Source: an uncultured Bacteroidota bacterium (GTDB taxonomy: Bacteria > Bacteroidota > Bacteroidia > Chitinophagales > Chitinophagaceae). Taken from it: a stretch of 64,000 nucleotides of DNA. This document shows positions 1-64,000 of the stretch, one piece after another; within the stretch, counting starts at the first letter, position 1; each line of letters starts with the position of its first letter. Under the pieces are notes generated by a model. It worked only from the letters and a program-made list of their open reading frames with translations. It was not told the origin of the DNA and made no database searches. Location: the NCBI GenBank assembly GCA_903824665.1, contig CAIJXT010000001.1:1-64000 (forward strand), in the 5' to 3' direction. The translations under genes were made by a program, and so were the position numbers.

Positions 1-566
1 GTAGAAGATGACGAAATGGTAGGGTCGCTGATATTGATGTTCATATTGACACCGGCACCGCCTACATTAAATGAAGCACCTACGCCACCTACAGCCGGAC
101 CGCCAGACTGTGTAACGGTAGTTTGGGTAACAGTAGTGCCACCCTGCATAGCTGGTGGGGGTGGTGGTGCAGGCTGGCCATAATGCATAACATATACATC
201 TGCCGGTGGTACATAGTTGGGAACAACCGGGGTAGCAGAGAAATAGCGCATTTTCAGATCGCCGTCCTTGGTGGTTTTAATTTTGTAGGTCACATCGGCA
301 AAAGCGTTGGTGCCGGGATCGACGGTTGGGATGTTTTTAGATATCTCTGGTTTGGAGGCATCTTCAAAAATGATCTTTACGGCGTATTGCGGCTGTGCCA
401 GCCCGTCGATACGCACATTGGTCATGGCCACATTGTTTTGTTTCTGGCCATTGAGTACGAGGTAGAATTTGTACCCGTCTTCTGAGAAGATAGTGAGACT
501 GCTCTGCGCGAAAGAGACAAAGGGGCAGAGAGCAATCAGCAACATTACAAATGATCTTAGTTTCAT
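1..566 (-). CDS. Secreted DUF4476-type protein, C-terminus cut by the window edge
   Basis: The reading frame starts at ATG 566 and runs off the left edge, so only about 188 residues are visible. The first 20 residues (MKLRSFVMLLIALCPFVSFA, then Q) form a clear signal peptide. The next stretch, SLTIFSEDGYKFYLVLNG followed by an asparagine-rich turn and V-R-I-D-G-L-A-Q, matches the N-terminal beta-domain of secreted Bacteroidota proteins that usually end in a DUF4476 domain. A proline run (PAPPPPP) near residue 140 leads into a low-complexity Gly/Thr/Val linker. The DUF4476 part itself would lie outside the window, so the family name rests on the N-terminus. The function of these proteins is unknown. 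Confidence 0.8.
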   Translation of the reverse strand, partial: MKLRSFVMLLIALCPFVSFAQSSLTIFSEDGYKFYLVLNGQKQNNVAMTNVRIDGLAQPQYAVKIIFEDASKPEISKNIPTVDPGTNAFADVTYKIKTTKDGDLKMRYFSATPVVPNYVPPADVYVMHYGQPAPPPPPAMQGGTTVTQTTVTQSGGPAVGGVGASFNVGGAGVNMNINISDPTISSSS

Positions 567-814
567 TTTTCCTGATTTGAGTGTAAAAGTAATATTTTTA
601 AAGTATGAAAATACAACAGCGTATTTCCCTATCGGGATACCGGTACAAATTTACTGCCGAAACCGGCCTGAAGGGATTCATTTCTGTTGCGAAAACGTGT
701 AAAGATGTTGCATTAGGTGCTTCGAACAACCGGTAGTACAGAGAACTGGCAAGATATCGGGGGGGAAATCGTAAATTTATCGGGCAGCCATTAATCCGTT
801 CGCTCCGTATTGTA

Positions 815-2095
815 ATGACAATATTATTAATACTTGTTTTTGTGGTGGGCTATTTTGCTATTACCACAGAGCACTTCATCAAGGTAAATAAGGCAGCAAC
901 AGCACTCATCACGGGTGTGCTGTGCTGGACCATATATATATGCTATACAGCCGAGAAGCATGTGGTGACGGAACACCTGGCGGAACAAATGGGCGAAATG
1001 GCGGGGATACTGTTCTTTCTGCTGGGTGCGATGACCATTGTGGAACTGATAGATGCGCATAATGGTTTTGATATCATAACACGCCGCATCACCCAAACCA
1101 ATAAACGAAAGTTGCTATGGATCATATCGCTGATCACCTTCTTTCTGTCGCCGATACTCGACAATCTTACGACGACCATAGTAATGGTATCGATGGTGCG
1201 GGTGCTGGTGCGGGAATCGGAAGACCGGTTGTTTTTTGTGGGCATGATCATTATAGCGGCCAATGCAGGCGGCGCATGGTCGCCGATAGGAGATGTAACT
1301 ACGACCATGCTGTGGATAGGCGGGCAGGTAACCGCGTATAATATCACTACCCAACTGCTGTTGCCGGCGCTTTTCTGCCTGTTGATACCGCTTACGATCA
1401 TTACACTACGTATGCATGGCACTGTGGAGCAACCGGAAATCAAGACCACACATAATAAAGAAATACTGCCCGCGGGGCATCAGAAGATCGTTTTTTTCAG
1501 TGGCGTGCTGATATTGTGCCTGGTGCCGGTGTTCAAAGCTGTGACCCATTTGCCACCATTCATGGGCGTACTGGTGGGTCTGGGTATCCTCTGGATCATC
1601 ACAGAGGTCATACATGTAAAAAAAGACGAGGCACACCGGCGCGAACTTTCGGTAGCATCGGCACTACAGAAAATAGATACGCCCAGCATATTGTTTTTTC
1701 TGGGCATACTGCTGAGCATTGCAGCACTGCAGGTATCGGGTCTGCTGGGGCAGGCAGCTAACTGGATGACAGCGGTGCTGCCCAACGAAAATGCGGTAGT
1801 GCTTTCGTTTGGCGTGTTGTCGTCGGTGATAGATAATGTGCCCTTGGTGGCGGCAGTACAGGGCATGTATAGTCTGGAGCAATACCCTACCGATCACTAT
1901 TTCTGGGAATTTCTGGCCTATGCCACCGGGTCTGGCGGCAGCGCACTGATCATTGGCTCGGCGGCAGGTGTTGCCGCGATGGGTCTGGAGTCTATCAGTT
2001 TTTTCTGGTACCTCAGGAAAATGACCATTCCTGCGCTATGTGGTTTTTTTGGCGGAGCAGGTGTATTTCTGCTACAACATTACCTGACACATTAA
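815..2095 (+). CDS. nhaD: NhaD-type sodium/proton antiporter
   Basis: A 426-residue polytopic inner-membrane protein with about eleven hydrophobic segments, in the ion transporter superfamily that also holds ArsB-like permeases. The two inverted-repeat halves are visible: each carries an Asp-Asn re-entrant motif, DNLTTT near residue 114 and DNVPLV near residue 348. The segment AGGAWSPIGDVTT after the first motif is typical of NhaD. It should expel Na+ or Li+ in exchange for protons and so serve pH and salt homeostasis. The gene stands alone: its upstream neighbour is divergent and its stop lies 13 bp from the stop of the convergent porP/sprF gene. The start at ATG 815 gives the expected N-terminal membrane helix. 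Family assignment is firm; ion preference is inferred. Confidence 0.93.
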   Translation: MTILLILVFVVGYFAITTEHFIKVNKAATALITGVLCWTIYICYTAEKHVVTEHLAEQMGEMAGILFFLLGAMTIVELIDAHNGFDIITRRITQTNKRKLLWIISLITFFLSPILDNLTTTIVMVSMVRVLVRESEDRLFFVGMIIIAANAGGAWSPIGDVTTTMLWIGGQVTAYNITTQLLLPALFCLLIPLTIITLRMHGTVEQPEIKTTHNKEILPAGHQKIVFFSGVLILCLVPVFKAVTHLPPFMGVLVGLGILWIITEVIHVKKDEAHRRELSVASALQKIDTPSILFFLGILLSIAALQVSGLLGQAANWMTAVLPNENAVVLSFGVLSSVIDNVPLVAAVQGMYSLEQYPTDHYFWEFLAYATGSGGSALIIGSAAGVAAMGLESISFFWYLRKMTIPALCGFFGGAGVFLLQHYLTH

Positions 2096-2108
2096 TACCA
2101 GCGATGCA

Positions 2109-3185
2109 TCAGAATTTGGGGCAAACCATTTTTTTGGCCATTCCCTTATCTGTAAAGTCGCCAGAGTGGAAGAGTGTTATTTCAAACCCGCCATTCATTT
2201 TGCTGGCATCCTTCAGCGTAGAAACGTTTACGTCGTAGCTGACACCGAGTGCCAGCTTGTTGTATTTTATCCGAACTACGGGAATTGCCGCATCGCCATA
2301 ACGATAAAAAGCGCCGCCGGTGAGTGTGAACGATTTGCCTTCGGTCAGCGCGCGGGTCCAACTTACGAGGCCGCCGGCAACAATTTCTTTATATGTACCC
2401 TGCATAGCTGCATTGACCTGCAACTGTACCAATACATCCTCGGTAACACCCATCCCCATAGCAGCGTTGGCATTAAAGCGCATGTTCTGGGTTACCCCTT
2501 CGACCTGGTAATAGGAAAATTTGGGCTGTGTGAAGTGATAGCCCGATACACCAATGACATAGGTAACATTATTGGCATCGCCTGCACTGGTGTTGTAGTT
2601 GATACCGGCACCCAGATCCCAGAACGACATTTTGGCGTTTGGGATGTTCTCGAGCGAGGGAAGATTCATATCGAATCTGCCGCCCTGAAACTGGTTGTTG
2701 AAGGTGGCCTTGGAAGGGTCGAAACTGTATTGCAAATGGCCACCGGTAAAGCCTACAGAGAGGTATGAATTGTGGTCTACATTCATGCACTTATTGTAGT
2801 TGACCGCGGGATAAATGCCTGTGATGCGCTGATCAATGCTGCCTGCCTTGTCTGAAAAGCCGAGTACGCCAAAACTGAAAAAGTCATTGGACATCTCGCT
2901 GATAGCCACCCTGCCCTCACCGCTCACAAGTTTCGTCTCGAAAGGGTGGCTGATGGTACTCCACTGATTGCGATAATACACCCCTATCTTGTAATCGTCT
3001 GAAAAAACACCGGTCAGAGCCGGATTACGGAGTATGGATGTTTCGTAAAACTGAGAAAAGTGAATATCGGCCTGGGCATGTGCCTGCCCGGCACCTACCA
3101 GCAAAGACCACCCCACCAGCAGCACTGCAGCCAGCCGGCAAACCGGACTATTCTGCTCCTTTCTACACAATCGAAATATTTTCAT
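2109..3185 (-). CDS. PorP/SprF family type IX secretion outer-membrane protein
   Basis: A 358-residue outer-membrane barrel of the PorP/SprF family. A basic N-terminus and hydrophobic stretch end at AHA-Q near residue 39 (signal peptide). The mature start, with DIHFSQFYETSILRNPALTG, is the diagnostic PorP/SprF signature, followed by YYRNQW near residue 72. In Flavobacterium johnsoniae SprF is needed to deliver the giant adhesin SprB, a cargo with a type B sorting domain. Here the start codon lies only 11 bp behind the stop of a 1524-aa PKD protein with a type B domain, so the two are surely co-transcribed and this protein is probably its dedicated export or anchoring partner. Whether it also serves the two paralogous giants upstream cannot be told from sequence. 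Confidence 0.95.
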   Translation of the reverse strand: MKIFRLCRKEQNSPVCRLAAVLLVGWSLLVGAGQAHAQADIHFSQFYETSILRNPALTGVFSDDYKIGVYYRNQWSTISHPFETKLVSGEGRVAISEMSNDFFSFGVLGFSDKAGSIDQRITGIYPAVNYNKCMNVDHNSYLSVGFTGGHLQYSFDPSKATFNNQFQGGRFDMNLPSLENIPNAKMSFWDLGAGINYNTSAGDANNVTYVIGVSGYHFTQPKFSYYQVEGVTQNMRFNANAAMGMGVTEDVLVQLQVNAAMQGTYKEIVAGGLVSWTRALTEGKSFTLTGGAFYRYGDAAIPVVRIKYNKLALGVSYDVNVSTLKDASKMNGGFEITLFHSGDFTDKGMAKKMVCPKF

Positions 3186-3195
3186 GACAGCACAT

Positions 3196-6100
3196 TTACC
3201 TGATTATAGTTACGTCTCCTTTTATAGTTATTTCTTCACCCGTATAGCAAAGTGCTTCCATTATGTAAACATACACATCCGGATGCGGAATATCTCCCTT
3301 GTAGGTTCCATCCCATGCACTGGCGACATCGTTGAGGTTTATCCCTTCGCGCTCGAACAGCATTTCGCCCCAGCGGTTGTAAATACGGAAAGTACGAATA
3401 ACTTTCACACCAATACCTCTTGGATAAAAGACATCGTTCTGTCCGTCGCCGTTTGGTGTAAAGGCATTAGGAATGAATATCTGACTATTGTCGCAGAATA
3501 GTTTTATGGTTACCGAGTCTGAAGATCTGCAGCCATGTGGCGAAACCACATCCACATTGTAGGTGGTCATTACGGTCATGCTGGCAACAGGGTTGGGGCA
3601 ATCTATGCAACTAAGCGTTTCGGACGGCGACCACATGTAGCTGGCAATGTCGGTACCGGTAGCATTGAGCTGGGCAGTAGAGCCCGCTACCAGACGCTGG
3701 TCCGGGCCTGCATCAACAGACGGTATCGGGTAAATCGTCACTAGTACGGTGTTGGTATCTGCGATACAGCCTGCGAGTTTTGCAACCACTGTGTACAGGG
3801 TTGTGTAGTTGGGCGTAGCGATTGGATTGTAGATGGTAGGATTATTGAGCCCGGTAGAGGGGATCCATAAATAGGTAGTACCACCCGTATCGAACAGCTG
3901 TACAGAAACACCCTGACATACGGCAGTGTCGCCCCAGGCTCTGCTATCGGTATGTGTGCGGAGACCCACGGTAACGGTAGCCGTATCTATGCAGCCATTT
4001 TTGTCGGCGCCGGTGACTGTATAAGTCGTTACCACAGTTGGGGTTGCATTGGTTGGGTTGCAGGCGGTGCAGCTGAGTGTCGATGGCGGGTCCCAGGTAT
4101 AAGTGAGGGCACCATAGCCGAAAAGCGTAGCCGGATCGCCCACACAAACAATCGTATCTGGACTGGCAGTAACTATGGGCGGCGGGTCTATTATTATATC
4201 TCCGGTTGCAATACCTACACAACCCCAGCCATTGGTTACTTTCAGAATTATGGGGTAGGTTCCGGGAGTGTTGATGGTATGAGCGGGTGATGTAAGCGTG
4301 CTGGTGAGGCCGTCGTAAGTCCAGTCCCAGTTGGTGATAGGCGACCAGTAGGTGCTGGAAGAGTCTATGAGATTAAACTCCATGCCTATACAAACGGGAT
4401 TGGGGAATGTGGTAAACTTAGGGAAAACGGCATCGACCTTGATTGTATCTAGTCCTACACTTGATGCCTGGCAGCCGGAATTATCGCTGAGGAGCAACTT
4501 GGGAACATAGGCACCAGGAGTGGTGTAAGTATGGGATATCGTGTCGAGATAAGAGGTTGTACTGGTAACCCCGTCTGAGAAGTCCCAGGTGATGAAGGGC
4601 ACATTGCTGAGGGTGGCTACAAAATGCACCGTAAGCGGCGCGCAGCCCTGCAAGGGTGAATAGGAGAAGGCCCCGGCATAGCCAAATATGTTTACATAAC
4701 GTTCCATGGTGTCCTTACAGCCATGTACGTTTGTGGCTATCAGCTGGACTGTATACAAGTTGGGTACGATGTATAAATTGGATGGGTTGGTTACAATCGA
4801 GAATGAGCCATCGCCCAGATCCCAGTTGTATGTTGTAGCTCCTGTGCTGGTATTGGTGAAGTTCACCGTAAGTGGTGGGCAAACAGATACCGAATCACTC
4901 ATTGTAAAATTGGCAGCAGGGCGTGTAACATTGATGTATGCCGTGTATGTAGTGTCGTCGGTACAGCCGTGGGTGTCAGTGATGGTCAGCTTTACGTTGT
5001 AGGAGCCCACTGCACTATATGTATGCGAGGGCGAGGCAAGTGTTGACGAGCCACCATCGCCGAAGTCCCAGATCGATGAGGCCAGACTGGGTGTGGTATT
5101 GGTGAAGGTAACCGGTGCCCCAATGCATGGATAGATGTTGCTTGCCACAAAAGAAGCAACAGGCTTGTACACAGTGACCGTTCGGGGGAAGGAGTCGACG
5201 CAGCCGATATTATCTGTAACCCTGTGCCACACAGTGAAAGAGCCCGCTGTATTGTAAACATGCGATACAGGGTTTCCGCTGGCGCTGGTAGCATCGCCGA
5301 AACGCCAGAAATGTGCAGCCAGTGATGTACCTGAAACCGCGGTGCTGGCATCGGTAAACGTGACATTAAGTGGTGCACAACCGGTGAGTGGTGTAGCATT
5401 AAAATTCACATTGGGCGAGCCGACGCGAATGTAGTTGGGCTTGTGGATGGTATCGAGACAACCATTCACATTGCGAATGACGAGACTAACAGAATGGTAT
5501 CCGGTATCGGTAAAAGCTGAGAAGTTTCGTATGTAAGTAGTGTTGGTAGCCCCCGGAACGGTGACACCATCGAGTCGCCAGTAATAATTGGTTACATATC
5601 CGGGCAGTGTGGTGGTAGAGGTAAAAGTAATGGACTGCCCCCTGCAAATAGCCGTGCTGCTGGCAGTGAAGTCGGGAATGGGCCCAGCCAGTATAATGGT
5701 TTTGAAAGCAGTATCGCGGCATCCGCTGGCTGCATTATAGGTGGCAAGCCGCACCACATACGTACCCGTAGCCGGATAGTTATGTATCGGGTCATCGAGC
5801 GTTGATGTGTTACCATCTCCAAAAATCCATTCGTGCGAATCATCGCCGAGGGATAGGTTTGTGAATTTCACCCTTGTGCGCGGTGAACAATAAATGCTGT
5901 CGCCGATGATGGATTTGGGTGAATCGATCGTGATGTAATCCGTAATGGTATATGGTAATCCCGGACAACCTCTATAATAAGGTGTAACAGTTACGTCAAA
6001 TATACCCGGAACAGTGTATACATGTGCAACCGGCATGGGCGGCGCCGAGGTATCATATATGATACCGCCAGCATCGCCAAAATTCCAGTGGTATTCATCT

Positions 6101-7770
6101 ACCGGGCCATTGACAATTGTTACTGTAAATATGATGGGGGTATGTGCACCATAACATGCGCGGAGGGGCGAGGCAGTAAATGTAACCTCCGGAGGTTCGC
6201 CCACCTCAATTACCACTACGTCTGTTACGGGGCATCCATTGGCGGTTACGGCATTTACAGTTGCGGTGTAAATACCGACGGCAGTATAGGTGTGGGTTGG
6301 TGTGGCACCCGACCCGGGAGCAGCGCCATCACCGAAATCCCAGGACCAGGTAGTAATTGGTAAGGGGTAGGGATATGTGCCCGGTGCAGGAATATGCGTA
6401 TACGCATTTCCGCCAAAAGTTACAGTGAGGGGAACACAGCCTTCGTCGGGCGAACCAAACGCCTGAAAGTCGAGGTCATAGAGTGTATCTGTTTTGGTTA
6501 CGGTATCGCGGCATCCCGTCAGCGGGTTCACCTCTATCATCCGTATGGTTTTAATACCATTGGTGCCGTAAGTATGTGTTACCGGATTTCCGGTTAGTGT
6601 CACACCGCCTTCGAGCAGCCATGTATACAGTGTGCCGGCCGGGCCGGTACCGGTATAGGTAATCGATTCGGGTGCGGGACATGGATGCACCGGAGCTATT
6701 GTGAAATCGGAGGATGGACCAGGTAAGATCACAATGGTATGTGCAACACTGTGTGAACAGGGTGGATTGGTGATGGTAAGCGTTACCGTATAGGTGCCGG
6801 GTGCTGAGTAGGTGTGGGTGCCATGGTAGGCAGAAGATATGCCGCCGTCGCCAAATGTCCAGGAAGTGCCTGTGTGAGGTGTGCTGGTATTGGTGAATGT
6901 AACCGGTGCAAAAACACATGCTGTATCCGGATGGGTAAAAGAAGCTGCGATCGTACCAATGTTCACACCTCGGGTTGTAGTGCTGGTACAGCCGTTACCA
7001 TCGGTAACGGTAAGTGTCATTGTATAAAAGCCGGTGGCGGTGTAGGTGTGCGATGGGGATGGGCCGGTGCCGGTGCCGCCGTCGCCAAAACCCCAGGAAT
7101 AACTGATGGGGCTTACACCGGAGGAAGATGTACCGGAAAATGAAATAGTTGCCGGCGGATTGCAAGCTCCGGAAGGACCGGTGATAATCGCAACGGGTGG
7201 AACGGAAACCTCAACAAACAAAGTGCGAACCAGCGATGCAACACAGTTAGTTGTAGTATTTGTGACGTATAAAGTAGTTGTGTAATGCCCGGGTGCACCA
7301 TAGGAATGGGATACCGGAGATCCGGAATCTGTACCACCGTCGCCAAAAGCCCAGGTGTAGGTCATGGCTCCTGCTGCGCCGGGTGTACTGGTACTTGTAA
7401 ATGTGACGGGTGTACCGGGACAAACCGTGGTATCGCTGGCAACAAAACTCACAGTAGGTGGCGGAAATACCGTTATGGTCATGGTGTGCGTACTCACAGA
7501 CGAGCCATTTGTTGCTGTAAGTGTAACCAGATGCGTACCGGGTGTTGTAAAACTTGTAGATGGGTTGGTATAAATGGATGAACCGGTAGTGCCAAAAGTC
7601 CATGAATAGGTTGTACCTGCCGGACCCGTGGTAGTATTGGTGAAACTAACCAGCAATGGAGCGCAACCAGAGGTGGTGCTGGCTGTAAATCCGGCTGTTA
7701 GTTGCGCATGCGCGATATTGCCGGCAAGCAACAACAACAGAAAAAATAAAATCCGGGGGTATGGTTTCAT
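3196..7770 (-). CDS. Giant PKD-repeat surface protein with type B T9SS sorting domain (copy 1)
   Basis: A 1524-residue secreted protein. ATG 7770 begins a good signal peptide (MKPYPRILFFLLLLLAGNIA, then HAQ); an in-frame ATG at 7794 is less likely. The mature part is a chain of about 14 PKD-like modules of 80-100 residues, recognisable by a Trp-x-Phe-Gly-Asp-Gly core and a following G-x-Y-x-V-x-L strand. Three shorter Ig-like modules follow; the first and third carry a C-x2-C pair (LSCTACNP, LSCIDCPNP). The last ~95 residues are a gliding-motility-associated type B sorting domain (IPNAFTPNGDGQNDVF, IYNRWGEMLF, WDGTYKG). It is exported through the type IX machinery and probably acts as an extended adhesin or motility stalk. 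Copy 2, just upstream, is its closest relative. Co-transcribed with porP/sprF. Confidence 0.95.
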   Translation of the reverse strand: MKPYPRILFFLLLLLAGNIAHAQLTAGFTASTTSGCAPLLVSFTNTTTGPAGTTYSWTFGTTGSSIYTNPSTSFTTPGTHLVTLTATNGSSVSTHTMTITVFPPPTVSFVASDTTVCPGTPVTFTSTSTPGAAGAMTYTWAFGDGGTDSGSPVSHSYGAPGHYTTTLYVTNTTTNCVASLVRTLFVEVSVPPVAIITGPSGACNPPATISFSGTSSSGVSPISYSWGFGDGGTGTGPSPSHTYTATGFYTMTLTVTDGNGCTSTTTRGVNIGTIAASFTHPDTACVFAPVTFTNTSTPHTGTSWTFGDGGISSAYHGTHTYSAPGTYTVTLTITNPPCSHSVAHTIVILPGPSSDFTIAPVHPCPAPESITYTGTGPAGTLYTWLLEGGVTLTGNPVTHTYGTNGIKTIRMIEVNPLTGCRDTVTKTDTLYDLDFQAFGSPDEGCVPLTVTFGGNAYTHIPAPGTYPYPLPITTWSWDFGDGAAPGSGATPTHTYTAVGIYTATVNAVTANGCPVTDVVVIEVGEPPEVTFTASPLRACYGAHTPIIFTVTIVNGPVDEYHWNFGDAGGIIYDTSAPPMPVAHVYTVPGIFDVTVTPYYRGCPGLPYTITDYITIDSPKSIIGDSIYCSPRTRVKFTNLSLGDDSHEWIFGDGNTSTLDDPIHNYPATGTYVVRLATYNAASGCRDTAFKTIILAGPIPDFTASSTAICRGQSITFTSTTTLPGYVTNYYWRLDGVTVPGATNTTYIRNFSAFTDTGYHSVSLVIRNVNGCLDTIHKPNYIRVGSPNVNFNATPLTGCAPLNVTFTDASTAVSGTSLAAHFWRFGDATSASGNPVSHVYNTAGSFTVWHRVTDNIGCVDSFPRTVTVYKPVASFVASNIYPCIGAPVTFTNTTPSLASSIWDFGDGGSSTLASPSHTYSAVGSYNVKLTITDTHGCTDDTTYTAYINVTRPAANFTMSDSVSVCPPLTVNFTNTSTGATTYNWDLGDGSFSIVTNPSNLYIVPNLYTVQLIATNVHGCKDTMERYVNIFGYAGAFSYSPLQGCAPLTVHFVATLSNVPFITWDFSDGVTSTTSYLDTISHTYTTPGAYVPKLLLSDNSGCQASSVGLDTIKVDAVFPKFTTFPNPVCIGMEFNLIDSSSTYWSPITNWDWTYDGLTSTLTSPAHTINTPGTYPIILKVTNGWGCVGIATGDIIIDPPPIVTASPDTIVCVGDPATLFGYGALTYTWDPPSTLSCTACNPTNATPTVVTTYTVTGADKNGCIDTATVTVGLRTHTDSRAWGDTAVCQGVSVQLFDTGGTTYLWIPSTGLNNPTIYNPIATPNYTTLYTVVAKLAGCIADTNTVLVTIYPIPSVDAGPDQRLVAGSTAQLNATGTDIASYMWSPSETLSCIDCPNPVASMTVMTTYNVDVVSPHGCRSSDSVTIKLFCDNSQIFIPNAFTPNGDGQNDVFYPRGIGVKVIRTFRIYNRWGEMLFEREGINLNDVASAWDGTYKGDIPHPDVYVYIMEALCYTGEEITIKGDVTIIR

Positions 7771-8124
7771 TGTATTCAGTATTAAATTATTCATTTAAAT
7801 GAGTAGAAACTAAAGATAACAATCTTTTACAAATTGTTGCCGTCATACTTCGCAAGTGCGCATATTTTTTAATATCTGCATTTAAACTGCCGATAAATGA
7901 TGTTTTTATAAATTGGTTTTGTTCGCTTCTATCCGCTTTTTTTTTCGTTTCGGTCTCAACATTTTTTCTGTGTCCGCATTTATTACAACAAGCACAACCA
8001 CCTGTTTCTTGTTTTGTAACCCATTCTGAAACCGATCTCACTTTCCATTGGGCAACGTTGGCTGATGAAAAAGGATATCGGAGTAAAATCCAATATCCTT
8101 TTTCATATCTCTGCCTATCATAGT
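7771..8124. other. Intergenic gap between PKD copies 2 and 1
   Basis: About 350 bp without a convincing gene. It holds the terminator of copy 2 (8065-8106) and, nearer copy 1, the minus-strand element TATCTTTA about 40 bp before the start, which matches seven of eight positions of the Bacteroidota -7 box. A minus-strand frame of 84 codons with several cysteines crosses the gap but overlaps the copy 1 start region and has no recognisable domain; I treat it as chance. Confidence 0.5.
8065..8106 (-). terminator. Hairpin terminator after PKD copy 2
   Basis: A 14-bp perfect stem (8065-8078 with 8093-8106), extended by an inner GGA/TCC pair, lies 19 bp beyond the stop of PKD copy 2. The arms carry A/T runs, so it may work in both directions, but only the minus-strand gene needs it. 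It separates copy 2 from copy 1 transcriptionally. Confidence 0.75.
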
Positions 8125-11100
8125 CTATTTGATAATTGTTACATCACCTTTGATTGATATGTCCTCCCCGGTATAGCAGACCGCCTCTATAACATAAACA
8201 TATACATCCGGGTGCGGACTATCGCCTTTGTAAGTACCGTCCCATGCATTTGCAGCATCATTCAGGCTTATCCCTTCCCGCTCAAACAACATTTCGCCCC
8301 ATCTGTTATAAATCCTGAATGTCTTGATCACTTTCACACCGATACCACGGGGATAAAACACGTCATTCTGCCCGTCGCCGTTGGGCGTAAAGGCATTGGG
8401 CACAAAAACCTGGCTGTTGTCGCAGTACAATAGGATTTTGACCGAGTCTGACGATTTGCACCCCCGATCTGACGTCACATCCACATTGTAAGTAGTCATT
8501 ACAGTCATACTCGCTACCGGATTATAGCAGTCGGTACAATTCAGCGTTTCGCCCGGCCACCATTTATAAGTTGCGATATCGGTACCGGTTGCCTGCAGTT
8601 GAGCAGTAGAGCCCGCCAACAGACGCTGATCGGGTCCTGCATCCACAGTAGGCAATGGCCATATCACTAATGTTACATAGTTGGTATCCGGAATACAGCC
8701 ACCCAGCCGTGCTATCACAGTATAAATTACTGTATAAGGAGGTGTAGCAATTGGGTCGGAGATCGTGTTACTGCTGAGCCCGGTAGGCGGCAGCCAGAGG
8801 TAGGTGTGCCCTCCTGTGTCATACAACTTCACCGGTGTTCCGGCACAAACAGCAGTATCACCCCAGGCATTGCTTATGGTATGTGTGCGCAAGCCCACTG
8901 TTACTGTTGCAGAATCTTTACATCCATTGTGATCAGTACCCATAACTGTGTAGGTGGTAATCACTGCCGGTGTGGCGTTTGTGGGATTGCATGCGGTACA
9001 ACTCAATGTTGCCGGAGGTGTCCATGTGTAAGTCTGTGCGCCATAACCGGTAAGCACTGCCGGGTCGCCAACGCACACTATGGTATCGGGGCTAGCTGTT
9101 ACATCAGGTGGCGGGTCTACGACAATGTCTTTTGTCATGGTACCAATACATCCCCAACCATTCACCACCAGTAACGTAATAGGGTACGTACCCGGTGTAT
9201 TGATGGTGTGCGTTGGTGCCTGCAGATTGCTGGTATTGCCGTCGTAAGTCCAGGTCCAGGTGGTAATGGGTGACCAGTAAGTTGTTGAAGAGTCTGTGAA
9301 GGTGAACTCTACACCAATACAAACCGGGCTTGGCGCTGTTGTGAATTTAGTATTTACGGCATCTACTTTAATGGTATCAATGCCCACGCTAGAGGTCTGA
9401 CATCCGGTATTATCGCTCAGTACAAGCTTTGGTACATAAGCGCCGGGAGTAGAGTAGATGTGTGTGATGGTATCGGAGTAAGTAACTGACGCGGTACTGC
9501 CATCAGAAAAGTCCCAGGTGATATTGGGCACATTGCTGAGCGTGGCAACAAAATGCACTGCAAGCGGGGAGCACCCCTGTAATGGGGTATACGTAAAGGC
9601 TCCGGCATAACCGAAAATGTTTACTGGCTTGGAAAGTGTATCCTTGCAGCCATATACGCTGGTGGCTATCAGGCGTACATTATACAATCCGGACAATACA
9701 TACAGATTGCTTGGAGATGGTGCCGTTGAAAATCCGCCGTCGCCAAAAGCCCAGTCATACGTTGTAGCTCCGGTGGTGGTATTGGTAAAGTTGACCAGCA
9801 GCGGCGGACAAACAGATGCCGAGTCGCTCATCGTAAAATTGGCATTCGGTACTGCAACATTGATATACGATATGTAAGTAACCTCATTAGTACATCCATT
9901 TCCATCAGTAACCGTCAACTTCACAGAATATGTTCCATAAGTGCTATAAGTATGTACCGGCGATGTTGTTGTGGATGTATTACCGTCGCCAAAATCCCAG
10001 ACACTACTTACTATACCGCCGGTAGAAGTATTGGTAAATGTAATAGGAATATTGAGGCAGGGGTGGGTATTGCTGGCACTGAATGATGCGACAGGATCAA
10101 ACACTGTGATATATGCCGGTTTTACGACTGTATCTTTACATCCTATATTATCGGTTACGATCTCTGTAACAGTGAATGTGCCGCCAACAGTGTAGGTATG
10201 AGATATTGCCGTTGTACCCACTGTTGCGACTGCACCATCTCCGAATGCCCATTCGTATGTAGACAGGGATGTACCAGTAGCTGCACTGCTGCCATCGGTA
10301 AATAGAACGGTGAGCGGTTTGCAACCGGAAACAGGAGAGCCGGTGAAATTTGGTGTTGGCTTACCTACCAGAATGTAGTTGTTTTTTACAACACTGTCGA
10401 TACAGCCGTTCTGATCGGTGATCTGCAATTTTATTGTGTGCCAGCCCGGAACATAAAATGTGTCTGTGAATGCGGGCGTATTGTTTACACCAAAACCATC
10501 GATAGACCAGGCGTAGGTACCGGGTACACTTCCCGTATATGACGATAAAAATGTGACTGACTCATATTTGCAGATAACCGTATCGCTGGCAGTAAAATTG
10601 GGAACTGCCGGAATGAGATTAATAGAAAAAAAGTCTGTGTCCCTGCAACCACTTGCTGCATTGTAAGTAGCCAATGTGACATTATATGTTGTCAGTGCCG
10701 GGTAGTCATGTATCGGGTTATCGGCAGTGGAGGTAAATCCATCTCCGAAAATCCAGAGATGTGTATCATCTCCGAGCGAGCTATCTCCGAATACAACCCT
10801 GTTTCGCGGGTTGCAGAGCACATCGGCAGCGATGATCGCCATTGGCGAATCGACCGTGACATAATCTGTTATTGAATACGGAGCGCCGGGACATCCCCGG
10901 TAATATGGTATAACCTCGACGGTGAAAAAGCCCGGAAGTAAAAAAGTATGCGTTACATAGGCACTGGCCGGGCTATCAATCATACCACCACCATCTCCGA
11001 AATCCCAGCGATATTCGTCAACCGGCCCAACCGTTATAGTAGGGGTAAAAGTAACCGGTATATGATCTCCATAGCAAACGTGCAACGGCGCTCCCGTGAA

Positions 11101-12696
11101 AATTACCTGAGGCGGTGCACCCACCTGTATCCAAACTGTGTCTGTAGTGGTACAGCCATTGGCCGTAGTTATTGTCACAGTAGCAGTGTATATACCAACC
11201 AGTGTATATGTATGTGATGGTGTGGCCCCTGAAACCGGTGCAGAACCGTCTCCAAAATCCCAGGACCATGATGTGACCGGCTGCGGATAGGGTGCCTGTA
11301 AGCCCGTGGGCACTGTTGTAATCGCGTTGCCGCTAAAAGATACTGTCAATGGCACACAGCCCTCAAAAGGTGTGCCGCGGGCTTCCAGTATCAGGTTGTA
11401 TATGGTATCTGTTTTGCTTACTGTATCACGGCAACCTGTCACCGGGTCTGTGGCGATCATGGTGATCGTTTTGACACCGTTGGACCCATAAGTGTAAGAT
11501 GCGGGGCTGCCGGTACCCGGAGCACCGTTAAACGACCAGCTGTACAACGTACCTGCAGGACCCGTGCCGGTATGTGTTACGGATACCGGGGCAGGACAGG
11601 GGATGGTTGGTGAAATTGTGAAGTTGGCACCGGGGCCAGGCGTAATAGTAATTGGGTGCGTAACTGTCTGCGTACACGGTCCATTGGTGATGGTAAGTGT
11701 TACAGTATAGGTACCAGGCGATGAATAGGCATGTGTTCCATTGACGGTTGTGGTGGTGGGGCTACCGTCTCCAAAATTCCATGTTCTGGTAATATGTGTA
11801 GAGCTGGTATTCGTGAATGTGACATTAGCAAAAACACAAGCAGTAGTTGGCCCTGTAAAAGCAGCGTTTATAACACCCACGTATACATAAGCCAGCCGGG
11901 TGACACTATCCATACAGCCGTTGCCATCTGTTGCGATCAGTTTTACATTGTAGCTGCCGGGTGTGGTATAATTATGTGAAGGCGATGTAGCCGATGAGGT
12001 GCCGGCATCGCCAAACGACCATGCATAAGTCATGGGAGCGGTGCCGGTAGTAAAATTGGTAAATGTAACGTTGCCCGGGGGATTGCATATGACAACAGGG
12101 GTGGCGTTAAAGTTTACCAGTGGGGGGTTGAGCACCTGAATGTGCATTGACTTGGTAAGCGACGCAGTACAGCCTTGTGCATTAGTAACAAATAATGTAA
12201 CGGTATAACCACCCGGTGCGGAATAGCTATGTGTGGGCGATGCGCTTGCAGATGTGCCGCCATCTCCGAAATTCCAGCTGTAGGTGAGCGGACCGGGAGT
12301 GCCGCCGCTGGTGCTGGTACTAGTAAAAGTGACTGGCGCACCGGGACATAATGTGGTATCGCTGGTAGTAAAACTGACCACCGGTGGCGGGTACACCGTT
12401 ATTGTCATAGAGTATGTGCTGGTAGACGCGCCGTTGGTTGCGGTAAGTGTTACAAGGTGGGTGCCCGGGGTGGTGAAGCTGGTAGAAGGATTGGTAAATA
12501 CAGATGAGCCTGTGGTACCAAACGTCCATAAAAATGTTGTGCCGGCCATTGGTGTGGTAGTATTGGTAAAACTAACCACGAGCGGAGCACAACCCGAAGT
12601 TGGGCTTGCCGTAAATCCGGCTGTTAGCTGTGCGGTTACAATGCCTGCTGAAAACATTGCAACGAACAGTAACAGTACTAGTTTAAATGGCCTCAT
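8125..12696 (-). CDS. Giant PKD-repeat surface protein with type B T9SS sorting domain (copy 2)
   Basis: A 1523-residue paralog of the flanking giants. The signal peptide is MRPFKLVLLLFVAMFSAGIV followed by TAQ. The order of modules is the same as in copy 1: 14 PKD-like modules, including degenerate ones at the same places (module 5 SWSFNGAP, module 9 AWSIDGF, module 14 TWTYDGN), then three Ig-like modules with C-x2-C pairs in the first and third, then the type B sorting domain (VPNAFTPNGDGQNDVF, IYNRWGEMLF). The C-terminal domain differs from that of copy 1 at only about 13 of 95 positions, so these two diverged most recently. It is flanked by its own terminator downstream and a 144-bp gap upstream and may be an independent transcription unit. 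Role as a surface adhesin is inferred from architecture. Confidence 0.95.
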   Translation of the reverse strand: MRPFKLVLLLFVAMFSAGIVTAQLTAGFTASPTSGCAPLVVSFTNTTTPMAGTTFLWTFGTTGSSVFTNPSTSFTTPGTHLVTLTATNGASTSTYSMTITVYPPPVVSFTTSDTTLCPGAPVTFTSTSTSGGTPGPLTYSWNFGDGGTSASASPTHSYSAPGGYTVTLFVTNAQGCTASLTKSMHIQVLNPPLVNFNATPVVICNPPGNVTFTNFTTGTAPMTYAWSFGDAGTSSATSPSHNYTTPGSYNVKLIATDGNGCMDSVTRLAYVYVGVINAAFTGPTTACVFANVTFTNTSSTHITRTWNFGDGSPTTTTVNGTHAYSSPGTYTVTLTITNGPCTQTVTHPITITPGPGANFTISPTIPCPAPVSVTHTGTGPAGTLYSWSFNGAPGTGSPASYTYGSNGVKTITMIATDPVTGCRDTVSKTDTIYNLILEARGTPFEGCVPLTVSFSGNAITTVPTGLQAPYPQPVTSWSWDFGDGSAPVSGATPSHTYTLVGIYTATVTITTANGCTTTDTVWIQVGAPPQVIFTGAPLHVCYGDHIPVTFTPTITVGPVDEYRWDFGDGGGMIDSPASAYVTHTFLLPGFFTVEVIPYYRGCPGAPYSITDYVTVDSPMAIIAADVLCNPRNRVVFGDSSLGDDTHLWIFGDGFTSTADNPIHDYPALTTYNVTLATYNAASGCRDTDFFSINLIPAVPNFTASDTVICKYESVTFLSSYTGSVPGTYAWSIDGFGVNNTPAFTDTFYVPGWHTIKLQITDQNGCIDSVVKNNYILVGKPTPNFTGSPVSGCKPLTVLFTDGSSAATGTSLSTYEWAFGDGAVATVGTTAISHTYTVGGTFTVTEIVTDNIGCKDTVVKPAYITVFDPVASFSASNTHPCLNIPITFTNTSTGGIVSSVWDFGDGNTSTTTSPVHTYSTYGTYSVKLTVTDGNGCTNEVTYISYINVAVPNANFTMSDSASVCPPLLVNFTNTTTGATTYDWAFGDGGFSTAPSPSNLYVLSGLYNVRLIATSVYGCKDTLSKPVNIFGYAGAFTYTPLQGCSPLAVHFVATLSNVPNITWDFSDGSTASVTYSDTITHIYSTPGAYVPKLVLSDNTGCQTSSVGIDTIKVDAVNTKFTTAPSPVCIGVEFTFTDSSTTYWSPITTWTWTYDGNTSNLQAPTHTINTPGTYPITLLVVNGWGCIGTMTKDIVVDPPPDVTASPDTIVCVGDPAVLTGYGAQTYTWTPPATLSCTACNPTNATPAVITTYTVMGTDHNGCKDSATVTVGLRTHTISNAWGDTAVCAGTPVKLYDTGGHTYLWLPPTGLSSNTISDPIATPPYTVIYTVIARLGGCIPDTNYVTLVIWPLPTVDAGPDQRLLAGSTAQLQATGTDIATYKWWPGETLNCTDCYNPVASMTVMTTYNVDVTSDRGCKSSDSVKILLYCDNSQVFVPNAFTPNGDGQNDVFYPRGIGVKVIKTFRIYNRWGEMLFEREGISLNDAANAWDGTYKGDSPHPDVYVYVIEAVCYTGEDISIKGDVTIIK

Positions 12697-12840
12697 GTGA
12701 AGTATATTTCTAATTTGTTAACAGGGATTTTCAGTAATGTGTAATAACCTTCTGTTAAAAAGACGTGAAATCTGTATGTTTCGTTGGGATAATAGTAAAA
12801 TCTATATGAAAATAAATTTTGACTATGTATTGTATGTTGG

Positions 12841-15800
12841 CTACCTGATGATTGTTACGTCGCCTTTTATCATCACGGGTTGGCCCGTTGAGCACACAGC
12901 ATCTACAACATATACATAAACATCTGGTATGGGCCTGTCGCCGAGGTAAGAACCATCCCATGAATTTGCAGCGTCATTTACCTGAATATTGGTTCGTTCG
13001 AACAGTAATTCTCCCCACCGGTTATAAATACGGAACGACTTGATTAAAGACAGCCCGGCACCCCTGGGATAGAAGACATCATTTTCTCCATCTCCATTGG
13101 GCGTAAATGCATTGGGCAGAAATGCCTGCCGGCTATTACAAAACAGAAATAAGGTTACCGAATCAGATGCTTTACATCCATAAGGCGATGTTACCGTCAC
13201 AACAAATGTGGTGGTAACAGATATATCGGCCTTGGGATTGAAACAGTCGTCGCAACTCAGACCTGCTGCGGGAGACCATGCAAAAGCTGCAATGTCCCGA
13301 CCCGATGCTTCGAGCTGATAAATGGTACCGGCCATCACCTCCTGATCTCTGCCGGCATTGACAGTTGGTACAGGGAACACCTCTACTTTTACGTAATCGG
13401 TATCCGGTATGCATCCACCCAACTGCGCGATTACCGTATAGCTGGTTGTGGAAGCGGGAGATGCAATGGGGTCGGAAATGGTGCTGCTGCTGAGCCCATA
13501 TGCGGGAATCCAGGTGTATTTGCTGCCACCGGTATCGTAAAGCGGTACGGAGTACCCTAGGCACATTGCAGTGTCTGACCAAGCATTGCTGAATGTATGT
13601 GTACGCACACCCACTTTTACATCGGCAGTGTCTTTGCATCCATACTGATCGGTACCTATTACAGTATAGGTAGACGCAACGGACGGTGTGGCAGGTGCCG
13701 GATTGCAGATAATACACGCCAGCGCGCCGGGGGGACCCCATGCATAGGTCTGCGCACCATAGCCTGTGAGCATTGCGGGGTCGCCCACGCATACTACGGT
13801 ATCTGCACTGGTGGAAATAACCGGCAGTGGGTGCACAATAATATCATCTGTGAGTATAGCAGTGCACCCCCAGGCATTGGATACCTGCAATGTAACGGGA
13901 TAATTACCCACGGTATTGATCAGATAGGAAGGAGAGTCAATAGAGGTCGTTATTCCATTATAAGTCCATGTGCGGCTGTTGACCGGCATCCAGTAAAAAG
14001 TAGACGTGTCTACTATCTGGAAAGGAATACCAAGGCAAGCTGATGGCCATGCATAAAACTTAGCCGTGATACCGTCGACTTTTATTGTATCTAATCCGGA
14101 TGTAGAGTTCTGGCATCCGGTGTTGTCGCTAAGAATCAACTTGGGAACGTACCCACCGGGTATGGTATATACATGAGAGGCTGTGTCGACGCCAGACAGC
14201 GTACTCGTGGTGCCATCGCCGAAATCCCAAATAATATGTGGAACATTGACAATAGCGGCATGAAAACCTACCGTAAGCGGGGCGCAACCGGTAAGTGGAG
14301 AATAAGTAAGCGCACCGGCATAGCCGTAAATATTCAGACTTCTGCTGGCGGTATCTGTGCAGCCCCAGGCATCTGTGGCGATAAGCTTGATGATAAAGTA
14401 ACCCGGAGAAAAGTAAATATTTCCGGGAGAATGTAATGCAGACACATTGCCATCGCCAAAAGACCAGCTATAGGTTGTGGCTCCAGTCGTGGTATTGGGG
14501 AAATTGACCAGCAATGGTGAGCAAACAGAAAAAGAATCACTCAACCCAAAAGCAGCGTTGGGCTTGGAAACGTTTATGTAGTTGACATACGTAGCGGTAT
14601 CGGTGCAGCCATGGGCGTCAGTAACGGCCAGGCGCACGGTGTATGCACCGTTTGCGGTATAAGTATGTACCGGCGACGTTAATGCAGATGTACCGCCATC
14701 GCCAAATATCCAGAAAGAGCTAATGATACCGACAGATGTGTTATTAAAAGTGATCGGCACATTTGCACATGGGTGTACATTGGAGGCCGTGAAGACCGGA
14801 TTGGGTTTGTACACCACTACCAGCGATGGCTGAGTGAGTGTATCCATGCAGCCAATGGCGTCTGTAACGATCTCTGTGACGGTATAGGTACCGGGGTTGG
14901 TGTACGTATGCGTGGTAACCGGTGTGCCCACTGTGGCTGTACCACCATCGCCAAAGTTCCAGTAAAAGCCAGTGAGCGCTACTCCGGGCACATCGGTGCT
15001 GGCATCGGTAAAGGTCACGGTCAATGGCCAGCAACCCGGTACCGGCGCCGCTGTGAAAGCAGCCACAGGTCTTCCGATCGTTATATAGTTGACTTTGATG
15101 ACGGTATCCAGGCACTCGTGAAAGTTCTCATACACCAGCATTATGGTATATAGCCCGGCAACATTAAATGTGTCCGTGAGTGTCGACTGGTTTTTCCAGG
15201 GCTTTGTAACCCCATTTACATACCATCGGTAGCTCAAAACGCTGCCGCCGAAAACGGTCGTGGTAAAGTTGACTATGCCTCCTTCGCATAGTGTTGTATC
15301 ATCCGCAGTAAAATCTACGACGGGGCTCACCAGATCTATTACCCACAATGAAGTATCTCTGCAGCCACTGGCGACATTGTATGTTGCCAGCGAAACGGTG
15401 TACGTGCCGATTGATGGATAATCATGTACCGGGTGGTCGAGGGTGGAGGTTGTTCCATCGCCAAACATCCAGAGGTGGGAGTCTGCACCCATAGAGCTAT
15501 CGAAAAACGCTACCCGGGTAGGCGTGTCGCAGGTATAGCGAAAGTCAATGATTGATTTGGGTGAATCAACTGTAATATAGTTCGTACGGATAACCGGCAG
15601 CCCCGGGCACCCATTGTGAAAAGGGGTAACGGTGACGGTGAATATACCGGGCAGCAGGTAGGTGTGTGATGTGCCGGGAGTGGTTGTTACCAGACCATAA
15701 TCACCAAACGACCATTCGTAGGTAGAAACCGGTCCTGAAATGACTGTTGCCCAAAAATCTACATGGTCGCCAAAACAGATGTGTGTAGGTGTGGCGGTGA

Positions 15801-17379
15801 ATGTAATAACGGGTGGTGTTCCTACCGATATCGTTGTTGTATCTGTGACCACACAGCCATTATCGGTTATGGCTGACACAAATGCTGTATAAATGCCCAC
15901 GGCTGTATAAGTATGGGTAGGTGTGTCGATACCACTCACTACAGGTGACCCGTCGCCAAAATCCCAGGTAAAGCCTGAAACAGTATGCGGATAAAAGTTC
16001 ATGACTGAGTCCGGTTCGTAAGTAAGCGCCATTGACGAGAAGTCTACTTCCAGTGGCACACAACCTTCGTGCGGAGTAGGTATAGCGAGAAAAACAATGC
16101 CATATATGGTATCGGTTTTTGTGACTGTGTCCTGACAACCGGAAATGTCTGTTACAATCATCTTGATAGTTTTGACACCATTGGTACTGTAGGTGTGTGT
16201 ACCAGTGGTGCCGGTGCCGGTGGCGCCACCTTCGTAGGTCCAGGTTACAGTACTTCCCGGGGGTGCGGCCGACAGGTAGCTGACCGTGACGGGGGCAGGA
16301 CATGGATGAACTGGTGAAAAAGCAAAATCGGTAACCGGCTGCGGCAGCACAGTGATAGTTTGTGTTTCCACATCCACACATGGGCCATTGACGATCGTAA
16401 GTGTCACCGTGTATGTTCCGTCCGTAGTATAAATATGGTTTCCATTGAAGGTCGTATCAGTGGCACTGCCATCGCCATAATTCCAGGTACGTGTGGCATG
16501 TACACTGCTGGTGTTGGTGAAAGTAACACCTGAATACACGCACGCTGTTGCGGGATAAGTAAAGGCAGCATTCATAGCCCCGGCAAATACATAGGATGGC
16601 CGAATCAGGCTGTCTTTACAGCCATTGCCATCAGTGGCTACCAGTTTTACCGTATATACACCCGGCAATGTGTAGGTGTAGGGTGGCGCGGTCAGGGCTG
16701 AGGTAATTCCCGGCTCAAACGTCCACAAATAACTTAGTGGAGGTGTACCGGTAGTGCTATTGGCAAAGGTGACCGTACCAGGCACATTGCATATAGACAA
16801 TGGAGATCCGGTAAACACGACAGCCGGTGGTGTATACACCCGTAAATACCCTGATCTGGTGAGCGTGCGTACACAGCCCTGGCTGTTGGTAACAGACAGG
16901 CTTACATTGTACAGTCCGGGAGTGGCATACACATGTGAGGGATTAACAGCAGTAGAGGTAAACCCGTCGCCAAAATTCCAGAGATAAGTCATAGGGCCTG
17001 GAACACTGCTGGAACTAGTAGTGGAAAACAATACTGATGCACCCGGACATACAGCCGTATCATCGGCTATGAGATTAACTGTAGGGGCTGGGTGAACGGT
17101 GATCACCATAGTTGACACACTCGATGCTGACCCATTGTAAGCAGTAAGCGTAACAGTATAGGTGCCTACTGCGAGATAACTGGTAGACGGGTTGGTAACA
17201 GGCGTAATGATACTGTTACCCAGATTCCAGGAATAACTGGTGGCACCGGTGGATGTATTGGTAAAATGAACCACATGCGGCGAACAGCCCGCTGCGAAAT
17301 CAGCCGTAAAACCAGCCGTCGCCTGACCGGTTGCCACAGTAGAAACGAAAAACAAAAAGAATAGGTATATGTACCGCAT
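12841..17379 (-). CDS. Giant PKD-repeat surface protein with type B T9SS sorting domain (copy 3)
   Basis: A 1512-residue paralog, the most diverged of the three. The signal peptide is MRYIYLFFLFFVSTVATG-Q. It keeps the same 14 PKD-like plus three Ig-like layout; for example module 8 (LWMFGDGTTSTLDHPVHDYP) corresponds to module 8 of the others, and the Ig-like modules carry LACIICNPA and LSCDDCFNP. The C-terminal type B sorting domain (LPNAFTPNGDGENDVF, IYNRWGELLF, WDGSYLG) is intact. It is the first of the block in the direction of transcription, behind mutL, with a probable promoter of its own at 17423-17430. No PorP/SprF gene accompanies it directly; the only one in the block follows copy 1. 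Confidence 0.95.
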   Translation of the reverse strand: MRYIYLFFLFFVSTVATGQATAGFTADFAAGCSPHVVHFTNTSTGATSYSWNLGNSIITPVTNPSTSYLAVGTYTVTLTAYNGSASSVSTMVITVHPAPTVNLIADDTAVCPGASVLFSTTSSSSVPGPMTYLWNFGDGFTSTAVNPSHVYATPGLYNVSLSVTNSQGCVRTLTRSGYLRVYTPPAVVFTGSPLSICNVPGTVTFANSTTGTPPLSYLWTFEPGITSALTAPPYTYTLPGVYTVKLVATDGNGCKDSLIRPSYVFAGAMNAAFTYPATACVYSGVTFTNTSSVHATRTWNYGDGSATDTTFNGNHIYTTDGTYTVTLTIVNGPCVDVETQTITVLPQPVTDFAFSPVHPCPAPVTVSYLSAAPPGSTVTWTYEGGATGTGTTGTHTYSTNGVKTIKMIVTDISGCQDTVTKTDTIYGIVFLAIPTPHEGCVPLEVDFSSMALTYEPDSVMNFYPHTVSGFTWDFGDGSPVVSGIDTPTHTYTAVGIYTAFVSAITDNGCVVTDTTTISVGTPPVITFTATPTHICFGDHVDFWATVISGPVSTYEWSFGDYGLVTTTPGTSHTYLLPGIFTVTVTPFHNGCPGLPVIRTNYITVDSPKSIIDFRYTCDTPTRVAFFDSSMGADSHLWMFGDGTTSTLDHPVHDYPSIGTYTVSLATYNVASGCRDTSLWVIDLVSPVVDFTADDTTLCEGGIVNFTTTVFGGSVLSYRWYVNGVTKPWKNQSTLTDTFNVAGLYTIMLVYENFHECLDTVIKVNYITIGRPVAAFTAAPVPGCWPLTVTFTDASTDVPGVALTGFYWNFGDGGTATVGTPVTTHTYTNPGTYTVTEIVTDAIGCMDTLTQPSLVVVYKPNPVFTASNVHPCANVPITFNNTSVGIISSFWIFGDGGTSALTSPVHTYTANGAYTVRLAVTDAHGCTDTATYVNYINVSKPNAAFGLSDSFSVCSPLLVNFPNTTTGATTYSWSFGDGNVSALHSPGNIYFSPGYFIIKLIATDAWGCTDTASRSLNIYGYAGALTYSPLTGCAPLTVGFHAAIVNVPHIIWDFGDGTTSTLSGVDTASHVYTIPGGYVPKLILSDNTGCQNSTSGLDTIKVDGITAKFYAWPSACLGIPFQIVDTSTFYWMPVNSRTWTYNGITTSIDSPSYLINTVGNYPVTLQVSNAWGCTAILTDDIIVHPLPVISTSADTVVCVGDPAMLTGYGAQTYAWGPPGALACIICNPAPATPSVASTYTVIGTDQYGCKDTADVKVGVRTHTFSNAWSDTAMCLGYSVPLYDTGGSKYTWIPAYGLSSSTISDPIASPASTTSYTVIAQLGGCIPDTDYVKVEVFPVPTVNAGRDQEVMAGTIYQLEASGRDIAAFAWSPAAGLSCDDCFNPKADISVTTTFVVTVTSPYGCKASDSVTLFLFCNSRQAFLPNAFTPNGDGENDVFYPRGAGLSLIKSFRIYNRWGELLFERTNIQVNDAANSWDGSYLGDRPIPDVYVYVVDAVCSTGQPVMIKGDVTIIR

Positions 17380-17422
17380 AAAGTGGCGTCAGGTACATAA
17401 AGTTAATAATATTCTCAGAAAA

Positions 17423-17430
17423 CAAATATA
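17423..17430 (-). promoter_or_regulatory. Probable promoter -7 element of PKD copy 3
   Basis: On the minus strand the sequence TATATTTG matches the Bacteroidota -7 consensus TAnnTTTG exactly, about 44 bp before the start codon of copy 3. T-rich sequence with TTG trinucleotides lies upstream, but the spacing to a -33 element is not ideal. Confidence 0.5.
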
Positions 17431-17528
17431 TTTCTGACAAAAAACAACAGATAGTGTGTTTTTTTGTTTTTGTCTATTGGGGTGTTTCCCAGCGATTTGC
17501 TCCGCAAACCCGAAAAATATGGCTGCAA

Positions 17529-19382
17529 TCAGCCGAAAAGATTGTCGAGCTCGTCTTTGCGCAGCATGACGAAAGTTTTTCTGCCATCCGGTGTAAGGTC
17601 GGGTTGGGTGCATGCAAAAAGTTCGTCTATGAGTGCATCCTGTCCTTCAGGCTGATAAATAGCCTGAATATTTGAAGAAAGGCGTTTTGCCATACCTGCG
17701 AGTATCGTTTCTGTGCGCCTGGACACGGCGTCGGGCGATTCGTGTCTGAGCAACTCCACCACCTCGTCAATTACATTTTTTTCTTCTCCTGCCTGCAAGC
17801 CGGGTGGCACACCTTGTACCGCAAAGGTGTTCTTACCCAACGGACTTACATCAAAACCCATACGCACAAGATCGGGAATGGCCTCCTGCAGCAGCAAAGC
17901 GTCTGCTGCAGCCAGCTCATACGACTCCGGAAACAACACTCTTTGTGAGGGTGCGGCTTCATTATTCCACTCGCGCAGCAGTCGTTCATAACAGATACGC
18001 TCCTGTGCCCGGCGAATGTGAATCAGCATCATGCCCGACTTTACGGTTGTTGCCAGCCAGGTTCCCTGCACGATCATCTTTGCCGCCTTGCCCTTACCTT
18101 CAGACATACTGCCCGTAAGCAGGGTTTGCTGTGGAGCAGGTTCCTCCCGGCCAGGCAATGGTGGTATTGTGCCGGTATTGATTGCCGCAGGAGTATTTGC
18201 GATCTCATACAATTCCTTCCAGTGTTTCAGGCTGTCGTTGCGCTCTATCGCGTGGGCTTGCCCACTGTCGCTAAATGTATTGAACAGGTAGCCCTTTTGT
18301 GTTTCTTCCCGTTGTTTTTGGGTAAACGGCAGGCGCACGGCGTCCATTTGCTGTATTTCCGGATTCAGTGTAAAATCGAGCGAGGGTGCGATGTTGTAAC
18401 GGGCCAGCGAATGTTTGATTGCGGCGATCAGGTAAGTATACATAAGCCGGTCGTCTTCAAACTTCACTTCCTGCTTCGTAGGGTGAACGTTGACATCCAC
18501 CCTGGCGGGGTCTACCTCGAGAAATAATACGTAAAAGGGGAACGACTCTTTTTCGATAAGCCCTTCATAAGCCTGTACTACGGCATGATTGAGGTATGCA
18601 TTGCGAATGAAGCGTCCATTTATGAAAAAATACTGCATTCCACGGGTGCGGGTGCTCGCCTGGGGCTTACCTACAAATCCATAGATATTGAGCAGATCAG
18701 TCTTCTGTTCTACCGGCACCAGGTTTTTCTCGTAATTGTTGCCCAGCAACCCCATGATACGGGTTTTCAGATTGTCGGGATCCAATCTGTGCTGTTCTAC
18801 GCCATTGTTCCAAAACCTGAAACCAATCTCCGGGTGGGCCAGTGCGATACGGGTAAACTCATCAAGAATATTGCGTAGCTCGGTTGTACCGCTTTTCAGG
18901 AAGTTGCGCCGGGCAGGCACATTGTAAAAAAGATTTTTGACCATTATGGTCGTACCGGGATTGATGGCACAGGGCTCCTGCAATTTCACATCAGAACCCT
19001 CTATCAAAATGCGTGTACCTGTTTCTGTCACTGCCTGGCGGGTCTTCATTTCTACCTGAGCCACAGCCGCTATCGAAGCCAGCGCCTCGCCCCTGAAGCC
19101 CATGGTGCGTATCTTGAACAGGTCTTCGATACTGCGTATCTTGGACGTCGCATGCCGCTCAAAGCTCATACGGGCGTCGGTTGGGCTCATGCCTTTGCCG
19201 TTGTCTGTAACCTGTATCAGCTCTTTGCCGGCATCTTTTATGACCAGCTGTATATCAGTAGCGCCTGCGTCTATGGCATTCTCCATCAGCTCTTTTACTG
19301 CCGATGCCGGACGCTGCACAACTTCTCCCGCCGCTATCTGGTTTGCTATATGCTCTGACAATAACTGTATTACATCCGCCAC
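17529..19382 (-). CDS. mutL: DNA mismatch repair protein MutL
   Basis: A 617-residue MutL starting at GTG 19382, chosen because homologs begin M-A-D-x-I-Q-L-L and because a longer frame would run through the nadC promoter. The GHKL ATPase domain is complete: ELMENAIDAGA (near residue 30), DNGKGM (near 60), and MGFRGEALASI (near 95). The transducer domain has NVHPTKQEVKF near residue 298. A linker of about 100 residues follows, then the C-terminal dimerisation domain. In endonuclease-type MutL this domain has D-Q-H-A-x2-E; here the aligned stretch near residue 455 reads H-I-R-R-A-Q-E, so the nicking motif is degenerate. It couples MutS mismatch recognition to later repair steps. It is divergent from nadC. 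Confidence 0.95.
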   Translation of the reverse strand: MADVIQLLSEHIANQIAAGEVVQRPASAVKELMENAIDAGATDIQLVIKDAGKELIQVTDNGKGMSPTDARMSFERHATSKIRSIEDLFKIRTMGFRGEALASIAAVAQVEMKTRQAVTETGTRILIEGSDVKLQEPCAINPGTTIMVKNLFYNVPARRNFLKSGTTELRNILDEFTRIALAHPEIGFRFWNNGVEQHRLDPDNLKTRIMGLLGNNYEKNLVPVEQKTDLLNIYGFVGKPQASTRTRGMQYFFINGRFIRNAYLNHAVVQAYEGLIEKESFPFYVLFLEVDPARVDVNVHPTKQEVKFEDDRLMYTYLIAAIKHSLARYNIAPSLDFTLNPEIQQMDAVRLPFTQKQREETQKGYLFNTFSDSGQAHAIERNDSLKHWKELYEIANTPAAINTGTIPPLPGREEPAPQQTLLTGSMSEGKGKAAKMIVQGTWLATTVKSGMMLIHIRRAQERICYERLLREWNNEAAPSQRVLFPESYELAAADALLLQEAIPDLVRMGFDVSPLGKNTFAVQGVPPGLQAGEEKNVIDEVVELLRHESPDAVSRRTETILAGMAKRLSSNIQAIYQPEGQDALIDELFACTQPDLTPDGRKTFVMLRKDELDNLFG

Positions 19383-19514
19383 TATAAAAGGGGTTTTGGC
19401 TGCAAAGGTAAATGGTTGTACCGAGAGCGTAGCACGAATGCGGGGTAAATCGCTTTTGATGGTGCAACAACTGCGCCTTAATAATAATTTATCATTCCAT
19501 ATACCTGCATTTCC

Positions 19515-19522
19515 TAATTTTG
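19515..19522 (+). promoter_or_regulatory. Probable promoter -7 element of the nadC operon
   Basis: TAATTTTG matches TAnnTTTG exactly and ends 23 bp before the TTG start chosen for nadC. No clear -33 TTG is seen at the usual distance. It favours the shorter nadC reading frame, since a start at 19459 would precede the promoter. Confidence 0.5.
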
Positions 19523-19545
19523 CCCACCAACCAATTGCAAATACA

Positions 19546-20385
19546 TTGACCACACAGGAATTTATAAGCGCCGCACTCAACGAAGATATCGCCACCGGCG
19601 ACGTTTCTACTCTCGCCTGCATTCCTGCTGCTGCAAGGGGAAAAGCAATACTCAGAATTAAGGAAGACGGCATACTGGCTGGCGTACAGCTGGCACAGGA
19701 TATATTTCATTTTATAGAACCCGGCGCTGAATTTACACTGTACAAGAAGGACGGTGACCAGGTGGCTTTTGGTGAGGTGGCTTTTGAGGTATCGGCAAGT
19801 GTGCATACCATCCTCAAAGCAGAACGGCTGGCACTGAACTGTATGCAACGTATGAGTGGTATTGCCACGCTTACACGCCGTTATGTGGACGCTATCAAAG
19901 AATTCAGGGCAGAAATACTGGATACCCGCAAGACCACACCACTGTTCCGCATGCACGAAAAAGATGCCGTGCGTATAGGTGGTGGCTGCAATCACCGCAT
20001 GGGATTGTATGACATGGTCATGCTCAAAGACAATCATATCGATTTTTGTGGTGGCATTGAAAAAGCCATTGAGCAAACCAACAACTATCTGCGCACTACC
20101 GGTCAGGACTTGAAAATAGAGGTTGAAACCCGAAGCATAGACGATGTGCGCAGGGTGCTGGCAGTGGGCAATGTAGACCGCATCATGCTCGACAACTATA
20201 CTCCGGATCAGATTGCTGAAGCCGTGGCACTTATAGCCGGCAAGTACGAAACTGAAGCATCGGGCGGCATAACACTGGAGAATATCCGCGAGTACGCCAA
20301 AACTAATGTCGACTATATATCTGTAGGAGCCATTACACACCATGCCGTAAGCATGGATCTCAGCCTCAAAGCACAGCTCTCGTGA
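19546..20385 (+). CDS. nadC: Nicotinate-nucleotide pyrophosphorylase (carboxylating), quinolinate phosphoribosyltransferase
   Basis: Converts quinolinate and PRPP to nicotinate mononucleotide, CO2 and pyrophosphate, the third step of de novo NAD synthesis. The chosen TTG start gives 279 residues, the usual family length, beginning MTTQEFISAALNEDIATGDV; an in-frame ATG at 19459 would add 29 residues with no NadC character and lies before the apparent promoter. Family features are ALNEDIATGD at the N-terminus, the active-site DTRKTTP near residue 125, a basic stretch around RIGGGCNHR, KDNH, and the C-terminal VDRIMLDN and SGGIT phosphate-binding motifs. NadA, which makes the substrate, is encoded at 62.4-63.4 kb, not in the same operon. 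The stop overlaps the GTG of the next gene by four bases. Confidence 0.95.
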   Translation: MTTQEFISAALNEDIATGDVSTLACIPAAARGKAILRIKEDGILAGVQLAQDIFHFIEPGAEFTLYKKDGDQVAFGEVAFEVSASVHTILKAERLALNCMQRMSGIATLTRRYVDAIKEFRAEILDTRKTTPLFRMHEKDAVRIGGGCNHRMGLYDMVMLKDNHIDFCGGIEKAIEQTNNYLRTTGQDLKIEVETRSIDDVRRVLAVGNVDRIMLDNYTPDQIAEAVALIAGKYETEASGGITLENIREYAKTNVDYISVGAITHHAVSMDLSLKAQLS

Positions 20386-21260
20386 GCAAAAAACATATAG
20401 TATTCATCGTAAACCCCAAATCGGGCGTTGAACGGCAAAAAGAAATCGATCTTGCTGTTTCAGGGCATCTCGACAACAAACACTTCTCGTACGAAATACT
20501 TATCACCCAGTATGCCAAACATGGCACCACGCTGGCACAGCAGGCGGCCATTGCAGGTGCGTATGCCGTTGTGGCGGTAGGCGGCGACGGATCGGTTAAT
20601 GATATCGCACACGGGCTGGCAGGTACGGGTTGTATATTGGGCATTATCCCCAAGGGATCGGGAAATGGCCTTGCCCGAACCATAGGTTTGCCACTGGATG
20701 TAGCACAAGCTGTACAAGTAATCAATAGGGATAAAGTTGCGGCAATAGATGTGGGGTACGCCAACGATAAAATGTTCATCAGCAATGCAGGCGTGGCTTT
20801 TGACGCGCTTATATCCCGGAAGTTTGCAAAAAGTGAAAAACGGGGGCTGATGGTGTATAGCTGGCTGGTCACCAAGTACCTCTGGAGATATAAAACCTGG
20901 AATTTCGGTATCACCATCGATGGCAAAAAGGTAGATGAAAACGCATTTATGGTGATTGTAGCCAACGGAACTCAATTTGGCTACAACTTCCGGATAGCGC
21001 CCATGGCCGACTACACCGATGGGCTGCTCGATCTGATCATCATCCGTAAGTTTCCTAAAATTCTCGGGGGCATTATCGCATTCCGTGCAATGACGGGTAC
21101 CATAGGCAAAAGCACCTATGTAAAGAGCTTCAAAGGCAGGGAGATCAAGGTGACACACCCGGCACTGAACCTTATGCAAACAGATGGCGACGCACACCCA
21201 TGCAGCAATTCCATCGACTTCAGGATATTACAGGGTGCTCAGCGTGTATTTGTTCCCTAA
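20382..21260 (+). CDS. Diacylglycerol/lipid kinase family protein
   Basis: A 292-residue protein of the diacylglycerol kinase catalytic family (YegS/BmrU/DgkB group). The N-terminal KHIVFIVNPKSG strand, the GGDGSVNDIAHGL nucleotide motif near residue 67 and the IPKGSGNGLART motif near residue 88 are all intact. The C-terminal beta-sandwich ends with the usual TDGDAHPC segment. It should phosphorylate a lipid such as diacylglycerol or undecaprenol-like substrates at the membrane; the exact acceptor cannot be read from sequence. It starts at GTG 20382, overlapping the nadC stop in GTGA, so translation is probably coupled. The next gene begins 12 bp after its stop. Confidence 0.9.
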   Translation: MSKKHIVFIVNPKSGVERQKEIDLAVSGHLDNKHFSYEILITQYAKHGTTLAQQAAIAGAYAVVAVGGDGSVNDIAHGLAGTGCILGIIPKGSGNGLARTIGLPLDVAQAVQVINRDKVAAIDVGYANDKMFISNAGVAFDALISRKFAKSEKRGLMVYSWLVTKYLWRYKTWNFGITIDGKKVDENAFMVIVANGTQFGYNFRIAPMADYTDGLLDLIIIRKFPKILGGIIAFRAMTGTIGKSTYVKSFKGREIKVTHPALNLMQTDGDAHPCSNSIDFRILQGAQRVFVP

Positions 21261-21271
21261 TATTGCGGACA

Positions 21272-22309
21272 ATGTCGGTGTTGAGAAATTGCGCCCTTTT
21301 ACTGTGCATTCTACTTTGTCTCATGGTTTCGTGCAGGCAGCGACACCACCACGTCAACCGGTCTTTCTATTACTGGAAAACAGCCTACAAACCCACCAAT
21401 TTTGAGTTGGATGCGCTGCAACACCTCGCCATTCAGAAAATCTACATCCGCCTTTTCGATCTCGAATGGAATACCACCGCCCAAACAGTATACCCGCTGG
21501 CTGTGCTGCGTATGCGCCCCGTTGCAGACACAACAACTCAATTTGTGCCTGTTATCTTTATTACGCAGGCCACACTCTCCCACCTTCAACACAACACAGA
21601 CAATATCGCAGCACGCATCAGCAGTCTGGCAGAGGTGGTGTGTAGCGAATCGGGTATACGGGCCGCAGAGTTGCAGATAGACTGTGACTGGACCGCAAAT
21701 ACGCGCGAGGCCTATTTTGCATTGCTCACCGCATTGAAAAAGCAGCCGTTTCTTGCCGGCAAAGAACTTTCATGTACCATCCGTATGCACCAGATTAAGT
21801 ACACCACCAGCAGTGGTATCCCTCCGGTATCGCATGGGGTGCTGATGTGTTACAATATGGGCAACACCAGAAAGTATGGTGACCACAACTCGATACTGGA
21901 TGTGGCAACAGCGCGAAAATATCTGGGTGGTACCGGCACTTACCCGCTACACCTCAACATAGCACTGCCCTTGTTTTCGTGGTCGGTACTTTTTCGGGAA
22001 AAACGGTTTGTTGGCATTCTCCGGGAGGTGACTCCTGAAATGATTGCCGGTAACAGTGCTTTTCTTAAGGCTTCCGGCAATTTATACCAGTGCCTGCGCG
22101 ACACGGTCTGGAACGGGTATACTCTGCTCCGCAATGATATGGTGCGCACAGAAAGCACCACAGTAAGAGATCTGAATGAATTGGCAGGATATACTTCGGG
22201 GCTGTTACCAAATGACTCTGTGGATGTTATCTACTTTTCCTGCGATAGTCTAACTTTATCAAAATATTCTTTACATGATCTGGAAACGGTTTTTGATCAT
22301 TACCGCTAG
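21272..22309 (+). CDS. Lipoprotein of unknown function, possible TIM-barrel fold
   Basis: A 345-residue protein beginning MSVLRNCALLLCILLCLMVS then C, a lipoprotein signal with Cys21 as the likely lipidated residue. I chose ATG 21272 because the longer frame starts inside the lipid kinase gene. The body alternates predicted strands and helices in a way that recalls a (beta/alpha)8 barrel: KIYIRLFDLEW near residue 60, FVPVIFIT near 95, AAELQIDCDWT near 140 and SCTIRMHQIKY near 175, then HGVLMCYNMGN. Acidic residues at the ends of such strands resemble sugar-hydrolase barrels, but I recognise no defined catalytic pair. It overlaps the next gene by 35 bp, which suggests they work together. Confidence 0.85.
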   Translation: MSVLRNCALLLCILLCLMVSCRQRHHHVNRSFYYWKTAYKPTNFELDALQHLAIQKIYIRLFDLEWNTTAQTVYPLAVLRMRPVADTTTQFVPVIFITQATLSHLQHNTDNIAARISSLAEVVCSESGIRAAELQIDCDWTANTREAYFALLTALKKQPFLAGKELSCTIRMHQIKYTTSSGIPPVSHGVLMCYNMGNTRKYGDHNSILDVATARKYLGGTGTYPLHLNIALPLFSWSVLFREKRFVGILREVTPEMIAGNSAFLKASGNLYQCLRDTVWNGYTLLRNDMVRTESTTVRDLNELAGYTSGLLPNDSVDVIYFSCDSLTLSKYSLHDLETVFDHYR

Positions 22310-24626
22310 CGTACTGGTGGCCGCTGGTGCCATAAAACTGGTATGGGCCTGCGCCGATGGGCCAGACCCTTTCGAAAACGGGTCTTTCTTTCTCAGTTCG
22401 GTCAACGATCAACCTGCTTTCGATGCATTTTCCTACATGCCATATACTGTTTTCTATACAGACGGGTGGGATGCAGGAAGCGTCAATGCCGGCACCAATG
22501 CCAATATCGCTTCCTGGAACAAATATACCGGCACACAGGTTCCTGTAGCCGATATTGACAGCTTTGTGTACAAATTTGCAGCTGCAGACGTACACAACCT
22601 CTTTGAGCACATCCGCAAAGGCTACACACTGAAGGTGCCGGATAATGTTGCCTCAAATAAACTGACACAATGGTTCATAAAAAACAGAGATCATGAAGCA
22701 GCACTATACCTCGCATTTGCAAAAACCTGCGAACCCTATGCTGCGGCCATTGAATACAACTGGAACGACATTACCAACAAGTACGAGACTACCCGCCGCG
22801 ACTCTGCAGCTATGCAGGAACTGGTACATGAGGGCATAAAACGGATAATGGCAGCAAATAATGCAGAAATAAAACTAAGATATGCGTATCAGTGCATGCG
22901 TATGGCCTTTTATAGTGGCGAATACGGGCAAACACAACTGCTGTTCAATACCCTGATCATTCCGTCAAAGCACAATCTGTACTACCGCTGCCTTTCGTTG
23001 CAGGCGGGTGCTCTGTTCAGAACCGGCGATAAAGCACGGGCCGCTTACCTGTATAGCCGGGTGTTTGATAGCAGCGACGAGCAGAAACAACAGGCGCATA
23101 CCAGCTATCGCTGGGCAAATGGAAACAACATTGCGGCAGTATTGCCCCGTTGCCGCACAGCTCATGAGCAGGCTGTACTGTATGTTATGAATGCCTTGTA
23201 TGATTTTGACGGAGATGCCAAAACCATATTCTCAGCCATGCGTACCGCATATAAGCTTGACCCCGGCGTTCGGGGTATAGATATAGCCATGACCCGCATC
23301 ATCAACAAGCTGGAAATGGACATGGCACAACAGATCATTTTGCCCGGAGCAAAAAACAATGCACTCCTTACAGAGCTGAGCAACTTTGCCCGGCAGGCTG
23401 CACACGAGGCAAAAGCCGGTCGCCCGAGTTACTGGACACTGGCATCAGCCTACCTGGAACTGCTGAATGGCAACCTGACCGCCTGCAAAAAAGAGCTGGA
23501 TGCTGCTGCCCGTACAAAAATGAGCCAGTCCGAACAAATGGTTCATTCTATTGTCACGTCACTGCACATCATCACCAGGGCGGGCAAGGTCACACCGGCA
23601 GCAGAGGCTGATATGCTGCCCTACCTGAAAACCATGGAGCAAAATGCTGCCGGCGCTACATCCAACAATCTTTACTGTGCCATGATGACCAAAATACTCT
23701 GCAGAGCCTACCTGCAGCAGCACGACTCAGCAAAAGCGCTGTTTTGTATCGCCAAATACTATTCGTCAATACCACGATACGGTACCTATTTCGAGAACAT
23801 ACAATACTGGGATATCGCCTGGGAGCTGCTGGAATCTATGTCGCCGGCACAAATTCAGCAGATCGCTTCTTACCGGGTCAGCAGTAGCAAATCATCTTTT
23901 GAAAACTGGCTCACCGATAATTCTGCGTATTTGCATGGTATCCTTTTCGAACTCAAGGGCACCAAACATCTGCGCAACCTGGAGTATGGTCTTGCTGTCG
24001 AGGCTTTTCAGCAGGTGCCAGACACGATGCTGAATAAAAAAATATTGCCCGACCCACTCGTCAGCCACATCAAAGAGAACAGCGAATGGAACCGCTCAGA
24101 CAGATTAGTAACCTATAATAAGCTCACCCTTTCGCGCAAAATGAATGAGCTGAAACTTAAGGTAGATGCTGGTCCGGAAGATGGCAGAGCTGCTTACCAA
24201 TATGCCAACGCATTGTACAGCATCAGCTACTATGGCAAAGCATTTGCTGCCTATACCTACTACCATAGCTCATCAGACGAAAAGGCGTATTATGTATCGA
24301 AGTACCGCAACGGAATGAATGCGGCTGACAAGGAGTATTACGGACTGGCACTTGCCGAAAAGTACTACAAACAGGCCTTAGAGCACAGTACTGATATTGA
24401 AGTGAAGGCACGGTGCCTGTTTATGGCGGCCAAATGCTGGCAGAAAAACTGCCCGTCACCCAACGACGACAGCTACTATTCCTGGGATGCCAACGAATAT
24501 TACGTAAATGCATTGAAAAACCCCTACTTCCGTCAGTTGAAAACCGGGTATAGCGGCACACGTTTGTATGGCGATGCCCTGGGCGGCTGCTCATACCTGC
24601 GCGACTATGTACGGAAAAGCAGATAG
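22275..24626 (+). CDS. Large secreted protein of unknown function
   Basis: A 783-residue protein with an N-terminal hydrophobic segment (MIWKRFLIITASVLVAAGA) followed by ACADGPDPF, which may be a signal peptide or lipoprotein signal (Cys near residue 26). The body is almost entirely helical with many Ala/Tyr/Leu-rich pairs (for example AYLYSRVFDSSDEQ, AKALFCIAKYYSS, AYQYANALYSISYYGKAF, ALAEKYYKQALEHS), the texture of tetratricopeptide-like repeats, though no single repeat is canonical. No catalytic motif is seen. It overlaps the preceding lipoprotein by 35 bp and ends the nadC operon, 2 bp from the convergent cytochrome gene. A periplasmic or outer-membrane scaffold partner of the upstream lipoprotein is a guess. 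Confidence 0.85.
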   Translation: MIWKRFLIITASVLVAAGAIKLVWACADGPDPFENGSFFLSSVNDQPAFDAFSYMPYTVFYTDGWDAGSVNAGTNANIASWNKYTGTQVPVADIDSFVYKFAAADVHNLFEHIRKGYTLKVPDNVASNKLTQWFIKNRDHEAALYLAFAKTCEPYAAAIEYNWNDITNKYETTRRDSAAMQELVHEGIKRIMAANNAEIKLRYAYQCMRMAFYSGEYGQTQLLFNTLIIPSKHNLYYRCLSLQAGALFRTGDKARAAYLYSRVFDSSDEQKQQAHTSYRWANGNNIAAVLPRCRTAHEQAVLYVMNALYDFDGDAKTIFSAMRTAYKLDPGVRGIDIAMTRIINKLEMDMAQQIILPGAKNNALLTELSNFARQAAHEAKAGRPSYWTLASAYLELLNGNLTACKKELDAAARTKMSQSEQMVHSIVTSLHIITRAGKVTPAAEADMLPYLKTMEQNAAGATSNNLYCAMMTKILCRAYLQQHDSAKALFCIAKYYSSIPRYGTYFENIQYWDIAWELLESMSPAQIQQIASYRVSSSKSSFENWLTDNSAYLHGILFELKGTKHLRNLEYGLAVEAFQQVPDTMLNKKILPDPLVSHIKENSEWNRSDRLVTYNKLTLSRKMNELKLKVDAGPEDGRAAYQYANALYSISYYGKAFAAYTYYHSSSDEKAYYVSKYRNGMNAADKEYYGLALAEKYYKQALEHSTDIEVKARCLFMAAKCWQKNCPSPNDDSYYSWDANEYYVNALKNPYFRQLKTGYSGTRLYGDALGGCSYLRDYVRKSR

Positions 24627-24628
24627 TA

Positions 24629-25612
24629 CTAATGGGCGGCCGGTGTAAACGGCTGTACTTTATTCGTCAATGGTTTTACGTTGCGCAGATAAGCGTAAAT
24701 GGCTTTCAGGTCTTCAGGGGTCATATTGCCATACATGGTCCATGGCATGAATGATACCGGCGCACCGGGCACCGCCGGCTGTGGCGTATAGCCGGGGGCA
24801 GCAAACGCCCTGAACCTTCCCACAAACATGTCCTCTGTCCAGTTGCCAATACCGGTTTGTGCATCGGGCGTAATGTTTGGTGTGCGCACCACAGAGCCAT
24901 CAGGCATCTGGAAAGCCCTGCCGCCGCTAAATTCCAGCTCTTTGATGATCTGTCCCATTTTTTCTGGAGTATGGCATTCGTTGCAACCCGCGGCATTCAC
25001 GAGGTAGGCGCCATAAGCAACCTTGTCTGCCGGATCGGGTTTCTTACCTGGTGTCGCTTTCGATGGTATCGTATTGATGATGATGTTCATCGGAAAGTCT
25101 GATACCGATTCCGGTACTTTATTTTCGATCGATGGTATTGTTCTCAGGTATGCGATAATGCTGTAAATATCTTCGGGATCCATGGTGGCATAGTGCGTAT
25201 ACGGCATCACCGGAAACATGGCACGCCCTTCTTTGGTGACACCCGTTGTGATCACCCGGTACAGTTCACCGTCTGTATACCTTGCGATACCTGCCGGGGT
25301 GATATTGCGGGAATAATATGCCCCCGGAAACCCGAACTTCTGATCAAATGTTTCGCCTCCCATTCCCAATGTGCCGGGAGTGAGTGGCCCTGAGAATTTG
25401 CTCCAGTCGCGCTTGGAGTGGCAATCCATACAGCTGGCGACACAGTTGGCCAGATAGTCGCCTCTTTTTACCCGCTCCGGCGTCTGCTCTACCTTGAGCT
25501 CCGGTGCATCACCTACATTGGGCAGCATGGTAGTAGCATACAATATGAGGCCTCCGATGGCAACTATAACGAACAGCAACAGGTATCCGACAATCTTCAA
25601 TAGTTTTTTCAT
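24629..25612 (-). CDS. Membrane-anchored diheme cytochrome c
   Basis: A 327-residue protein with one N-terminal membrane helix (KIVGYLLLFVIVAIGGLILY) that anchors it to the outer face of the inner membrane. Two c-type heme sites are present: CMDCH near residue 61 and CNECH near residue 211, each at the start of a roughly 150-residue cytochrome c domain ending in an A-Y-L-R-N/T motif (IIAYLRTIPS, IYAYLRNVKP). Met residues upstream of these helices are candidate distal ligands. The layout resembles diheme cytochromes that pass electrons from periplasmic dehydrogenases. No oxidase or dehydrogenase gene is adjacent, so the partner is unknown. It is convergent with the operon before it. Confidence 0.92.
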   Translation of the reverse strand: MKKLLKIVGYLLLFVIVAIGGLILYATTMLPNVGDAPELKVEQTPERVKRGDYLANCVASCMDCHSKRDWSKFSGPLTPGTLGMGGETFDQKFGFPGAYYSRNITPAGIARYTDGELYRVITTGVTKEGRAMFPVMPYTHYATMDPEDIYSIIAYLRTIPSIENKVPESVSDFPMNIIINTIPSKATPGKKPDPADKVAYGAYLVNAAGCNECHTPEKMGQIIKELEFSGGRAFQMPDGSVVRTPNITPDAQTGIGNWTEDMFVGRFRAFAAPGYTPQPAVPGAPVSFMPWTMYGNMTPEDLKAIYAYLRNVKPLTNKVQPFTPAAH

Positions 25613-25731
25613 TTGTCATCTATTAAAATGGGTGAAGAATGATGCTACTAATTGCCGCCGGGCTGCTCAGATTTCGTTATGGCGTACCATAGATTGTCAC
25701 GGGCGCTTGCAAGGTATAAAAAAAACAATAC

Positions 25732-26376
25732 CTATGAAAATTCTCCGGTGAGGTCATAAATTTTCTGGATGTCCACCAGTATTTCGGTGAAATTCATATT
25801 CAGGTCTTTCAGTACGCCTGTTTTCAGGTCGAACACCCAGCCGTGTACCACGGGATATTTGTTGGCCAGGTAACTTTTTTGTACCACTGCTGTCTTGATC
25901 ACATTGATGGCCTGCTCCTGAACATTCAACTCCACCAGCCGGTCATAGCGTTCACCTTCATTTGCTATGCTATCCAGTTCTGTCTGATGCAAACGGTAAA
26001 CATCCCTAATATTGCGTAACCACGGGTTCAGTATACCCATATCCCTGGGGGTCATTGCTGCCTTTACACCACCGCAGTTGTAATGGCCGCAAATGATTAT
26101 GTGCTTCACATGCAGGTTAGCAACAGCATAGTTGATCACAGACATTACATTCAGGTCTATGTTGGCCACCACATTGGCTACATTACGGTGCACAAAAACC
26201 TCTCCCGGATCCAGTCCCATTATTTCATTGGCCGGCACCCGGCTGTCTGAGCAACCAATATACAGGTATTCAGGTGTCTGGTCTTTTGCCAGTTTTTCAA
26301 AGAAGTCAGCATCTTTAGCTTTCATAGATGCGATCCATGTTTTGTTGTTTTCAAACAACTGGTCGTAGGTGGTCAT
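25732..26376 (-). CDS. can: Beta-carbonic anhydrase
   Basis: A 214-residue cytoplasmic enzyme that interconverts CO2 and bicarbonate. The zinc ligands of the beta class are present: Cys in YIGCSDSRVP near residue 42, with the paired Asp-Arg dyad, and His plus Cys in HIIICGHYNCGGV near residue 98-101. The helix EIMGLDPGEVFVHRNVAN is typical. Length matches the E. coli Can type. The gene is divergent from the FAH-family operon, with a 91-bp shared gap, and nothing behind it suggests an operon. Bicarbonate supply for carboxylating enzymes is the likely use. Confidence 0.95.
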   Translation of the reverse strand: MTTYDQLFENNKTWIASMKAKDADFFEKLAKDQTPEYLYIGCSDSRVPANEIMGLDPGEVFVHRNVANVVANIDLNVMSVINYAVANLHVKHIIICGHYNCGGVKAAMTPRDMGILNPWLRNIRDVYRLHQTELDSIANEGERYDRLVELNVQEQAINVIKTAVVQKSYLANKYPVVHGWVFDLKTGVLKDLNMNFTEILVDIQKIYDLTGEFS

Positions 26377-26436
26377 GGCCTGTAAAGTTTAAAGCAATTA
26401 TACATAATAAACCTTCTCTAAACAAGGTATAAAAGT

Positions 26437-26444
26437 TAATTTTG
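26437..26444 (+). promoter_or_regulatory. Probable promoter -7 element of the FAH/hydroxyacyl-CoA dehydrogenase operon
   Basis: TAATTTTG fits the TAnnTTTG consensus exactly and ends 23 bp before the ATG at 26468. The upstream -33 region has no clear TTG. Confidence 0.5.
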
Positions 26445-26467
26445 CACCCTCAAACAACTTGTGGATA

Positions 26468-27478
26468 ATGAAATTGATAACTTTTTCCGATAACGGTCGT
26501 GAGCAACTGGGTTTCCTGGTCAACGATACAATTTATGGCACTACAGGTATCAGCAGCACCTTACCGGGTACAATGAAGGAGTTGCTGCAAAACTGGGAGC
26601 TGCACATTGACGCTATGAAAGCTGCAAACAGCGCGCTCATCAATGGCAAAACACCCGGTGCCGGCATACCCTATCCGTCGGCAAATATCCTGGCCCCTGT
26701 GCCGTTTCCTACTTCCTGCCGTGATGGTTATGCCTTCAGGCAGCACGTAGCCGCTGCACGCCGCAACCGGAAAGTAGATATGATTGCAGAATTTGACCAA
26801 TACCCGATATTCTACTTCACCAACCACAATGCAATACAAGGCCCGGGACCAATACCCTGCATGCCCGACCACTTCAAAAAGCTTGATTTTGAGCTGGAAG
26901 CAGCAATAGTAGTTTGTAAAAAAGGCAGGAATATCTCAGCGGCTGAGGCAGACAGCTATATAGGCGGCTACATGATCATGAATGATATGAGCGCGCGTAC
27001 ACTGCAGATGGAGGAAATGCTGCTGAACCTGGGACCGGCAAAGGGCAAGGATTTCAGTACAGTGATAGGCCCTATACTGGTAACGCCAGACGAGCTGGAA
27101 CCCTACAAAGTAGCGCCCAGGCCAAATCATACCGGCAACGCTTACAACCTGAAAATGACATGCAAGGTCAATGGCATTCAGGTAAGCGCAGGTAACGTTG
27201 CAGAAATGGACTGGACATTTGCAGAGATACTCGAACGGTGTGCATATGGAGTAGATATTTTGCCCGGCGATGTGATAGGCAGTGGCACCGTAGGCACAGG
27301 CTGCTTTCTGGAGCTCAATGGCACAGGCAAGCTTAATGACCCCAACTATAAGGAGCAGTGGCTGCAGGACGGCGATGTGGTAGAAATGGAGATAGACGGT
27401 CTGGGGCTGCTCAGCAACACTATTGTGGCTGAACAAACCGACTGGAGCATACTGGCACTAAAAAAGACAGGCAATTAA
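26468..27478 (+). CDS. Fumarylacetoacetate hydrolase family protein
   Basis: A 336-residue protein starting at ATG 26468 (MKLITFSDNGREQLGF). The N-terminal third is a variable cap; the C-terminal part is the FAH beta-sandwich with the metal-site segment LDFELEAAIVV near residue 138, G-G-Y-M-I-M-N-D-M-S-A-R near residue 172 and ILPGDVIGSGTVGTGC near residue 270. The family includes fumarylacetoacetases, 2-keto-4-pentenoate hydratases and oxaloacetate-type decarboxylases. Position ahead of a 3-hydroxyacyl-CoA dehydrogenase suggests breakdown of aromatic or amino-acid-derived acids, but the substrate is not readable from the sequence. Confidence 0.9.
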   Translation: MKLITFSDNGREQLGFLVNDTIYGTTGISSTLPGTMKELLQNWELHIDAMKAANSALINGKTPGAGIPYPSANILAPVPFPTSCRDGYAFRQHVAAARRNRKVDMIAEFDQYPIFYFTNHNAIQGPGPIPCMPDHFKKLDFELEAAIVVCKKGRNISAAEADSYIGGYMIMNDMSARTLQMEEMLLNLGPAKGKDFSTVIGPILVTPDELEPYKVAPRPNHTGNAYNLKMTCKVNGIQVSAGNVAEMDWTFAEILERCAYGVDILPGDVIGSGTVGTGCFLELNGTGKLNDPNYKEQWLQDGDVVEMEIDGLGLLSNTIVAEQTDWSILALKKTGN

Positions 27479-27561
27479 TTTACCGGGCGTACACTTATAG
27501 TCAGGCAATCAGGATAAAATTCTGATTGCGGTAAATGCACCTCAAAAACATAAACACATTC

Positions 27562-28722
27562 ATGACACAAAGCACAACGGTAGGGGTTGTAGGCTCTGGC
27601 GCTATGGGCTCTGGCATCGCACAGGTGGCCGCCATGGCGGGCCACAGTGTGGTATTGTACGACAATAATGAAAATGCACTCAGCAAAGCAAAAGCCAGTC
27701 TGACGGCAACTTTGCAAAAGCTGGAAGAGAAGGGCAAAATCCCATCGGCCGGCGATATCCTCAATAGGTTTGCATTTGCTGCCGATATAGCATCATTTGC
27801 TCCCTGCGGGCTTGTTATAGAGGCAATAGTGGAACGCCTGGATATCAAGAAGGCGGTATTTGCTGCTGTGGAGCAGGTAGTGAGCGAAGACTGCATACTG
27901 GCCAGCAATACATCTTCGCTTTCAGTTACTTCCATTGCCGCATCCTGCAGCAAGCCATCACGTGTTATGGGACTGCATTTTTTCAATCCGGCCCCGCTAA
28001 TGGCGTTGGTAGAAGTAGTACCTGCCATACAGACCGACAGCAGCCTGATACCTGTTGCCAACGACCTGATGAAGGCATGGGGTAAAATACCGGTTATTGC
28101 CAAAGACACGCCCGGTTTTATTGTCAACAGGGTAGCAAGGCCTTTCTATGGAGAGGCGATCCGCATTTATGAAGAGGGTATTGCCGATAAAGCTACGATA
28201 GACTGGGCCATGACGGAGTTGGGCGGTTTCCGGATGGGCCCATTTACACTTATGGACTATATAGGCCATGATGTGAACTATGTAGTTACTGAAACTGTTT
28301 TTCAGTCTTTCTTTTTCGACCCCCGTTACAAGCCATCATTCTCCCAAAAGCGCCTGCTTGAGGCCGGGTGGCTGGGCCGCAAGACCGGAAAAGGGTTTTA
28401 TGACTATGCAGCCGGTGCAATTATGCCCGAACCTGAAAAAGACCTTGAAAAAGGGGCGAAAATAGCCGAACGCATCATTGCCATGCTCATCAACGAAGCG
28501 GTGGATGCACTGCTCCTTGGCGTAGCAAATACGGCTGATCTGGAGACTGCAATGACGCGTGGTGTCAACTACCCGAAAGGGCTGTTAAAATGGTGCGATG
28601 AGCTCGGTGCAGCCAAATGTTTGGCCATTCTTGATGATTTATACCACATTTATCATGAAGATCGCTATCGTGCAAGCGCACTATTAAGAAAACAAGCTAT
28701 GGAAAATAAAAATTTTGTTTAA
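27562..28722 (+). CDS. 3-hydroxyacyl-CoA dehydrogenase
   Basis: A 386-residue NAD-dependent dehydrogenase. The Rossmann fold begins at GVVGSGAMGSGIAQVAAMAG (residues 8-27), the catalytic His is in MGLHFFNPAP near residue 140, and the substrate helix DTPGFIVNRVARPF follows near residue 185. After the first C-terminal domain (about residues 185-280, ending WLGRKTGKGFYDY) comes a second shorter one (about 300-375), the layout of PaaH/PaaC-type enzymes and of 3-hydroxybutyryl-CoA dehydrogenases with a duplicated C-terminus. It oxidises 3-hydroxyacyl-CoA to 3-oxoacyl-CoA. An earlier in-frame ATG at 27535 is possible. It lies 83 bp behind the FAH gene and 9 bp before a barrel gene. Confidence 0.93.
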   Translation: MTQSTTVGVVGSGAMGSGIAQVAAMAGHSVVLYDNNENALSKAKASLTATLQKLEEKGKIPSAGDILNRFAFAADIASFAPCGLVIEAIVERLDIKKAVFAAVEQVVSEDCILASNTSSLSVTSIAASCSKPSRVMGLHFFNPAPLMALVEVVPAIQTDSSLIPVANDLMKAWGKIPVIAKDTPGFIVNRVARPFYGEAIRIYEEGIADKATIDWAMTELGGFRMGPFTLMDYIGHDVNYVVTETVFQSFFFDPRYKPSFSQKRLLEAGWLGRKTGKGFYDYAAGAIMPEPEKDLEKGAKIAERIIAMLINEAVDALLLGVANTADLETAMTRGVNYPKGLLKWCDELGAAKCLAILDDLYHIYHEDRYRASALLRKQAMENKNFV

Positions 28723-28731
28723 TTTTCGGTG

Positions 28732-29418
28732 ATGAAACCAATACTTCTGGCTCTTATACTATCTGTATCAGCTTTTAAGGGCTATTCCCAGAAGAATACG
28801 ATTGTAGGTCTTTTTGCCGGTGGTGGCATTGCTACTGCCAACAATTATGACGTCGCCCTGTCTGGTGGTCTTGACTATGCCAAGGGGCTAAACCTGCGTA
28901 CTTTCGTAGGAGCAGAGGTGTTTTATCAGCAGTTTTCTTTGCTTTATGACAACGAATCGAACTCAGCCAGGCACGCTACAGGATTTGCCGGTGAAATACT
29001 GAGGCACAGCAGTGCCTATGTGTTTTTTTCGCCAAAAATCCGGTATTGTGCCGGCCGAAAACAGAACGCACACTTCTATATCAATGGCGGCATAGGCATG
29101 AACATGGGCGGGTTTGACTCGCTGCGGAGATGGAATACTATTTCTACGCCCAATGGCTTCAAAAGGATGGACACAACGATAGACCAGTCTGAAAATATCA
29201 GCGGCATGGTGCTGCGTGTAGGTATGGGCTGGACTCAATACATCTACATAGGTAATCGCTGGCGCTTTACGTTCTGTACCGATTTCGGTTTTATACCTGG
29301 CAGCCTTACCAAGACCAGCGACTATGCCGATGTTTCGCGTACCGCTTACAGTCCGTCCAAGCTCAATCCTACTTACGTTTCTATCCGCATAGGTATCGCA
29401 CATACCAAATTCCGATAG
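28732..29418 (+). CDS. Putative outer-membrane beta-barrel protein
   Basis: A 228-residue protein starting MKPILLALILSVSAFKGYSQ, a signal peptide typical of this phylum (cleavage before or at Gln). The rest consists of alternating polar/aromatic strands (for example AGGGIATANNYDVALSGG, FRFTFCTDFGF-like stretches) and ends in an aromatic or basic strand (YVSIRIGIAHTKFR), as in small eight- to ten-strand barrels. No functional motif is recognised. It starts 9 bp behind the dehydrogenase gene and is followed 22 bp later by a similar-sized barrel, so it is part of the same operon. Confidence 0.75.
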   Translation: MKPILLALILSVSAFKGYSQKNTIVGLFAGGGIATANNYDVALSGGLDYAKGLNLRTFVGAEVFYQQFSLLYDNESNSARHATGFAGEILRHSSAYVFFSPKIRYCAGRKQNAHFYINGGIGMNMGGFDSLRRWNTISTPNGFKRMDTTIDQSENISGMVLRVGMGWTQYIYIGNRWRFTFCTDFGFIPGSLTKTSDYADVSRTAYSPSKLNPTYVSIRIGIAHTKFR

Positions 29419-29440
29419 GCTAAATCCAAACCGGCGGGTC

Positions 29441-30103
29441 ATGAAACGTTATCTATCTGCTGTCTTGCTTTTTTGTATCAGTACCTGTTCTTATGCGCAG
29501 GGCATGTTTGGTGCCCATGCGGGTATTGGGTATACCACCGGTTACCAGTCAGCAATCACCCCTGCCATTGAAGCGTATTACCTGCACAAGATCACCCACA
29601 GAATCTACGCGGGTGGAGCCCTGTTTCTGCAGCGTTATGCGCTTACTGCCACCCAGACAACCAATTCACCCATTACCTATGGCGATATCATCGCTATCAG
29701 GCAAAAAAGCTCCTTCCTGTTTATCGATCCCAAAATCGACTATGGTATCGGCTACCGCAAATTCATCCATGTGTTCGCCACATTCGGGCCTGGCATATTT
29801 ATGGGTGGGCGTCAGTGGTCAGACACGCACAAGCCTTACTGGACCACTCCCGGAGGAGCACCCTTTGGAGCAGATACAATAGCGGTCAATACCACTTACA
29901 ACATACCTTCAGTAGTTATGCGGTTGGGCTTTGGTGTTATGGAGCGGATACCTACTCACCGGTACTGGAACATCACATTATCTCAGGAAGTTGGTTTCAT
30001 GCCGGGTGGCATCAGCAAAGGAAACCCCGCCCTGCAAACACCTTACATCAGTTTTCAGGTAGGTGTTATGCACAAGTATCCCCATGTTTTTGTAGAATAC
30101 TAA
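29441..30103 (+). CDS. Putative outer-membrane beta-barrel protein, second of a pair
   Basis: A 220-residue protein with a signal peptide (MKRYLSAVLLFCISTCSYAQ) and a strand-rich body. Shared features with the protein just upstream, such as the early glycine-rich strand (GAHAGIGYTTGY), a central FLFIDPKIDYGIGYRK strand comparable with FFSPKIRYCAGRK, a G-x-G-I-x-M-G-G segment and the ending YISFQVGVMH, indicate that the two are diverged tandem duplicates. The function is unknown. Its stop is 6 bp from the stop of the convergent DinB-like gene. Confidence 0.75.
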   Translation: MKRYLSAVLLFCISTCSYAQGMFGAHAGIGYTTGYQSAITPAIEAYYLHKITHRIYAGGALFLQRYALTATQTTNSPITYGDIIAIRQKSSFLFIDPKIDYGIGYRKFIHVFATFGPGIFMGGRQWSDTHKPYWTTPGGAPFGADTIAVNTTYNIPSVVMRLGFGVMERIPTHRYWNITLSQEVGFMPGGISKGNPALQTPYISFQVGVMHKYPHVFVEY

Positions 30104-30109
30104 ATGTTG

Positions 30110-30625
30110 TCAGAGGTACCGCTCCCTGATTACATTCAGATGGTGTGCTACATGCCCGGTGATGATGTATGCAAGTGCGCGCACTGTAACCTTATTACCC
30201 GCTACATTGCATGACCACAAAGTCTGTGGCTCAGGTACATTATTCAGCAATAGTGCCGTAGCCTTGCGCACTGCTGCAAACTCTTCCAGCAGGCTATCCA
30301 TACTACGGGCTGTTGTGTCTACGTTCTCAGCATACCTATCCTCGTCCAGCGTGTACAGCTGCATGTCGCTGTCACCGCGTGCTGCCACCAGCGCCCTGAA
30401 GGACATAGCACGTTCTGTATCGATCACATGCATCAGTACATCCTTTATGGTCCATTTACCGGGCGCGTAACGGTAGTTGTGCCGCTCTTCGGGTATCTGG
30501 CCAAACAAGCTCAAAACCTCGTCCGTATTCCTGTTCAATAACTCAGCATATGGAACATCTGCCGGCTGCATGTCTATATATTTCTGATAGTAGGGCAGAT
30601 ATTCACCCGGTTGTGGTTGCTTCAT
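30110..30625 (-). CDS. DinB family protein (YfiT-like putative metal-dependent hydrolase)
   Basis: A 171-residue four-helix-bundle protein. Three conserved histidines of the DinB/YfiT fold are visible: one in DVLMHVIDTERAMSFR near residue 66 and two in the last helix GHVAHHLNVIRERY near residue 160, enough for the usual metal site. The segment APGKWTIKDVLMH is a strong family signature. Members include thiol S-transferases and damage-inducible proteins of unknown function; nothing here fixes the substrate. Its own promoter appears at 30653-30660. Confidence 0.9.
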   Translation of the reverse strand: MKQPQPGEYLPYYQKYIDMQPADVPYAELLNRNTDEVLSLFGQIPEERHNYRYAPGKWTIKDVLMHVIDTERAMSFRALVAARGDSDMQLYTLDEDRYAENVDTTARSMDSLLEEFAAVRKATALLLNNVPEPQTLWSCNVAGNKVTVRALAYIITGHVAHHLNVIRERYL

Positions 30626-30652
30626 AATTTGCTGGTTGGTTTGCTAAAATAA

Positions 30653-30660
30653 CAAAAATA
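30653..30660 (-). promoter_or_regulatory. Probable promoter -7 element of the DinB-family gene
   Basis: Minus-strand TATTTTTG, an exact TAnnTTTG match, 28 bp before the start codon. No good -33 box is seen. Confidence 0.45.
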
Positions 30661-30697
30661 GAAAAACGGGGTTGTGGCATGCCGGCTTTGTTTCAAA

Positions 30698-30727
30698 CAA
30701 AAAACCGCCCCGGAAATCCGGGGCGGT
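30698..30727 (-). terminator. Rho-independent terminator of tuf
   Basis: A perfect GC-rich stem of ten pairs (CCGCCCCGGA with TCCGGGGCGG), extended by one A-T pair, with a two-base loop. On the minus strand it is followed by TTTTTTG. It begins 40 bp behind the tuf stop codon and is the strongest terminator in the window. Confidence 0.92.
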
Positions 30728-30766
30728 CTGTATTGTTATTGTTTTGTGCAGCAACGCTGCAGGGCC

Positions 30767-31954
30767 TTACTTGAGGATCTCAGTAACCTGTCCTGCACCT
30801 ACTGTACGGCCACCTTCGCGGATCGCGAATTTCAGACCTTTTTCCATCGCGATTGGAGCGATGAGTTTTACAGAAAGGTTTACGTTATCACCTGGCATTA
30901 CCATTTCAACGCCATCTGGCAACATACACTCACCAGTTACGTCCGTAGTACGGAAGTAGAACTGAGGACGGTATTTGTTGAAGAATGGAGTGTGACGGCC
31001 ACCTTCTTCTTTGCTCAGTACATAAACTTCGCCTTTGAAGTCTGTGTGCGGAGTGATAGTCTTAGGTGCGCAGATAACCATACCACGACGGATCTGGCTC
31101 TTTTCAATACCGCGGAGCAGCAAACCGGCGTTGTCACCAGCTTCACCACGATCCAACAGTTTTTTGAACATTTCAACACCTGTGCAGGTAGATGTAAGTG
31201 GTGCTTCATTGAAACCAACGATTTCAACGTTCTCACCAACTTTGATCACACCACGCTCGATACGACCTGTAGCAACTGTACCACGACCAGTGATCGTGAA
31301 CACGTCTTCTACAGACATAAGGAATGGCTGATCGATTGGGCGTGGAGGCAGTGGAATGTAAGTGTCTACAGCTTCCATCAGGTCTTCAACAGCCTTCACC
31401 CATTTAGCATCGCCAGCGAGTGCGCCGGTAGCAGAACCCTGGATGATAGGTGTGTTGTCACCATCATATTCATATTTGCTCAGCAGTTCGCGGATTTCCA
31501 TTTCCACCAGTTCCAGGATCTCAGCATCTTCAACAAGGTCAACCTTGTTCATGAATACTACGATACGTGGTACACCTACCTGACGTGCGAGCAGGATGTG
31601 CTCCTTAGTCTGTGGCATAGGACCATCTGTAGCTGCAACCACCAGGATAGCACCGTCCATCTGGGCAGCACCGGTGATCATGTTCTTCACATAGTCAGCG
31701 TGACCCGGACAGTCAACGTGTGCGTAGTGACGGTTTATTGTCTGGTATTCAACGTGTGCTGTGTTGATGGTAATACCGCGCTCTTTTTCTTCGGGAGCCG
31801 CGTCAATTTCATCATATCCTTTTTTTTCTGCCAATCCTTTAGAAGACAGAATGGTAGTGATAGCTGCAGTGAGTGTGGTTTTACCGTGGTCCACGTGGCC
31901 TATGGTACCAATGTTTACGTGAGGTTTCTCCCTCTTAAAGGTTTCTTTTGCCAT
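30767..31954 (-). CDS. tuf: Translation elongation factor Tu
   Basis: A 395-residue GTPase that brings aminoacyl-tRNA to the ribosome. All G motifs are present: [10 protein letters not shown] near residue 19, [12 protein letters not shown] near 81, NKVD near 136 and the SATG stretch near 174. Domains 2 and 3 follow, ending in the conserved [15 protein letters not shown]. It lies behind four tRNA genes in the same direction, in the order Thr-Tyr-Gly-Thr-tuf, but has its own promoter 49 bp upstream and a strong terminator. In many bacteria tuf is followed by tRNA-Trp, secE and nusG; here a DinB-like gene follows instead. Confidence 0.99.
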
Positions 31955-32002
31955 TTTTTATTGTTTTGAAATTATAGATTGTGCTTAATTTTAAAAAGTG
32001 TG

Positions 32003-32030
32003 CAAATATAAACTAAAATTTCTCTCCAAA
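32003..32030 (-). promoter_or_regulatory. Promoter of tuf
   Basis: Minus strand TTTG (32030-32027), 16 bases, then TATATTTG (32010-32003): both elements of the Bacteroidota primary-sigma promoter. The -7 box ends 48 bp before the tuf start codon. Confidence 0.75.
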
Positions 32031-32186
32031 TAAAATTATTTTCAGACTGTACAAAACAGCCGGAATAATTCTACAGGAGGGGTAGCTACTTTTGTCCGCT
32101 GGTTGATGGTTGAAACGTAAAATCCGAAGTGTTGAATTAGCGGAAAACGATATACCTAACTGAAGGGAACAAAAATCAAAAAATTG

Positions 32187-32258
<72 letters not shown>

Positions 32259-32395
32259 TATTGCTGCTTACTACTTTCAATTTTCCCGCTTACAATCCGT
32301 TGAAGCAAACCAACCAAACACCACCTGTACTACCTGGTAAGCTAATACCTGTCTGATGCCTGAACGAAATGCTAAGATCTTCCGGAAAAATCGAG

Positions 32396-32468
32396 AGCGG
32401 GAGACGAGATTCGAACCCGCGACCTACAGCTTGGAAGGCTGTCGCTCTACCAACTGAGCTACTCCCGC
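32396..32468 (-). tRNA. tRNA-Gly (anticodon TCC)
   Basis: A 73-nt cloverleaf: acceptor GCGGGAG/CTCCCGC, anticodon stem ACAGC/GCTGT around CTTCCAA, and T-arm CGCGGGTTCGAATCTCG. CCA is not encoded. Third gene in the tRNA cluster. Confidence 0.97.
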
Positions 32469-32538
32469 TTGTTTATTGAAATTGACAATGAACAACAAGC
32501 AGTTTTCCACTGTTTTCTGCTTACTGTCAACTATCATG

Positions 32539-32622
32539 TGGGCACAGAAGGATTCGAACCTCCGAAGTCGAAAGACGGCAGATTTACAGTCTGCTCACGT
32601 TGGCCGCTTGTGGAATGTGCCC
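32539..32622 (-). tRNA. tRNA-Tyr (anticodon GTA)
   Basis: An 84-nt class II tRNA with a long variable arm: acceptor GGGCACA/TGTGCCC, anticodon stem GCAGA/TCTGC around CTGTAAA, variable arm containing CGTCTTTCGACTTCG, and T-loop GTTCGAATC. Second gene in the cluster. Confidence 0.97.
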
Positions 32623-32680
32623 TGTTTAAAAGAACAATAAAAAACAAAAAGAAAGGATTCTATTTTTTACTTTACTAAAG

Positions 32681-32753
32681 AGCCACTTGCCGGAATCGAA
32701 CCAGCGACCTACTGATTACAAATCAGTTGCTCTACCATCTGAGCTAAAGTGGC
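32681..32753 (-). tRNA. tRNA-Thr (anticodon TGT)
   Basis: A 73-nt cloverleaf: acceptor GCCACTT/AAGTGGC, anticodon stem ACTGA/TCAGT around TTTGTAA, and T-loop GGTTCGATTCC. It is the first gene of the cluster, behind the promoter at 32799-32830. Confidence 0.97.
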
Positions 32754-32798
32754 TTATTTTAAGAACTGCTTATCCCCTTCGATTACTAAAAGGGATTG

Positions 32799-32830
32799 CA
32801 AAAGTAGATAAGAAAATTGGGTTTTGCAAA
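32799..32830 (-). promoter_or_regulatory. Promoter of the Thr-Tyr-Gly-Thr tRNA cluster
   Basis: Minus strand TTTG (32830-32827), 20 bases, then TACTTTTG (32806-32799): a close match to the Bacteroidota promoter with good spacing, 46 bp before the first tRNA. Confidence 0.75.
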
Positions 32831-32888
32831 TAATTTTAGAATTTTTTCAGACAACGGATCTTATCGCCGTTGTTTGCCCTACCCAAGG

Positions 32889-33476
32889 CTACAGACGAAC
32901 CATCTGTATCTTGAATGTATCGTTCTGCCAGTTCACGGTACTGTTCAGCGAACGGATAAAAACTATAGCGGAAATGGAATCTGTTTTAGCGATGAAACCA
33001 TACCCGCCTCTGATACGGTAGTGATCGTAATACATGTTCTGAATCATGGTAGTATCAATAGAAAAGTCATTTTTATTGACGCTGTCCAGCTGACACAACA
33101 CATTGCTGTAATTGATATTGTTGTTGAAATTGTTGATAAAGAAAGAGGTTTGTGCTGCAGAATTCTTAAGCTGCACTGTATAGACGGTATCCTTGCCTAC
33201 AAGGTGGGCGGTATCGCTTCCAATGTTGGTTGCACGCACTTTCCAATATCCCAAAAATTTGTCTACGGTGCGTACAGAACAGTCTTTGCCTTCATAACCA
33301 ACAGGGCATTTGCATTTTCCACTGTCGCAAAGCCCGCCATTATTACACACAACGTAATTGCATGAATAGGGAAATTCCTGAATCGGCCGGGTACAGGATG
33401 TTATGTACCCTACAGTGAACAGGATAGTTATTATACCAATTACCGTTAGTACCAGGCCATTTTTCTTACTTACCAT
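32889..33476 (-). CDS. EGF-like domain lipoprotein
   Basis: A 195-residue protein with an N-terminal membrane-targeting segment (LVLTVIGIITILFTVGYITS) followed by Cys28, a probable lipidation site. Next comes a textbook EGF-like domain at about residues 39-67: CNYVVCNNGGLCDSGKCKC then PVGYEGKDC, with six cysteines in the usual order. The remaining 125 residues are a beta-rich domain beginning DKFLGYWKVRATN, with a lipocalin-like feel, that I cannot assign. A similar protein is encoded at 37371-37898; the two bracket the transhydrogenase operon. EGF-like domains are typical of animal extracellular proteins and are found in some Bacteroidota lipoproteins; the function is unknown. Confidence 0.85.
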   Translation of the reverse strand: MVSKKNGLVLTVIGIITILFTVGYITSCTRPIQEFPYSCNYVVCNNGGLCDSGKCKCPVGYEGKDCSVRTVDKFLGYWKVRATNIGSDTAHLVGKDTVYTVQLKNSAAQTSFFINNFNNNINYSNVLCQLDSVNKNDFSIDTTMIQNMYYDHYRIRGGYGFIAKTDSISAIVFIRSLNSTVNWQNDTFKIQMVRL

Positions 33477-33575
33477 GGCATAAATTTAGTTAAAGTTTTC
33501 AATTTTGAAACACAGCAACCAACACATTCGCCGGAATCGGCCTGTGTTGCCTGGTTTTCACTTCCCTGCGGCACA

Positions 33576-34967
33576 TTACATTTGTTTCAGTTCGGTCACC
33601 AGCGATTGCAGCACTTTTTTGGCATCGCCGAAAAGCATTGACGATTTCGGGCGGAAGAACAACTCATTTTCAATGCCCGCATATCCCGGCTTCATACTAC
33701 GTTTGTTCACAATCACATGGTCTGCTTTCTCCACTTCCAGTATCGGCATACCATATATGGGGCTCGCAGGGTCTTCTTTGGCGGCAGGGTTTACCACGTC
33801 GTTTGCACCCAGTATCAGCACTACATTCGTTCCGCCCATCTGGTCATTGGCATCTTCCATTTCCAGCAGTTTTTCATAGGGAACATCTGCCTCTGCCAGC
33901 AGCACATTCATATGGCCGGGCATACGGCCCGCCACCGGGTGAATACCGTATAGCACCTCTACACCTTTTTCATTCAGCACTTTCTCCAGCTCGTGGCAGG
34001 TATGCTGCGCCTGTGCCACCGCCAGACCATAACCAGGTATGATCATCACTTTAGATGCATAGGCCATCAGGGTTGCGGTATCGTTGAGCGATATCTCCTT
34101 GTATGCACCCTGATCCTTGTTGCCGGCTGCAGCACCCGCCTTGGCACCGCCAAATGAGCCGATAAGCACATTCTTCAGTGAGCGGTTCATCGCTTTACAC
34201 ATCAGTATCGTTAATATGGTACCTGCAGATCCTACCAGGATACCACCTGTAAGCATTACCGGATTGTCGTACAAAAACCCGCCAAATGCCGCAGCCACAC
34301 CCGTAAAGGAGTTGAGCAACGATATAACCACTGGCATATCTGCACCACCTATCGGCATTACAAACAGAATACCATACAGTGCAGACAGTATGAGGATACC
34401 GTAAAACAGCATCGGGTTACCGGCAGACAGCCCCATGATCACCATACTATCAAGGATGATGAGGCCGCCAAACAAAACAAAATTGATCAGTTGTCCGCCC
34501 GGAATGGTTCTGTCCTTGATTTTTCCGTTCAGCTTGCCCCAGGCAATCATACTGCCCGCAAACGACACCGTACCAATCATCATACCCAACGCAATCACAA
34601 CAAGCATTCCGGTCGATTTTTCTTCCGGCTTGGCATACTCCACCAGCGATATAAGCATGGCGCAGGCGCCACCCATACCGTTGAAGAGGCTCACCATTTC
34701 GGGCATAGCCGTCATCTGCACTTTTTTGGCTGCTATGGTGCCTACTACTGTTCCTATTATGAGGCCACCGAATATCCAGAGGTAATTGTGCAGCGATTCT
34801 CCATTATGCTTGTACAGAAATATTGTAGCAAAAATGGCTATTGTCATACCAGCCGCCGCCACCAGATTACCCTTGCGGGCAGAATCAGGATGCGACAGCA
34901 TTTTCAAACCCATTATGAAGGTAACAGATCCAATGAGGTAACTTAACTGAAGTATCATGCTTTCCAT
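33576..34967 (-). CDS. pntB: NAD(P) transhydrogenase subunit beta
   Basis: A 463-residue inner-membrane subunit. The first ~270 residues form about nine membrane helices (domain II) and the last ~180 the NADP(H)-binding domain III, marked by IIPGYGLAVAQAQH near residue 313, GIHPVAGRMPGHMNVLLAEADVPY near 340 and GANDVVNPAA near 393. The proton-translocating enzyme passes hydride from NADH to NADP+. It is the last gene of a three-gene operon, 89 bp behind pntAB. Confidence 0.97.
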   Translation of the reverse strand: MESMILQLSYLIGSVTFIMGLKMLSHPDSARKGNLVAAAGMTIAIFATIFLYKHNGESLHNYLWIFGGLIIGTVVGTIAAKKVQMTAMPEMVSLFNGMGGACAMLISLVEYAKPEEKSTGMLVVIALGMMIGTVSFAGSMIAWGKLNGKIKDRTIPGGQLINFVLFGGLIILDSMVIMGLSAGNPMLFYGILILSALYGILFVMPIGGADMPVVISLLNSFTGVAAAFGGFLYDNPVMLTGGILVGSAGTILTILMCKAMNRSLKNVLIGSFGGAKAGAAAGNKDQGAYKEISLNDTATLMAYASKVMIIPGYGLAVAQAQHTCHELEKVLNEKGVEVLYGIHPVAGRMPGHMNVLLAEADVPYEKLLEMEDANDQMGGTNVVLILGANDVVNPAAKEDPASPIYGMPILEVEKADHVIVNKRSMKPGYAGIENELFFRPKSSMLFGDAKKVLQSLVTELKQM

Positions 34968-35056
34968 GAGTATGCTTTGTTTTTTACTGAGTTGTAATTA
35001 CGAGTTTCCTTTGTGTCTTTTGCGCCTATGTATGCGCATCATTCCTGATTATATTG

Positions 35057-35377
35057 CTACTTTTTCTTCTTCTTGCTGAACATCTCCAGCATTCTGTCAG
35101 TAACCACAAATCCACCTACCACATTCAACGTTCCAAGGATCACAGCCAGAAATCCTAATGTGAGTGCCACATAGTCGTTCGACGGCGCCTCGCCCATCAC
35201 AATAATGGCACCAATTATAACTACACCATGTATAGCATTAGCACCACTCATCAGTGGAGTATGCAGTACAGAGGGCACCCTCGAAATAACCTCGATACCG
35301 AGGAAAATAGAAAGGATAACGATCGTGATCAGCCTGTAAGTTGCTGCGTCGGTAAATAAATTGATTATTGCTTCCAT
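35057..35377 (-). CDS. pntAB: NAD(P) transhydrogenase subunit alpha part 2
   Basis: A 106-residue membrane protein with three helices and a lysine tail. It corresponds to the C-terminal membrane part of the fused E. coli PntA. Motifs: FLGIEVISRVPSVLHTPLMSGANAIHG, too long a conserved block to be chance, and GFLAVILGTLNVVGGFVVTDRML. The split into three subunits is the form also known from Rhodospirillum. It lies between pntAA and pntB. Confidence 0.95.
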   Translation of the reverse strand: MEAIINLFTDAATYRLITIVILSIFLGIEVISRVPSVLHTPLMSGANAIHGVVIIGAIIVMGEAPSNDYVALTLGFLAVILGTLNVVGGFVVTDRMLEMFSKKKKK

Positions 35378-35468
35378 TTTTTAAAATATAAAGTCGTTAG
35401 TATAATGTACAAAGCTGGTCTTTAACTGCTGGGTAGTTGCCTGTGGGCAACCTGCCGGGCCGGCATAA

Positions 35469-36593
35469 CTATGCGGTAACCCCGCCCAATGCCAGTACGC
35501 GCTCGTTTACGATTTTGCCGCCATGGGTGATGGCCGTGCCTTTGACTATATCATCTTCAAAGTTGAGGTTCACACCGCCATCTTTGTCAATAATCAGCTT
35601 GGAGAAGTTGAGCACGTTCTTGCTGTATACTTTGCTGGCATCAGAAGATGCGGTAGCTGCCAACGCAGAATTGCCTATGATGGCAACCCCGTTGTGCATT
35701 ACGGTCTTGTTATCTTCGGTAAGGTCTGTATTACCGCCCGTCACCGATGCGATATCTATGATCACTGAACCTGCACGCATATCTTCGATCATTGCTTTTG
35801 TGATCAGGATAGGTGCTTTGCGGCCAGGTATCTGTGCAGTTGTAATAATGATATCCGATTTTCTGGCATGCTCATGTATCTTTTCGCGCTGTCTGCGTGC
35901 AAAATCTTCGCTCTGCTCTACCGCATATCCGCCTGCTTTCGACGCATCGGCAGCACCCTCTACTTCCACAAACTTCGCTCCAAGGCTCATTACCTCTTCC
36001 TTCACTGCCGGCCTTGTGTCAAACACCTCAACCACAGCGCCAAGGCGCTTTGCTGTTGCAATAGCCTGCAATCCGGCAACACCGGCGCCCAGTATCAGCA
36101 CCTTTGCTGGCGGTATGCTGCCTGCCGCGGTCATAAACATGGGGAAGTACCGGCAATAGCTGAATGCCGCGAGCAGCACCGCTTTGTAGCCGGCTATATT
36201 GGCCTGCGAGCTCAGCACGTCCATCGACTGCGCCCTGGTAGTACGGGGTATGGTATCGAGGCTGAAAACGGTATAGCCTTTTGTAGCCCACTGCTGCATC
36301 TGGCCGGGATTGAACAAGGGCTGATAAACCCCCATCAATATGGCTCCCTGCTTAGCGTTACCGGCATTTGAGGGCTGTATGGTCAGCACAATGTCGGCCG
36401 TAGCATTGATCTCAGCAGCGGTCTTGATAGCGGCACCTGCTGTGGTGTAAGCATCATTGCTGAAGAATGCAGGCACGCCTGCGCCATCTTCTATCCAAAC
36501 TGTTACATTCAATTTTGTGAGTGCTGTTACTACTTCGGGAACGAGGGAAACGCGTGTTTCCGGAGCCTGTTCTTTCAATACACCTATGATCAT
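35469..36593 (-). CDS. pntAA: NAD(P) transhydrogenase subunit alpha part 1
   Basis: A 374-residue soluble subunit (domain I) that binds NAD(H), in the same fold family as alanine dehydrogenase. Signatures are the N-terminal IGVLKEQAPETRVSLVPE, the Rossmann motif VLILGAGVAGLQAIATAKRLGA near residue 167, the mobile loop near residues 220-240 rich in Glu and Gly, and DIIITTAQIPGRKAPILIT near residue 255. First gene of pntAA-pntAB-pntB, with gaps of 91 and 89 bp. Confidence 0.97.
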   Translation of the reverse strand: MIIGVLKEQAPETRVSLVPEVVTALTKLNVTVWIEDGAGVPAFFSNDAYTTAGAAIKTAAEINATADIVLTIQPSNAGNAKQGAILMGVYQPLFNPGQMQQWATKGYTVFSLDTIPRTTRAQSMDVLSSQANIAGYKAVLLAAFSYCRYFPMFMTAAGSIPPAKVLILGAGVAGLQAIATAKRLGAVVEVFDTRPAVKEEVMSLGAKFVEVEGAADASKAGGYAVEQSEDFARRQREKIHEHARKSDIIITTAQIPGRKAPILITKAMIEDMRAGSVIIDIASVTGGNTDLTEDNKTVMHNGVAIIGNSALAATASSDASKVYSKNVLNFSKLIIDKDGGVNLNFEDDIVKGTAITHGGKIVNERVLALGGVTA

Positions 36594-36909
36594 AAAATTT
36601 CGGAAATCTTTATTAAGATTTTGAAAAATAGGAGTTTAATTCGAAAAAAGAAAATTTGTGCAGCAAAAAATATTGAAATCCCCTGCTTATTTTCCATTAC
36701 ACACGACTGCAGGCACCTTATCCGCCAATGCCTGTTTGAAATACAGTCGTCTGCTACCTGCACACTATTACCTTTCCCCAAAAACAGTATCCCGAAATGA
36801 TCTCACATAGCCCATCCTCATCATTGCCCGTTTGGGTCATGCATGGCAACACCGGTAGGGCAGCAGGATGCGCTAACGGTTCAGGATAAAAAGCTTTGGT
36901 TTTGGGAAA
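36594..36909. other. Gene-free gap upstream of pntAA
   Basis: 316 bp between the ridA stop and the pntAA start, AT-rich next to pntAA. It should hold the pnt promoter; on the minus strand TATTTTTC matches seven of eight -7 positions about 45 bp before pntAA. No RNA gene, repeat or small frame with support is seen. Confidence 0.4.
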
Positions 36910-37320
36910 TTAATCTATCACCGCAATACACTTCAGCTCTATAGCTATCGCGGTAGGCAGCGAGTCTATACCTACAGTGGTGCGGCAGGGCTGGTTATCT
37001 TTAAAATACTCAGCGTATATTTTGTTGTAGGTCTGAAAGTCACGTTTCATGTCTACCAGAAAAACAGTCACATCCACCAGCTTATCCCAGCTGCTGCCAC
37101 TTTCTTCCAGTATTACACGCACATTGTCAAACACACTGCGGCATTGCTCGGCAAAGTCAAACCCTATGTGGTTGCCGTGTTTGTCCGTTGTCAATCCGGG
37201 TATCTCATCTGTTCCCGGCTTGCGCGGCCCAACGCCCGATAAAAATAAAAGATTACCAACCTTTTTAGCATGTGGATACAGCCCTACCGGCTTTGGTGCT
37301 TTATCTGTTGAGAACGACAT
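36910..37320 (-). CDS. RidA family protein
   Basis: A 136-residue protein of the YjgF/YER057c/UK114 family, trimeric imine or enamine deaminases. The substrate-binding Arg is present in PCRTTVGIDSLP near residue 112, followed by IAIELKCIAV. The N-terminus (GLYPHAKKVGNLLFLSGVGPR) and the insertion around PGTDEIPGLTTDKHG are closer to the 2-aminomuconate deaminase-like branch than to housekeeping RidA, so it could act in tryptophan or kynurenine breakdown, but no such pathway genes are adjacent. It stands alone between pntAA and an EGF-like lipoprotein gene. Confidence 0.92.
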   Translation of the reverse strand: MSFSTDKAPKPVGLYPHAKKVGNLLFLSGVGPRKPGTDEIPGLTTDKHGNHIGFDFAEQCRSVFDNVRVILEESGSSWDKLVDVTVFLVDMKRDFQTYNKIYAEYFKDNQPCRTTVGIDSLPTAIAIELKCIAVID

Positions 37321-37370
37321 CTGCCTGAAATAACGTGTTTAAGAAAAAGTTGGGTTTCCTCTGTCTGGTA

Positions 37371-37898
37371 TTATCTGTTGTAGCTATAGAAGTTACGGAA
37401 AACTACATTGCCCGACGTATCTTCCTGCCTTACAGACATGCTGGCCATGTAACCGGTTACGGTACCGCTGCCCGTATACGTGAGTATACCATAGGTTACA
37501 GGCACTACATTAAAAACCGATCCTGAGGTGGAGTGATTGTTGAGCTCTATAGGCAGTACCAGCTGTGCTGCACCGCTGGTATCTATCCACACCACGTCCA
37601 TCGAATTAAAATTGGTAGTGTCAGCTGTAGGCACAAAACGCAGAATATTGGTGGTATCAGAGGCCGGATCATCCGGTGGTTTGCCTTTATAATCGCCGGC
37701 ATAGATATCCCGGTAAGCTGTTTCGCAACTGGCACCATACAACCCCTTGGTGCAGATACATATTCCGTTCTGGCACGTGGTTTTATTGAGGCAGGTCACT
37801 GCACCGCATTCATCTTTCGAACACGAGCTATAGATCACGGCACTAAAAATGCTCAATGTGACAATTGCGCCGAGTGTGATATATTTAATTGATTTCAT
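37371..37898 (-). CDS. EGF-like domain lipoprotein, second copy
   Basis: A 175-residue relative of the protein at 32889-33476. I chose ATG 37898 (MKSIKYITLGAIVTLSIFSA, then VIYSSC), which gives a lipoprotein signal with Cys26. The EGF-like domain is at about residues 30-58: CGAVTCLNKTTCQNGICIC, TKGLYGASC, with six cysteines. A beta-rich domain of about 115 residues follows, starting YRDIYAGDYKG, parallel to DKFLGYWKVR in the other copy. The -7 box TATCTTTG lies 24 bp upstream. The function is unknown. Confidence 0.85.
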   Translation of the reverse strand: MKSIKYITLGAIVTLSIFSAVIYSSCSKDECGAVTCLNKTTCQNGICICTKGLYGASCETAYRDIYAGDYKGKPPDDPASDTTNILRFVPTADTTNFNSMDVVWIDTSGAAQLVLPIELNNHSTSGSVFNVVPVTYGILTYTGSGTVTGYMASMSVRQEDTSGNVVFRNFYSYNR

Positions 37899-37921
37899 AG
37901 TCTGCCTCATACTTGGTCTGT

Positions 37922-37929
37922 CAAAGATA
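37922..37929 (-). promoter_or_regulatory. Probable promoter -7 element of the second EGF-like lipoprotein
   Basis: Minus-strand TATCTTTG, an exact TAnnTTTG match, ending 23 bp before the start codon. The -33 element is unclear. Confidence 0.45.
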
Positions 37930-38077
37930 CGGATTACCGATTAACGAAAAAGGTGTTGCAAAAGCGGGCCAATTCAAATTTCCGAATCGCTTTGGTGTCT
38001 ATTGCCCCGGTTTTCTGAATTCACACTGCACTCTAACGGAAAATCGTCCGCAAAGTTGCATTTCCCGAACATATCAT

Positions 38078-38569
38078 CTACAGTTTCTGTATTCTGCTGA
38101 TCAGCGATGTGGTAGAGTACCCCTCTACAAACGGTACAATGTGTACCTCGCCACCCTGCTGCTGCACAAAGTCGGCTCCCACTATTTTATCAATAGTATA
38201 GTCTCCGCCTTTCACCAGCACATCCGGTTTTACCAGTTTTATCAGTTCTTCCGGCGTATCTTCATCAAAAAGGCATACCCCATCAGTACACAGCAGCGAA
38301 GCCACCTGAAACGCGCGGTCCTGCTGATGAGTTACCGGTCGTGAGGGGCCTTTCAACCGGTGTACCGATTCATCTGTATTAATGCCAACGATGAGGATAT
38401 TACCCAGACTGGCCGCCCTGGCCAGGAGGTCCAGATGTCCATGGTGCAGTATGTCGAAGCAACCATTGGTAAAAACGATCTTTTTACCCAGCACACGCCA
38501 GCCATTGCACTCCCGCACAAGGTCTTCGCGGCTGAATATCTTATGCTGTATCCACTGAAGTTTGTCCAT
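38078..38569 (-). CDS. rfaE2: D-glycero-beta-D-manno-heptose 1-phosphate adenylyltransferase
   Basis: A 163-residue single-domain nucleotidyltransferase starting at ATG 38569 (MDKLQWIQHKIFSREDLV). The core FTNGCFDILHHGHLDLLARA near residue 30 contains the H-x-G-H motif of the cytidylyltransferase fold, GINTDESVHRLKGPSRP near 65 matches RfaE2/HldE C-terminal domains, and VEGYSTTSLI near the end is the usual ISxT-like motif. It activates heptose for lipopolysaccharide core. The kinase partner is not adjacent. Its first 29 bp overlap the end of the flippase-like gene, so the two are coupled. Confidence 0.93.
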   Translation of the reverse strand: MDKLQWIQHKIFSREDLVRECNGWRVLGKKIVFTNGCFDILHHGHLDLLARAASLGNILIVGINTDESVHRLKGPSRPVTHQQDRAFQVASLLCTDGVCLFDEDTPEELIKLVKPDVLVKGGDYTIDKIVGADFVQQQGGEVHIVPFVEGYSTTSLISRIQKL

Positions 38570-39548
38570 TCTTTTTCTTGTTGTACGGGTGTATTGCCAG
38601 CAACGACACAAGACCCAGTACTATGATTACTGCAGTTTGTGCAAGCCATGCGATCCATCCGAAAGCCTGTGCCGGTACAATATCAACATTGTAGGCTACC
38701 AGCATCTGTGCTACCAGCAATGTATACAGGCCAATACCGCCTGGTGTAACGATCATGCCCAGGCTACCATATACCAGCACTATAAGTGCTGTACTCATAG
38801 ACAGATGTGCAGTCTCTGGCAGGCAGCGGAAGCCGATATACAATTGCAACAGGTACATAAACCATATGAGGCAGGTATATCCCAGAAACTGCCAGCGTTT
38901 CTTCATATGTATTATGGAGAAAATGCCATGCATCAGTTCTTTTACAAACTTGCCTATCTTGGTTTCTTTGTGTCTGCGATACAGCATTACCGCAACCGGT
39001 ATCATGATCAGTCCTGCCACTGCAAGTATAAGCAGCAGCATTTTACTGCTTTCAAATTTGGAATGTAGTGCTCCTGTAATCGAGTTTACATATTCGCTTA
39101 CAAACTGCATCTGCAGAGCAAAGGCCAAAACCGCTATCACGCCCAGGCTCACCATGTCAAACGCCCGCTCGGCTACAATGGTACCGATCATTTTGTGTGC
39201 AGGCATCTTTTCATATCGGGCCAGTACGGTGCACTTGGCTACCTCGCCGGCCCTTGGCAATGCCAGATTGGCTATATACCCGATAAGAACTGCGAATGTA
39301 GTATTGGTAAGCGATGGCTTTAGCTCTACGGTCTCCAGCAGATACCGCCAGCGCACAGCCCTGAAAAAGTGGGAAAAGAAACCTATGATGAAAACCGGCA
39401 ACAGGTACCAGATATTTGCATTCGTTATCGCATCTGCCAGCTCTGCCTTCTTGCTGGCATCAAGCTGATGCAACATGTGGTAAATGATCCATACCCCCAA
39501 CCCAAGAAACAGAATATATTGTAATATGGTCAGGATGGTTTTCCTCAT
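38541..39548 (-). CDS. Lysylphosphatidylglycerol synthase TM-region/UPF0104 family membrane protein
   Basis: A 335-residue protein with about eight membrane helices. The segments FFSHFFRAVRWRYLLE near residue 59 and IGYIANLALPRAGEVAKCTVLARYE near 92 are the family signature shared with the flippase half of MprF and with AglD-like proteins. It probably moves or orients a lipid-linked substrate. It sits between panD and rfaE2, and the overlap with the heptose enzyme gene hints at an envelope-glycolipid role. Substrate unknown. Confidence 0.88.
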   Translation of the reverse strand: MRKTILTILQYILFLGLGVWIIYHMLHQLDASKKAELADAITNANIWYLLPVFIIGFFSHFFRAVRWRYLLETVELKPSLTNTTFAVLIGYIANLALPRAGEVAKCTVLARYEKMPAHKMIGTIVAERAFDMVSLGVIAVLAFALQMQFVSEYVNSITGALHSKFESSKMLLLILAVAGLIMIPVAVMLYRRHKETKIGKFVKELMHGIFSIIHMKKRWQFLGYTCLIWFMYLLQLYIGFRCLPETAHLSMSTALIVLVYGSLGMIVTPGGIGLYTLLVAQMLVAYNVDIVPAQAFGWIAWLAQTAVIIVLGLVSLLAIHPYNKKKNGQTSVDTA

Positions 39549-39618
39549 AGGTATTAAAGATAGTAAGAACCTTGTTTAAATAATACTAAATGTCGATTAC
39601 CTATTGCAGCACCTGCGC

Positions 39619-39963
39619 CTACAGTGTGTTATCTTCCTTCGGGAAAATGATCGTTGGCTTGTGCGCTTTGGCAGCTTCAAACTCCATAGTGCAGTAAGAA
39701 ATAATGATTACAGTATCTCCCGGATTGATCCTGCGGGCAGCAGGTCCGTTCATACAGATCATACCCGAGCCCCGGATACCCCGGATAACATAGGTTTCGA
39801 GCCGCTCACCATTGTCAATGTCCAGTACCTGTACCTTCTCATTTTCTATGATGTTAGCGGCCTCCATAAGGTCCTCATCTATGGTGATACTACCGATATA
39901 ATGAAGATTTGCTTCGGTAATTTTTACCCTATGGATTTTAGATTTTAGTATTTCTATCTGCAT
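39619..39963 (-). CDS. panD: Aspartate 1-decarboxylase
   Basis: A 114-residue pyruvoyl enzyme that makes beta-alanine for pantothenate and CoA. ATG 39963 gives [16 protein letters not shown], the usual start. The self-cleavage site is YIGSITID, with Gly23-Ser24 as the bond that yields the pyruvoyl group. [19 protein letters not shown] near residue 72 is conserved. It is the first gene of a probable operon with the flippase-like protein and rfaE2. Confidence 0.97.
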
Positions 39964-40240
39964 AGCGGCGCAAAGGTAGGTAAAAAGCATCGGGTAAATC
40001 CCATACTCGCCACACCGTTTTCAGCTGATTTATACCTATTTAACCTTTATCTGTGATTTCGGCTGCCGTTTTGCTGTTCTCATAACTTCAATTTCATGGA
40101 GGCAAACGACCATACTACAAGCTGTTTGCAACCGGCATTACGACAAATATCTATTCGAAAAGATGCCGGACTGTGCTTATCCCGGGACTAAACAGAACCA
40201 AACAAAATGTCATTTGGCTGTATTGGCACCCAAAAAATCT

Positions 40241-42613
40241 TTAAAACGTATACCGGAACAGTGGTACCGGGAAAAAGCCCTGCTGATAGTTATTAACGAT
40301 CTTATTGGTGCGGCGGTCGTAGCTCTGGTTAAAAATGTTTTTGTTGTTGGTGATGTTCTGCAGATCCAGAGAAAACTCCATCGTGCTCTTCCTGAATTCT
40401 TTGCGGTAGGCAATCTTGAAGTCGGTACGGAAATAGTCGCTCTGTTTCTGTGAGTAGGCCAGCGATGTCTGGTATACTGCCGTTCCCACATATTGCGATG
40501 CCGCCAGATCCAGTGGGGTCAGGTACCTGCCGCCTATTGTCGTGGTTTTTATATTCAGCGCCAGCACACTTCCTTTACGCCCAACCTTAAACTCCTTTCC
40601 TGCCAGTACATTCAGCACATGCCCGGTATTGAATGCCGTATTGCGCTCCACACCATCGCTGCCCTTGTATCGGGAGTTGATGAGCGATCCGGTGACCAGA
40701 AAATAAAAACCCTTGTTCAGAAAATGCTCTACCGTAAGCTCTGCACCATAATTATACCCTGTACCCTTATTCACCAGACTGTCTTTATTATCTATACTGT
40801 AGTCGGCACCTGAGTTGAGTACCGAAAAAGAAGTAAGCGACGACTCTATCGGCACCTTCTGTAGCAACTGGTAGTAGCTTTCCACTTTCACCCGCATGTT
40901 TTTAGTCACATTCAGATCGTAGGAGGCGACAAAATGATTGCTCTGTGTGAAGCCCATGTTTTTGTTGGTCAGCGCCACTCCGGTAGCTGTTGGTGTCTGT
41001 ACAAAGTAGTTGTATACATTTTGTGCCTGGCTGTGCAGTCCATAACCTATGCTTACTGCATTGCGCGGATTGAAAGAATACCTGAAACCCGCACGTGGCT
41101 CTGCAGCAAAACTGCCGTTTAGCTCCAGGTACTGAAAATGCATGCCACCAACAAATGAAAAGTCATTGCTGAAACGGTGTTTCCACTGCACAAACCCCTG
41201 CTCCAGTCCCATACTGCCTTCCTGATCTGTATACACACGGGTAGGTGCGGCCGGGTACATGCGCTTGTATGCCACATTAAAACTAATGCGCTCATACGTA
41301 AGACCCGCCTGCAGATTATTGCGCGCATTGAACTTATGCAGGTACACCCATTGCAGAGACAACTTGCCGGTGATGAAATCGGCCAGCTCGCTAGGGTATT
41401 TGCTGTTATCCGCCTGACTTATAGAATCGTTGGTGTAATGCTGATTGGTGGTAGAGTATCCGGCAATCAGTTTTGTAGATGTTTTTTCGGTGAGCTGATG
41501 TTCGAAAGTAACCCCTGTTATGGTCGTTGTAAACTGCGACTTCTGATCAGAGAACGGATTTCCGCCATAAAGATCGGGCTTGGTGGTATCTATGTCCTTA
41601 CCCAGAAAATCGGCCTTGCTCTTGCCGGCGATGCCAAATACGGTCAGCTTGCTTTTCTTACCCAGATCCGACATCACTTTGTAGTTCAAATCCTGATATA
41701 TCGGCACAGCCGTACCTGTACCCAGGTTAAGCCCCAGCTCTTTAAATACACCCAGTGTACTATACCGGTAATTGATCAGGTAAGAAGTTTTTTTGTTCTT
41801 ACCTATTGGCCCCTCTGCACCGCCTTCAAAACCATTGAAACCCACCTGCGCCACATATTCTCCTTTATCGCGGTTGCCATTACGCAGCTTTATATCAAAT
41901 GCACCTGCCAGGGCATTGCCATACTGAGCCGGGAACGCGCCGGTCAGGAAATCGGACTTGGCAATATTGTTATTGTTGAGCATGCTCACCGGGCCGCCGG
42001 TGCTGGTAAGTGTGCCAAAGTGATTGGGGTTCGGAGTATTTAGTCCTTCTATTTGCCACAACATACCGGTAGGTGAGTTGCCGCGCACTACTATATCGTT
42101 GCGGCTATCATTGCCTGCCACTATACCTGCAAAGTTGGCCGCCATTCTCGAAGGGTCGCCCAATGCTCCTGCATAGCGCTTTGTCTCATCTACATTGAAC
42201 GAGCGCGCACTGATCAACGCCATATCATTTATGGTTCGGTTCTTATCCTTGCTTCGGTCATAGCTGATGGTCACCTCTTTCAGGTTGTGTACGGCTTCCT
42301 GCATGGCTATATCAAGGTTCACTTCTTTGCCGGCTGTTACCACGATGTCATTAAGCACCTTCTCCTCGTAAGAAATGTAGCTTACCTTTAGTGAGCGCCT
42401 ACCTATCATTACGCTATCTATCCGGAAACGGCCATTGTTGTCGGTGACGGCTCCCCGCAGCGGATCGCTGTTCAGCACGGTCACTGCCACCCCTTCCAGT
42501 GGTGCACGCGATGCCTCGTCGTATATGTATCCCGTAATGCTTTGTGTCTGTTGCTGTGCACCTGCAAATATTGAAAACAGAATTGCAATAATCAGTACCA
42601 GTGTTGCTTTCAT
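40241..42613 (-). CDS. TonB-dependent receptor with carboxypeptidase-regulatory-like N-terminus
   Basis: A 790-residue outer-membrane transporter. Signal peptide MKATLVLIIAILFSIFAGAQ; then a carboxypeptidase-regulatory-like domain (about residues 24-105, SITGYIYDEASRAPLEGVAV, DNNGRFRIDSV); then a plug domain (about 115-230, with FAGIVAGNDSRNDIVVRGNSPTGM reduced to its core NDIVVRGNSP); then a 22-strand type barrel ending in an aromatic residue (PVPLFRYTF). No SusD-like gene is adjacent, so this is not a SusC/SusD pair; it may import a siderophore, cobalamin or a peptide. Divergent or isolated on both sides. Confidence 0.92.
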   Translation of the reverse strand: MKATLVLIIAILFSIFAGAQQQTQSITGYIYDEASRAPLEGVAVTVLNSDPLRGAVTDNNGRFRIDSVMIGRRSLKVSYISYEEKVLNDIVVTAGKEVNLDIAMQEAVHNLKEVTISYDRSKDKNRTINDMALISARSFNVDETKRYAGALGDPSRMAANFAGIVAGNDSRNDIVVRGNSPTGMLWQIEGLNTPNPNHFGTLTSTGGPVSMLNNNNIAKSDFLTGAFPAQYGNALAGAFDIKLRNGNRDKGEYVAQVGFNGFEGGAEGPIGKNKKTSYLINYRYSTLGVFKELGLNLGTGTAVPIYQDLNYKVMSDLGKKSKLTVFGIAGKSKADFLGKDIDTTKPDLYGGNPFSDQKSQFTTTITGVTFEHQLTEKTSTKLIAGYSTTNQHYTNDSISQADNSKYPSELADFITGKLSLQWVYLHKFNARNNLQAGLTYERISFNVAYKRMYPAAPTRVYTDQEGSMGLEQGFVQWKHRFSNDFSFVGGMHFQYLELNGSFAAEPRAGFRYSFNPRNAVSIGYGLHSQAQNVYNYFVQTPTATGVALTNKNMGFTQSNHFVASYDLNVTKNMRVKVESYYQLLQKVPIESSLTSFSVLNSGADYSIDNKDSLVNKGTGYNYGAELTVEHFLNKGFYFLVTGSLINSRYKGSDGVERNTAFNTGHVLNVLAGKEFKVGRKGSVLALNIKTTTIGGRYLTPLDLAASQYVGTAVYQTSLAYSQKQSDYFRTDFKIAYRKEFRKSTMEFSLDLQNITNNKNIFNQSYDRRTNKIVNNYQQGFFPVPLFRYTF

Positions 42614-42766
42614 GATCGTATGGAATGAGACCGCAAATTTCACAACATCTTCCCGTCTTTCCATTAACCCAAATCAAGAAAATTGTCCAATTGCGTTTTC
42701 TTAACCCGGATCAATATTCGAGACTGCGCACCCGTTCCGGCCACGCCTGCTCCGTTTTGATCTGCA

Positions 42767-43384
42767 CTAAACCAGTTCGGGCCTTTTTGTTTTCGATACG
42801 GCCCGGGCTTTTATCCGGCTCAGGGCCTCAGGGGTGATGCCCAGGTAGGAGGCGATCATGTATTGCGGTACCCGCTGCAGCAGCCACGGGCTTTCGGCAA
42901 TCAGGTTGTTGTACTGCGTTTCTATAGGCTCTCCTACCTGCGCCCCGGTGCGTTTGCAAACGTCAATAAAAAGCTCTTCTGCTATTAGCCTTCCCAGCAG
43001 GTTGGCCTCCGGCACCTTGCAGTATATCATCTGCAAGTCGTCGTAGCTGGTCTCTATCACTTCGGTATCCTCCAATGCCTGTATTGATGTAAGTGATGGC
43101 TCGCGCAACAGAAAACTGCGGTAGTCGGCGGTATAGTCACCCTCCCTAAAAAACTCAGTCAGCTTATCTCTGCCATCGGCAGTTGTAGTATACATCCGCA
43201 GCAACCCTTTGTTGATAAAAGAGACATTGTTGCACACCGCACCCTGGCGCTGCAACAATTCACCCTTCTTCAGCGTACGCACGGAAAGTACACTCTCGCA
43301 AACCTGCCATCCGCTTTCGGTAAGGTTGGGTACGATCTGGCTATAAAACGCCTTAAGCCTGCTGAACTGTGCTCGTGTTTCCAT
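42767..43384 (-). CDS. Crp/Fnr family transcriptional regulator
   Basis: A 205-residue protein with an N-terminal cyclic-nucleotide-binding fold (about residues 30-115, including LKKGELLQRQGAVCNNVSFI and GLLRMYTT) and a C-terminal helix-turn-helix (about 155-195, ending YMIASYLGITPEALSRIKARA). There is no FNR cysteine cluster, so the ligand is not an iron-sulfur centre, and no clear cAMP-binding RxS motif, as is common for this Bacteroidota group. Targets cannot be predicted; the neighbouring TonB receptor is a candidate only by proximity. Confidence 0.92.
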   Translation of the reverse strand: METRAQFSRLKAFYSQIVPNLTESGWQVCESVLSVRTLKKGELLQRQGAVCNNVSFINKGLLRMYTTTADGRDKLTEFFREGDYTADYRSFLLREPSLTSIQALEDTEVIETSYDDLQMIYCKVPEANLLGRLIAEELFIDVCKRTGAQVGEPIETQYNNLIAESPWLLQRVPQYMIASYLGITPEALSRIKARAVSKTKRPELV

Positions 43385-43433
43385 ATATCTTCTGTAAAGA
43401 TATGGAAGAATATTACGCAGGCAGACAATGTCC

Positions 43434-44198
43434 CTATTTGAAATAGGCGGTATATTTTACACCAATGGACAGAAAACGCATTTCTGCACCCTTCACTGCG
43501 GCTATATTGTTGACAGAGTATCCCACGTATGGCCCCAGTAAAGCATGTGCCATCTCGCCTCTGTACTTGTAGTCGAAGCTGAATCCAAAGCTGGCATTAG
43601 GCTCTATCCAGATTTTGGTAAACTCACCTATCGGTGCATAGCGGTCTGGCTTTGCCGATACGTTATAGTTCAGGTTCATGCCCGCCTGTACATAGTACCC
43701 CACCCGGCTCAGATTGTTCACATAGTAGTACGAAAACGGCAGTGACAATACGGTGAATTTACTTTCGGTGTTTCTTTCCGTACCGGCCTGATCATATTTC
43801 CCTTTGGCATTAATGCCGCCTATCGCCAGTGCCAGTGTCAGAAAATAACCACGATTGTCGTCATAGGCCTGCCCGAAACGGAAACGGACACCAATATCAA
43901 AACGAAAAGGTGTACCTCCACCCGAGAAATCGATAGTATCAGTCTTCGCGGTTACTGTTCCGTGCCCCACCTGAATGCCGCCGTATAATGGGTTTACCCT
44001 GGCCGGACCGGAGTAGGGCATCTTAAGCATGGTTGCGCTTGGCGGGACCTCATTGGCTGGTGGTGTTGCAGGCAATGTATATTCTGCAGGAATACTGTTG
44101 TCGTCATAGCTTGCTGGTGTAGCAGTTAAACCGGGCTGCTGCGCATAGGCGGTGTTGAGTACCAGTAATGGTACGATGGGTAAGTATCTGAATTTCAT
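43434..44198 (-). CDS. Putative outer-membrane beta-barrel protein
   Basis: A 254-residue protein starting at ATG 44198 with signal peptide MKFRYLPIVPLLVLNTAYAQ. Residues 20-70 are a proline- and alanine-rich linker; the rest is strand-rich (FRFDIGVRFRFGQ, YFLTLALAIGG, FSYYYVN, YYVQAGMNLNYNV, FGFSFDYKYRG) and ends in LSIGVKYTAYFK, a terminal aromatic strand. This is the look of a small porin-like or structural barrel. No specific function. Divergent from radA. Confidence 0.75.
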   Translation of the reverse strand: MKFRYLPIVPLLVLNTAYAQQPGLTATPASYDDNSIPAEYTLPATPPANEVPPSATMLKMPYSGPARVNPLYGGIQVGHGTVTAKTDTIDFSGGGTPFRFDIGVRFRFGQAYDDNRGYFLTLALAIGGINAKGKYDQAGTERNTESKFTVLSLPFSYYYVNNLSRVGYYVQAGMNLNYNVSAKPDRYAPIGEFTKIWIEPNASFGFSFDYKYRGEMAHALLGPYVGYSVNNIAAVKGAEMRFLSIGVKYTAYFK

Positions 44199-44305
44199 AA
44201 GGGTATTTGGTGTTAAATATATGAACCGCCTGCAACATTTAATAATCCCCGGCATTCGTTCTAAAACAAAGTTTTGTCAGTAGCCATTTTTGGTGTGTCT
44301 TGGTT

Positions 44306-44313
44306 TACTTTTG
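44306..44313 (+). promoter_or_regulatory. Probable promoter -7 element of radA
   Basis: TACTTTTG, an exact match to TAnnTTTG, 36 bp before the radA start codon. TTG trinucleotides lie upstream at non-ideal distances. Confidence 0.45.
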
Positions 44314-44349
44314 CCATATCTGTTACGTTCCATTCCCCTCCGGATACTT

Positions 44350-45726
44350 ATGGCCAAAATAAAATCAGCTTTCTTCTGCCAGCAATGTGGCTATGAAACA
44401 CCCAAGTGGACCGGCAAATGTCCATCCTGCGGGTCATGGAACTCGTTTGTGGAAGAAGTGATACAGCGCGACGAAAAACAGAAGCCTGAAGCCATGAGCT
44501 GGGACGAGGGTGCAGCAAAAGAACAACGCAAAGCGCACAAGCTCGATGAGGTGGTACAGGTGCAGCAGCCACGTATGCTGGCACCAGATACCGAACTCAA
44601 CCGTGTGCTGGGCGGCGGCATGGTACCAGGATCGGTAATACTCATTGCCGGCGACCCGGGTATAGGTAAGAGTACGCTGTTTCTGCAATGCGCCCTTCAA
44701 TGGAAAAACATCACAACACTTTATGTGTCGGGCGAAGAAAGTGAGCAACAGATAAAATTGCGCGCCGACCGCATTGGTATCACGAACAACAACCTGTATC
44801 TGCTCACTGCCACAGATACCACCACACTGTTCAACGAAGTAAAAAAGATACGGCCTCAACTACTCATCATCGATTCTATCCAGACGCTGGAGTCTCCGTA
44901 TGTAGAGTCGGCAGCGGGCAGTGTGTCGCAGGTGCGCGAATGCGCGGCCGAGTTGCAACGCTTTGCCAAGTCTACCAACATACCTGTTTGTATCATTGGG
45001 CACATCACCAAGGACGGCGCCATTGCAGGCCCCAAGGTGCTGGAACATATGGTAGATACGGTGCTGCAGTTTGAGGGTGACCGCCACTATGCCTACCGCA
45101 TATTACGTACACTCAAAAACCGCTTTGGCTCAACCGCCGAGCTCGGCATTTACGAAATGGTGCAGTCGGGCATGAGGCCGGTGTCCAACCCGTCAGAGAT
45201 ACTGCTGTCTCAGCACGATGAGCCCCTGAGCGGCATAGCCATTGCTGCAACCATGGAGGCCTCGCGCCCGCTCATGATAGAGGTCCAGGCATTGGTGACG
45301 CAAGCGGTATATGGCACACCCCAGCGCACGGTCAGCGGCTTCGACCTGCGCAGGCTACAACTGCTGCTGGCTGTACTCGAAAAACGAGGTGGGTTCCACT
45401 TTGGTGCCAAAGATGTATTTGTGAATATTGCAGGCGGATTAAAAATCGAAGACCCTTCTATAGAGCTGGCTGTGGTTTGCGCGTTGCTCTCGTCTTACGA
45501 AGACAAAACACTTCCATCGAATATTTGTCTGGTAGGCGAGATTGGCCTAAGTGGCGAGATTCGTGCCATCAACCGTATAGACCAGCGTATTGCCGAGGCC
45601 GACAAGCTGGGCATGGATGTGATCTTCATTCCCAAGGCCAATGCGAAGGGCCTGGATACCAAGAATTATAAGATTCAGATAAAAATGGTGAATAAGGTAG
45701 AAGACGTTTACAAAATGCTTTTCTGA
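44350..45726 (+). CDS. radA: DNA repair protein RadA
   Basis: A 458-residue RecA-like helicase that promotes branch migration in recombinational repair. ATG 44350 (MAKIKSAFFCQQCGYETPKW) gives the family start. A four-cysteine zinc finger is at residues 10-27 (CQQCG, CPSCG), the Walker A motif GDPGIGKST near residue 100, the RadA-specific KNRFG motif near residue 257 and a Lon-protease-like C-terminal domain over the last ~150 residues. It is a single gene, convergent with rsmI. Confidence 0.97.
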   Translation: MAKIKSAFFCQQCGYETPKWTGKCPSCGSWNSFVEEVIQRDEKQKPEAMSWDEGAAKEQRKAHKLDEVVQVQQPRMLAPDTELNRVLGGGMVPGSVILIAGDPGIGKSTLFLQCALQWKNITTLYVSGEESEQQIKLRADRIGITNNNLYLLTATDTTTLFNEVKKIRPQLLIIDSIQTLESPYVESAAGSVSQVRECAAELQRFAKSTNIPVCIIGHITKDGAIAGPKVLEHMVDTVLQFEGDRHYAYRILRTLKNRFGSTAELGIYEMVQSGMRPVSNPSEILLSQHDEPLSGIAIAATMEASRPLMIEVQALVTQAVYGTPQRTVSGFDLRRLQLLLAVLEKRGGFHFGAKDVFVNIAGGLKIEDPSIELAVVCALLSSYEDKTLPSNICLVGEIGLSGEIRAINRIDQRIAEADKLGMDVIFIPKANAKGLDTKNYKIQIKMVNKVEDVYKMLF

Positions 45727-45743
45727 GTAACTGCTGTTGGTAA

Positions 45744-46466
45744 CTATTCTTCTTCGTCCTCATCCTCTTCTTGCGCTTGTTTACCCTTACCCGGTTTGGC
45801 CGGCGCGCCTTCTATTACAATCACTATTTCACCCTTGGGTGGGTGCTTTTCGTAGTGCGCTGCCAGTGCGGCAAGCGTGTTTTTATTAGTCTCTTCAAAC
45901 ATCTTGGTGAGCTCGCGGCACACTGCGGCCTGGCGCTCTGCACCAAAATAAGTAGACAGCTCATTCAATGTTCTGATGAGGCGGTGCGGAGATTCGTAAA
46001 GTATGATCGTACGGGTCTCTGTCGCCAGCATTTTCAGCATGGTCTGGCGGCCTTTCTTCAACGGCAGGAAACCTTCAAAAGCAAACCGGCTCGCCGGCAG
46101 ACCCGACTGCACCAGCGCCGGCACAAACGCTGTGGCTCCCGGTAGGCACTCTACAATAATATTGTTGCGTACACACTCCCGCACCAGCAGAAAACCAGGG
46201 TCTGATATAGACGGGGTGCCTGCATCTGTAATCAGCGCAAATTTTTTACCGTCCAGAATCTGTTCTATAAGGTGGGGTAGTACTTTATGTTCGTTGTGTG
46301 CATGGTAGGGTGTCAGCGGCTTCTGAATACCGTAGTGCCGCAGCAGCACACCGCTTGTCCGGGTGTCTTCGCACAATATCACATCCGCATTGCGCAGTGT
46401 CTCCACCGCCCGGTAGGTTATGTCACCAAGGTTGCCAATCGGAGATGGTACTAAGTAAAGACGCAT
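45744..46466 (-). CDS. rsmI: 16S rRNA (cytidine(1402)-2'-O)-methyltransferase
   Basis: A 240-residue SAM-dependent methyltransferase of the tetrapyrrole methylase fold. Signatures: LYLVPSPIGNLGDITYRAVETL at the start (core PIGNLGDIT), CEDTRTSGVLL near residue 33, LITDAGTPSISDPG near residue 77 and LPGATAFVPALVQSGLP near 105. It modifies C1402 in the decoding centre of the small subunit. The C-terminal tail is a low-complexity Glu/Asp stretch. It is the last gene of a co-directional run prfA-pssA-purS-rsmI. Confidence 0.96.
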   Translation of the reverse strand: MRLYLVPSPIGNLGDITYRAVETLRNADVILCEDTRTSGVLLRHYGIQKPLTPYHAHNEHKVLPHLIEQILDGKKFALITDAGTPSISDPGFLLVRECVRNNIIVECLPGATAFVPALVQSGLPASRFAFEGFLPLKKGRQTMLKMLATETRTIILYESPHRLIRTLNELSTYFGAERQAAVCRELTKMFEETNKNTLAALAAHYEKHPPKGEIVIVIEGAPAKPGKGKQAQEEDEDEEE

Positions 46467-46565
46467 ATTCTGGTTTGAACTTACAAAGGGTAGGGGTGCA
46501 CTTCGCCATATTGCCTCAACGGTTACCGCAACAGCGCACCGCCAATTCCTAAAACCCGCCGGAGA

Positions 46566-46817
46566 TTACCCTTCTGTTACGGTGCAATCAAAAGATTCCA
46601 TTACCTGATTGGCCAGCAGTTTTTTGCAGGCTTCACGGGCTATGTTCTCCGCAGCTTCTTTTGTTGCCGCTTCGATATGCAGATTGATGTGCTTACCTAT
46701 ACGCACATCATTAACTCCGGAAAGACCCAGATTGTGCAGGCTGTTGCTCACCGCTTTACCCTGTGGATCCAGCAGTTCCTTGAGTGGCATTACATTTATA
46801 TGAGCTGTGTATTTCAT
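46566..46817 (-). CDS. purS: Phosphoribosylformylglycinamidine synthase subunit PurS
   Basis: An 83-residue protein (a second ATG one codon earlier is equally possible). The pattern YTAHINVMPLKELLDPQG, then SLHNLGLSGVNDVRIGKHI and a final MESFDCTVTE, matches PurS, the small subunit that lets glutaminase PurQ and synthetase PurL assemble. PurQ and PurL are not adjacent. It starts 43 bp behind pssA. Confidence 0.93.
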   Translation of the reverse strand: MKYTAHINVMPLKELLDPQGKAVSNSLHNLGLSGVNDVRIGKHINLHIEAATKEAAENIAREACKKLLANQVMESFDCTVTEG

Positions 46818-46863
46818 CATGGGTCAAAATTAGAAAGTATTTGGTAGTTCCTGAATAGTTTTT

Positions 46864-47658
46864 TTAGCTTGCTGCATCTGCTGGTACTGTGGGTTGGCGA
46901 TATACCAGCGACAAAACTATATACAGCAAAAAGGCAAACGGAATAGCTGCTACATGCAAAAACGGAATAGCCACCGCCGACAATACAATCAGTACCAGTT
47001 GTGGCCATGCCGATGCCATATTCCATTTCACCGGCATCAATTTTATAAAGCTGATCCGCGATACCATAAACCAGCACAGCAAACCAATCACCCCATACAA
47101 CACCCATTTGTTGTGCAGCATATTGCCCACACCCCAGGGGTTGTACCATGCCAGCAAAGGAAAGGATGCTACAAATATTCCCACAGCGGGTATGGGCATC
47201 CCGGTAAAAAACCCCTTATGTCCGCCACCGCTTACATTGAACCGCGCCAGACGCAGTGCACCAAAACATGCTATCAGAAAAGCAGGCGACATAGCCAGCA
47301 TACTGATGTCCATCGCATTTTTTTCGCTCATCAGCGCATCCCACAAAAACTTGTATAGAATCATCGACGGTGCTACACCAAAAGAAACCACGTCTGCCAG
47401 CGAATCCAGGTCCTTGCCAATGGGCGAATGTGCGTCCAGCACACGTGCCGCCAATCCATCAAGCACATCACATATACCCGCTATACCTATAAAAACGCTG
47501 GCGTAATAAATTTGCTCAGCACCATACACCCAGTTCCAGGTGGGCATTCCGCTGTCTATACGCATGCTGGTATACGGCTGCGCGGTGAGCACATAGGCAA
47601 TTGCTATGCATCCGCAAAACAGATTGGCCAGTGTCAGCAGGTTTGGAAGGTGCTTCAT
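46864..47658 (-). CDS. pssA: CDP-diacylglycerol--serine O-phosphatidyltransferase
   Basis: A 264-residue inner-membrane enzyme making phosphatidylserine, the precursor of phosphatidylethanolamine. The CDP-alcohol phosphatidyltransferase motif D-G-x2-A-R-x8-G-x3-D-x3-D is clear: DVLDGLAARVLDAHSPIG, then KDLDSLADVVSFG (residues about 64-95). Some eight hydrophobic segments span the rest. It lies 90 bp behind prfA and 43 bp before purS. Confidence 0.95.
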   Translation of the reverse strand: MKHLPNLLTLANLFCGCIAIAYVLTAQPYTSMRIDSGMPTWNWVYGAEQIYYASVFIGIAGICDVLDGLAARVLDAHSPIGKDLDSLADVVSFGVAPSMILYKFLWDALMSEKNAMDISMLAMSPAFLIACFGALRLARFNVSGGGHKGFFTGMPIPAVGIFVASFPLLAWYNPWGVGNMLHNKWVLYGVIGLLCWFMVSRISFIKLMPVKWNMASAWPQLVLIVLSAVAIPFLHVAAIPFAFLLYIVLSLVYRQPTVPADAAS

Positions 47659-47748
47659 GATGCGTCAAAAGTAATGATAATCGGGGAATGTGGACCGCCA
47701 TAACGATATGGCTATACATCCATCCCACTATACAGCCGTCCTGCGAAA

Positions 47749-48834
47749 TCAGATCACCATCTCGCCCGACTGCATCTTTTCTGCGTTCTCTGCAAACTGC
47801 AGCGCCTCCAGCATATCCTGAATGTCGCCATTCATAAAGTTGTCCAGATTGTAAATCGTCATATTGATACGGTGGTCTGTAACCCTTCCCTGCGGATAGT
47901 TATAAGTCCTTATCTTGGCCGACCGGTCTCCGGTGCTAACCATACTCTTTCTGGTGCGGGCTATCTCATCTTCCTGTTTGCGCACCTGCTCTTCATAAAG
48001 GCGGCTGCGCATCATGTTCATAGCCTTCTCCCTGTTGCCCAGCTGCGACCGTTCTGTCTGGCACATCACTACCGTACCTGTGGGTACGTGCGTCAGTATC
48101 ACCTTGGTCTCTACCTTGTTTACATTCTGTCCGCCGGCACCACCGCTACGTGCGGTTTCCATCTTCACATCACTCTCTTTCAGTTCAAAGTCCACCTCCT
48201 CAGCCTCCGGCATTACTGCCACTGTTGCCGCCGATGTGTGTACCCTGCCACTGGCTTCGGTAGCGGGTACGCGCTGCACACGGTGCACACCGCTTTCAAA
48301 CTTCATAGTACCATATACATCATCACCAACTACTTCCAGGTGCACCTCTTTATAGCCACCTACTGTTCCTTCTGTATCAGAGAGTATCGCTACCTTCCAT
48401 CCCCTGCGCTCACAGTATCGGATATACATACGCAGCAGATCTCCGGCAAATATGCTGGCCTCGTCGCCACCAGTACCCGCACGTATCTCCATTATCGCAT
48501 TCTTCTCATCCTGCGGGTCTTTGGGTATCAGCAGTTTTCTGATTTCTTCTTCCAGCTCGGTTTTTTGCACATCCAGCTTTTCAAGATCTTCCTTGGCCAT
48601 TGAGCGCAATTCATCATCGCTTTCTGTCTCCAGCACCTCCCGCGCAAAATCCAGGCTATCTATACAGGTCCTGTATGTTTTATATACAGTTACTATTTTA
48701 TCCAGCTTGCGGTATTCCTTGCTCACCTGCGAAAAACGGCTGTTATCGCTTACAATCTCCGGATTGGTAAGCGCTATTCCCAGATCATCGAATCGGGCTT
48801 TGATAGCTTCCAGTTTTTCTATTATGGTACTCAT
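47749..48834 (-). CDS. prfA: Peptide chain release factor 1
   Basis: A 361-residue release factor. Domain 3 contains the catalytic GGQ in [16 protein letters not shown] near residue 230 and the anticodon-like P-x-T region appears as [12 protein letters not shown] near residue 190, which marks RF1 rather than RF2. The C-terminal segment [15 protein letters not shown] is also typical. RF1 reads UAA and UAG. It heads the prfA-pssA-purS-rsmI run. Confidence 0.97.
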
Positions 48835-48921
48835 TGGTTTATTTCAAAAGTCAAAAATCAAAAAAGTGTGCAAAGTTACACCGTATTGGCGGAACTATTA
48901 ATAAAATATATCCTCAACCCT

Positions 48922-50352
48922 CTAAAGCGGATAAAATAACTGGTTGGGGTTCATCTTGCCGATGGTCATCATTTTCTGTGCAGCCTCCTCTACTCTTTCG
49001 GTACTCCGTACATTGATCACGATCACTGGACGCTTCCGGTTGTCATAAAACGAAGCAATACCCTCTTTCCCGGCATCAAGGTCCGCAATTTGTGGGAATT
49101 TCTTTTTCAGTACACCAAAATTCTCAGCGTGGTTGCTGTGTACAATAAACAGCTGTGTGCCCTCTTCGTTGTCTATCCTGTCTTGTGTTTCCTTATCCGC
49201 AATTGGGTACGATGCATTCGAGTTGGTCATCCGTACATGTCTGGACAGGCTGTTATACAGATCGTTGAATACGTCGTGTGTTGGTGCGTCGGTGTACAGG
49301 TTCACCGAATTCAGCAAATTGGCATAATCGTAAATGGCATCCGGAAACGTACGTTCAAATGTCAGGACTGCCTTGTTCACAAAAGCCTTGTCCAGCGTTT
49401 TTCCGGCCTTTATATACCGCTTCACTTCGGAGTACAATGCCTTTGCAAATCTGTTGATGTAGTCATCATCGTACCATGCTGCGGTATCCAAACTACCCGC
49501 CAATTGTGCATATGCCCACCCATTACCACATGCCGTTGCAAGCGCTTCGTCCAGATAACCATAGGCATACCTTGCATATGCCGACTTGTTTGCCGCAAAC
49601 ACCGAATCCAGTCTGCGTTGCAGTTTCAATGGCTGCTCTTCATACAGCACGTGGCAAATTTCATGTATTGCCACGCCCATGCGTTCTTTATGGTTGGTCT
49701 CTTCTGTAAGTACCCCCAGTGCAAGGCTGTTGCTGTATGGCGCTGCATTGGTATTCCCTTTTGCGCCGGGTATCCCAAAAAGACCCACGGTAAATGGGAT
49801 ATCGTCGCCCCAGGAACTGCCATAAAACTTTTTCAGCTGGTAAAAAATGTTGTCTGCTTCTTCTGCATACGTTTCCAGTGCAGCCAATTGGTTGTTCATG
49901 GCCGCAGCATATCCGCTCATCATCTTTTCGTATACCGGCGCAGCGGTCTGCATCGCGTTTCGCAGTTGCTGCCATTGCTCATTGGGCAGCAGGCCGGTTG
50001 TCCGATTCAGAAACTCTTCTATGCTATTACACTGTATCGCTGCATTATTGATGATAGCAGCCAGCGATTTTGGCTTCTGGCGCAGGGTAGGGTATTCGGT
50101 CCAGGTAAAACTATTGTCCAGTTCTATTTGCATAAAGCTGTTCACGGCTTTGTAAAACCTTGCCGAGTCTGCTGTTGGTACGTGTCGCCGCACATACGCA
50201 ATCAGAGTTCGCGATACATGAGCATCGTTGCCAGCTGCACGCAAAAAATTAAGCACGCAAAATGGCTTGCTGATCTTGAAATGCACCACACTTCCACCAT
50301 AGGTGTTTGCAACCAGCAACAGCACAGCGAGCGTAAGTGCGTATCTCTTCAT
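48922..50352 (-). CDS. Predicted secreted zinc metalloprotease of unknown family
   Basis: A 476-residue protein starting at ATG 50352 with signal peptide MKRYALTLAVLLLVANTYG. Near residue 220 it has H-E-I-C-H in VAIHEICHVLYEE, and about 45 residues later DEALATACGNGWAY, so an H-E-x2-H ... E-x2-A pair like that of gluzincin proteases; this arrangement makes zinc-dependent peptidase activity plausible. The C-terminal ~80 residues (NEEGTQLFIVHSNHAENFGVL and VIVINVRSTERVEE) form a separate alpha/beta segment. I cannot name the family. It lies behind glyS but the glyS terminator separates them. Confidence 0.82.
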   Translation of the reverse strand: MKRYALTLAVLLLVANTYGGSVVHFKISKPFCVLNFLRAAGNDAHVSRTLIAYVRRHVPTADSARFYKAVNSFMQIELDNSFTWTEYPTLRQKPKSLAAIINNAAIQCNSIEEFLNRTTGLLPNEQWQQLRNAMQTAAPVYEKMMSGYAAAMNNQLAALETYAEEADNIFYQLKKFYGSSWGDDIPFTVGLFGIPGAKGNTNAAPYSNSLALGVLTEETNHKERMGVAIHEICHVLYEEQPLKLQRRLDSVFAANKSAYARYAYGYLDEALATACGNGWAYAQLAGSLDTAAWYDDDYINRFAKALYSEVKRYIKAGKTLDKAFVNKAVLTFERTFPDAIYDYANLLNSVNLYTDAPTHDVFNDLYNSLSRHVRMTNSNASYPIADKETQDRIDNEEGTQLFIVHSNHAENFGVLKKKFPQIADLDAGKEGIASFYDNRKRPVIVINVRSTERVEEAAQKMMTIGKMNPNQLFYPL

Positions 50353-50367
50353 ACCAAAACGTGTTGT

Positions 50368-50396
50368 AAAAAATATGCCACACAATGTGTGGCATA
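50368..50396 (-). terminator. Rho-independent terminator of glyS
   Basis: A ten-pair stem TATGCCACAC/GTGTGGCATA with a three-base loop (374-396), followed on the minus strand by a run of six T. It starts 14 bp beyond the glyS stop and lies just before the metalloprotease start. Confidence 0.85.
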
Positions 50397-50409
50397 CCGG
50401 GCAAAAACA

Positions 50410-51840
50410 TTAGAACATTTTTATCTTATCCATTACCAGATTTTTCACATCTGCCAGCGCTATCCGCTCCTGTGTCATACTATCGCGATAGCGTATTGTT
50501 ACGGTCTGGTCTTCCTTGGTCTGGTGGTCTATCGTGATGCAGAAAGGCGTACCGATCGCATCCTGCCTGCGGTAGCGCTTACCAATACTGTCCTTCTCTT
50601 CATAAAAGCACTTGAAGTGCGGCTTACATTCATTGATCAAATCTCTCGCTATTTCGGGCAATCCGTCTTTTTTGGTCAGCGGTAGCACTGCCAGTTTTAT
50701 TGGCGCAAGCATTGGCGGGAAACTCAGCACCACTCTGCTATCTACTTTGTCATCGGCACTCAGATCTTCTTCTTTGTAAGCTTCGCTCAGTATCATCATT
50801 ACCGCACGGTCCAGCCCTATCGATGTTTCCACCACATACGGCACATAGTGCTGGTTGATCTCAGTATCAAAATAGGTCAGCTTTTTACCACTGAATTCCT
50901 GATGTTGCTTCAGGTCAAAATCGGTGCGGCTGTGTATACCTTCTACTTCTTTAAAACCCATCGGGAAATCAAACTCAATGTCGCACGCCATATCCGCATA
51001 GTGTGCCAGTTTCACGTGGTCATGAAAACGGTAATGATCTGCAGATATGCCCAGACTCAGGTGCCACTTCATACGGGTCTCTTTCCAGTATTCGTACCAC
51101 TCTTTTTGCGTGCCGGGTTTTACAAAAAACTGCATCTCCATCTGCTCAAACTCACGCATACGGAAAATAAAACCCCTTGCCACGATCTCATTTCTGAATG
51201 CCTTGCCGGTCTGCGCTATACCAAACGGTATTTTCATACGTCCGGTCTTCTGCACATTCAGGAAGTTCACAAAAATGCCCTGTGCTGTTTCCGGGCGCAG
51301 ATATATTTCATTGGCTTCCTCTGCCAGCGATCCCAGTTGTGTGGCAAACATCAGGTTGAACTGACGTACGTCTGTCCAGTTACAGGTGCCGCTTACTGCA
51401 CAGCTTATCTTGTTGTCTTCTATCAGTTGTTTTATGCCAGCCAGATCGTTTGCTGCCAGCAGCTGTTCCATTTGCTGCAGCAATGCGTCCGACTGCTCTT
51501 TTTCCAGTGTTTCTGCATAGGCCTCTATCAGGTGATCTACACGGTAGCGCTTCTGGCTGTCCTTGTTGTCTATCATCGGATCGCTGAAGTTGTCTACGTG
51601 ACCGCTCGCTTTCCACACCGTTGGGTGCATAAAAATAGCAGCATCAATGCCCACAATGTTATCGTGCATCTGTGTCATGCTGCGCCACCAGTAGTCGCGT
51701 ATGTTTTTCTTCAGCTCGGCGCCATACTGCCCGTAATCATATACTGCACCAAGGCCATCATATATCTCGCTCGACTGAAAGATGAAGCCATATTCTTTGC
51801 AGTGCCCTATTATATTCTGTAATTTATTATCATTTGCCAT
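50410..51840 (-). CDS. glyS: Glycine--tRNA ligase
   Basis: A 476-residue single-chain class II synthetase of the alpha2 (eukaryote-like) type, starting at ATG 51840 (MANDNKLQNIIGHCKEYGFI). Motif-like blocks: SSEIYDGLGAVYDYGQYG near residue 19, YLRPETAQGIFVNF near 185, FRNEIVARGFIFRMREFEQME near 225 (core IVARGFIFRMREFEQ) and the C-terminal anticodon-binding domain from about residue 375. It charges tRNA-Gly, one of which is encoded at 32.4 kb. It is divergent from the rhomboid-like gene. Confidence 0.97.
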   Translation of the reverse strand: MANDNKLQNIIGHCKEYGFIFQSSEIYDGLGAVYDYGQYGAELKKNIRDYWWRSMTQMHDNIVGIDAAIFMHPTVWKASGHVDNFSDPMIDNKDSQKRYRVDHLIEAYAETLEKEQSDALLQQMEQLLAANDLAGIKQLIEDNKISCAVSGTCNWTDVRQFNLMFATQLGSLAEEANEIYLRPETAQGIFVNFLNVQKTGRMKIPFGIAQTGKAFRNEIVARGFIFRMREFEQMEMQFFVKPGTQKEWYEYWKETRMKWHLSLGISADHYRFHDHVKLAHYADMACDIEFDFPMGFKEVEGIHSRTDFDLKQHQEFSGKKLTYFDTEINQHYVPYVVETSIGLDRAVMMILSEAYKEEDLSADDKVDSRVVLSFPPMLAPIKLAVLPLTKKDGLPEIARDLINECKPHFKCFYEEKDSIGKRYRRQDAIGTPFCITIDHQTKEDQTVTIRYRDSMTQERIALADVKNLVMDKIKMF

Positions 51841-52063
51841 AAGGGCGCAAAAATAAGTTGAATAGTTGAGAGTTGCTTCTATGGTTTGGTTGTGCGCTTT
51901 ACCTGTCTTTTCGCCATTATGTTTGGGTTTCGTTTCCAACATATACGGTATGAGTATTTTCTGCTGCCTTCCCGCAAAACAATGCTAAAAACGGCCGACG
52001 ACTACCCAAGTTAACACACCGCTCTGCTTCATTCCCGTTTTTATTCGATAATTTTACACCCGC

Positions 52064-52969
52064 ATGAACAAGGGGAGAAAAAAATCGATATTTCCATACA
52101 TACCGGGCTACGACAACAATACGGTACTCAAACTGATTTTTTTCATTTCCGGTGCCTATATCATGCTGGCTGTTACATGGGCAATAGTCATGCTCGTGTA
52201 CACTTCTTCCGACAACTTCAACAACTATTTTATTCCCTATATCGCATTACCCCGTCTGGCCGATTTTGCTTCATACCCCTGGACGATACTAGCTCATGGC
52301 ATTTTTCATTTCCCCAATAGTTTTATGGAGTTGGTCAGCAATATGCTATGGCTATATTGTTTTGGATCTGTGCTCCAGATGCTGGTAGGCAAAAAACAGA
52401 TTGTACCCATTTACTTTTATAGCATTATAGCCGGAGGGCTCTTCTACCTGCTTGGCCAGTTATTACCCGGCAATCTTGGCAATTGCCCTCCTTATATTAT
52501 GGGACCGCGGGCTGGCCTGGCTGGCATTTGTGCAGCAGCCGTCACCATCACCCCGAAATACCGCTTTTACCTCACCGAAACGTTCAGTATACCACTTGCT
52601 GTAGTTGCAGGCATTTTTACCGTGCTTATGATCATGGGCACGGGTTTCTACCTGCCGGTTATATTTATGTTGTTGGGTGGTGGGCTGCTCGGTTTTCTCT
52701 ATGTAAAACTGCTGCAGGCCGGTTACCGCCCCGGCGAGTGGATGTATATTTTCGGTAATAAACTGGAAAGCTTGTTTACTCCCGGCAAAGAAGCTACTAT
52801 GAAATCTAACCTTCGCCGAAAGGGTGTACTAATCAGCCTAAACAATAACTCAACTCCAGTATCTACAGAAAAACGAATCGACGATTTGCTCGACAAGATT
52901 AATCAGAAGGGTTATAAATCGCTAACTGCCGAGGAAAAAGACTTTTTGTCCAGTGCCGGAAAAAAGTAA
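52064..52969 (+). CDS. Rhomboid-fold membrane protein lacking catalytic Ser and His
   Basis: A 301-residue protein with six membrane helices of the rhomboid fold and a C-terminal cytoplasmic tail with a short helical domain (RIDDLLDKINQKGYKSLTAEE). The oxyanion-helix segment SNMLWLYCFG with Asn93 is kept. However, where rhomboid proteases have G-x-S-G, this protein has GLAG (residues 151-154), so the nucleophile is Ala153. Where the last helix has A-H-L-G-G, it has M-L-L-G-G, so the base His is Leu203. It is therefore likely a proteolytically dead pseudorhomboid that could bind or retain membrane clients. The gene stands alone upstream of the sigma-54-like module. Confidence 0.88.
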   Translation: MNKGRKKSIFPYIPGYDNNTVLKLIFFISGAYIMLAVTWAIVMLVYTSSDNFNNYFIPYIALPRLADFASYPWTILAHGIFHFPNSFMELVSNMLWLYCFGSVLQMLVGKKQIVPIYFYSIIAGGLFYLLGQLLPGNLGNCPPYIMGPRAGLAGICAAAVTITPKYRFYLTETFSIPLAVVAGIFTVLMIMGTGFYLPVIFMLLGGGLLGFLYVKLLQAGYRPGEWMYIFGNKLESLFTPGKEATMKSNLRRKGVLISLNNNSTPVSTEKRIDDLLDKINQKGYKSLTAEEKDFLSSAGKK

Positions 52970-53177
52970 ATCCGTTTCAAAGGATGCTTATTTTTTCGCC
53001 GGAAAATTTTTTTTCCAGATTTTTTTTGCTGTTTCCATTTTCCGGATTTTTTTAATTGGCCTCTCACTCTTTTGCGTCTCTCTATTAGCTATTGGTTATA
53101 GTTCTCTGCACCGCAATCTGCTCTTCTTCCGTCAAAATAGTGTTAATTAAAAACAAACTAATGCCAAAAACAAATCG

Positions 53178-53194
53178 TTGGCACAAGTTTTGTA
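53178..53194 (+). promoter_or_regulatory. Sigma-54-type (-24/-12) promoter of the 62-aa gene
   Basis: TTGGCAC, five bases, TTGTA. The -24 element is perfect and the spacing between GG and the -12 dinucleotide is the required 12 bases; the only departure is GT in place of GC at -12. It lies 25 bp before the start codon. No TAnnTTTG box is seen in this gap. Confidence 0.65.
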
Positions 53195-53218
53195 TTACTA
53201 CTATCAAATCCAAAGATT

Positions 53219-53407
53219 ATGAAGAACAGAGCAGTGATATACTTCAGCAAAAACAAGGCACTCAAAATCCTTGAAAGCCCACTTCAGGCCGACCTCAAAA
53301 CTTTATTGAGCGCTACATTCGCTATCTCTCATAGCCGCGTAGTTAAAAAAGATATACAAAAGACTTTAATGCAGCTGGACAGCCGGTCCTATAAACTGAC
53401 CGCCTGA
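53219..53407 (+). CDS. Small hypothetical protein (62 aa)
   Basis: A 62-residue basic protein beginning MKNRAVIYFSKNKALKILES and containing many Lys, Ser and Leu, without a signal peptide or membrane helix. Support for a real gene comes from its frame lying between a sigma-54-like promoter (53178-53194) and a good terminator (53464-53511). I recognise no family. An alternative is that the transcript itself is a small RNA and the frame is secondary. Confidence 0.6.
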   Translation: MKNRAVIYFSKNKALKILESPLQADLKTLLSATFAISHSRVVKKDIQKTLMQLDSRSYKLTA

Positions 53408-53463
53408 TCTCCTGATATGCTGCCAGCTTTTTAGATGGTGTGTGTTGGAATATGTGTGAGGTG

Positions 53464-53511
53464 AGAACAACATATCGCAGGCAATTGTCTGCGGTGTGTT
53501 GTTCTTTTTTG
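53464..53511 (+). terminator. Rho-independent terminator after the 62-aa gene
   Basis: A nine-pair outer stem (AGAACAACA 53464-53472 with TGTTGTTCT 53497-53505), an inner five-pair stem CGCAG/CTGCG, and then a run of T to 53511. It lies 57 bp beyond the stop codon. Confidence 0.85.
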
Positions 53512-53537
53512 TCTTCAGTTTTTTTATAAAAGTGATT

Positions 53538-53564
53538 TTTGGAATTGTTATTTACGTATATTTG
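53538..53564 (+). promoter_or_regulatory. Possible primary-sigma promoter of the DUF4783 gene
   Basis: TTTG (53538-53541) followed after 15 bases by TATATTTG (53557-53564), an exact TAnnTTTG box. It would give the DUF4783 gene a constitutive promoter in addition to the sigma-54-like one downstream. Confidence 0.5.
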
Positions 53565-53642
53565 AGACCCTTTACCAGTGTTATTTCGTTGTTTTGAGTG
53601 CAAAATGTTAATTTTTCTGAGAATTTTAACGTTTTGAAGAGT

Positions 53643-53659
53643 TTGGCTTCATTTTTGCT
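53643..53659 (+). promoter_or_regulatory. Sigma-54-type (-24/-12) promoter of the DUF4783 gene
   Basis: TTGGCTT, five bases, TTGCT. GG and GC are exactly 12 bases apart, and the -12 element is perfect; the -24 element has TT in place of AC in its last two positions. It lies 53 bp before the start codon. Confidence 0.6.
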
Positions 53660-53712
53660 GTTACTAGGTTGTGGTTCAAATGAAGTTGTGTGAATGCTTA
53701 TTTAATAACGGT

Positions 53713-54108
53713 ATGAAAAATTTTATTTTATTAGTTAGTTGTACTTTTCTTCTTCTTACGGTTCAAGCTCAAACATCCCGTCCACCGATGGAGGACGTTG
53801 TTAATGCTATCAAGAACAACCGTATAGAAGATATGTCGAAATATTTCGACAATATTGTACCAGTAACTATCAACAATACGCAGACTATTTATAGTCGCAA
53901 TCAGGCAGAGGTAGTACTCAAAGATTTCTTTGACAGAAACCTTCCTAAAGACTTTTTGGTTATGGACAACGGCTCGCCCAATAACACAACCAAATTCATA
54001 ATCGGTAATCTGGTTACGCCCAGCGGCACCAAGTACAATGTGTATATCCTGATGAAACAGAAAGACAGCAACTACTTGTTGCAGGAGATCAGGATCAACA
54101 AAGAATAG
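53713..54108 (+). CDS. DUF4783-family secreted protein
   Basis: A 131-residue protein starting at ATG 53713 with signal peptide MKNFILLVSCTFLLLTVQAQ. The body (VVNAIKNNRIEDMSKYFDN, VPVTINN, YSRNQAEVVLKDFF, then a final YLLQEIRINKE) fits the small periplasmic DUF4783 proteins of Bacteroidota, which resemble the NTF2/SnoaL alpha+beta fold. The function is unknown. It follows the 62-aa gene but has its own promoters and terminator. Confidence 0.88.
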   Translation: MKNFILLVSCTFLLLTVQAQTSRPPMEDVVNAIKNNRIEDMSKYFDNIVPVTINNTQTIYSRNQAEVVLKDFFDRNLPKDFLVMDNGSPNNTTKFIIGNLVTPSGTKYNVYILMKQKDSNYLLQEIRINKE

Positions 54109-54132
54109 ATTATTTTCTTCAGGCTTATTTAC

Positions 54133-54158
54133 GGCACACTATTTCGTGTGCCTTTTTT
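54133..54158 (+). terminator. Rho-independent terminator of the DUF4783 gene
   Basis: A seven-pair stem GGCACAC/GTGTGCC with a six-base loop followed by six T, 24 bp behind the stop codon. Confidence 0.9.
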
Positions 54159-54164
54159 GTGCGG

Positions 54165-54707
54165 CTACCCCTTCAATACATACAGATCAGGCAGATTTCT
54201 TCCAAAGCCATCATAGTCAAGTCCATACCCCAGCACAAACCTGTTGGCAATCTCAAAACCGGTATAATCTGCCCTTACATCGTATTGCAGCGCATCTGGT
54301 TTTGTTAAGAAGGTAGCGATTTTCACAGAAGCCGGCCCTCTTTGGTGTATTTCAGGCAGGAAAGCACTGAGTGTTTTACCGGTATCTATAATATCTTCTA
54401 CTATTATCACATGCCGGTCTTTCAGTTGTTCTTCCAGCCCTATAGCAGTGATCACACTTCCGGTCGATGTTGTTCCTTTATACGATGCCAGTTTTACAAA
54501 AGAGATGGTCGCATTGATCTTCAATGCCCTGAACAGATCTGCAGCAAAAATAAAGGAGCCATTCAATATTGCTATCATTAGTGGTGGCTCATCTCCATAA
54601 TCCTTGCTTATGGCTTCGCCCAGTTCTTCTACCCGTGCACTTATCGTTTCACGTGAAATGAACGGAACAAATGTCTTATCCAGTACTGTTACCTCCAATT
54701 GCGTCAT
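54165..54707 (-). CDS. hpt: Hypoxanthine phosphoribosyltransferase
   Basis: A 180-residue type I phosphoribosyltransferase for purine salvage. The PRPP motif VIIVEDIIDTGKT is near residue 99, SYKGTTSTG near residue 75 forms the flexible loop, and GYGLDYDGFGRNLPDLYV near the end is typical of HPRT. It overlaps the LysM gene by four bases, so translation is probably coupled. Codons for SRETIS near its start contain a parS-like site. Confidence 0.95.
   Translation of the reverse strand: MTQLEVTVLDKTFVPFISRETISARVEELGEAISKDYGDEPPLMIAILNGSFIFAADLFRALKINATISFVKLASYKGTTSTGSVITAIGLEEQLKDRHVIIVEDIIDTGKTLSAFLPEIHQRGPASVKIATFLTKPDALQYDVRADYTGFEIANRFVLGYGLDYDGFGRNLPDLYVLKG
54645..54660. other. parS-like site in hpt
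   Basis: CGTTTCACGTGAAATG: 13 of 16 positions match the ParB-binding consensus TGTTTCACGTGAAACA, and 13 of the 14 core positions. It lies inside the hpt coding sequence. Confidence 0.6.
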
Positions 54708-56296
54708 TCGCTAACTTTTATTGTTTGTCCTGCCTTCAGATCCTGGGCTTCAATATCATTCCACTTCAGCAACTGCGCTACCGTAACACCATGCTTCTTT
54801 GCTATAGAATACGCTGTTTCACCTCTCCTTACTATATGATTACGGTCTCCTGGCTTATACTCTTTTTCCGTAGCCGGCTTTCTGAGCTGTGGTTGCGGTG
54901 GATCGTCCTTCATAAACGGCTGCCGGGCTATTCCATTGATCGTCTTTTTAGCGGCAGTATCCTGTTTTGTCACAGTCTCCTGCGGCGGTGTCACCGCCTC
55001 CTGTTTTGTGGTTTTTGCTGCACCAGTTGCTGGCTCGTCATCTGCCGGAGCAGCAAAAGACATTCCGAAGCTCGCTGTTTGGGTTGACGACGCGATTTCT
55101 GCACTTGCTACCTGCTGCAATGTGTCTAATGCTGTTGCTTTAGGTGGTGTGTATTCAGTAACCAGCGGTTTTACTGTTGCTGTTTCCTGCAGTTGCAATA
55201 CTACTCCTGCTTTAGGTTGCTCATACTGATTCAGCAGATTCAGGGCTGCCAGCTTCTTCAGTTGTATACCTTCTGCCTGAGCCACCATGAGCAGCGTTTC
55301 ACCCTCTTTTACAGTATGGGTTGCATTAAGACCAGATGTTCTTTTCTTTTCCAGATACACATACGTGTCAAACGGCAAAGGCTCATCGGCCAGGTCATTC
55401 ATCTCTAGTAGGTGGCCATACCGTATTTTATACTGCACAGCATATTGTAGTAGCACATCCTCCTTCTTTCCACGTACGGCTTTCAACCCGTTTACAGTCA
55501 ATATCTTTCCACCATCATCACCAATTGGTTCTTCTCCAGGATACCGGGCTGCCAGCGGCACATTGTTCTGGATGGCGCTGCTGGCACTGTCTGCTGCTGC
55601 TGCTATCGCATCATATCCTGCTGTATCTGCTGCCGGTGTGGCGGGCACTGTTGCTATTTGGGTAGCCTCTGCTGCTGTTGCGGCAACAGCAGGAGCTGCT
55701 GCCGCCTGCGATGCGACTGTTGGCGGCAACGGTGTTTTTGCTGCATATCCTCTGTTGGGCAACTCATAGTTGCTGTCGAGCGCGGCATAGGTGTATTCCT
55801 GCAGATGATACTCTTCTATAATTTTTATGAGCTGGTAGGCATACTTTGGGTTGGTTGCGTACCCGCACTTCTTCAAGCCGTGTGCCCAGCGGGCATAGTC
55901 TGTAGGAGAATAGGTAAACAAAACACTGTACCTCGGATTTCTCAACAAGTGTGCTGAGTGGTCGTTATAGGATTCAAGTGCGTCTTTGTACTTCTTGAAA
56001 CACTCGTTTTTAGCATCATCGGTATGCAGAAAAGTCTCTCCCTGCCAGTTATTCTTGCATTTTACTCCAAAATGGTTGTTTGCTTTTACCATTAGCTCAC
56101 TGATGCCAGCTTCTGTCTCCAGTATACCCTGCCCAAGCGTCACAGATGCAGGTACACCCGTAGCCTTCTGATCAGCTATTGCATACTCAGCGTACTGTTG
56201 TATATAGTTCCTCGCCCTATCCGTATACCCTTCCTGTGCTGATACCCACAGGCCCATAACCACCAGCAAGAATGTAATAATTGACCTTTTTTTCAT
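54704..56296 (-). CDS. Secreted glucosaminidase with LysM domains
   Basis: A 530-residue exported peptidoglycan hydrolase. ATG 56296 begins MKKRSIITFLLVVMGLWVSA-Q, a signal peptide. Residues about 25-165 are a GH73-type N-acetylglucosaminidase domain (GVPASVTLGQGILETEAG with the catalytic Glu, NHFGVKC, LRNPRYSVLF, YARWAHGLKKCGYAT). An Ala-rich linker of about 65 residues follows, then three LysM-like modules (about 245-300, 310-355 and 480-530; the last two read HTVKEGETLL and HIVRRGETAYSIAKKHGV). A second linker rich in Thr/Ala/Gln separates modules 2 and 3. It probably remodels the cell wall during division or growth. Downstream hpt overlaps it. Confidence 0.94.
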   Translation of the reverse strand: MKKRSIITFLLVVMGLWVSAQEGYTDRARNYIQQYAEYAIADQKATGVPASVTLGQGILETEAGISELMVKANNHFGVKCKNNWQGETFLHTDDAKNECFKKYKDALESYNDHSAHLLRNPRYSVLFTYSPTDYARWAHGLKKCGYATNPKYAYQLIKIIEEYHLQEYTYAALDSNYELPNRGYAAKTPLPPTVASQAAAAPAVAATAAEATQIATVPATPAADTAGYDAIAAAADSASSAIQNNVPLAARYPGEEPIGDDGGKILTVNGLKAVRGKKEDVLLQYAVQYKIRYGHLLEMNDLADEPLPFDTYVYLEKKRTSGLNATHTVKEGETLLMVAQAEGIQLKKLAALNLLNQYEQPKAGVVLQLQETATVKPLVTEYTPPKATALDTLQQVASAEIASSTQTASFGMSFAAPADDEPATGAAKTTKQEAVTPPQETVTKQDTAAKKTINGIARQPFMKDDPPQPQLRKPATEKEYKPGDRNHIVRRGETAYSIAKKHGVTVAQLLKWNDIEAQDLKAGQTIKVSE

Positions 56297-56453
56297 CCTT
56301 GTTTTTTTAAACTTCCCCTCACTCAACTCGTGCAAAAATACATTTCTAACCGCAATTATCCGGTTCAATGTCCGGTATCTCAAAATTTAACAATGTGTTG
56401 AACGAGAAAACATTAAATTATTTTGTTTAGTATTAGGAGCCGATAGATATATG

Positions 56454-56903
56454 TTACTGTTCAAATATTTCTTTGATCGTCCCCAATACCAGATCCTGCT
56501 CGTACCCCTTTTGTACCAGAAATCGGTATATTTTCCCCTTTTTGGTGAAAATATTCTTCTCTTTCTTCAATTCTACGGCTTTTTTCCGGGCGAGACCTGT
56601 CAAAACAGTTATATACTCCTCACCGTCTATTTCTGCCAATCCCTTTCTGATACAGTATTCAGACACCTTTTTCAACCGCAATTGCTGTACAATCTTCTGC
56701 CTGCCCCAATGTTTCATCCGGAACCTGCCCCGGGCGTATGCCTTTGCAAAGCGTTCTTCATTCAGCGCACCAGCTTCTATCAGTTCACTCAGTTGGCGTT
56801 CCACCTCGTCAGTCCCAAAACCCAGTTCATACAGCTTGTTCCTGGTTTCGCTGTGGCAGCGCTCCTGGTACTTACAGTAATAAACTATTGCCGGGTCTAT
56901 CAT
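56454..56903 (-). CDS. recX: Regulatory protein RecX
   Basis: A 149-residue all-helical protein. The repeated three-helix pattern of RecX is visible: LYELGFGTDEVERQLSELIEAGALNEERFAKAYARGRF (core GALNEERFAKAYARGRF near residue 44) and KGKIYRFLVQKGYEQDLVLG near the end. It modulates RecA filaments. It lies 70 bp behind mnmG in the same direction. Confidence 0.92.
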   Translation of the reverse strand: MIDPAIVYYCKYQERCHSETRNKLYELGFGTDEVERQLSELIEAGALNEERFAKAYARGRFRMKHWGRQKIVQQLRLKKVSEYCIRKGLAEIDGEEYITVLTGLARKKAVELKKEKNIFTKKGKIYRFLVQKGYEQDLVLGTIKEIFEQ

Positions 56904-56973
56904 TAACTACTAAAACATCTTGTTTAGGGCACACCTATTACCTACCGCATACTACCTGTATTTGCCCTTGTGG

Positions 56974-58842
56974 TTACCTGCCCATGTATACCATCAGTAT
57001 CTGCACATCACTCGGGTTCACACCACTTATCCGGCTTGCCTGCCCCAGAGTGGCGGGTCGTATCTTATTCAACTTTTGTCTTGCTTCAGACGACATCGCC
57101 GTCAGTTTATCATAATTAAAGCTGTCGGGAATGATCAGATGTTCTAAAGCAGCCATTTTCACCACCATTTCCTGCTCTTTTTCTATGTACACATCATATT
57201 TCAGCTGTATCTCCACCTGTTCCAGTATCAGCGGGTCTGTGCCCTGCAGCTGCTCACCAAGTACAGGTATGGCCGCCATCATTTCCTTTAGTCCTATTCC
57301 CGGACGCAGCAGCAGTTTTGCTGCTCTGGTCTTATCTGTAATAGGGGATGAATTGTTTTCCTGAAGAAATCCGTTCACCATACTGCTATCCAACGAACAA
57401 TCTGCCAGTATTTGTTTGATTTCGGCCACCTTTTGTCTTTTAGCCTTCATTGTGTCCAATCTTTCCTGCGATGCCAGCCCTATATCGTATCCTAGCTCTG
57501 TTAGCCTGAAGTCAGCATTATCCTGCCTGAGCAATGTCCTGAACTCAGCCCTGCTCGTAAACATTCTGTACGGCTCATCCGTTCCTTTGTTGATCAGATC
57601 GTCTATAAGTACTCCTATATAGGCGTCACTACGTTTCAGTACCACGGGCTCCAGGTCATGTGCCAGCCTCGATGCGTTGATACCGGCCATCAATCCCTGA
57701 CACGCTGCTTCTTCATACCCTGTAGTACCATTTATCTGGCCCGCAAAGAAAAGATTGTGTACCAGCTTCGTCTCCAGTGTGAATTTTAGCTGTGTTGGCG
57801 GAAAATAGTCATACTCAATAGCATATCCGGGTCTGAAAAACCTGCAATTTTCGAAACCGGGCACTTTTTTCAGCGCATTGTACTGTACTTCCTCTGGCAG
57901 CGATGTACTGAATCCGTTTACATAAATCTCTACGGTATTCCAGCCTTCTGGTTCTACAAACAACTGATGGCGTTCTCTTTCGGCAAACCGGCTTATTTTA
58001 TCTTCAATACTTGGGCAGTACCTTGGCCCGCTTCCTTTTATCCTGCCCTGATACATTGGCGACTGGTCAAATCCTGTTTTCAGAATATCATGAACCTCCT
58101 GGCTGGTATAGGTCACCCAGCAACACCTTTGCGACTCGGGCTTTATCCGTTCCGTGGGCAGATACGAGAACCCTACTACTTCCTCGTCACCATGCTGCTC
58201 TTCCATTTTCGAGTAGTCCAGACTTCTGCCATCTATACGGGGTGGTGTTCCTGTTTTCAGTCTTGCTGTCTCAAAACCCAGCTCCACTAATTGTTCTGTG
58301 ATACCGGTTGCTCCCTTTTCACCCATTCTACCACCTCCAAACTGCTTTTCACCTACATGAATTACACCATTCAGAAAGGTTCCATTAGTAAGTACCACAC
58401 ATTTACCGCGTATCTCCTGCCCCATTCCTGTTACTACTCCGCTAATTGTTCCACGTGAAACAATTAAACCTTTCACCATATCCTGCCAGAAATCTACATT
58501 AGGAGTCCTTTCCAAGAGCTCCCTCCATGTCGCAGCAAACAACATCCTGTCATTCTGCGTACGAGGGCTCCACATACCGGGCCCTTTCGATTTGTTCAGC
58601 ATTCTGAACTGTATGGTACTTCTGTCACTCACAATTCCACTGTACCCACCCAGTGCATCTATCTCCCGCACTATCTGACCCTTAGCTATGCCACCCATTG
58701 CCGGATTACAACTCATCTGCGCAATGGTCTGCATATTCATAGTCACCAGCAGCACCTTCGAACCCATATTGGCAGCAGCAGCGGCAGCCTCACATCCTGC
58801 GTGGCCGGCACCTACTACAATAACATCATATTCAGGAAACAT
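56974..58842 (-). CDS. mnmG: tRNA uridine-5-carboxymethylaminomethyl modification enzyme MnmG (GidA)
   Basis: A 622-residue FAD protein that, with MnmE, modifies U34 of several tRNAs. ATG 58842 gives MFPEYDVIVVGAGHAGCEAA, with the dinucleotide-binding GxGxxG. Other blocks are MSCNPAMGGIAKGQIVREIDALGG near residue 47 (core CNPAMGGIAKG), TGTPPRIDGRS near 200, and the C-terminal helical domain with LSSEARQKL-like and RISGVNPSDVQIL ends. The gene is found next to the replication origin in many bacteria. A nearly perfect parS site lies within it. Confidence 0.98.
   Translation of the reverse strand: MFPEYDVIVVGAGHAGCEAAAAAANMGSKVLLVTMNMQTIAQMSCNPAMGGIAKGQIVREIDALGGYSGIVSDRSTIQFRMLNKSKGPGMWSPRTQNDRMLFAATWRELLERTPNVDFWQDMVKGLIVSRGTISGVVTGMGQEIRGKCVVLTNGTFLNGVIHVGEKQFGGGRMGEKGATGITEQLVELGFETARLKTGTPPRIDGRSLDYSKMEEQHGDEEVVGFSYLPTERIKPESQRCCWVTYTSQEVHDILKTGFDQSPMYQGRIKGSGPRYCPSIEDKISRFAERERHQLFVEPEGWNTVEIYVNGFSTSLPEEVQYNALKKVPGFENCRFFRPGYAIEYDYFPPTQLKFTLETKLVHNLFFAGQINGTTGYEEAACQGLMAGINASRLAHDLEPVVLKRSDAYIGVLIDDLINKGTDEPYRMFTSRAEFRTLLRQDNADFRLTELGYDIGLASQERLDTMKAKRQKVAEIKQILADCSLDSSMVNGFLQENNSSPITDKTRAAKLLLRPGIGLKEMMAAIPVLGEQLQGTDPLILEQVEIQLKYDVYIEKEQEMVVKMAALEHLIIPDSFNYDKLTAMSSEARQKLNKIRPATLGQASRISGVNPSDVQILMVYMGR
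58447..58462. other. parS site in mnmG
   Basis: TGTTCCACGTGAAACA matches the consensus TGTTTCACGTGAAACA at 15 of 16 positions. The palindrome extends to 58444-58465 with AATT ends and only one mispair. Confidence 0.85.
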
Positions 58843-59085
58843 GCCACAAAGATACACACATACATCCTACTAACCCACACCCATAGCCACAACAAACCAA
58901 ACTATCACATTCGCATATCAGCACCACCAACAGTATACTTGCCCGTACACAATGTCGCTTTCAATCCCTGTCAACTGTATACAGCCATAAACGCCCCTTA
59001 CAATTCAACCGTCGATTCTGTATCGGTCAATTAATGCTTGAAACTCGTTCTCAACCTATATTGTCACAATAAAGTCAATAAACAA

Positions 59086-59101
59086 TGTTCCACGTGGAAC
59101 A
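59086..59101. other. parS site, perfect palindrome
   Basis: TGTTCCACGTGGAACA, a perfect 16-bp palindrome and a known variant form of the ParB-binding site (the Pseudomonas sites have the same core). Intergenic, 13 bp before the -33 element of the next gene, so ParB binding could affect that promoter. Confidence 0.87.
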
Positions 59102-59113
59102 AAAATAATTTTT

Positions 59114-59143
59114 TTGCAACTTTAACAATATTATATAACTTTG
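59114..59143 (+). promoter_or_regulatory. Promoter of the barrel gene at 59158
   Basis: TTG (59114-59116), 19 bases, then TAACTTTG (59136-59143): both elements and the optimal spacing of a Bacteroidota primary-sigma promoter. The -7 box ends 14 bp before the start codon, so the leader is very short. Confidence 0.8.
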
Positions 59144-59157
59144 TACGTTATTACGAT

Positions 59158-59811
59158 ATGCGTTCATTCCGCTTCATACACACTGCCATCACTATGTGCT
59201 TGCTACTTATAGCAACTACATCTGGCAATGCCATAGCTCAAAGCTATGATAGAAGCAAGCTGACCAAACTGGACCATAAATTCACGATAGGTTTCGAACG
59301 CCGTGTTGCTACTTTCTATTTCCCACAATCCGTTCAGTACAACAGAAAAACCAAGGTTGCCGAAGAACAAACCAACCGTATCATTCTTAGAATGAAATTG
59401 ACATCCCGCTTTCGTTTGGAAACCGGTCTTAGCTACAAGGCTATAGATAAAATTCTGAAGAACAACGGGAAATTCAACAAAGCTTTCAATATCAACCAAC
59501 CTTGCAAACTCAGTGTACCGCTTACCATTCAGTATCAACTGCAGAATGAGCGCAAACGCCTTCGCCCATACTTTGGTGCCGGTGTGCAATATTACCAGCA
59601 AGACTTACCGAGTGGTGTAAATGACGGTGACTATTCAATGTTCCAGACTGGAATGTCTAATGGTCTTAAATACATCAACATCATCTTTACACAAGGCCTT
59701 ATCTACGACATCAACAAAGATCTACAGATCACTCAGTCTATGCATATCCTGCCAGAGAATGGCATGAAACCTATTGGCATAAACATCGGCGTTGGGTACC
59801 GCATAAAGTAA
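59158..59811 (+). CDS. Putative outer-membrane beta-barrel protein
   Basis: A 217-residue protein starting at ATG 59158 with signal peptide MRSFRFIHTAITMCLLLIA then TTSGNAIAQ. The mature part is strand-rich (FTIGFERRVATFYF, RIILRMKLTSRFRLETGLSY, LSVPLTIQYQLQ, LRPYFGAGVQYYQQ) and ends in INIGVGYRIK, as small barrels do. No functional motif. The longer frame upstream passes through the promoter and parS site and is not used. Confidence 0.8.
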   Translation: MRSFRFIHTAITMCLLLIATTSGNAIAQSYDRSKLTKLDHKFTIGFERRVATFYFPQSVQYNRKTKVAEEQTNRIILRMKLTSRFRLETGLSYKAIDKILKNNGKFNKAFNINQPCKLSVPLTIQYQLQNERKRLRPYFGAGVQYYQQDLPSGVNDGDYSMFQTGMSNGLKYINIIFTQGLIYDINKDLQITQSMHILPENGMKPIGINIGVGYRIK

Positions 59812-60257
59812 TCCTTCCTTACATTTCTTTCGAGCAACTCTGCTGGTGCCAATCTATGGTTCTGTACAACACACCTATTTTCTGTACTAGTGCTATCTAA
59901 TTTGCTAGTATCAAACTCGATGCAGCATTGATCAATAGTATTTCAGTTAACATCCTGGAAAGTATATCGTAGAAGAAGGCACCTTTCCGCTATAACCACT
60001 TAAACCCAACAGTATCCACTCAGAACAATCCCGCTGATGAACACTAAGTCTCAACCATTAAGCATAATTAAAATAAAAAGCCTAAAACTACTAACCAACC
60101 AAAATCATTACGGAATTAACTAGTTACAACTTCCTAGAAATACCCTCCTATATCATTCAAGTCCAACTAATACTAAATCTGTAGTAAAGCAGAATTGCCA
60201 TAAATAGAAAAAGGGTATCGTTGCCGATACCCTTTCCCGTCAAAATTACTCGTCTAC
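59812..60257. other. Gene-free gap of about 450 bp
   Basis: Between two stops that face each other. It holds the terminator at 60199-60235. The rest is AT-rich with frequent stops in all frames; I see no RNA gene, repeat or remnant of a coding sequence. Confidence 0.5.
60199..60235 (-). terminator. Rho-independent terminator of the type A T9SS cargo gene
   Basis: An 11-pair perfect stem AAAGGGTATCG/CGATACCCTTT (60210-60235) with a four-base loop, followed on the minus strand by a T-rich tail. It starts 22 bp beyond the stop codon. Confidence 0.9.
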
Positions 60258-62258
60258 TTATTTAGCTATAACGAAGTTACGTGCTACTGCTTTCTCATCA
60301 GTGTTGATGATCAGGTAGTAACTACCTGGAGCAAGCTTGGAAGTATTAACTGTAAAAGTTTCTTCTTTTACATTGGTGTGTACTTCTTTGCTTACAAACC
60401 TTGCCAGACCGTCTACGATAGTGTATGTAACATTCTTTGACTTCTTGTCGAGAGACAAAGAAACCTGGATGTTATCCTTAGCTGGGTTAGGGAACAAACT
60501 TACCCTTGTATCCAGCTTAGTTACTGGTGCTACGTAGTCGATTGGAGGAGGATTGCTGTTGGTGATCATCGCAACAGAAGGTATCATACCACGTGTGTTG
60601 TTGAAGTTGAAAGAATCAACTGTTCCAACGTAGTTGGTCATAGTACCAGGAATTGGCGCGTGAGAACCGGTTGGAGTAGCAACGATATTATCGTTTGATG
60701 TTTCAACCATGTTTGAGTTGTCAAGAATACCTGCTGTACCCAGCGCACGACCATAGATACGTGGCAATGGGTGCATGATACCGTCAGAACCCAGGAAGTG
60801 ACCACCAGGTACGCCTATTGCAAGGTAATACCAGCTGTCTGCCTCAAGCAGGATTGTTGTTGGGTTACCGGATGTAGGATCGCCCATTGCAGCAAAGTTA
60901 AGAGCAGCACCAGATGTATCCAATACACCATCAAAGTTATGCAGACCCAGAGATTTCAGCGTAAGCTCACCATTCTGGATTACACCGTCTGGATCACCAC
61001 CTGTTCCATCAGTCCATTTGTAAAGGTAGATGTTAACTGCAGTACCCAATGGGCCAGGAGTGTTTGTAGACAATGAGTACTGAACACGTGATATAGAAGT
61101 ACCGCCGTTCTTTACATAATACATTGGACCCCAAATAAAGTCTCCACCTGCATTAAAAGAAAAACCAATTGTTTTTACAGGCTGGTTCAGGGTGAAATCA
61201 TAACGGCTCTTGCTGAACAGGCTATCCGTTACATAAAACGAACTTGTCAAAGAGTTATCAGCAGGGTAGTCGTCTGTACCTGTCATACCTATTGTATAAT
61301 TCAGATCGAAACGGCCTTTACCTGGAACAGTCAGATCATACTCAGTGCCACCAGCTGCAGTAAACATAGCGAAGATAGAATCGGGAGTAGCTGCTGCTGT
61401 ACCTGTAAACGGTGTTGTCATCGTTACAGTGTGTGTATGTTGTGTTGTAGCTGATCCACCTGTTGGGGTAAACTTCAGCTCGCTGATCACATTTACACCT
61501 GTCTGGTCTGCACTACCATAGTTGGCTATGAAAGAACCATCAACCATTTTGTAGGCAGCAGGAGTACCTGCACCGCTCATCTGGTTGAATGGTATAGCAT
61601 AGTTATGCCATCCGGCAACAGCACTTGGCACAAAGCCAAGATCATTAGCCAGACCCAGACCCCATGGAGTGATAGTGAAACGTGCAGTATCGCCAGCGCG
61701 ATAAAGCGCTGCAATAGCGTCACCATCTTCCTTAGAGATCATGAACACTGGCTTTGTAACAGATGTAGCTGGACAAACTGAACCAGCACCCATACCAATT
61801 GGTCCACCATTTATATTGTTAACGATAACTATTGCTATCGCACCAGCAGCTTCGCAACGCGCTGCTTTACAAACAAATTCAACACCACCACCTCTATATA
61901 CAAATCCAATTTTGCCTGTCATAGAGCCAGGTGTAAGAGTGCTAGCAGCAACCGTGTCACCACCTACTGGTGGCATTACGATTTGTGTGTTCACTATCGG
62001 CGCAGTCACGGTACCACCCCATGGAGTAGTGCCTACACCTGGGTGGGTGTATATTTTCTGGCCAGCTACTGATGCCGGACTGTTTACCACAAACCTCAGA
62101 CCCACGTAATCTTTGTACCAGTTTGGGTCTGTAACCGTTGTGCCATCCATCAACGTATACGGGCCGAAAGCCAACGGATGTATCTGTCCGTTTGCTACGC
62201 TTGCTCCTGCTATGCAAGACGCAAGCAAGAGATTTTTTAGTGTAATCATTTGCTTCAT
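60258..62258 (-). CDS. Secreted T9SS cargo with PA domain and type A sorting domain
   Basis: A 666-residue secreted protein. Signal peptide in the first 24 residues (LKNLLLASCIAGASVANG-Q). Residues about 50-195 form a protease-associated (PA) domain (GKIGFVYRGGGVEFVCKAAR with AAGAIAIVIVNN). A large beta-rich middle follows (about 200-575), containing Cys-poor strand patterns and a segment on glycine/Asp turns. The last ~80 residues are a type A sorting domain (DTRVSLFPNPAKDNIQVSLS, then LAPGSYYLIINTDEKAVARNF). It is exported by the type IX system and anchored at or released from the surface. No catalytic motif was found, so it is perhaps a structural or binding protein. Confidence 0.9.
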   Translation of the reverse strand: MKQMITLKNLLLASCIAGASVANGQIHPLAFGPYTLMDGTTVTDPNWYKDYVGLRFVVNSPASVAGQKIYTHPGVGTTPWGGTVTAPIVNTQIVMPPVGGDTVAASTLTPGSMTGKIGFVYRGGGVEFVCKAARCEAAGAIAIVIVNNINGGPIGMGAGSVCPATSVTKPVFMISKEDGDAIAALYRAGDTARFTITPWGLGLANDLGFVPSAVAGWHNYAIPFNQMSGAGTPAAYKMVDGSFIANYGSADQTGVNVISELKFTPTGGSATTQHTHTVTMTTPFTGTAAATPDSIFAMFTAAGGTEYDLTVPGKGRFDLNYTIGMTGTDDYPADNSLTSSFYVTDSLFSKSRYDFTLNQPVKTIGFSFNAGGDFIWGPMYYVKNGGTSISRVQYSLSTNTPGPLGTAVNIYLYKWTDGTGGDPDGVIQNGELTLKSLGLHNFDGVLDTSGAALNFAAMGDPTSGNPTTILLEADSWYYLAIGVPGGHFLGSDGIMHPLPRIYGRALGTAGILDNSNMVETSNDNIVATPTGSHAPIPGTMTNYVGTVDSFNFNNTRGMIPSVAMITNSNPPPIDYVAPVTKLDTRVSLFPNPAKDNIQVSLSLDKKSKNVTYTIVDGLARFVSKEVHTNVKEETFTVNTSKLAPGSYYLIINTDEKAVARNFVIAK

Positions 62259-62361
62259 AAAAATTACTTTTTAATTTGGTTTGACAATTTATAACTATTA
62301 TATAAAATAAACAAAAAAATAACGCAAAAAGGGGTATTATTAACAATATTCTTATTGCATT

Positions 62362-63369
62362 CTAATGTACTAATCCGGCACTTAAACTGATCTCCATCAT
62401 CCTGTCTATTGGTCGCTTTGCTGCCAGCCTCAGTGTTTCTTCCATTAGTATCTCTGGTTGTTCGTACTTCAGGCACAGGTATATTTTCTCTAGTGTGTTC
62501 CGCTTCATGTGCGGGCACTCGTTACAAGCACAGGCATTGTCTGGCGGCGCTGCTATAAATGTCTTTGTTGGCGCCGCAGCTATCATCTTGTGCAGTATAC
62601 CCGACTCTGTTGCCACAATAAAGGTCTGCGCTTTATCATGCTCAGCATACTTCAGTAGTTCCGTTGTAGACCCTATAAAATCAGCTACCTGCAGCACGGC
62701 GTCTTCACATTCAGGGTGCGCTATCATTTTCGCCTCAGGATGCCGTGCTTTCAGCCTTGTGATCTTTTCCAGCGAAAAAATCTCATGCACCATACATGCA
62801 CCATTCCACAAAACCATATCCCTGCCAGTAACCTTGTTGATATAAGCACCCAAATTTTTGTCCGGAGCAAATATGATCTTTTGGTCCTTGGGCAGGCTTT
62901 CTACTATCGCCCGTGCATTCGACGATGTACAGATAATATCGCTCAGCGCTTTTATGGCAGCTGAGCAATTTATATACGATACTACTATGTGGTCAGGGTG
63001 TTTTTGTTTAAAAGCACTGAACAACTCTGGTGGACAGCTGTCACTCAGCGAGCATCCGGCTTTCAGATCCGGAATCAGTACCTTCTTCGTCGGGTTCAGT
63101 ATCTTAGCTGTTTCGGCCATAAAATGCACTCCGGCGAAAACAATGATATCGGCTTCTGTTTTAGCCGCATTTCTGGCCAGCCCCAGACTATCACCTACAT
63201 AATCAGCTATATCCTGAATATCAGGCTCCTGATAGTAGTGCGCCAGTATCACAGCATTCTTCTCTTTCTTCAATTCAGCTATCGCACCAAAGAGATCCAA
63301 CGACGGATCTACCTCAATGTCCAGAAAACCATGTTGCAGCAACGAATCTTTGGCAAAATCAACCATCAC
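62362..63369 (-). CDS. nadA: Quinolinate synthase
   Basis: A 335-residue iron-sulfur enzyme joining iminoaspartate and dihydroxyacetone phosphate to quinolinate, the second step of NAD synthesis. Motifs: [23 protein letters not shown] near residue 40 (core [13 protein letters not shown]), [14 protein letters not shown] near 82, [10 protein letters not shown] near 104, the second cysteine in NGACMVHE near 195 and CACNECPHM near 280. The three cluster cysteines are thus in place. A second ATG one codon inside is possible. Upstream is the candidate origin region. NadC is at 19.5 kb; NadB is not in this window. Confidence 0.97.
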
Positions 63370-63949
63370 ACAAACATATTAATTAAATAACCTTTCTCAC
63401 AGAAATCAAATCACCAAAATAGGGTCCTGCAAAGTTAAATAGCAAAAATCATACCACAATGAATAAGCTATCCACATTCCTAATAATAGTAAATAACTTT
63501 TTTTAAAAACAACCACTATTACTATTAAGGGTGTGGATTGGTGGATTAATATTCGGTCACACACTTGTAATGCTCAGAAAATCACTTTACTAACATTTTG
63601 CCCACGCATTACCCACACAACTTTTGTATGGCGGCACCCAATATAGCTACCCAATTGTGAATTGCTAAAAACCTTGTTGTGAGTAAAAACAGCGTTGTTA
63701 ATATCGTGGCTACCTGTGGATTACTGCCAAAAAAAAAGGATAACAAACCCGATTGTGTATAACGCTGCCCGTCAAAAAATACTTGTTAGCCACAAACCTA
63801 CAGTTACCAACACTTATTAAGATACAGCTAACAAAAAAGTAATCATTATATAACACACATCAATAGAATTAGCATTGGTACCACCTAAAGTGTTTTTTCT
63901 GCCCCCCGTTATTATTTACATCCTTTTACCTACCTTTGCCCTCCCAAAT
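63370..63949. other. Candidate replication origin (oriC): DnaA-box cluster in a gene-free region
   Basis: 580 bp without a gene between nadA and tRNA-Leu. Five nonamers differ from the DnaA box TTATCCACA by one base: CTATCCACA 63468, TTACCCACA 63609, TGTGGATTA 63715 (reverse), TGTGTATAA 63754 (reverse) and TTAGCCACA 63786. Two weaker ones are at 63532 and 63678. An AT-only stretch around 63481-63515 and an A-run at 63729-63737 could serve as unwinding elements. The expected number of such nonamers by chance in this length, both strands, is about 0.1 for even base composition. parS-like sites lie 4-9 kb away. Confidence 0.65.
63931..63938 (+). promoter_or_regulatory. Probable promoter -7 element of tRNA-Leu
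   Basis: TACCTTTG, an exact TAnnTTTG match, 11 bp before the first base of the tRNA. The -33 element is not clear. Confidence 0.6.
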
Positions 63950-64000
63950 GCGGGTGTGGTGAAATTGGTAGACACGCCAGACTTAGGATCTGGTGCTGCG
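63950..64000 (+). tRNA. tRNA-Leu (anticodon TAG), 3' end cut by the window edge
   Basis: The visible 51 nt have a 5' acceptor strand GCGGGTG, a D-arm with TGGTGAAATTGGTAGACACG, and an anticodon stem CCAGA/TCTGG around loop CTTAGGA. The variable arm begins but the T-arm and 3' acceptor lie outside the window. Confidence 0.93.

Follow-up and report, generated by a model that had tools for sequence, protein, structure and literature searches.

The gene-free gap at positions 63370–63950 of the window (the whole 64-kb stretch of DNA analyzed, which is the start of the 322-kb contig C1 in a 4.73-Mb genome of 35 contigs) is very probably the chromosome replication origin, oriC, situated at a distance from dnaA. 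An oriC away from dnaA had been put forward for this gap in a first-pass annotation, and our bioinformatics analyses support the proposal because the DnaA-box cluster and its core are conserved among relatives, because the parS-like sites near the gap are unique in the genome, and because the sampled skew minimum of one relative (G137) falls at the element. What is directly established is the box cluster, the conservation of the cluster, the sequence of both arms of the core, the proximity of parS-like sites, and the skew minimum in that one relative. The inverted core goes beyond the earlier annotation, which gave no account of the inverted arms.

A DnaA-box cluster in a gene-free gap

The gap is 581 bp long with 35% G+C and is flanked by nadA (quinolinate synthase, PF02445, 62362–63369, minus strand, from the ORF list and Pfam) and by a tRNA-Leu(tag) gene on the plus strand, of which 63951–64000 lie in the window and which continues beyond it to C1:64033. 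The absence of genes claimed for the gap is borne out by the ORF list, in which no gene of at least 80 aa was seen in 63370–63950, with the tRNA-Leu(tag) beginning only at 63951; the sole listed ORF of that size touching the gap, of 133 aa, ends at 63390 on the strand opposite nadA and overlaps nadA. mnmG (PF01134, 56974–58857), which had been placed about 5 kb away, is 4.6 kb from the gap by measurement, and dnaA, correctly described as outside the window, was located on a separate contig (C19:222715) that also carries the ParB gene, the DciA gene of this genome being on C29.

Five nonamers, each one base off TTATCCACA, stand within 327 bp of the gap: CTATCCACA at 63468–63476 (plus strand), which is the box of the nadA-proximal arm of the core, TTACCCACA at 63609–63617 (plus), TAATCCACA at 63715–63723 (minus), TTATACACA at 63754–63762 (minus), and TTAGCCACA at 63786–63794 (plus). 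The first-pass count of five one-mismatch nonamers in about 330 bp is therefore confirmed, and none of 3000 runs of 581 bp, simulated under a first-order Markov model of the gap's dinucleotide make-up, reached that number. The expectation of about 0.1 that accompanied this count holds for even base composition, but the gap's own dinucleotides give a mean of 0.26 boxes with at most one mismatch for the 581-bp gap. Boxes with at most two mismatches numbered 10 against 2.9 expected in the Markov simulation (P 0.001). The remainder of the 64-kb window contains 11 further matches with at most one mismatch, one of them perfect, and the whole genome contains 1099 in 4.73 Mb, a match density from which about 0.0015 clusters like that of the gap would be expected by chance. 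Over the first 202 kb of C1, no further 500-bp stretch with three or more boxes was found. The gap thus holds an intergenic DnaA-box cluster, as expected of an oriC, and this cluster exceeds chance.

Two arms facing across an A/T-rich core

The core at 63468–63548 is an inverted pair of basal-unwinding-system (BUS)-like arms that face each other across an A/T-rich tract; within an arm, a DnaA box is followed by a spacer of about 3 bp and then by NTA trinucleotides, the box being oriented toward the trios of its own arm. In the nadA-proximal arm, the plus-strand box at 63468 is followed by the 3-bp spacer TTC (63477–63479) and by four NTA trinucleotides, CTA ATA ATA GTA (63480–63491, plus strand), corresponding to 3'-NAT-5' trios on the minus strand. 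The nadA-distal arm runs on the minus strand from two tandem box-like nonamers, the outer TAATCCACC (63540–63548) and the inner CAATCCACA (63532–63540), each with two mismatches, through the 3-bp spacer CCC (63529–63531) to the four NTA trinucleotides TTA ATA GTA ATA (63517–63528), corresponding to 3'-NAT-5' trios on the plus strand. Between the arms, the proposed unwinding element at 63492–63512, with TTTTTTTAAAAA at 63498–63509, is 90% A+T, and an A/T-rich element stands beside boxes as expected of an oriC. The inverted repeat of the core can fold as a hairpin (z -1.84), and a pattern combining the box end with TAATARTA has five matches in the 4.73 Mb of the genome, two of which are the facing arms.

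The trios of B. subtilis occupy the strand opposite the one that carries the box. On this basis, and on that of the C. difficile oriC2 trio region, quoted as CACCTACTACTATTACTACTATGA in the portion of PMC7561715 used here, the trios of the window were taken as complementary to the box strand. The BUS rule, as worded in an excerpt of PMC8287927, calls for a DnaA box with at most two mismatches within 16 bp of at least three middle-A trios; the proximal arm of the window has a box with one mismatch, a 3-bp spacer, and four trios, and the distal arm a box with two mismatches and four trios.

Conservation of the core within the genus

nadA was detected in 31 of 40 genomes, this one among them, and its best relatives are, by record title, from Chitinophagales, Sphingobacteriales, and other Bacteroidota. 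The genus alignment comprises 24 loci from 24 of the 25 genus genomes, own included (G016, with no nadA match, was left out); these sequences are related, and counts across them are not independent. A block of about 85 bp is conserved across the 24 aligned loci, and with nadA to the right its first half reads TTATTCCCC (in 19/24 loci, at the position of the outer tandem box, 63540–63548), a second box-like nonamer, a C-rich spacer, and TAATARTARTAG, and its second half the A/T core, CTATTAWTAGG, and then TGTGGATAA. At least three NTA trios are present in the distal arm of all 24 loci and in the proximal arm of 21, and the distal inner box, which is poor by the E. coli consensus, has at most two mismatches in nine. 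Because the distal-arm boxes are poor by this consensus, only 8/24 loci pass the strict box rules in both arms. As such rules score the distal arm too low, trios were also counted at fixed positions, and by this count both arms have at least three in 21/24 loci.

Across the 24 loci, trio variation is concentrated on the first base (pooled permutation P 0.013), clearly so in the distal arm (entropy by base 0.94 versus 0.06 and 0.24) and weakly in the proximal arm (0.69 versus 0.47 and 0.57). The first base of the first trio, read on the box strand, is C in 22/24 proximal arms (CTA in the window) and in 14/24 distal arms (TTA in the window); in an excerpt of PMC8287927, the trio most often found next to the box is given as 3'-GAT-5'. 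Strict facing arms occur in 8 of 110 nadA-upstream regions, all eight within the genus, and in none of the 3.0 Mb of control sequence (1.29 + 1.72 Mb), and any strict arm occurs in 38/110 of these regions, versus 27 arms in the 3.0-Mb control.

Occurrence of the element beyond the genus

At least three boxes with at most one mismatch in 600 bp, within 1.5 kb upstream of nadA, are found in 22/24 genus loci and, by the same rule, in 40/80 loci of the genome_contigs collection, with Chitinophaga, Terrimonas, Niastella, and Sphingobacterium as named examples; the background for at least three boxes in 600 bp is 20 of 4000 pieces of 1500 bp. None of the 15 Saprospiraceae-titled loci has at least three boxes upstream of nadA, and the position beside nadA is therefore not general. 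A sequence profile of the core, R1, whose E-values are rough, matches 91/198 genomes of the order at E ≤ 0.01 (about two expected) and 16/295 genomes of the class at E ≤ 0.001, five of these 16 being in the own family; the core is thus conserved among relatives, as expected of an oriC. Several elements match R1 on both strands with near-equal scores (e.g. 33.4 and 33.2 bits in G177), as would be expected of a mirror element. In other families, the core element adjoins COX15/CtaA, nadD-like, or AMP-binding genes, and these changing neighbors indicate that it is not tied to nadA.

For the analysis of arms, 69 element loci were assembled from 30 of the 91 R1-matching genomes of the order, with the window's own locus (L233) among them, from nine of the 11 loci of the class-wide R1 search that are outside the order's own family (L284 was omitted and L290 was too short), and from 30 genome_contigs loci with E ≤ 0.01 (L043, L027, and weaker ones were omitted). 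The genome_contigs search itself covered 77 of the 80 loci, L093, L097, and L102, cyanobacterial by title, being omitted; two of its loci, L023 and L039, have scores like those of genus members and might duplicate genomes already in the other collection. Apart from the window's own locus, strict facing arms are present in 2 of 68 element loci, the second box being mostly absent in other families, and single strict arms among the 69 loci (own included) number 25 and 17 for the two strands. A relaxed rule (three mismatches, two trios) gives facing pairs in 23/69 loci, own included, versus 14/6000 background pieces, a count to which no weight is given because background pieces also pass.

The element stands beside COX15/CtaA in the four loci examined of family f18 (L243, by Pfam, and L244, L256, and L262, by reading), and near nadD-like genes (PF01467) in L249 and L285 of other families and, by reading, in L284. 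Both nadA and nadD are NAD-synthesis genes, and their shared proximity to the element is possibly a coincidence. A regular array was seen downstream of nadA in a Chitinophaga MAG (L032, 12000–12564), with ten DnaA-box-like nonamers of at most one mismatch in one orientation at a spacing of 61–63 bp; it may represent a repeat family or a site of DnaA titration.

parS-like sites and GC skew

Two parS-like sites are on the plus strand of the window, TGTTCCACGTGAAACA at 58447–58462, inside the mnmG coding sequence and 5.0 kb from the gap, and the palindrome TGTTCCACGTGGAACA at 59086–59101, upstream of mnmG and 4.4 kb from the gap; both are perfect matches to TGTTNCACGTGNAACA, which we take to be the parS consensus. 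They are the only parS-like sites with at most one mismatch in the whole genome, and the location of both near the gap supports the oriC reading. The distance of 4–9 kb given for parS in the first-pass annotation agrees at its near end with the 4.4 and 5.0 kb measured, but not up to 9 kb, as the window has no third site with two mismatches or fewer.

GC skew was sampled in three one-contig genomes and one long contig, besides the own C1. In the one-contig genome G137, of the own family, the R1 element was placed at 640,159 before the skew was read, and the best skew origin is at 0.50–0.64 Mb with a correlation of 0.868 (20 samples of 20 kb), a value equaled in none of 5000 permutations (95% level 0.675, full-grid permutation). 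The dnaA gene of this genome, at 2.54 Mb (its C1:2539354–2539839), is near the sampled skew maximum and fits at best at -0.36. It may thus lie close to the terminus and, if the contig is circular, is separated from the proposed origin by about 1.4 Mb along the shorter path; the distance from dnaA to the element varies among the relatives searched. In G077 (20 samples of 5 kb), the element ties the best position with a fit of 0.42 that is not significant (permutation P 0.65), and dnaA fits poorly (0.02). Chitinophaga sp. E66 (60 samples of 20 kb) has a broad skew minimum at about 5.5–6.1 Mb, with a fit of 0.668 for nadA at 5.62 Mb and of 0.678 for dnaA at 0.11 Mb, the maximum being 0.715. In a 1.3-Mb contig of the genus member G002 (33 samples), the mean skew is -0.038 on one side of nadA and +0.002 on the other (P 0.005, one-sided Mann-Whitney), with the best break about 110–130 kb off. 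The cumulative skew of the own C1 does not bottom out at 63 kb: over the first 202 kb it is lowest near 120–125 kb, and the stretches at 202–222 and 242–262 kb, two of the three sampled beyond 202 kb, are negative again. Skew, which had been suggested as a check of the candidate origin, has its sampled minimum at the element in the relative G137, does not decide the matter in G002, Chitinophaga sp. E66, or G077, and shows no minimum at the gap on the own C1. Own-genome skew was set aside as origin evidence, because the contigs cannot be ordered and the C1 minimum is not at the gap.

Alternative readings

Several other functions were considered for the element. Its core is about 100 bp upstream of nadA in the window and its inverted repeat is foldable, as might be the case for an operator, terminator, or riboswitch regulating nadA and not for an origin, but no Rfam match reaches the gathering score in 50000–64000, there is no terminator-like site in 63300–64000, and the element adjoins unrelated genes in other families; this reading was rejected on these grounds and is very improbable. 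It is also quite unlikely that the gap is a DnaA-titrating (datA-like) box cluster, close to the true origin but distinct from it: box clusters alone are no proof of an origin and the skew of the own contig is not sharp, but the trios, the A/T core, the nearby parS-like sites, and, in G137, the position of the element at the skew minimum speak against it. An origin at dnaA is a common arrangement in many bacteria, and the skew of Chitinophaga sp. E66 fits nadA and dnaA about equally well. There is, however, no cluster of at least three boxes in 500 bp in the 100 kb round dnaA (C19:175–275 kb), and given this and the poor skew fit of dnaA in both G137 and G077, an origin at dnaA on contig C19 was rejected as extremely improbable.

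A further question is whether one arm or both would work within an oriC at the gap. The chances appear about even that there is a single working unwinding arm, with the mirrored arm being a leftover or an extra DnaA site. The scarcity of strict facing arms in element loci other than the window's own, where single strict arms are common, is in line with this, as are the weak trio periodicity of the proximal arm and the trios of B. subtilis, described on one strand in the part of PMC10201434 consulted. Yet the proximal arm is the one with the better box, with at most two mismatches in 23/24 genus loci, and the TGTG of this box is invariant in 24/24 of them while the columns just outside vary. 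These features leave room for a symmetric origin, which we put forward tentatively, in which two inverted DnaA-trio arms would share one A/T core, with DnaA on both strands and loading in mirror image. Under such a symmetric origin, it is conceivable, though somewhat doubtful, that both helicases are loaded by DnaA without a separate second-strand element, and the order might, at a similarly modest likelihood, hold a graded series of forms, the genus having the complete mirror and others a single strong arm.

A proposed mechanism and its relation to known origins

In the mechanism proposed for the symmetric origin, DnaA would collect on the scattered boxes and then be positioned at the core (63468–63548). 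One DnaA-ATP oligomer would start at the box at 63468 and extend over the 3'-NAT-5' trios of the minus strand, and a second would start at the outer box at 63540 and extend over those of the plus strand; the two would meet in the shared A/T core and open it from both sides. With DciA, each oligomer may next direct a single replicative helicase to the strand that it occupies, so that two forks would move apart. DnaA binding, opening, the use of both arms, and helicase loading at the core are all predicted here from sequence.

The arms resemble the B. subtilis incC BUS (boxes 6/7 and DnaA-trios) in having a box, a short spacer, middle-A trios on the complementary strand, and an A/T-rich tract, and also in their tandem boxes, here in one arm, but differ from it in that two inverted arms face each other on opposite strands, with 3'-NAT-5' trios. 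More than one putative unwinding element is also a feature of a Streptomyces origin, which, to go by title alone, reportedly has two (Plachetka, 2019). According to the sections of PMC10201434 and PMC10721633 drawn on here, the trios of B. subtilis are on one strand with a DnaD recognition element opposite them (PMC10201434), and second-strand helicase loading is proposed to proceed via DnaD, dual loading being called unclear (PMC10201434, PMC10721633). Box orientation matters in this system, as incC is inactive with box 6 or boxes 6/7 reversed (PMC6669920, in excerpt). C. difficile oriC2 has the same NTA rhythm as the window but, unlike its paired arms, a single trio run, in the dnaA region, with none clear in oriC1, as far as the text seen of PMC7561715 goes. 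Like origins predicted away from dnaA, of the DoriC/Ori-Finder type, which are intergenic box clusters near a skew shift, the gap has an intergenic box cluster, with a skew shift near the element in G137; unlike them, it is here beside nadA and in other families beside other genes. A search of open-licence papers turned up neither this origin nor DnaA-trio arms that face each other, and the facing arm pair is undescribed as far as that literature shows, although single arms of related origins may appear among the predicted BUS of 1755 origins (PMC8287927 supplement).

From a practical point of view, the element is a workable oriC marker in a group in which dnaA need not mark the origin. Mirror arms bear on the question of dual helicase loading, which is described as unclear in the available portions of PMC10201434 and PMC10721633, and a natural mirror pair can be compared directly with relatives in which one arm is strong. 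A mirrored opening site may bear on how bidirectional copying starts.
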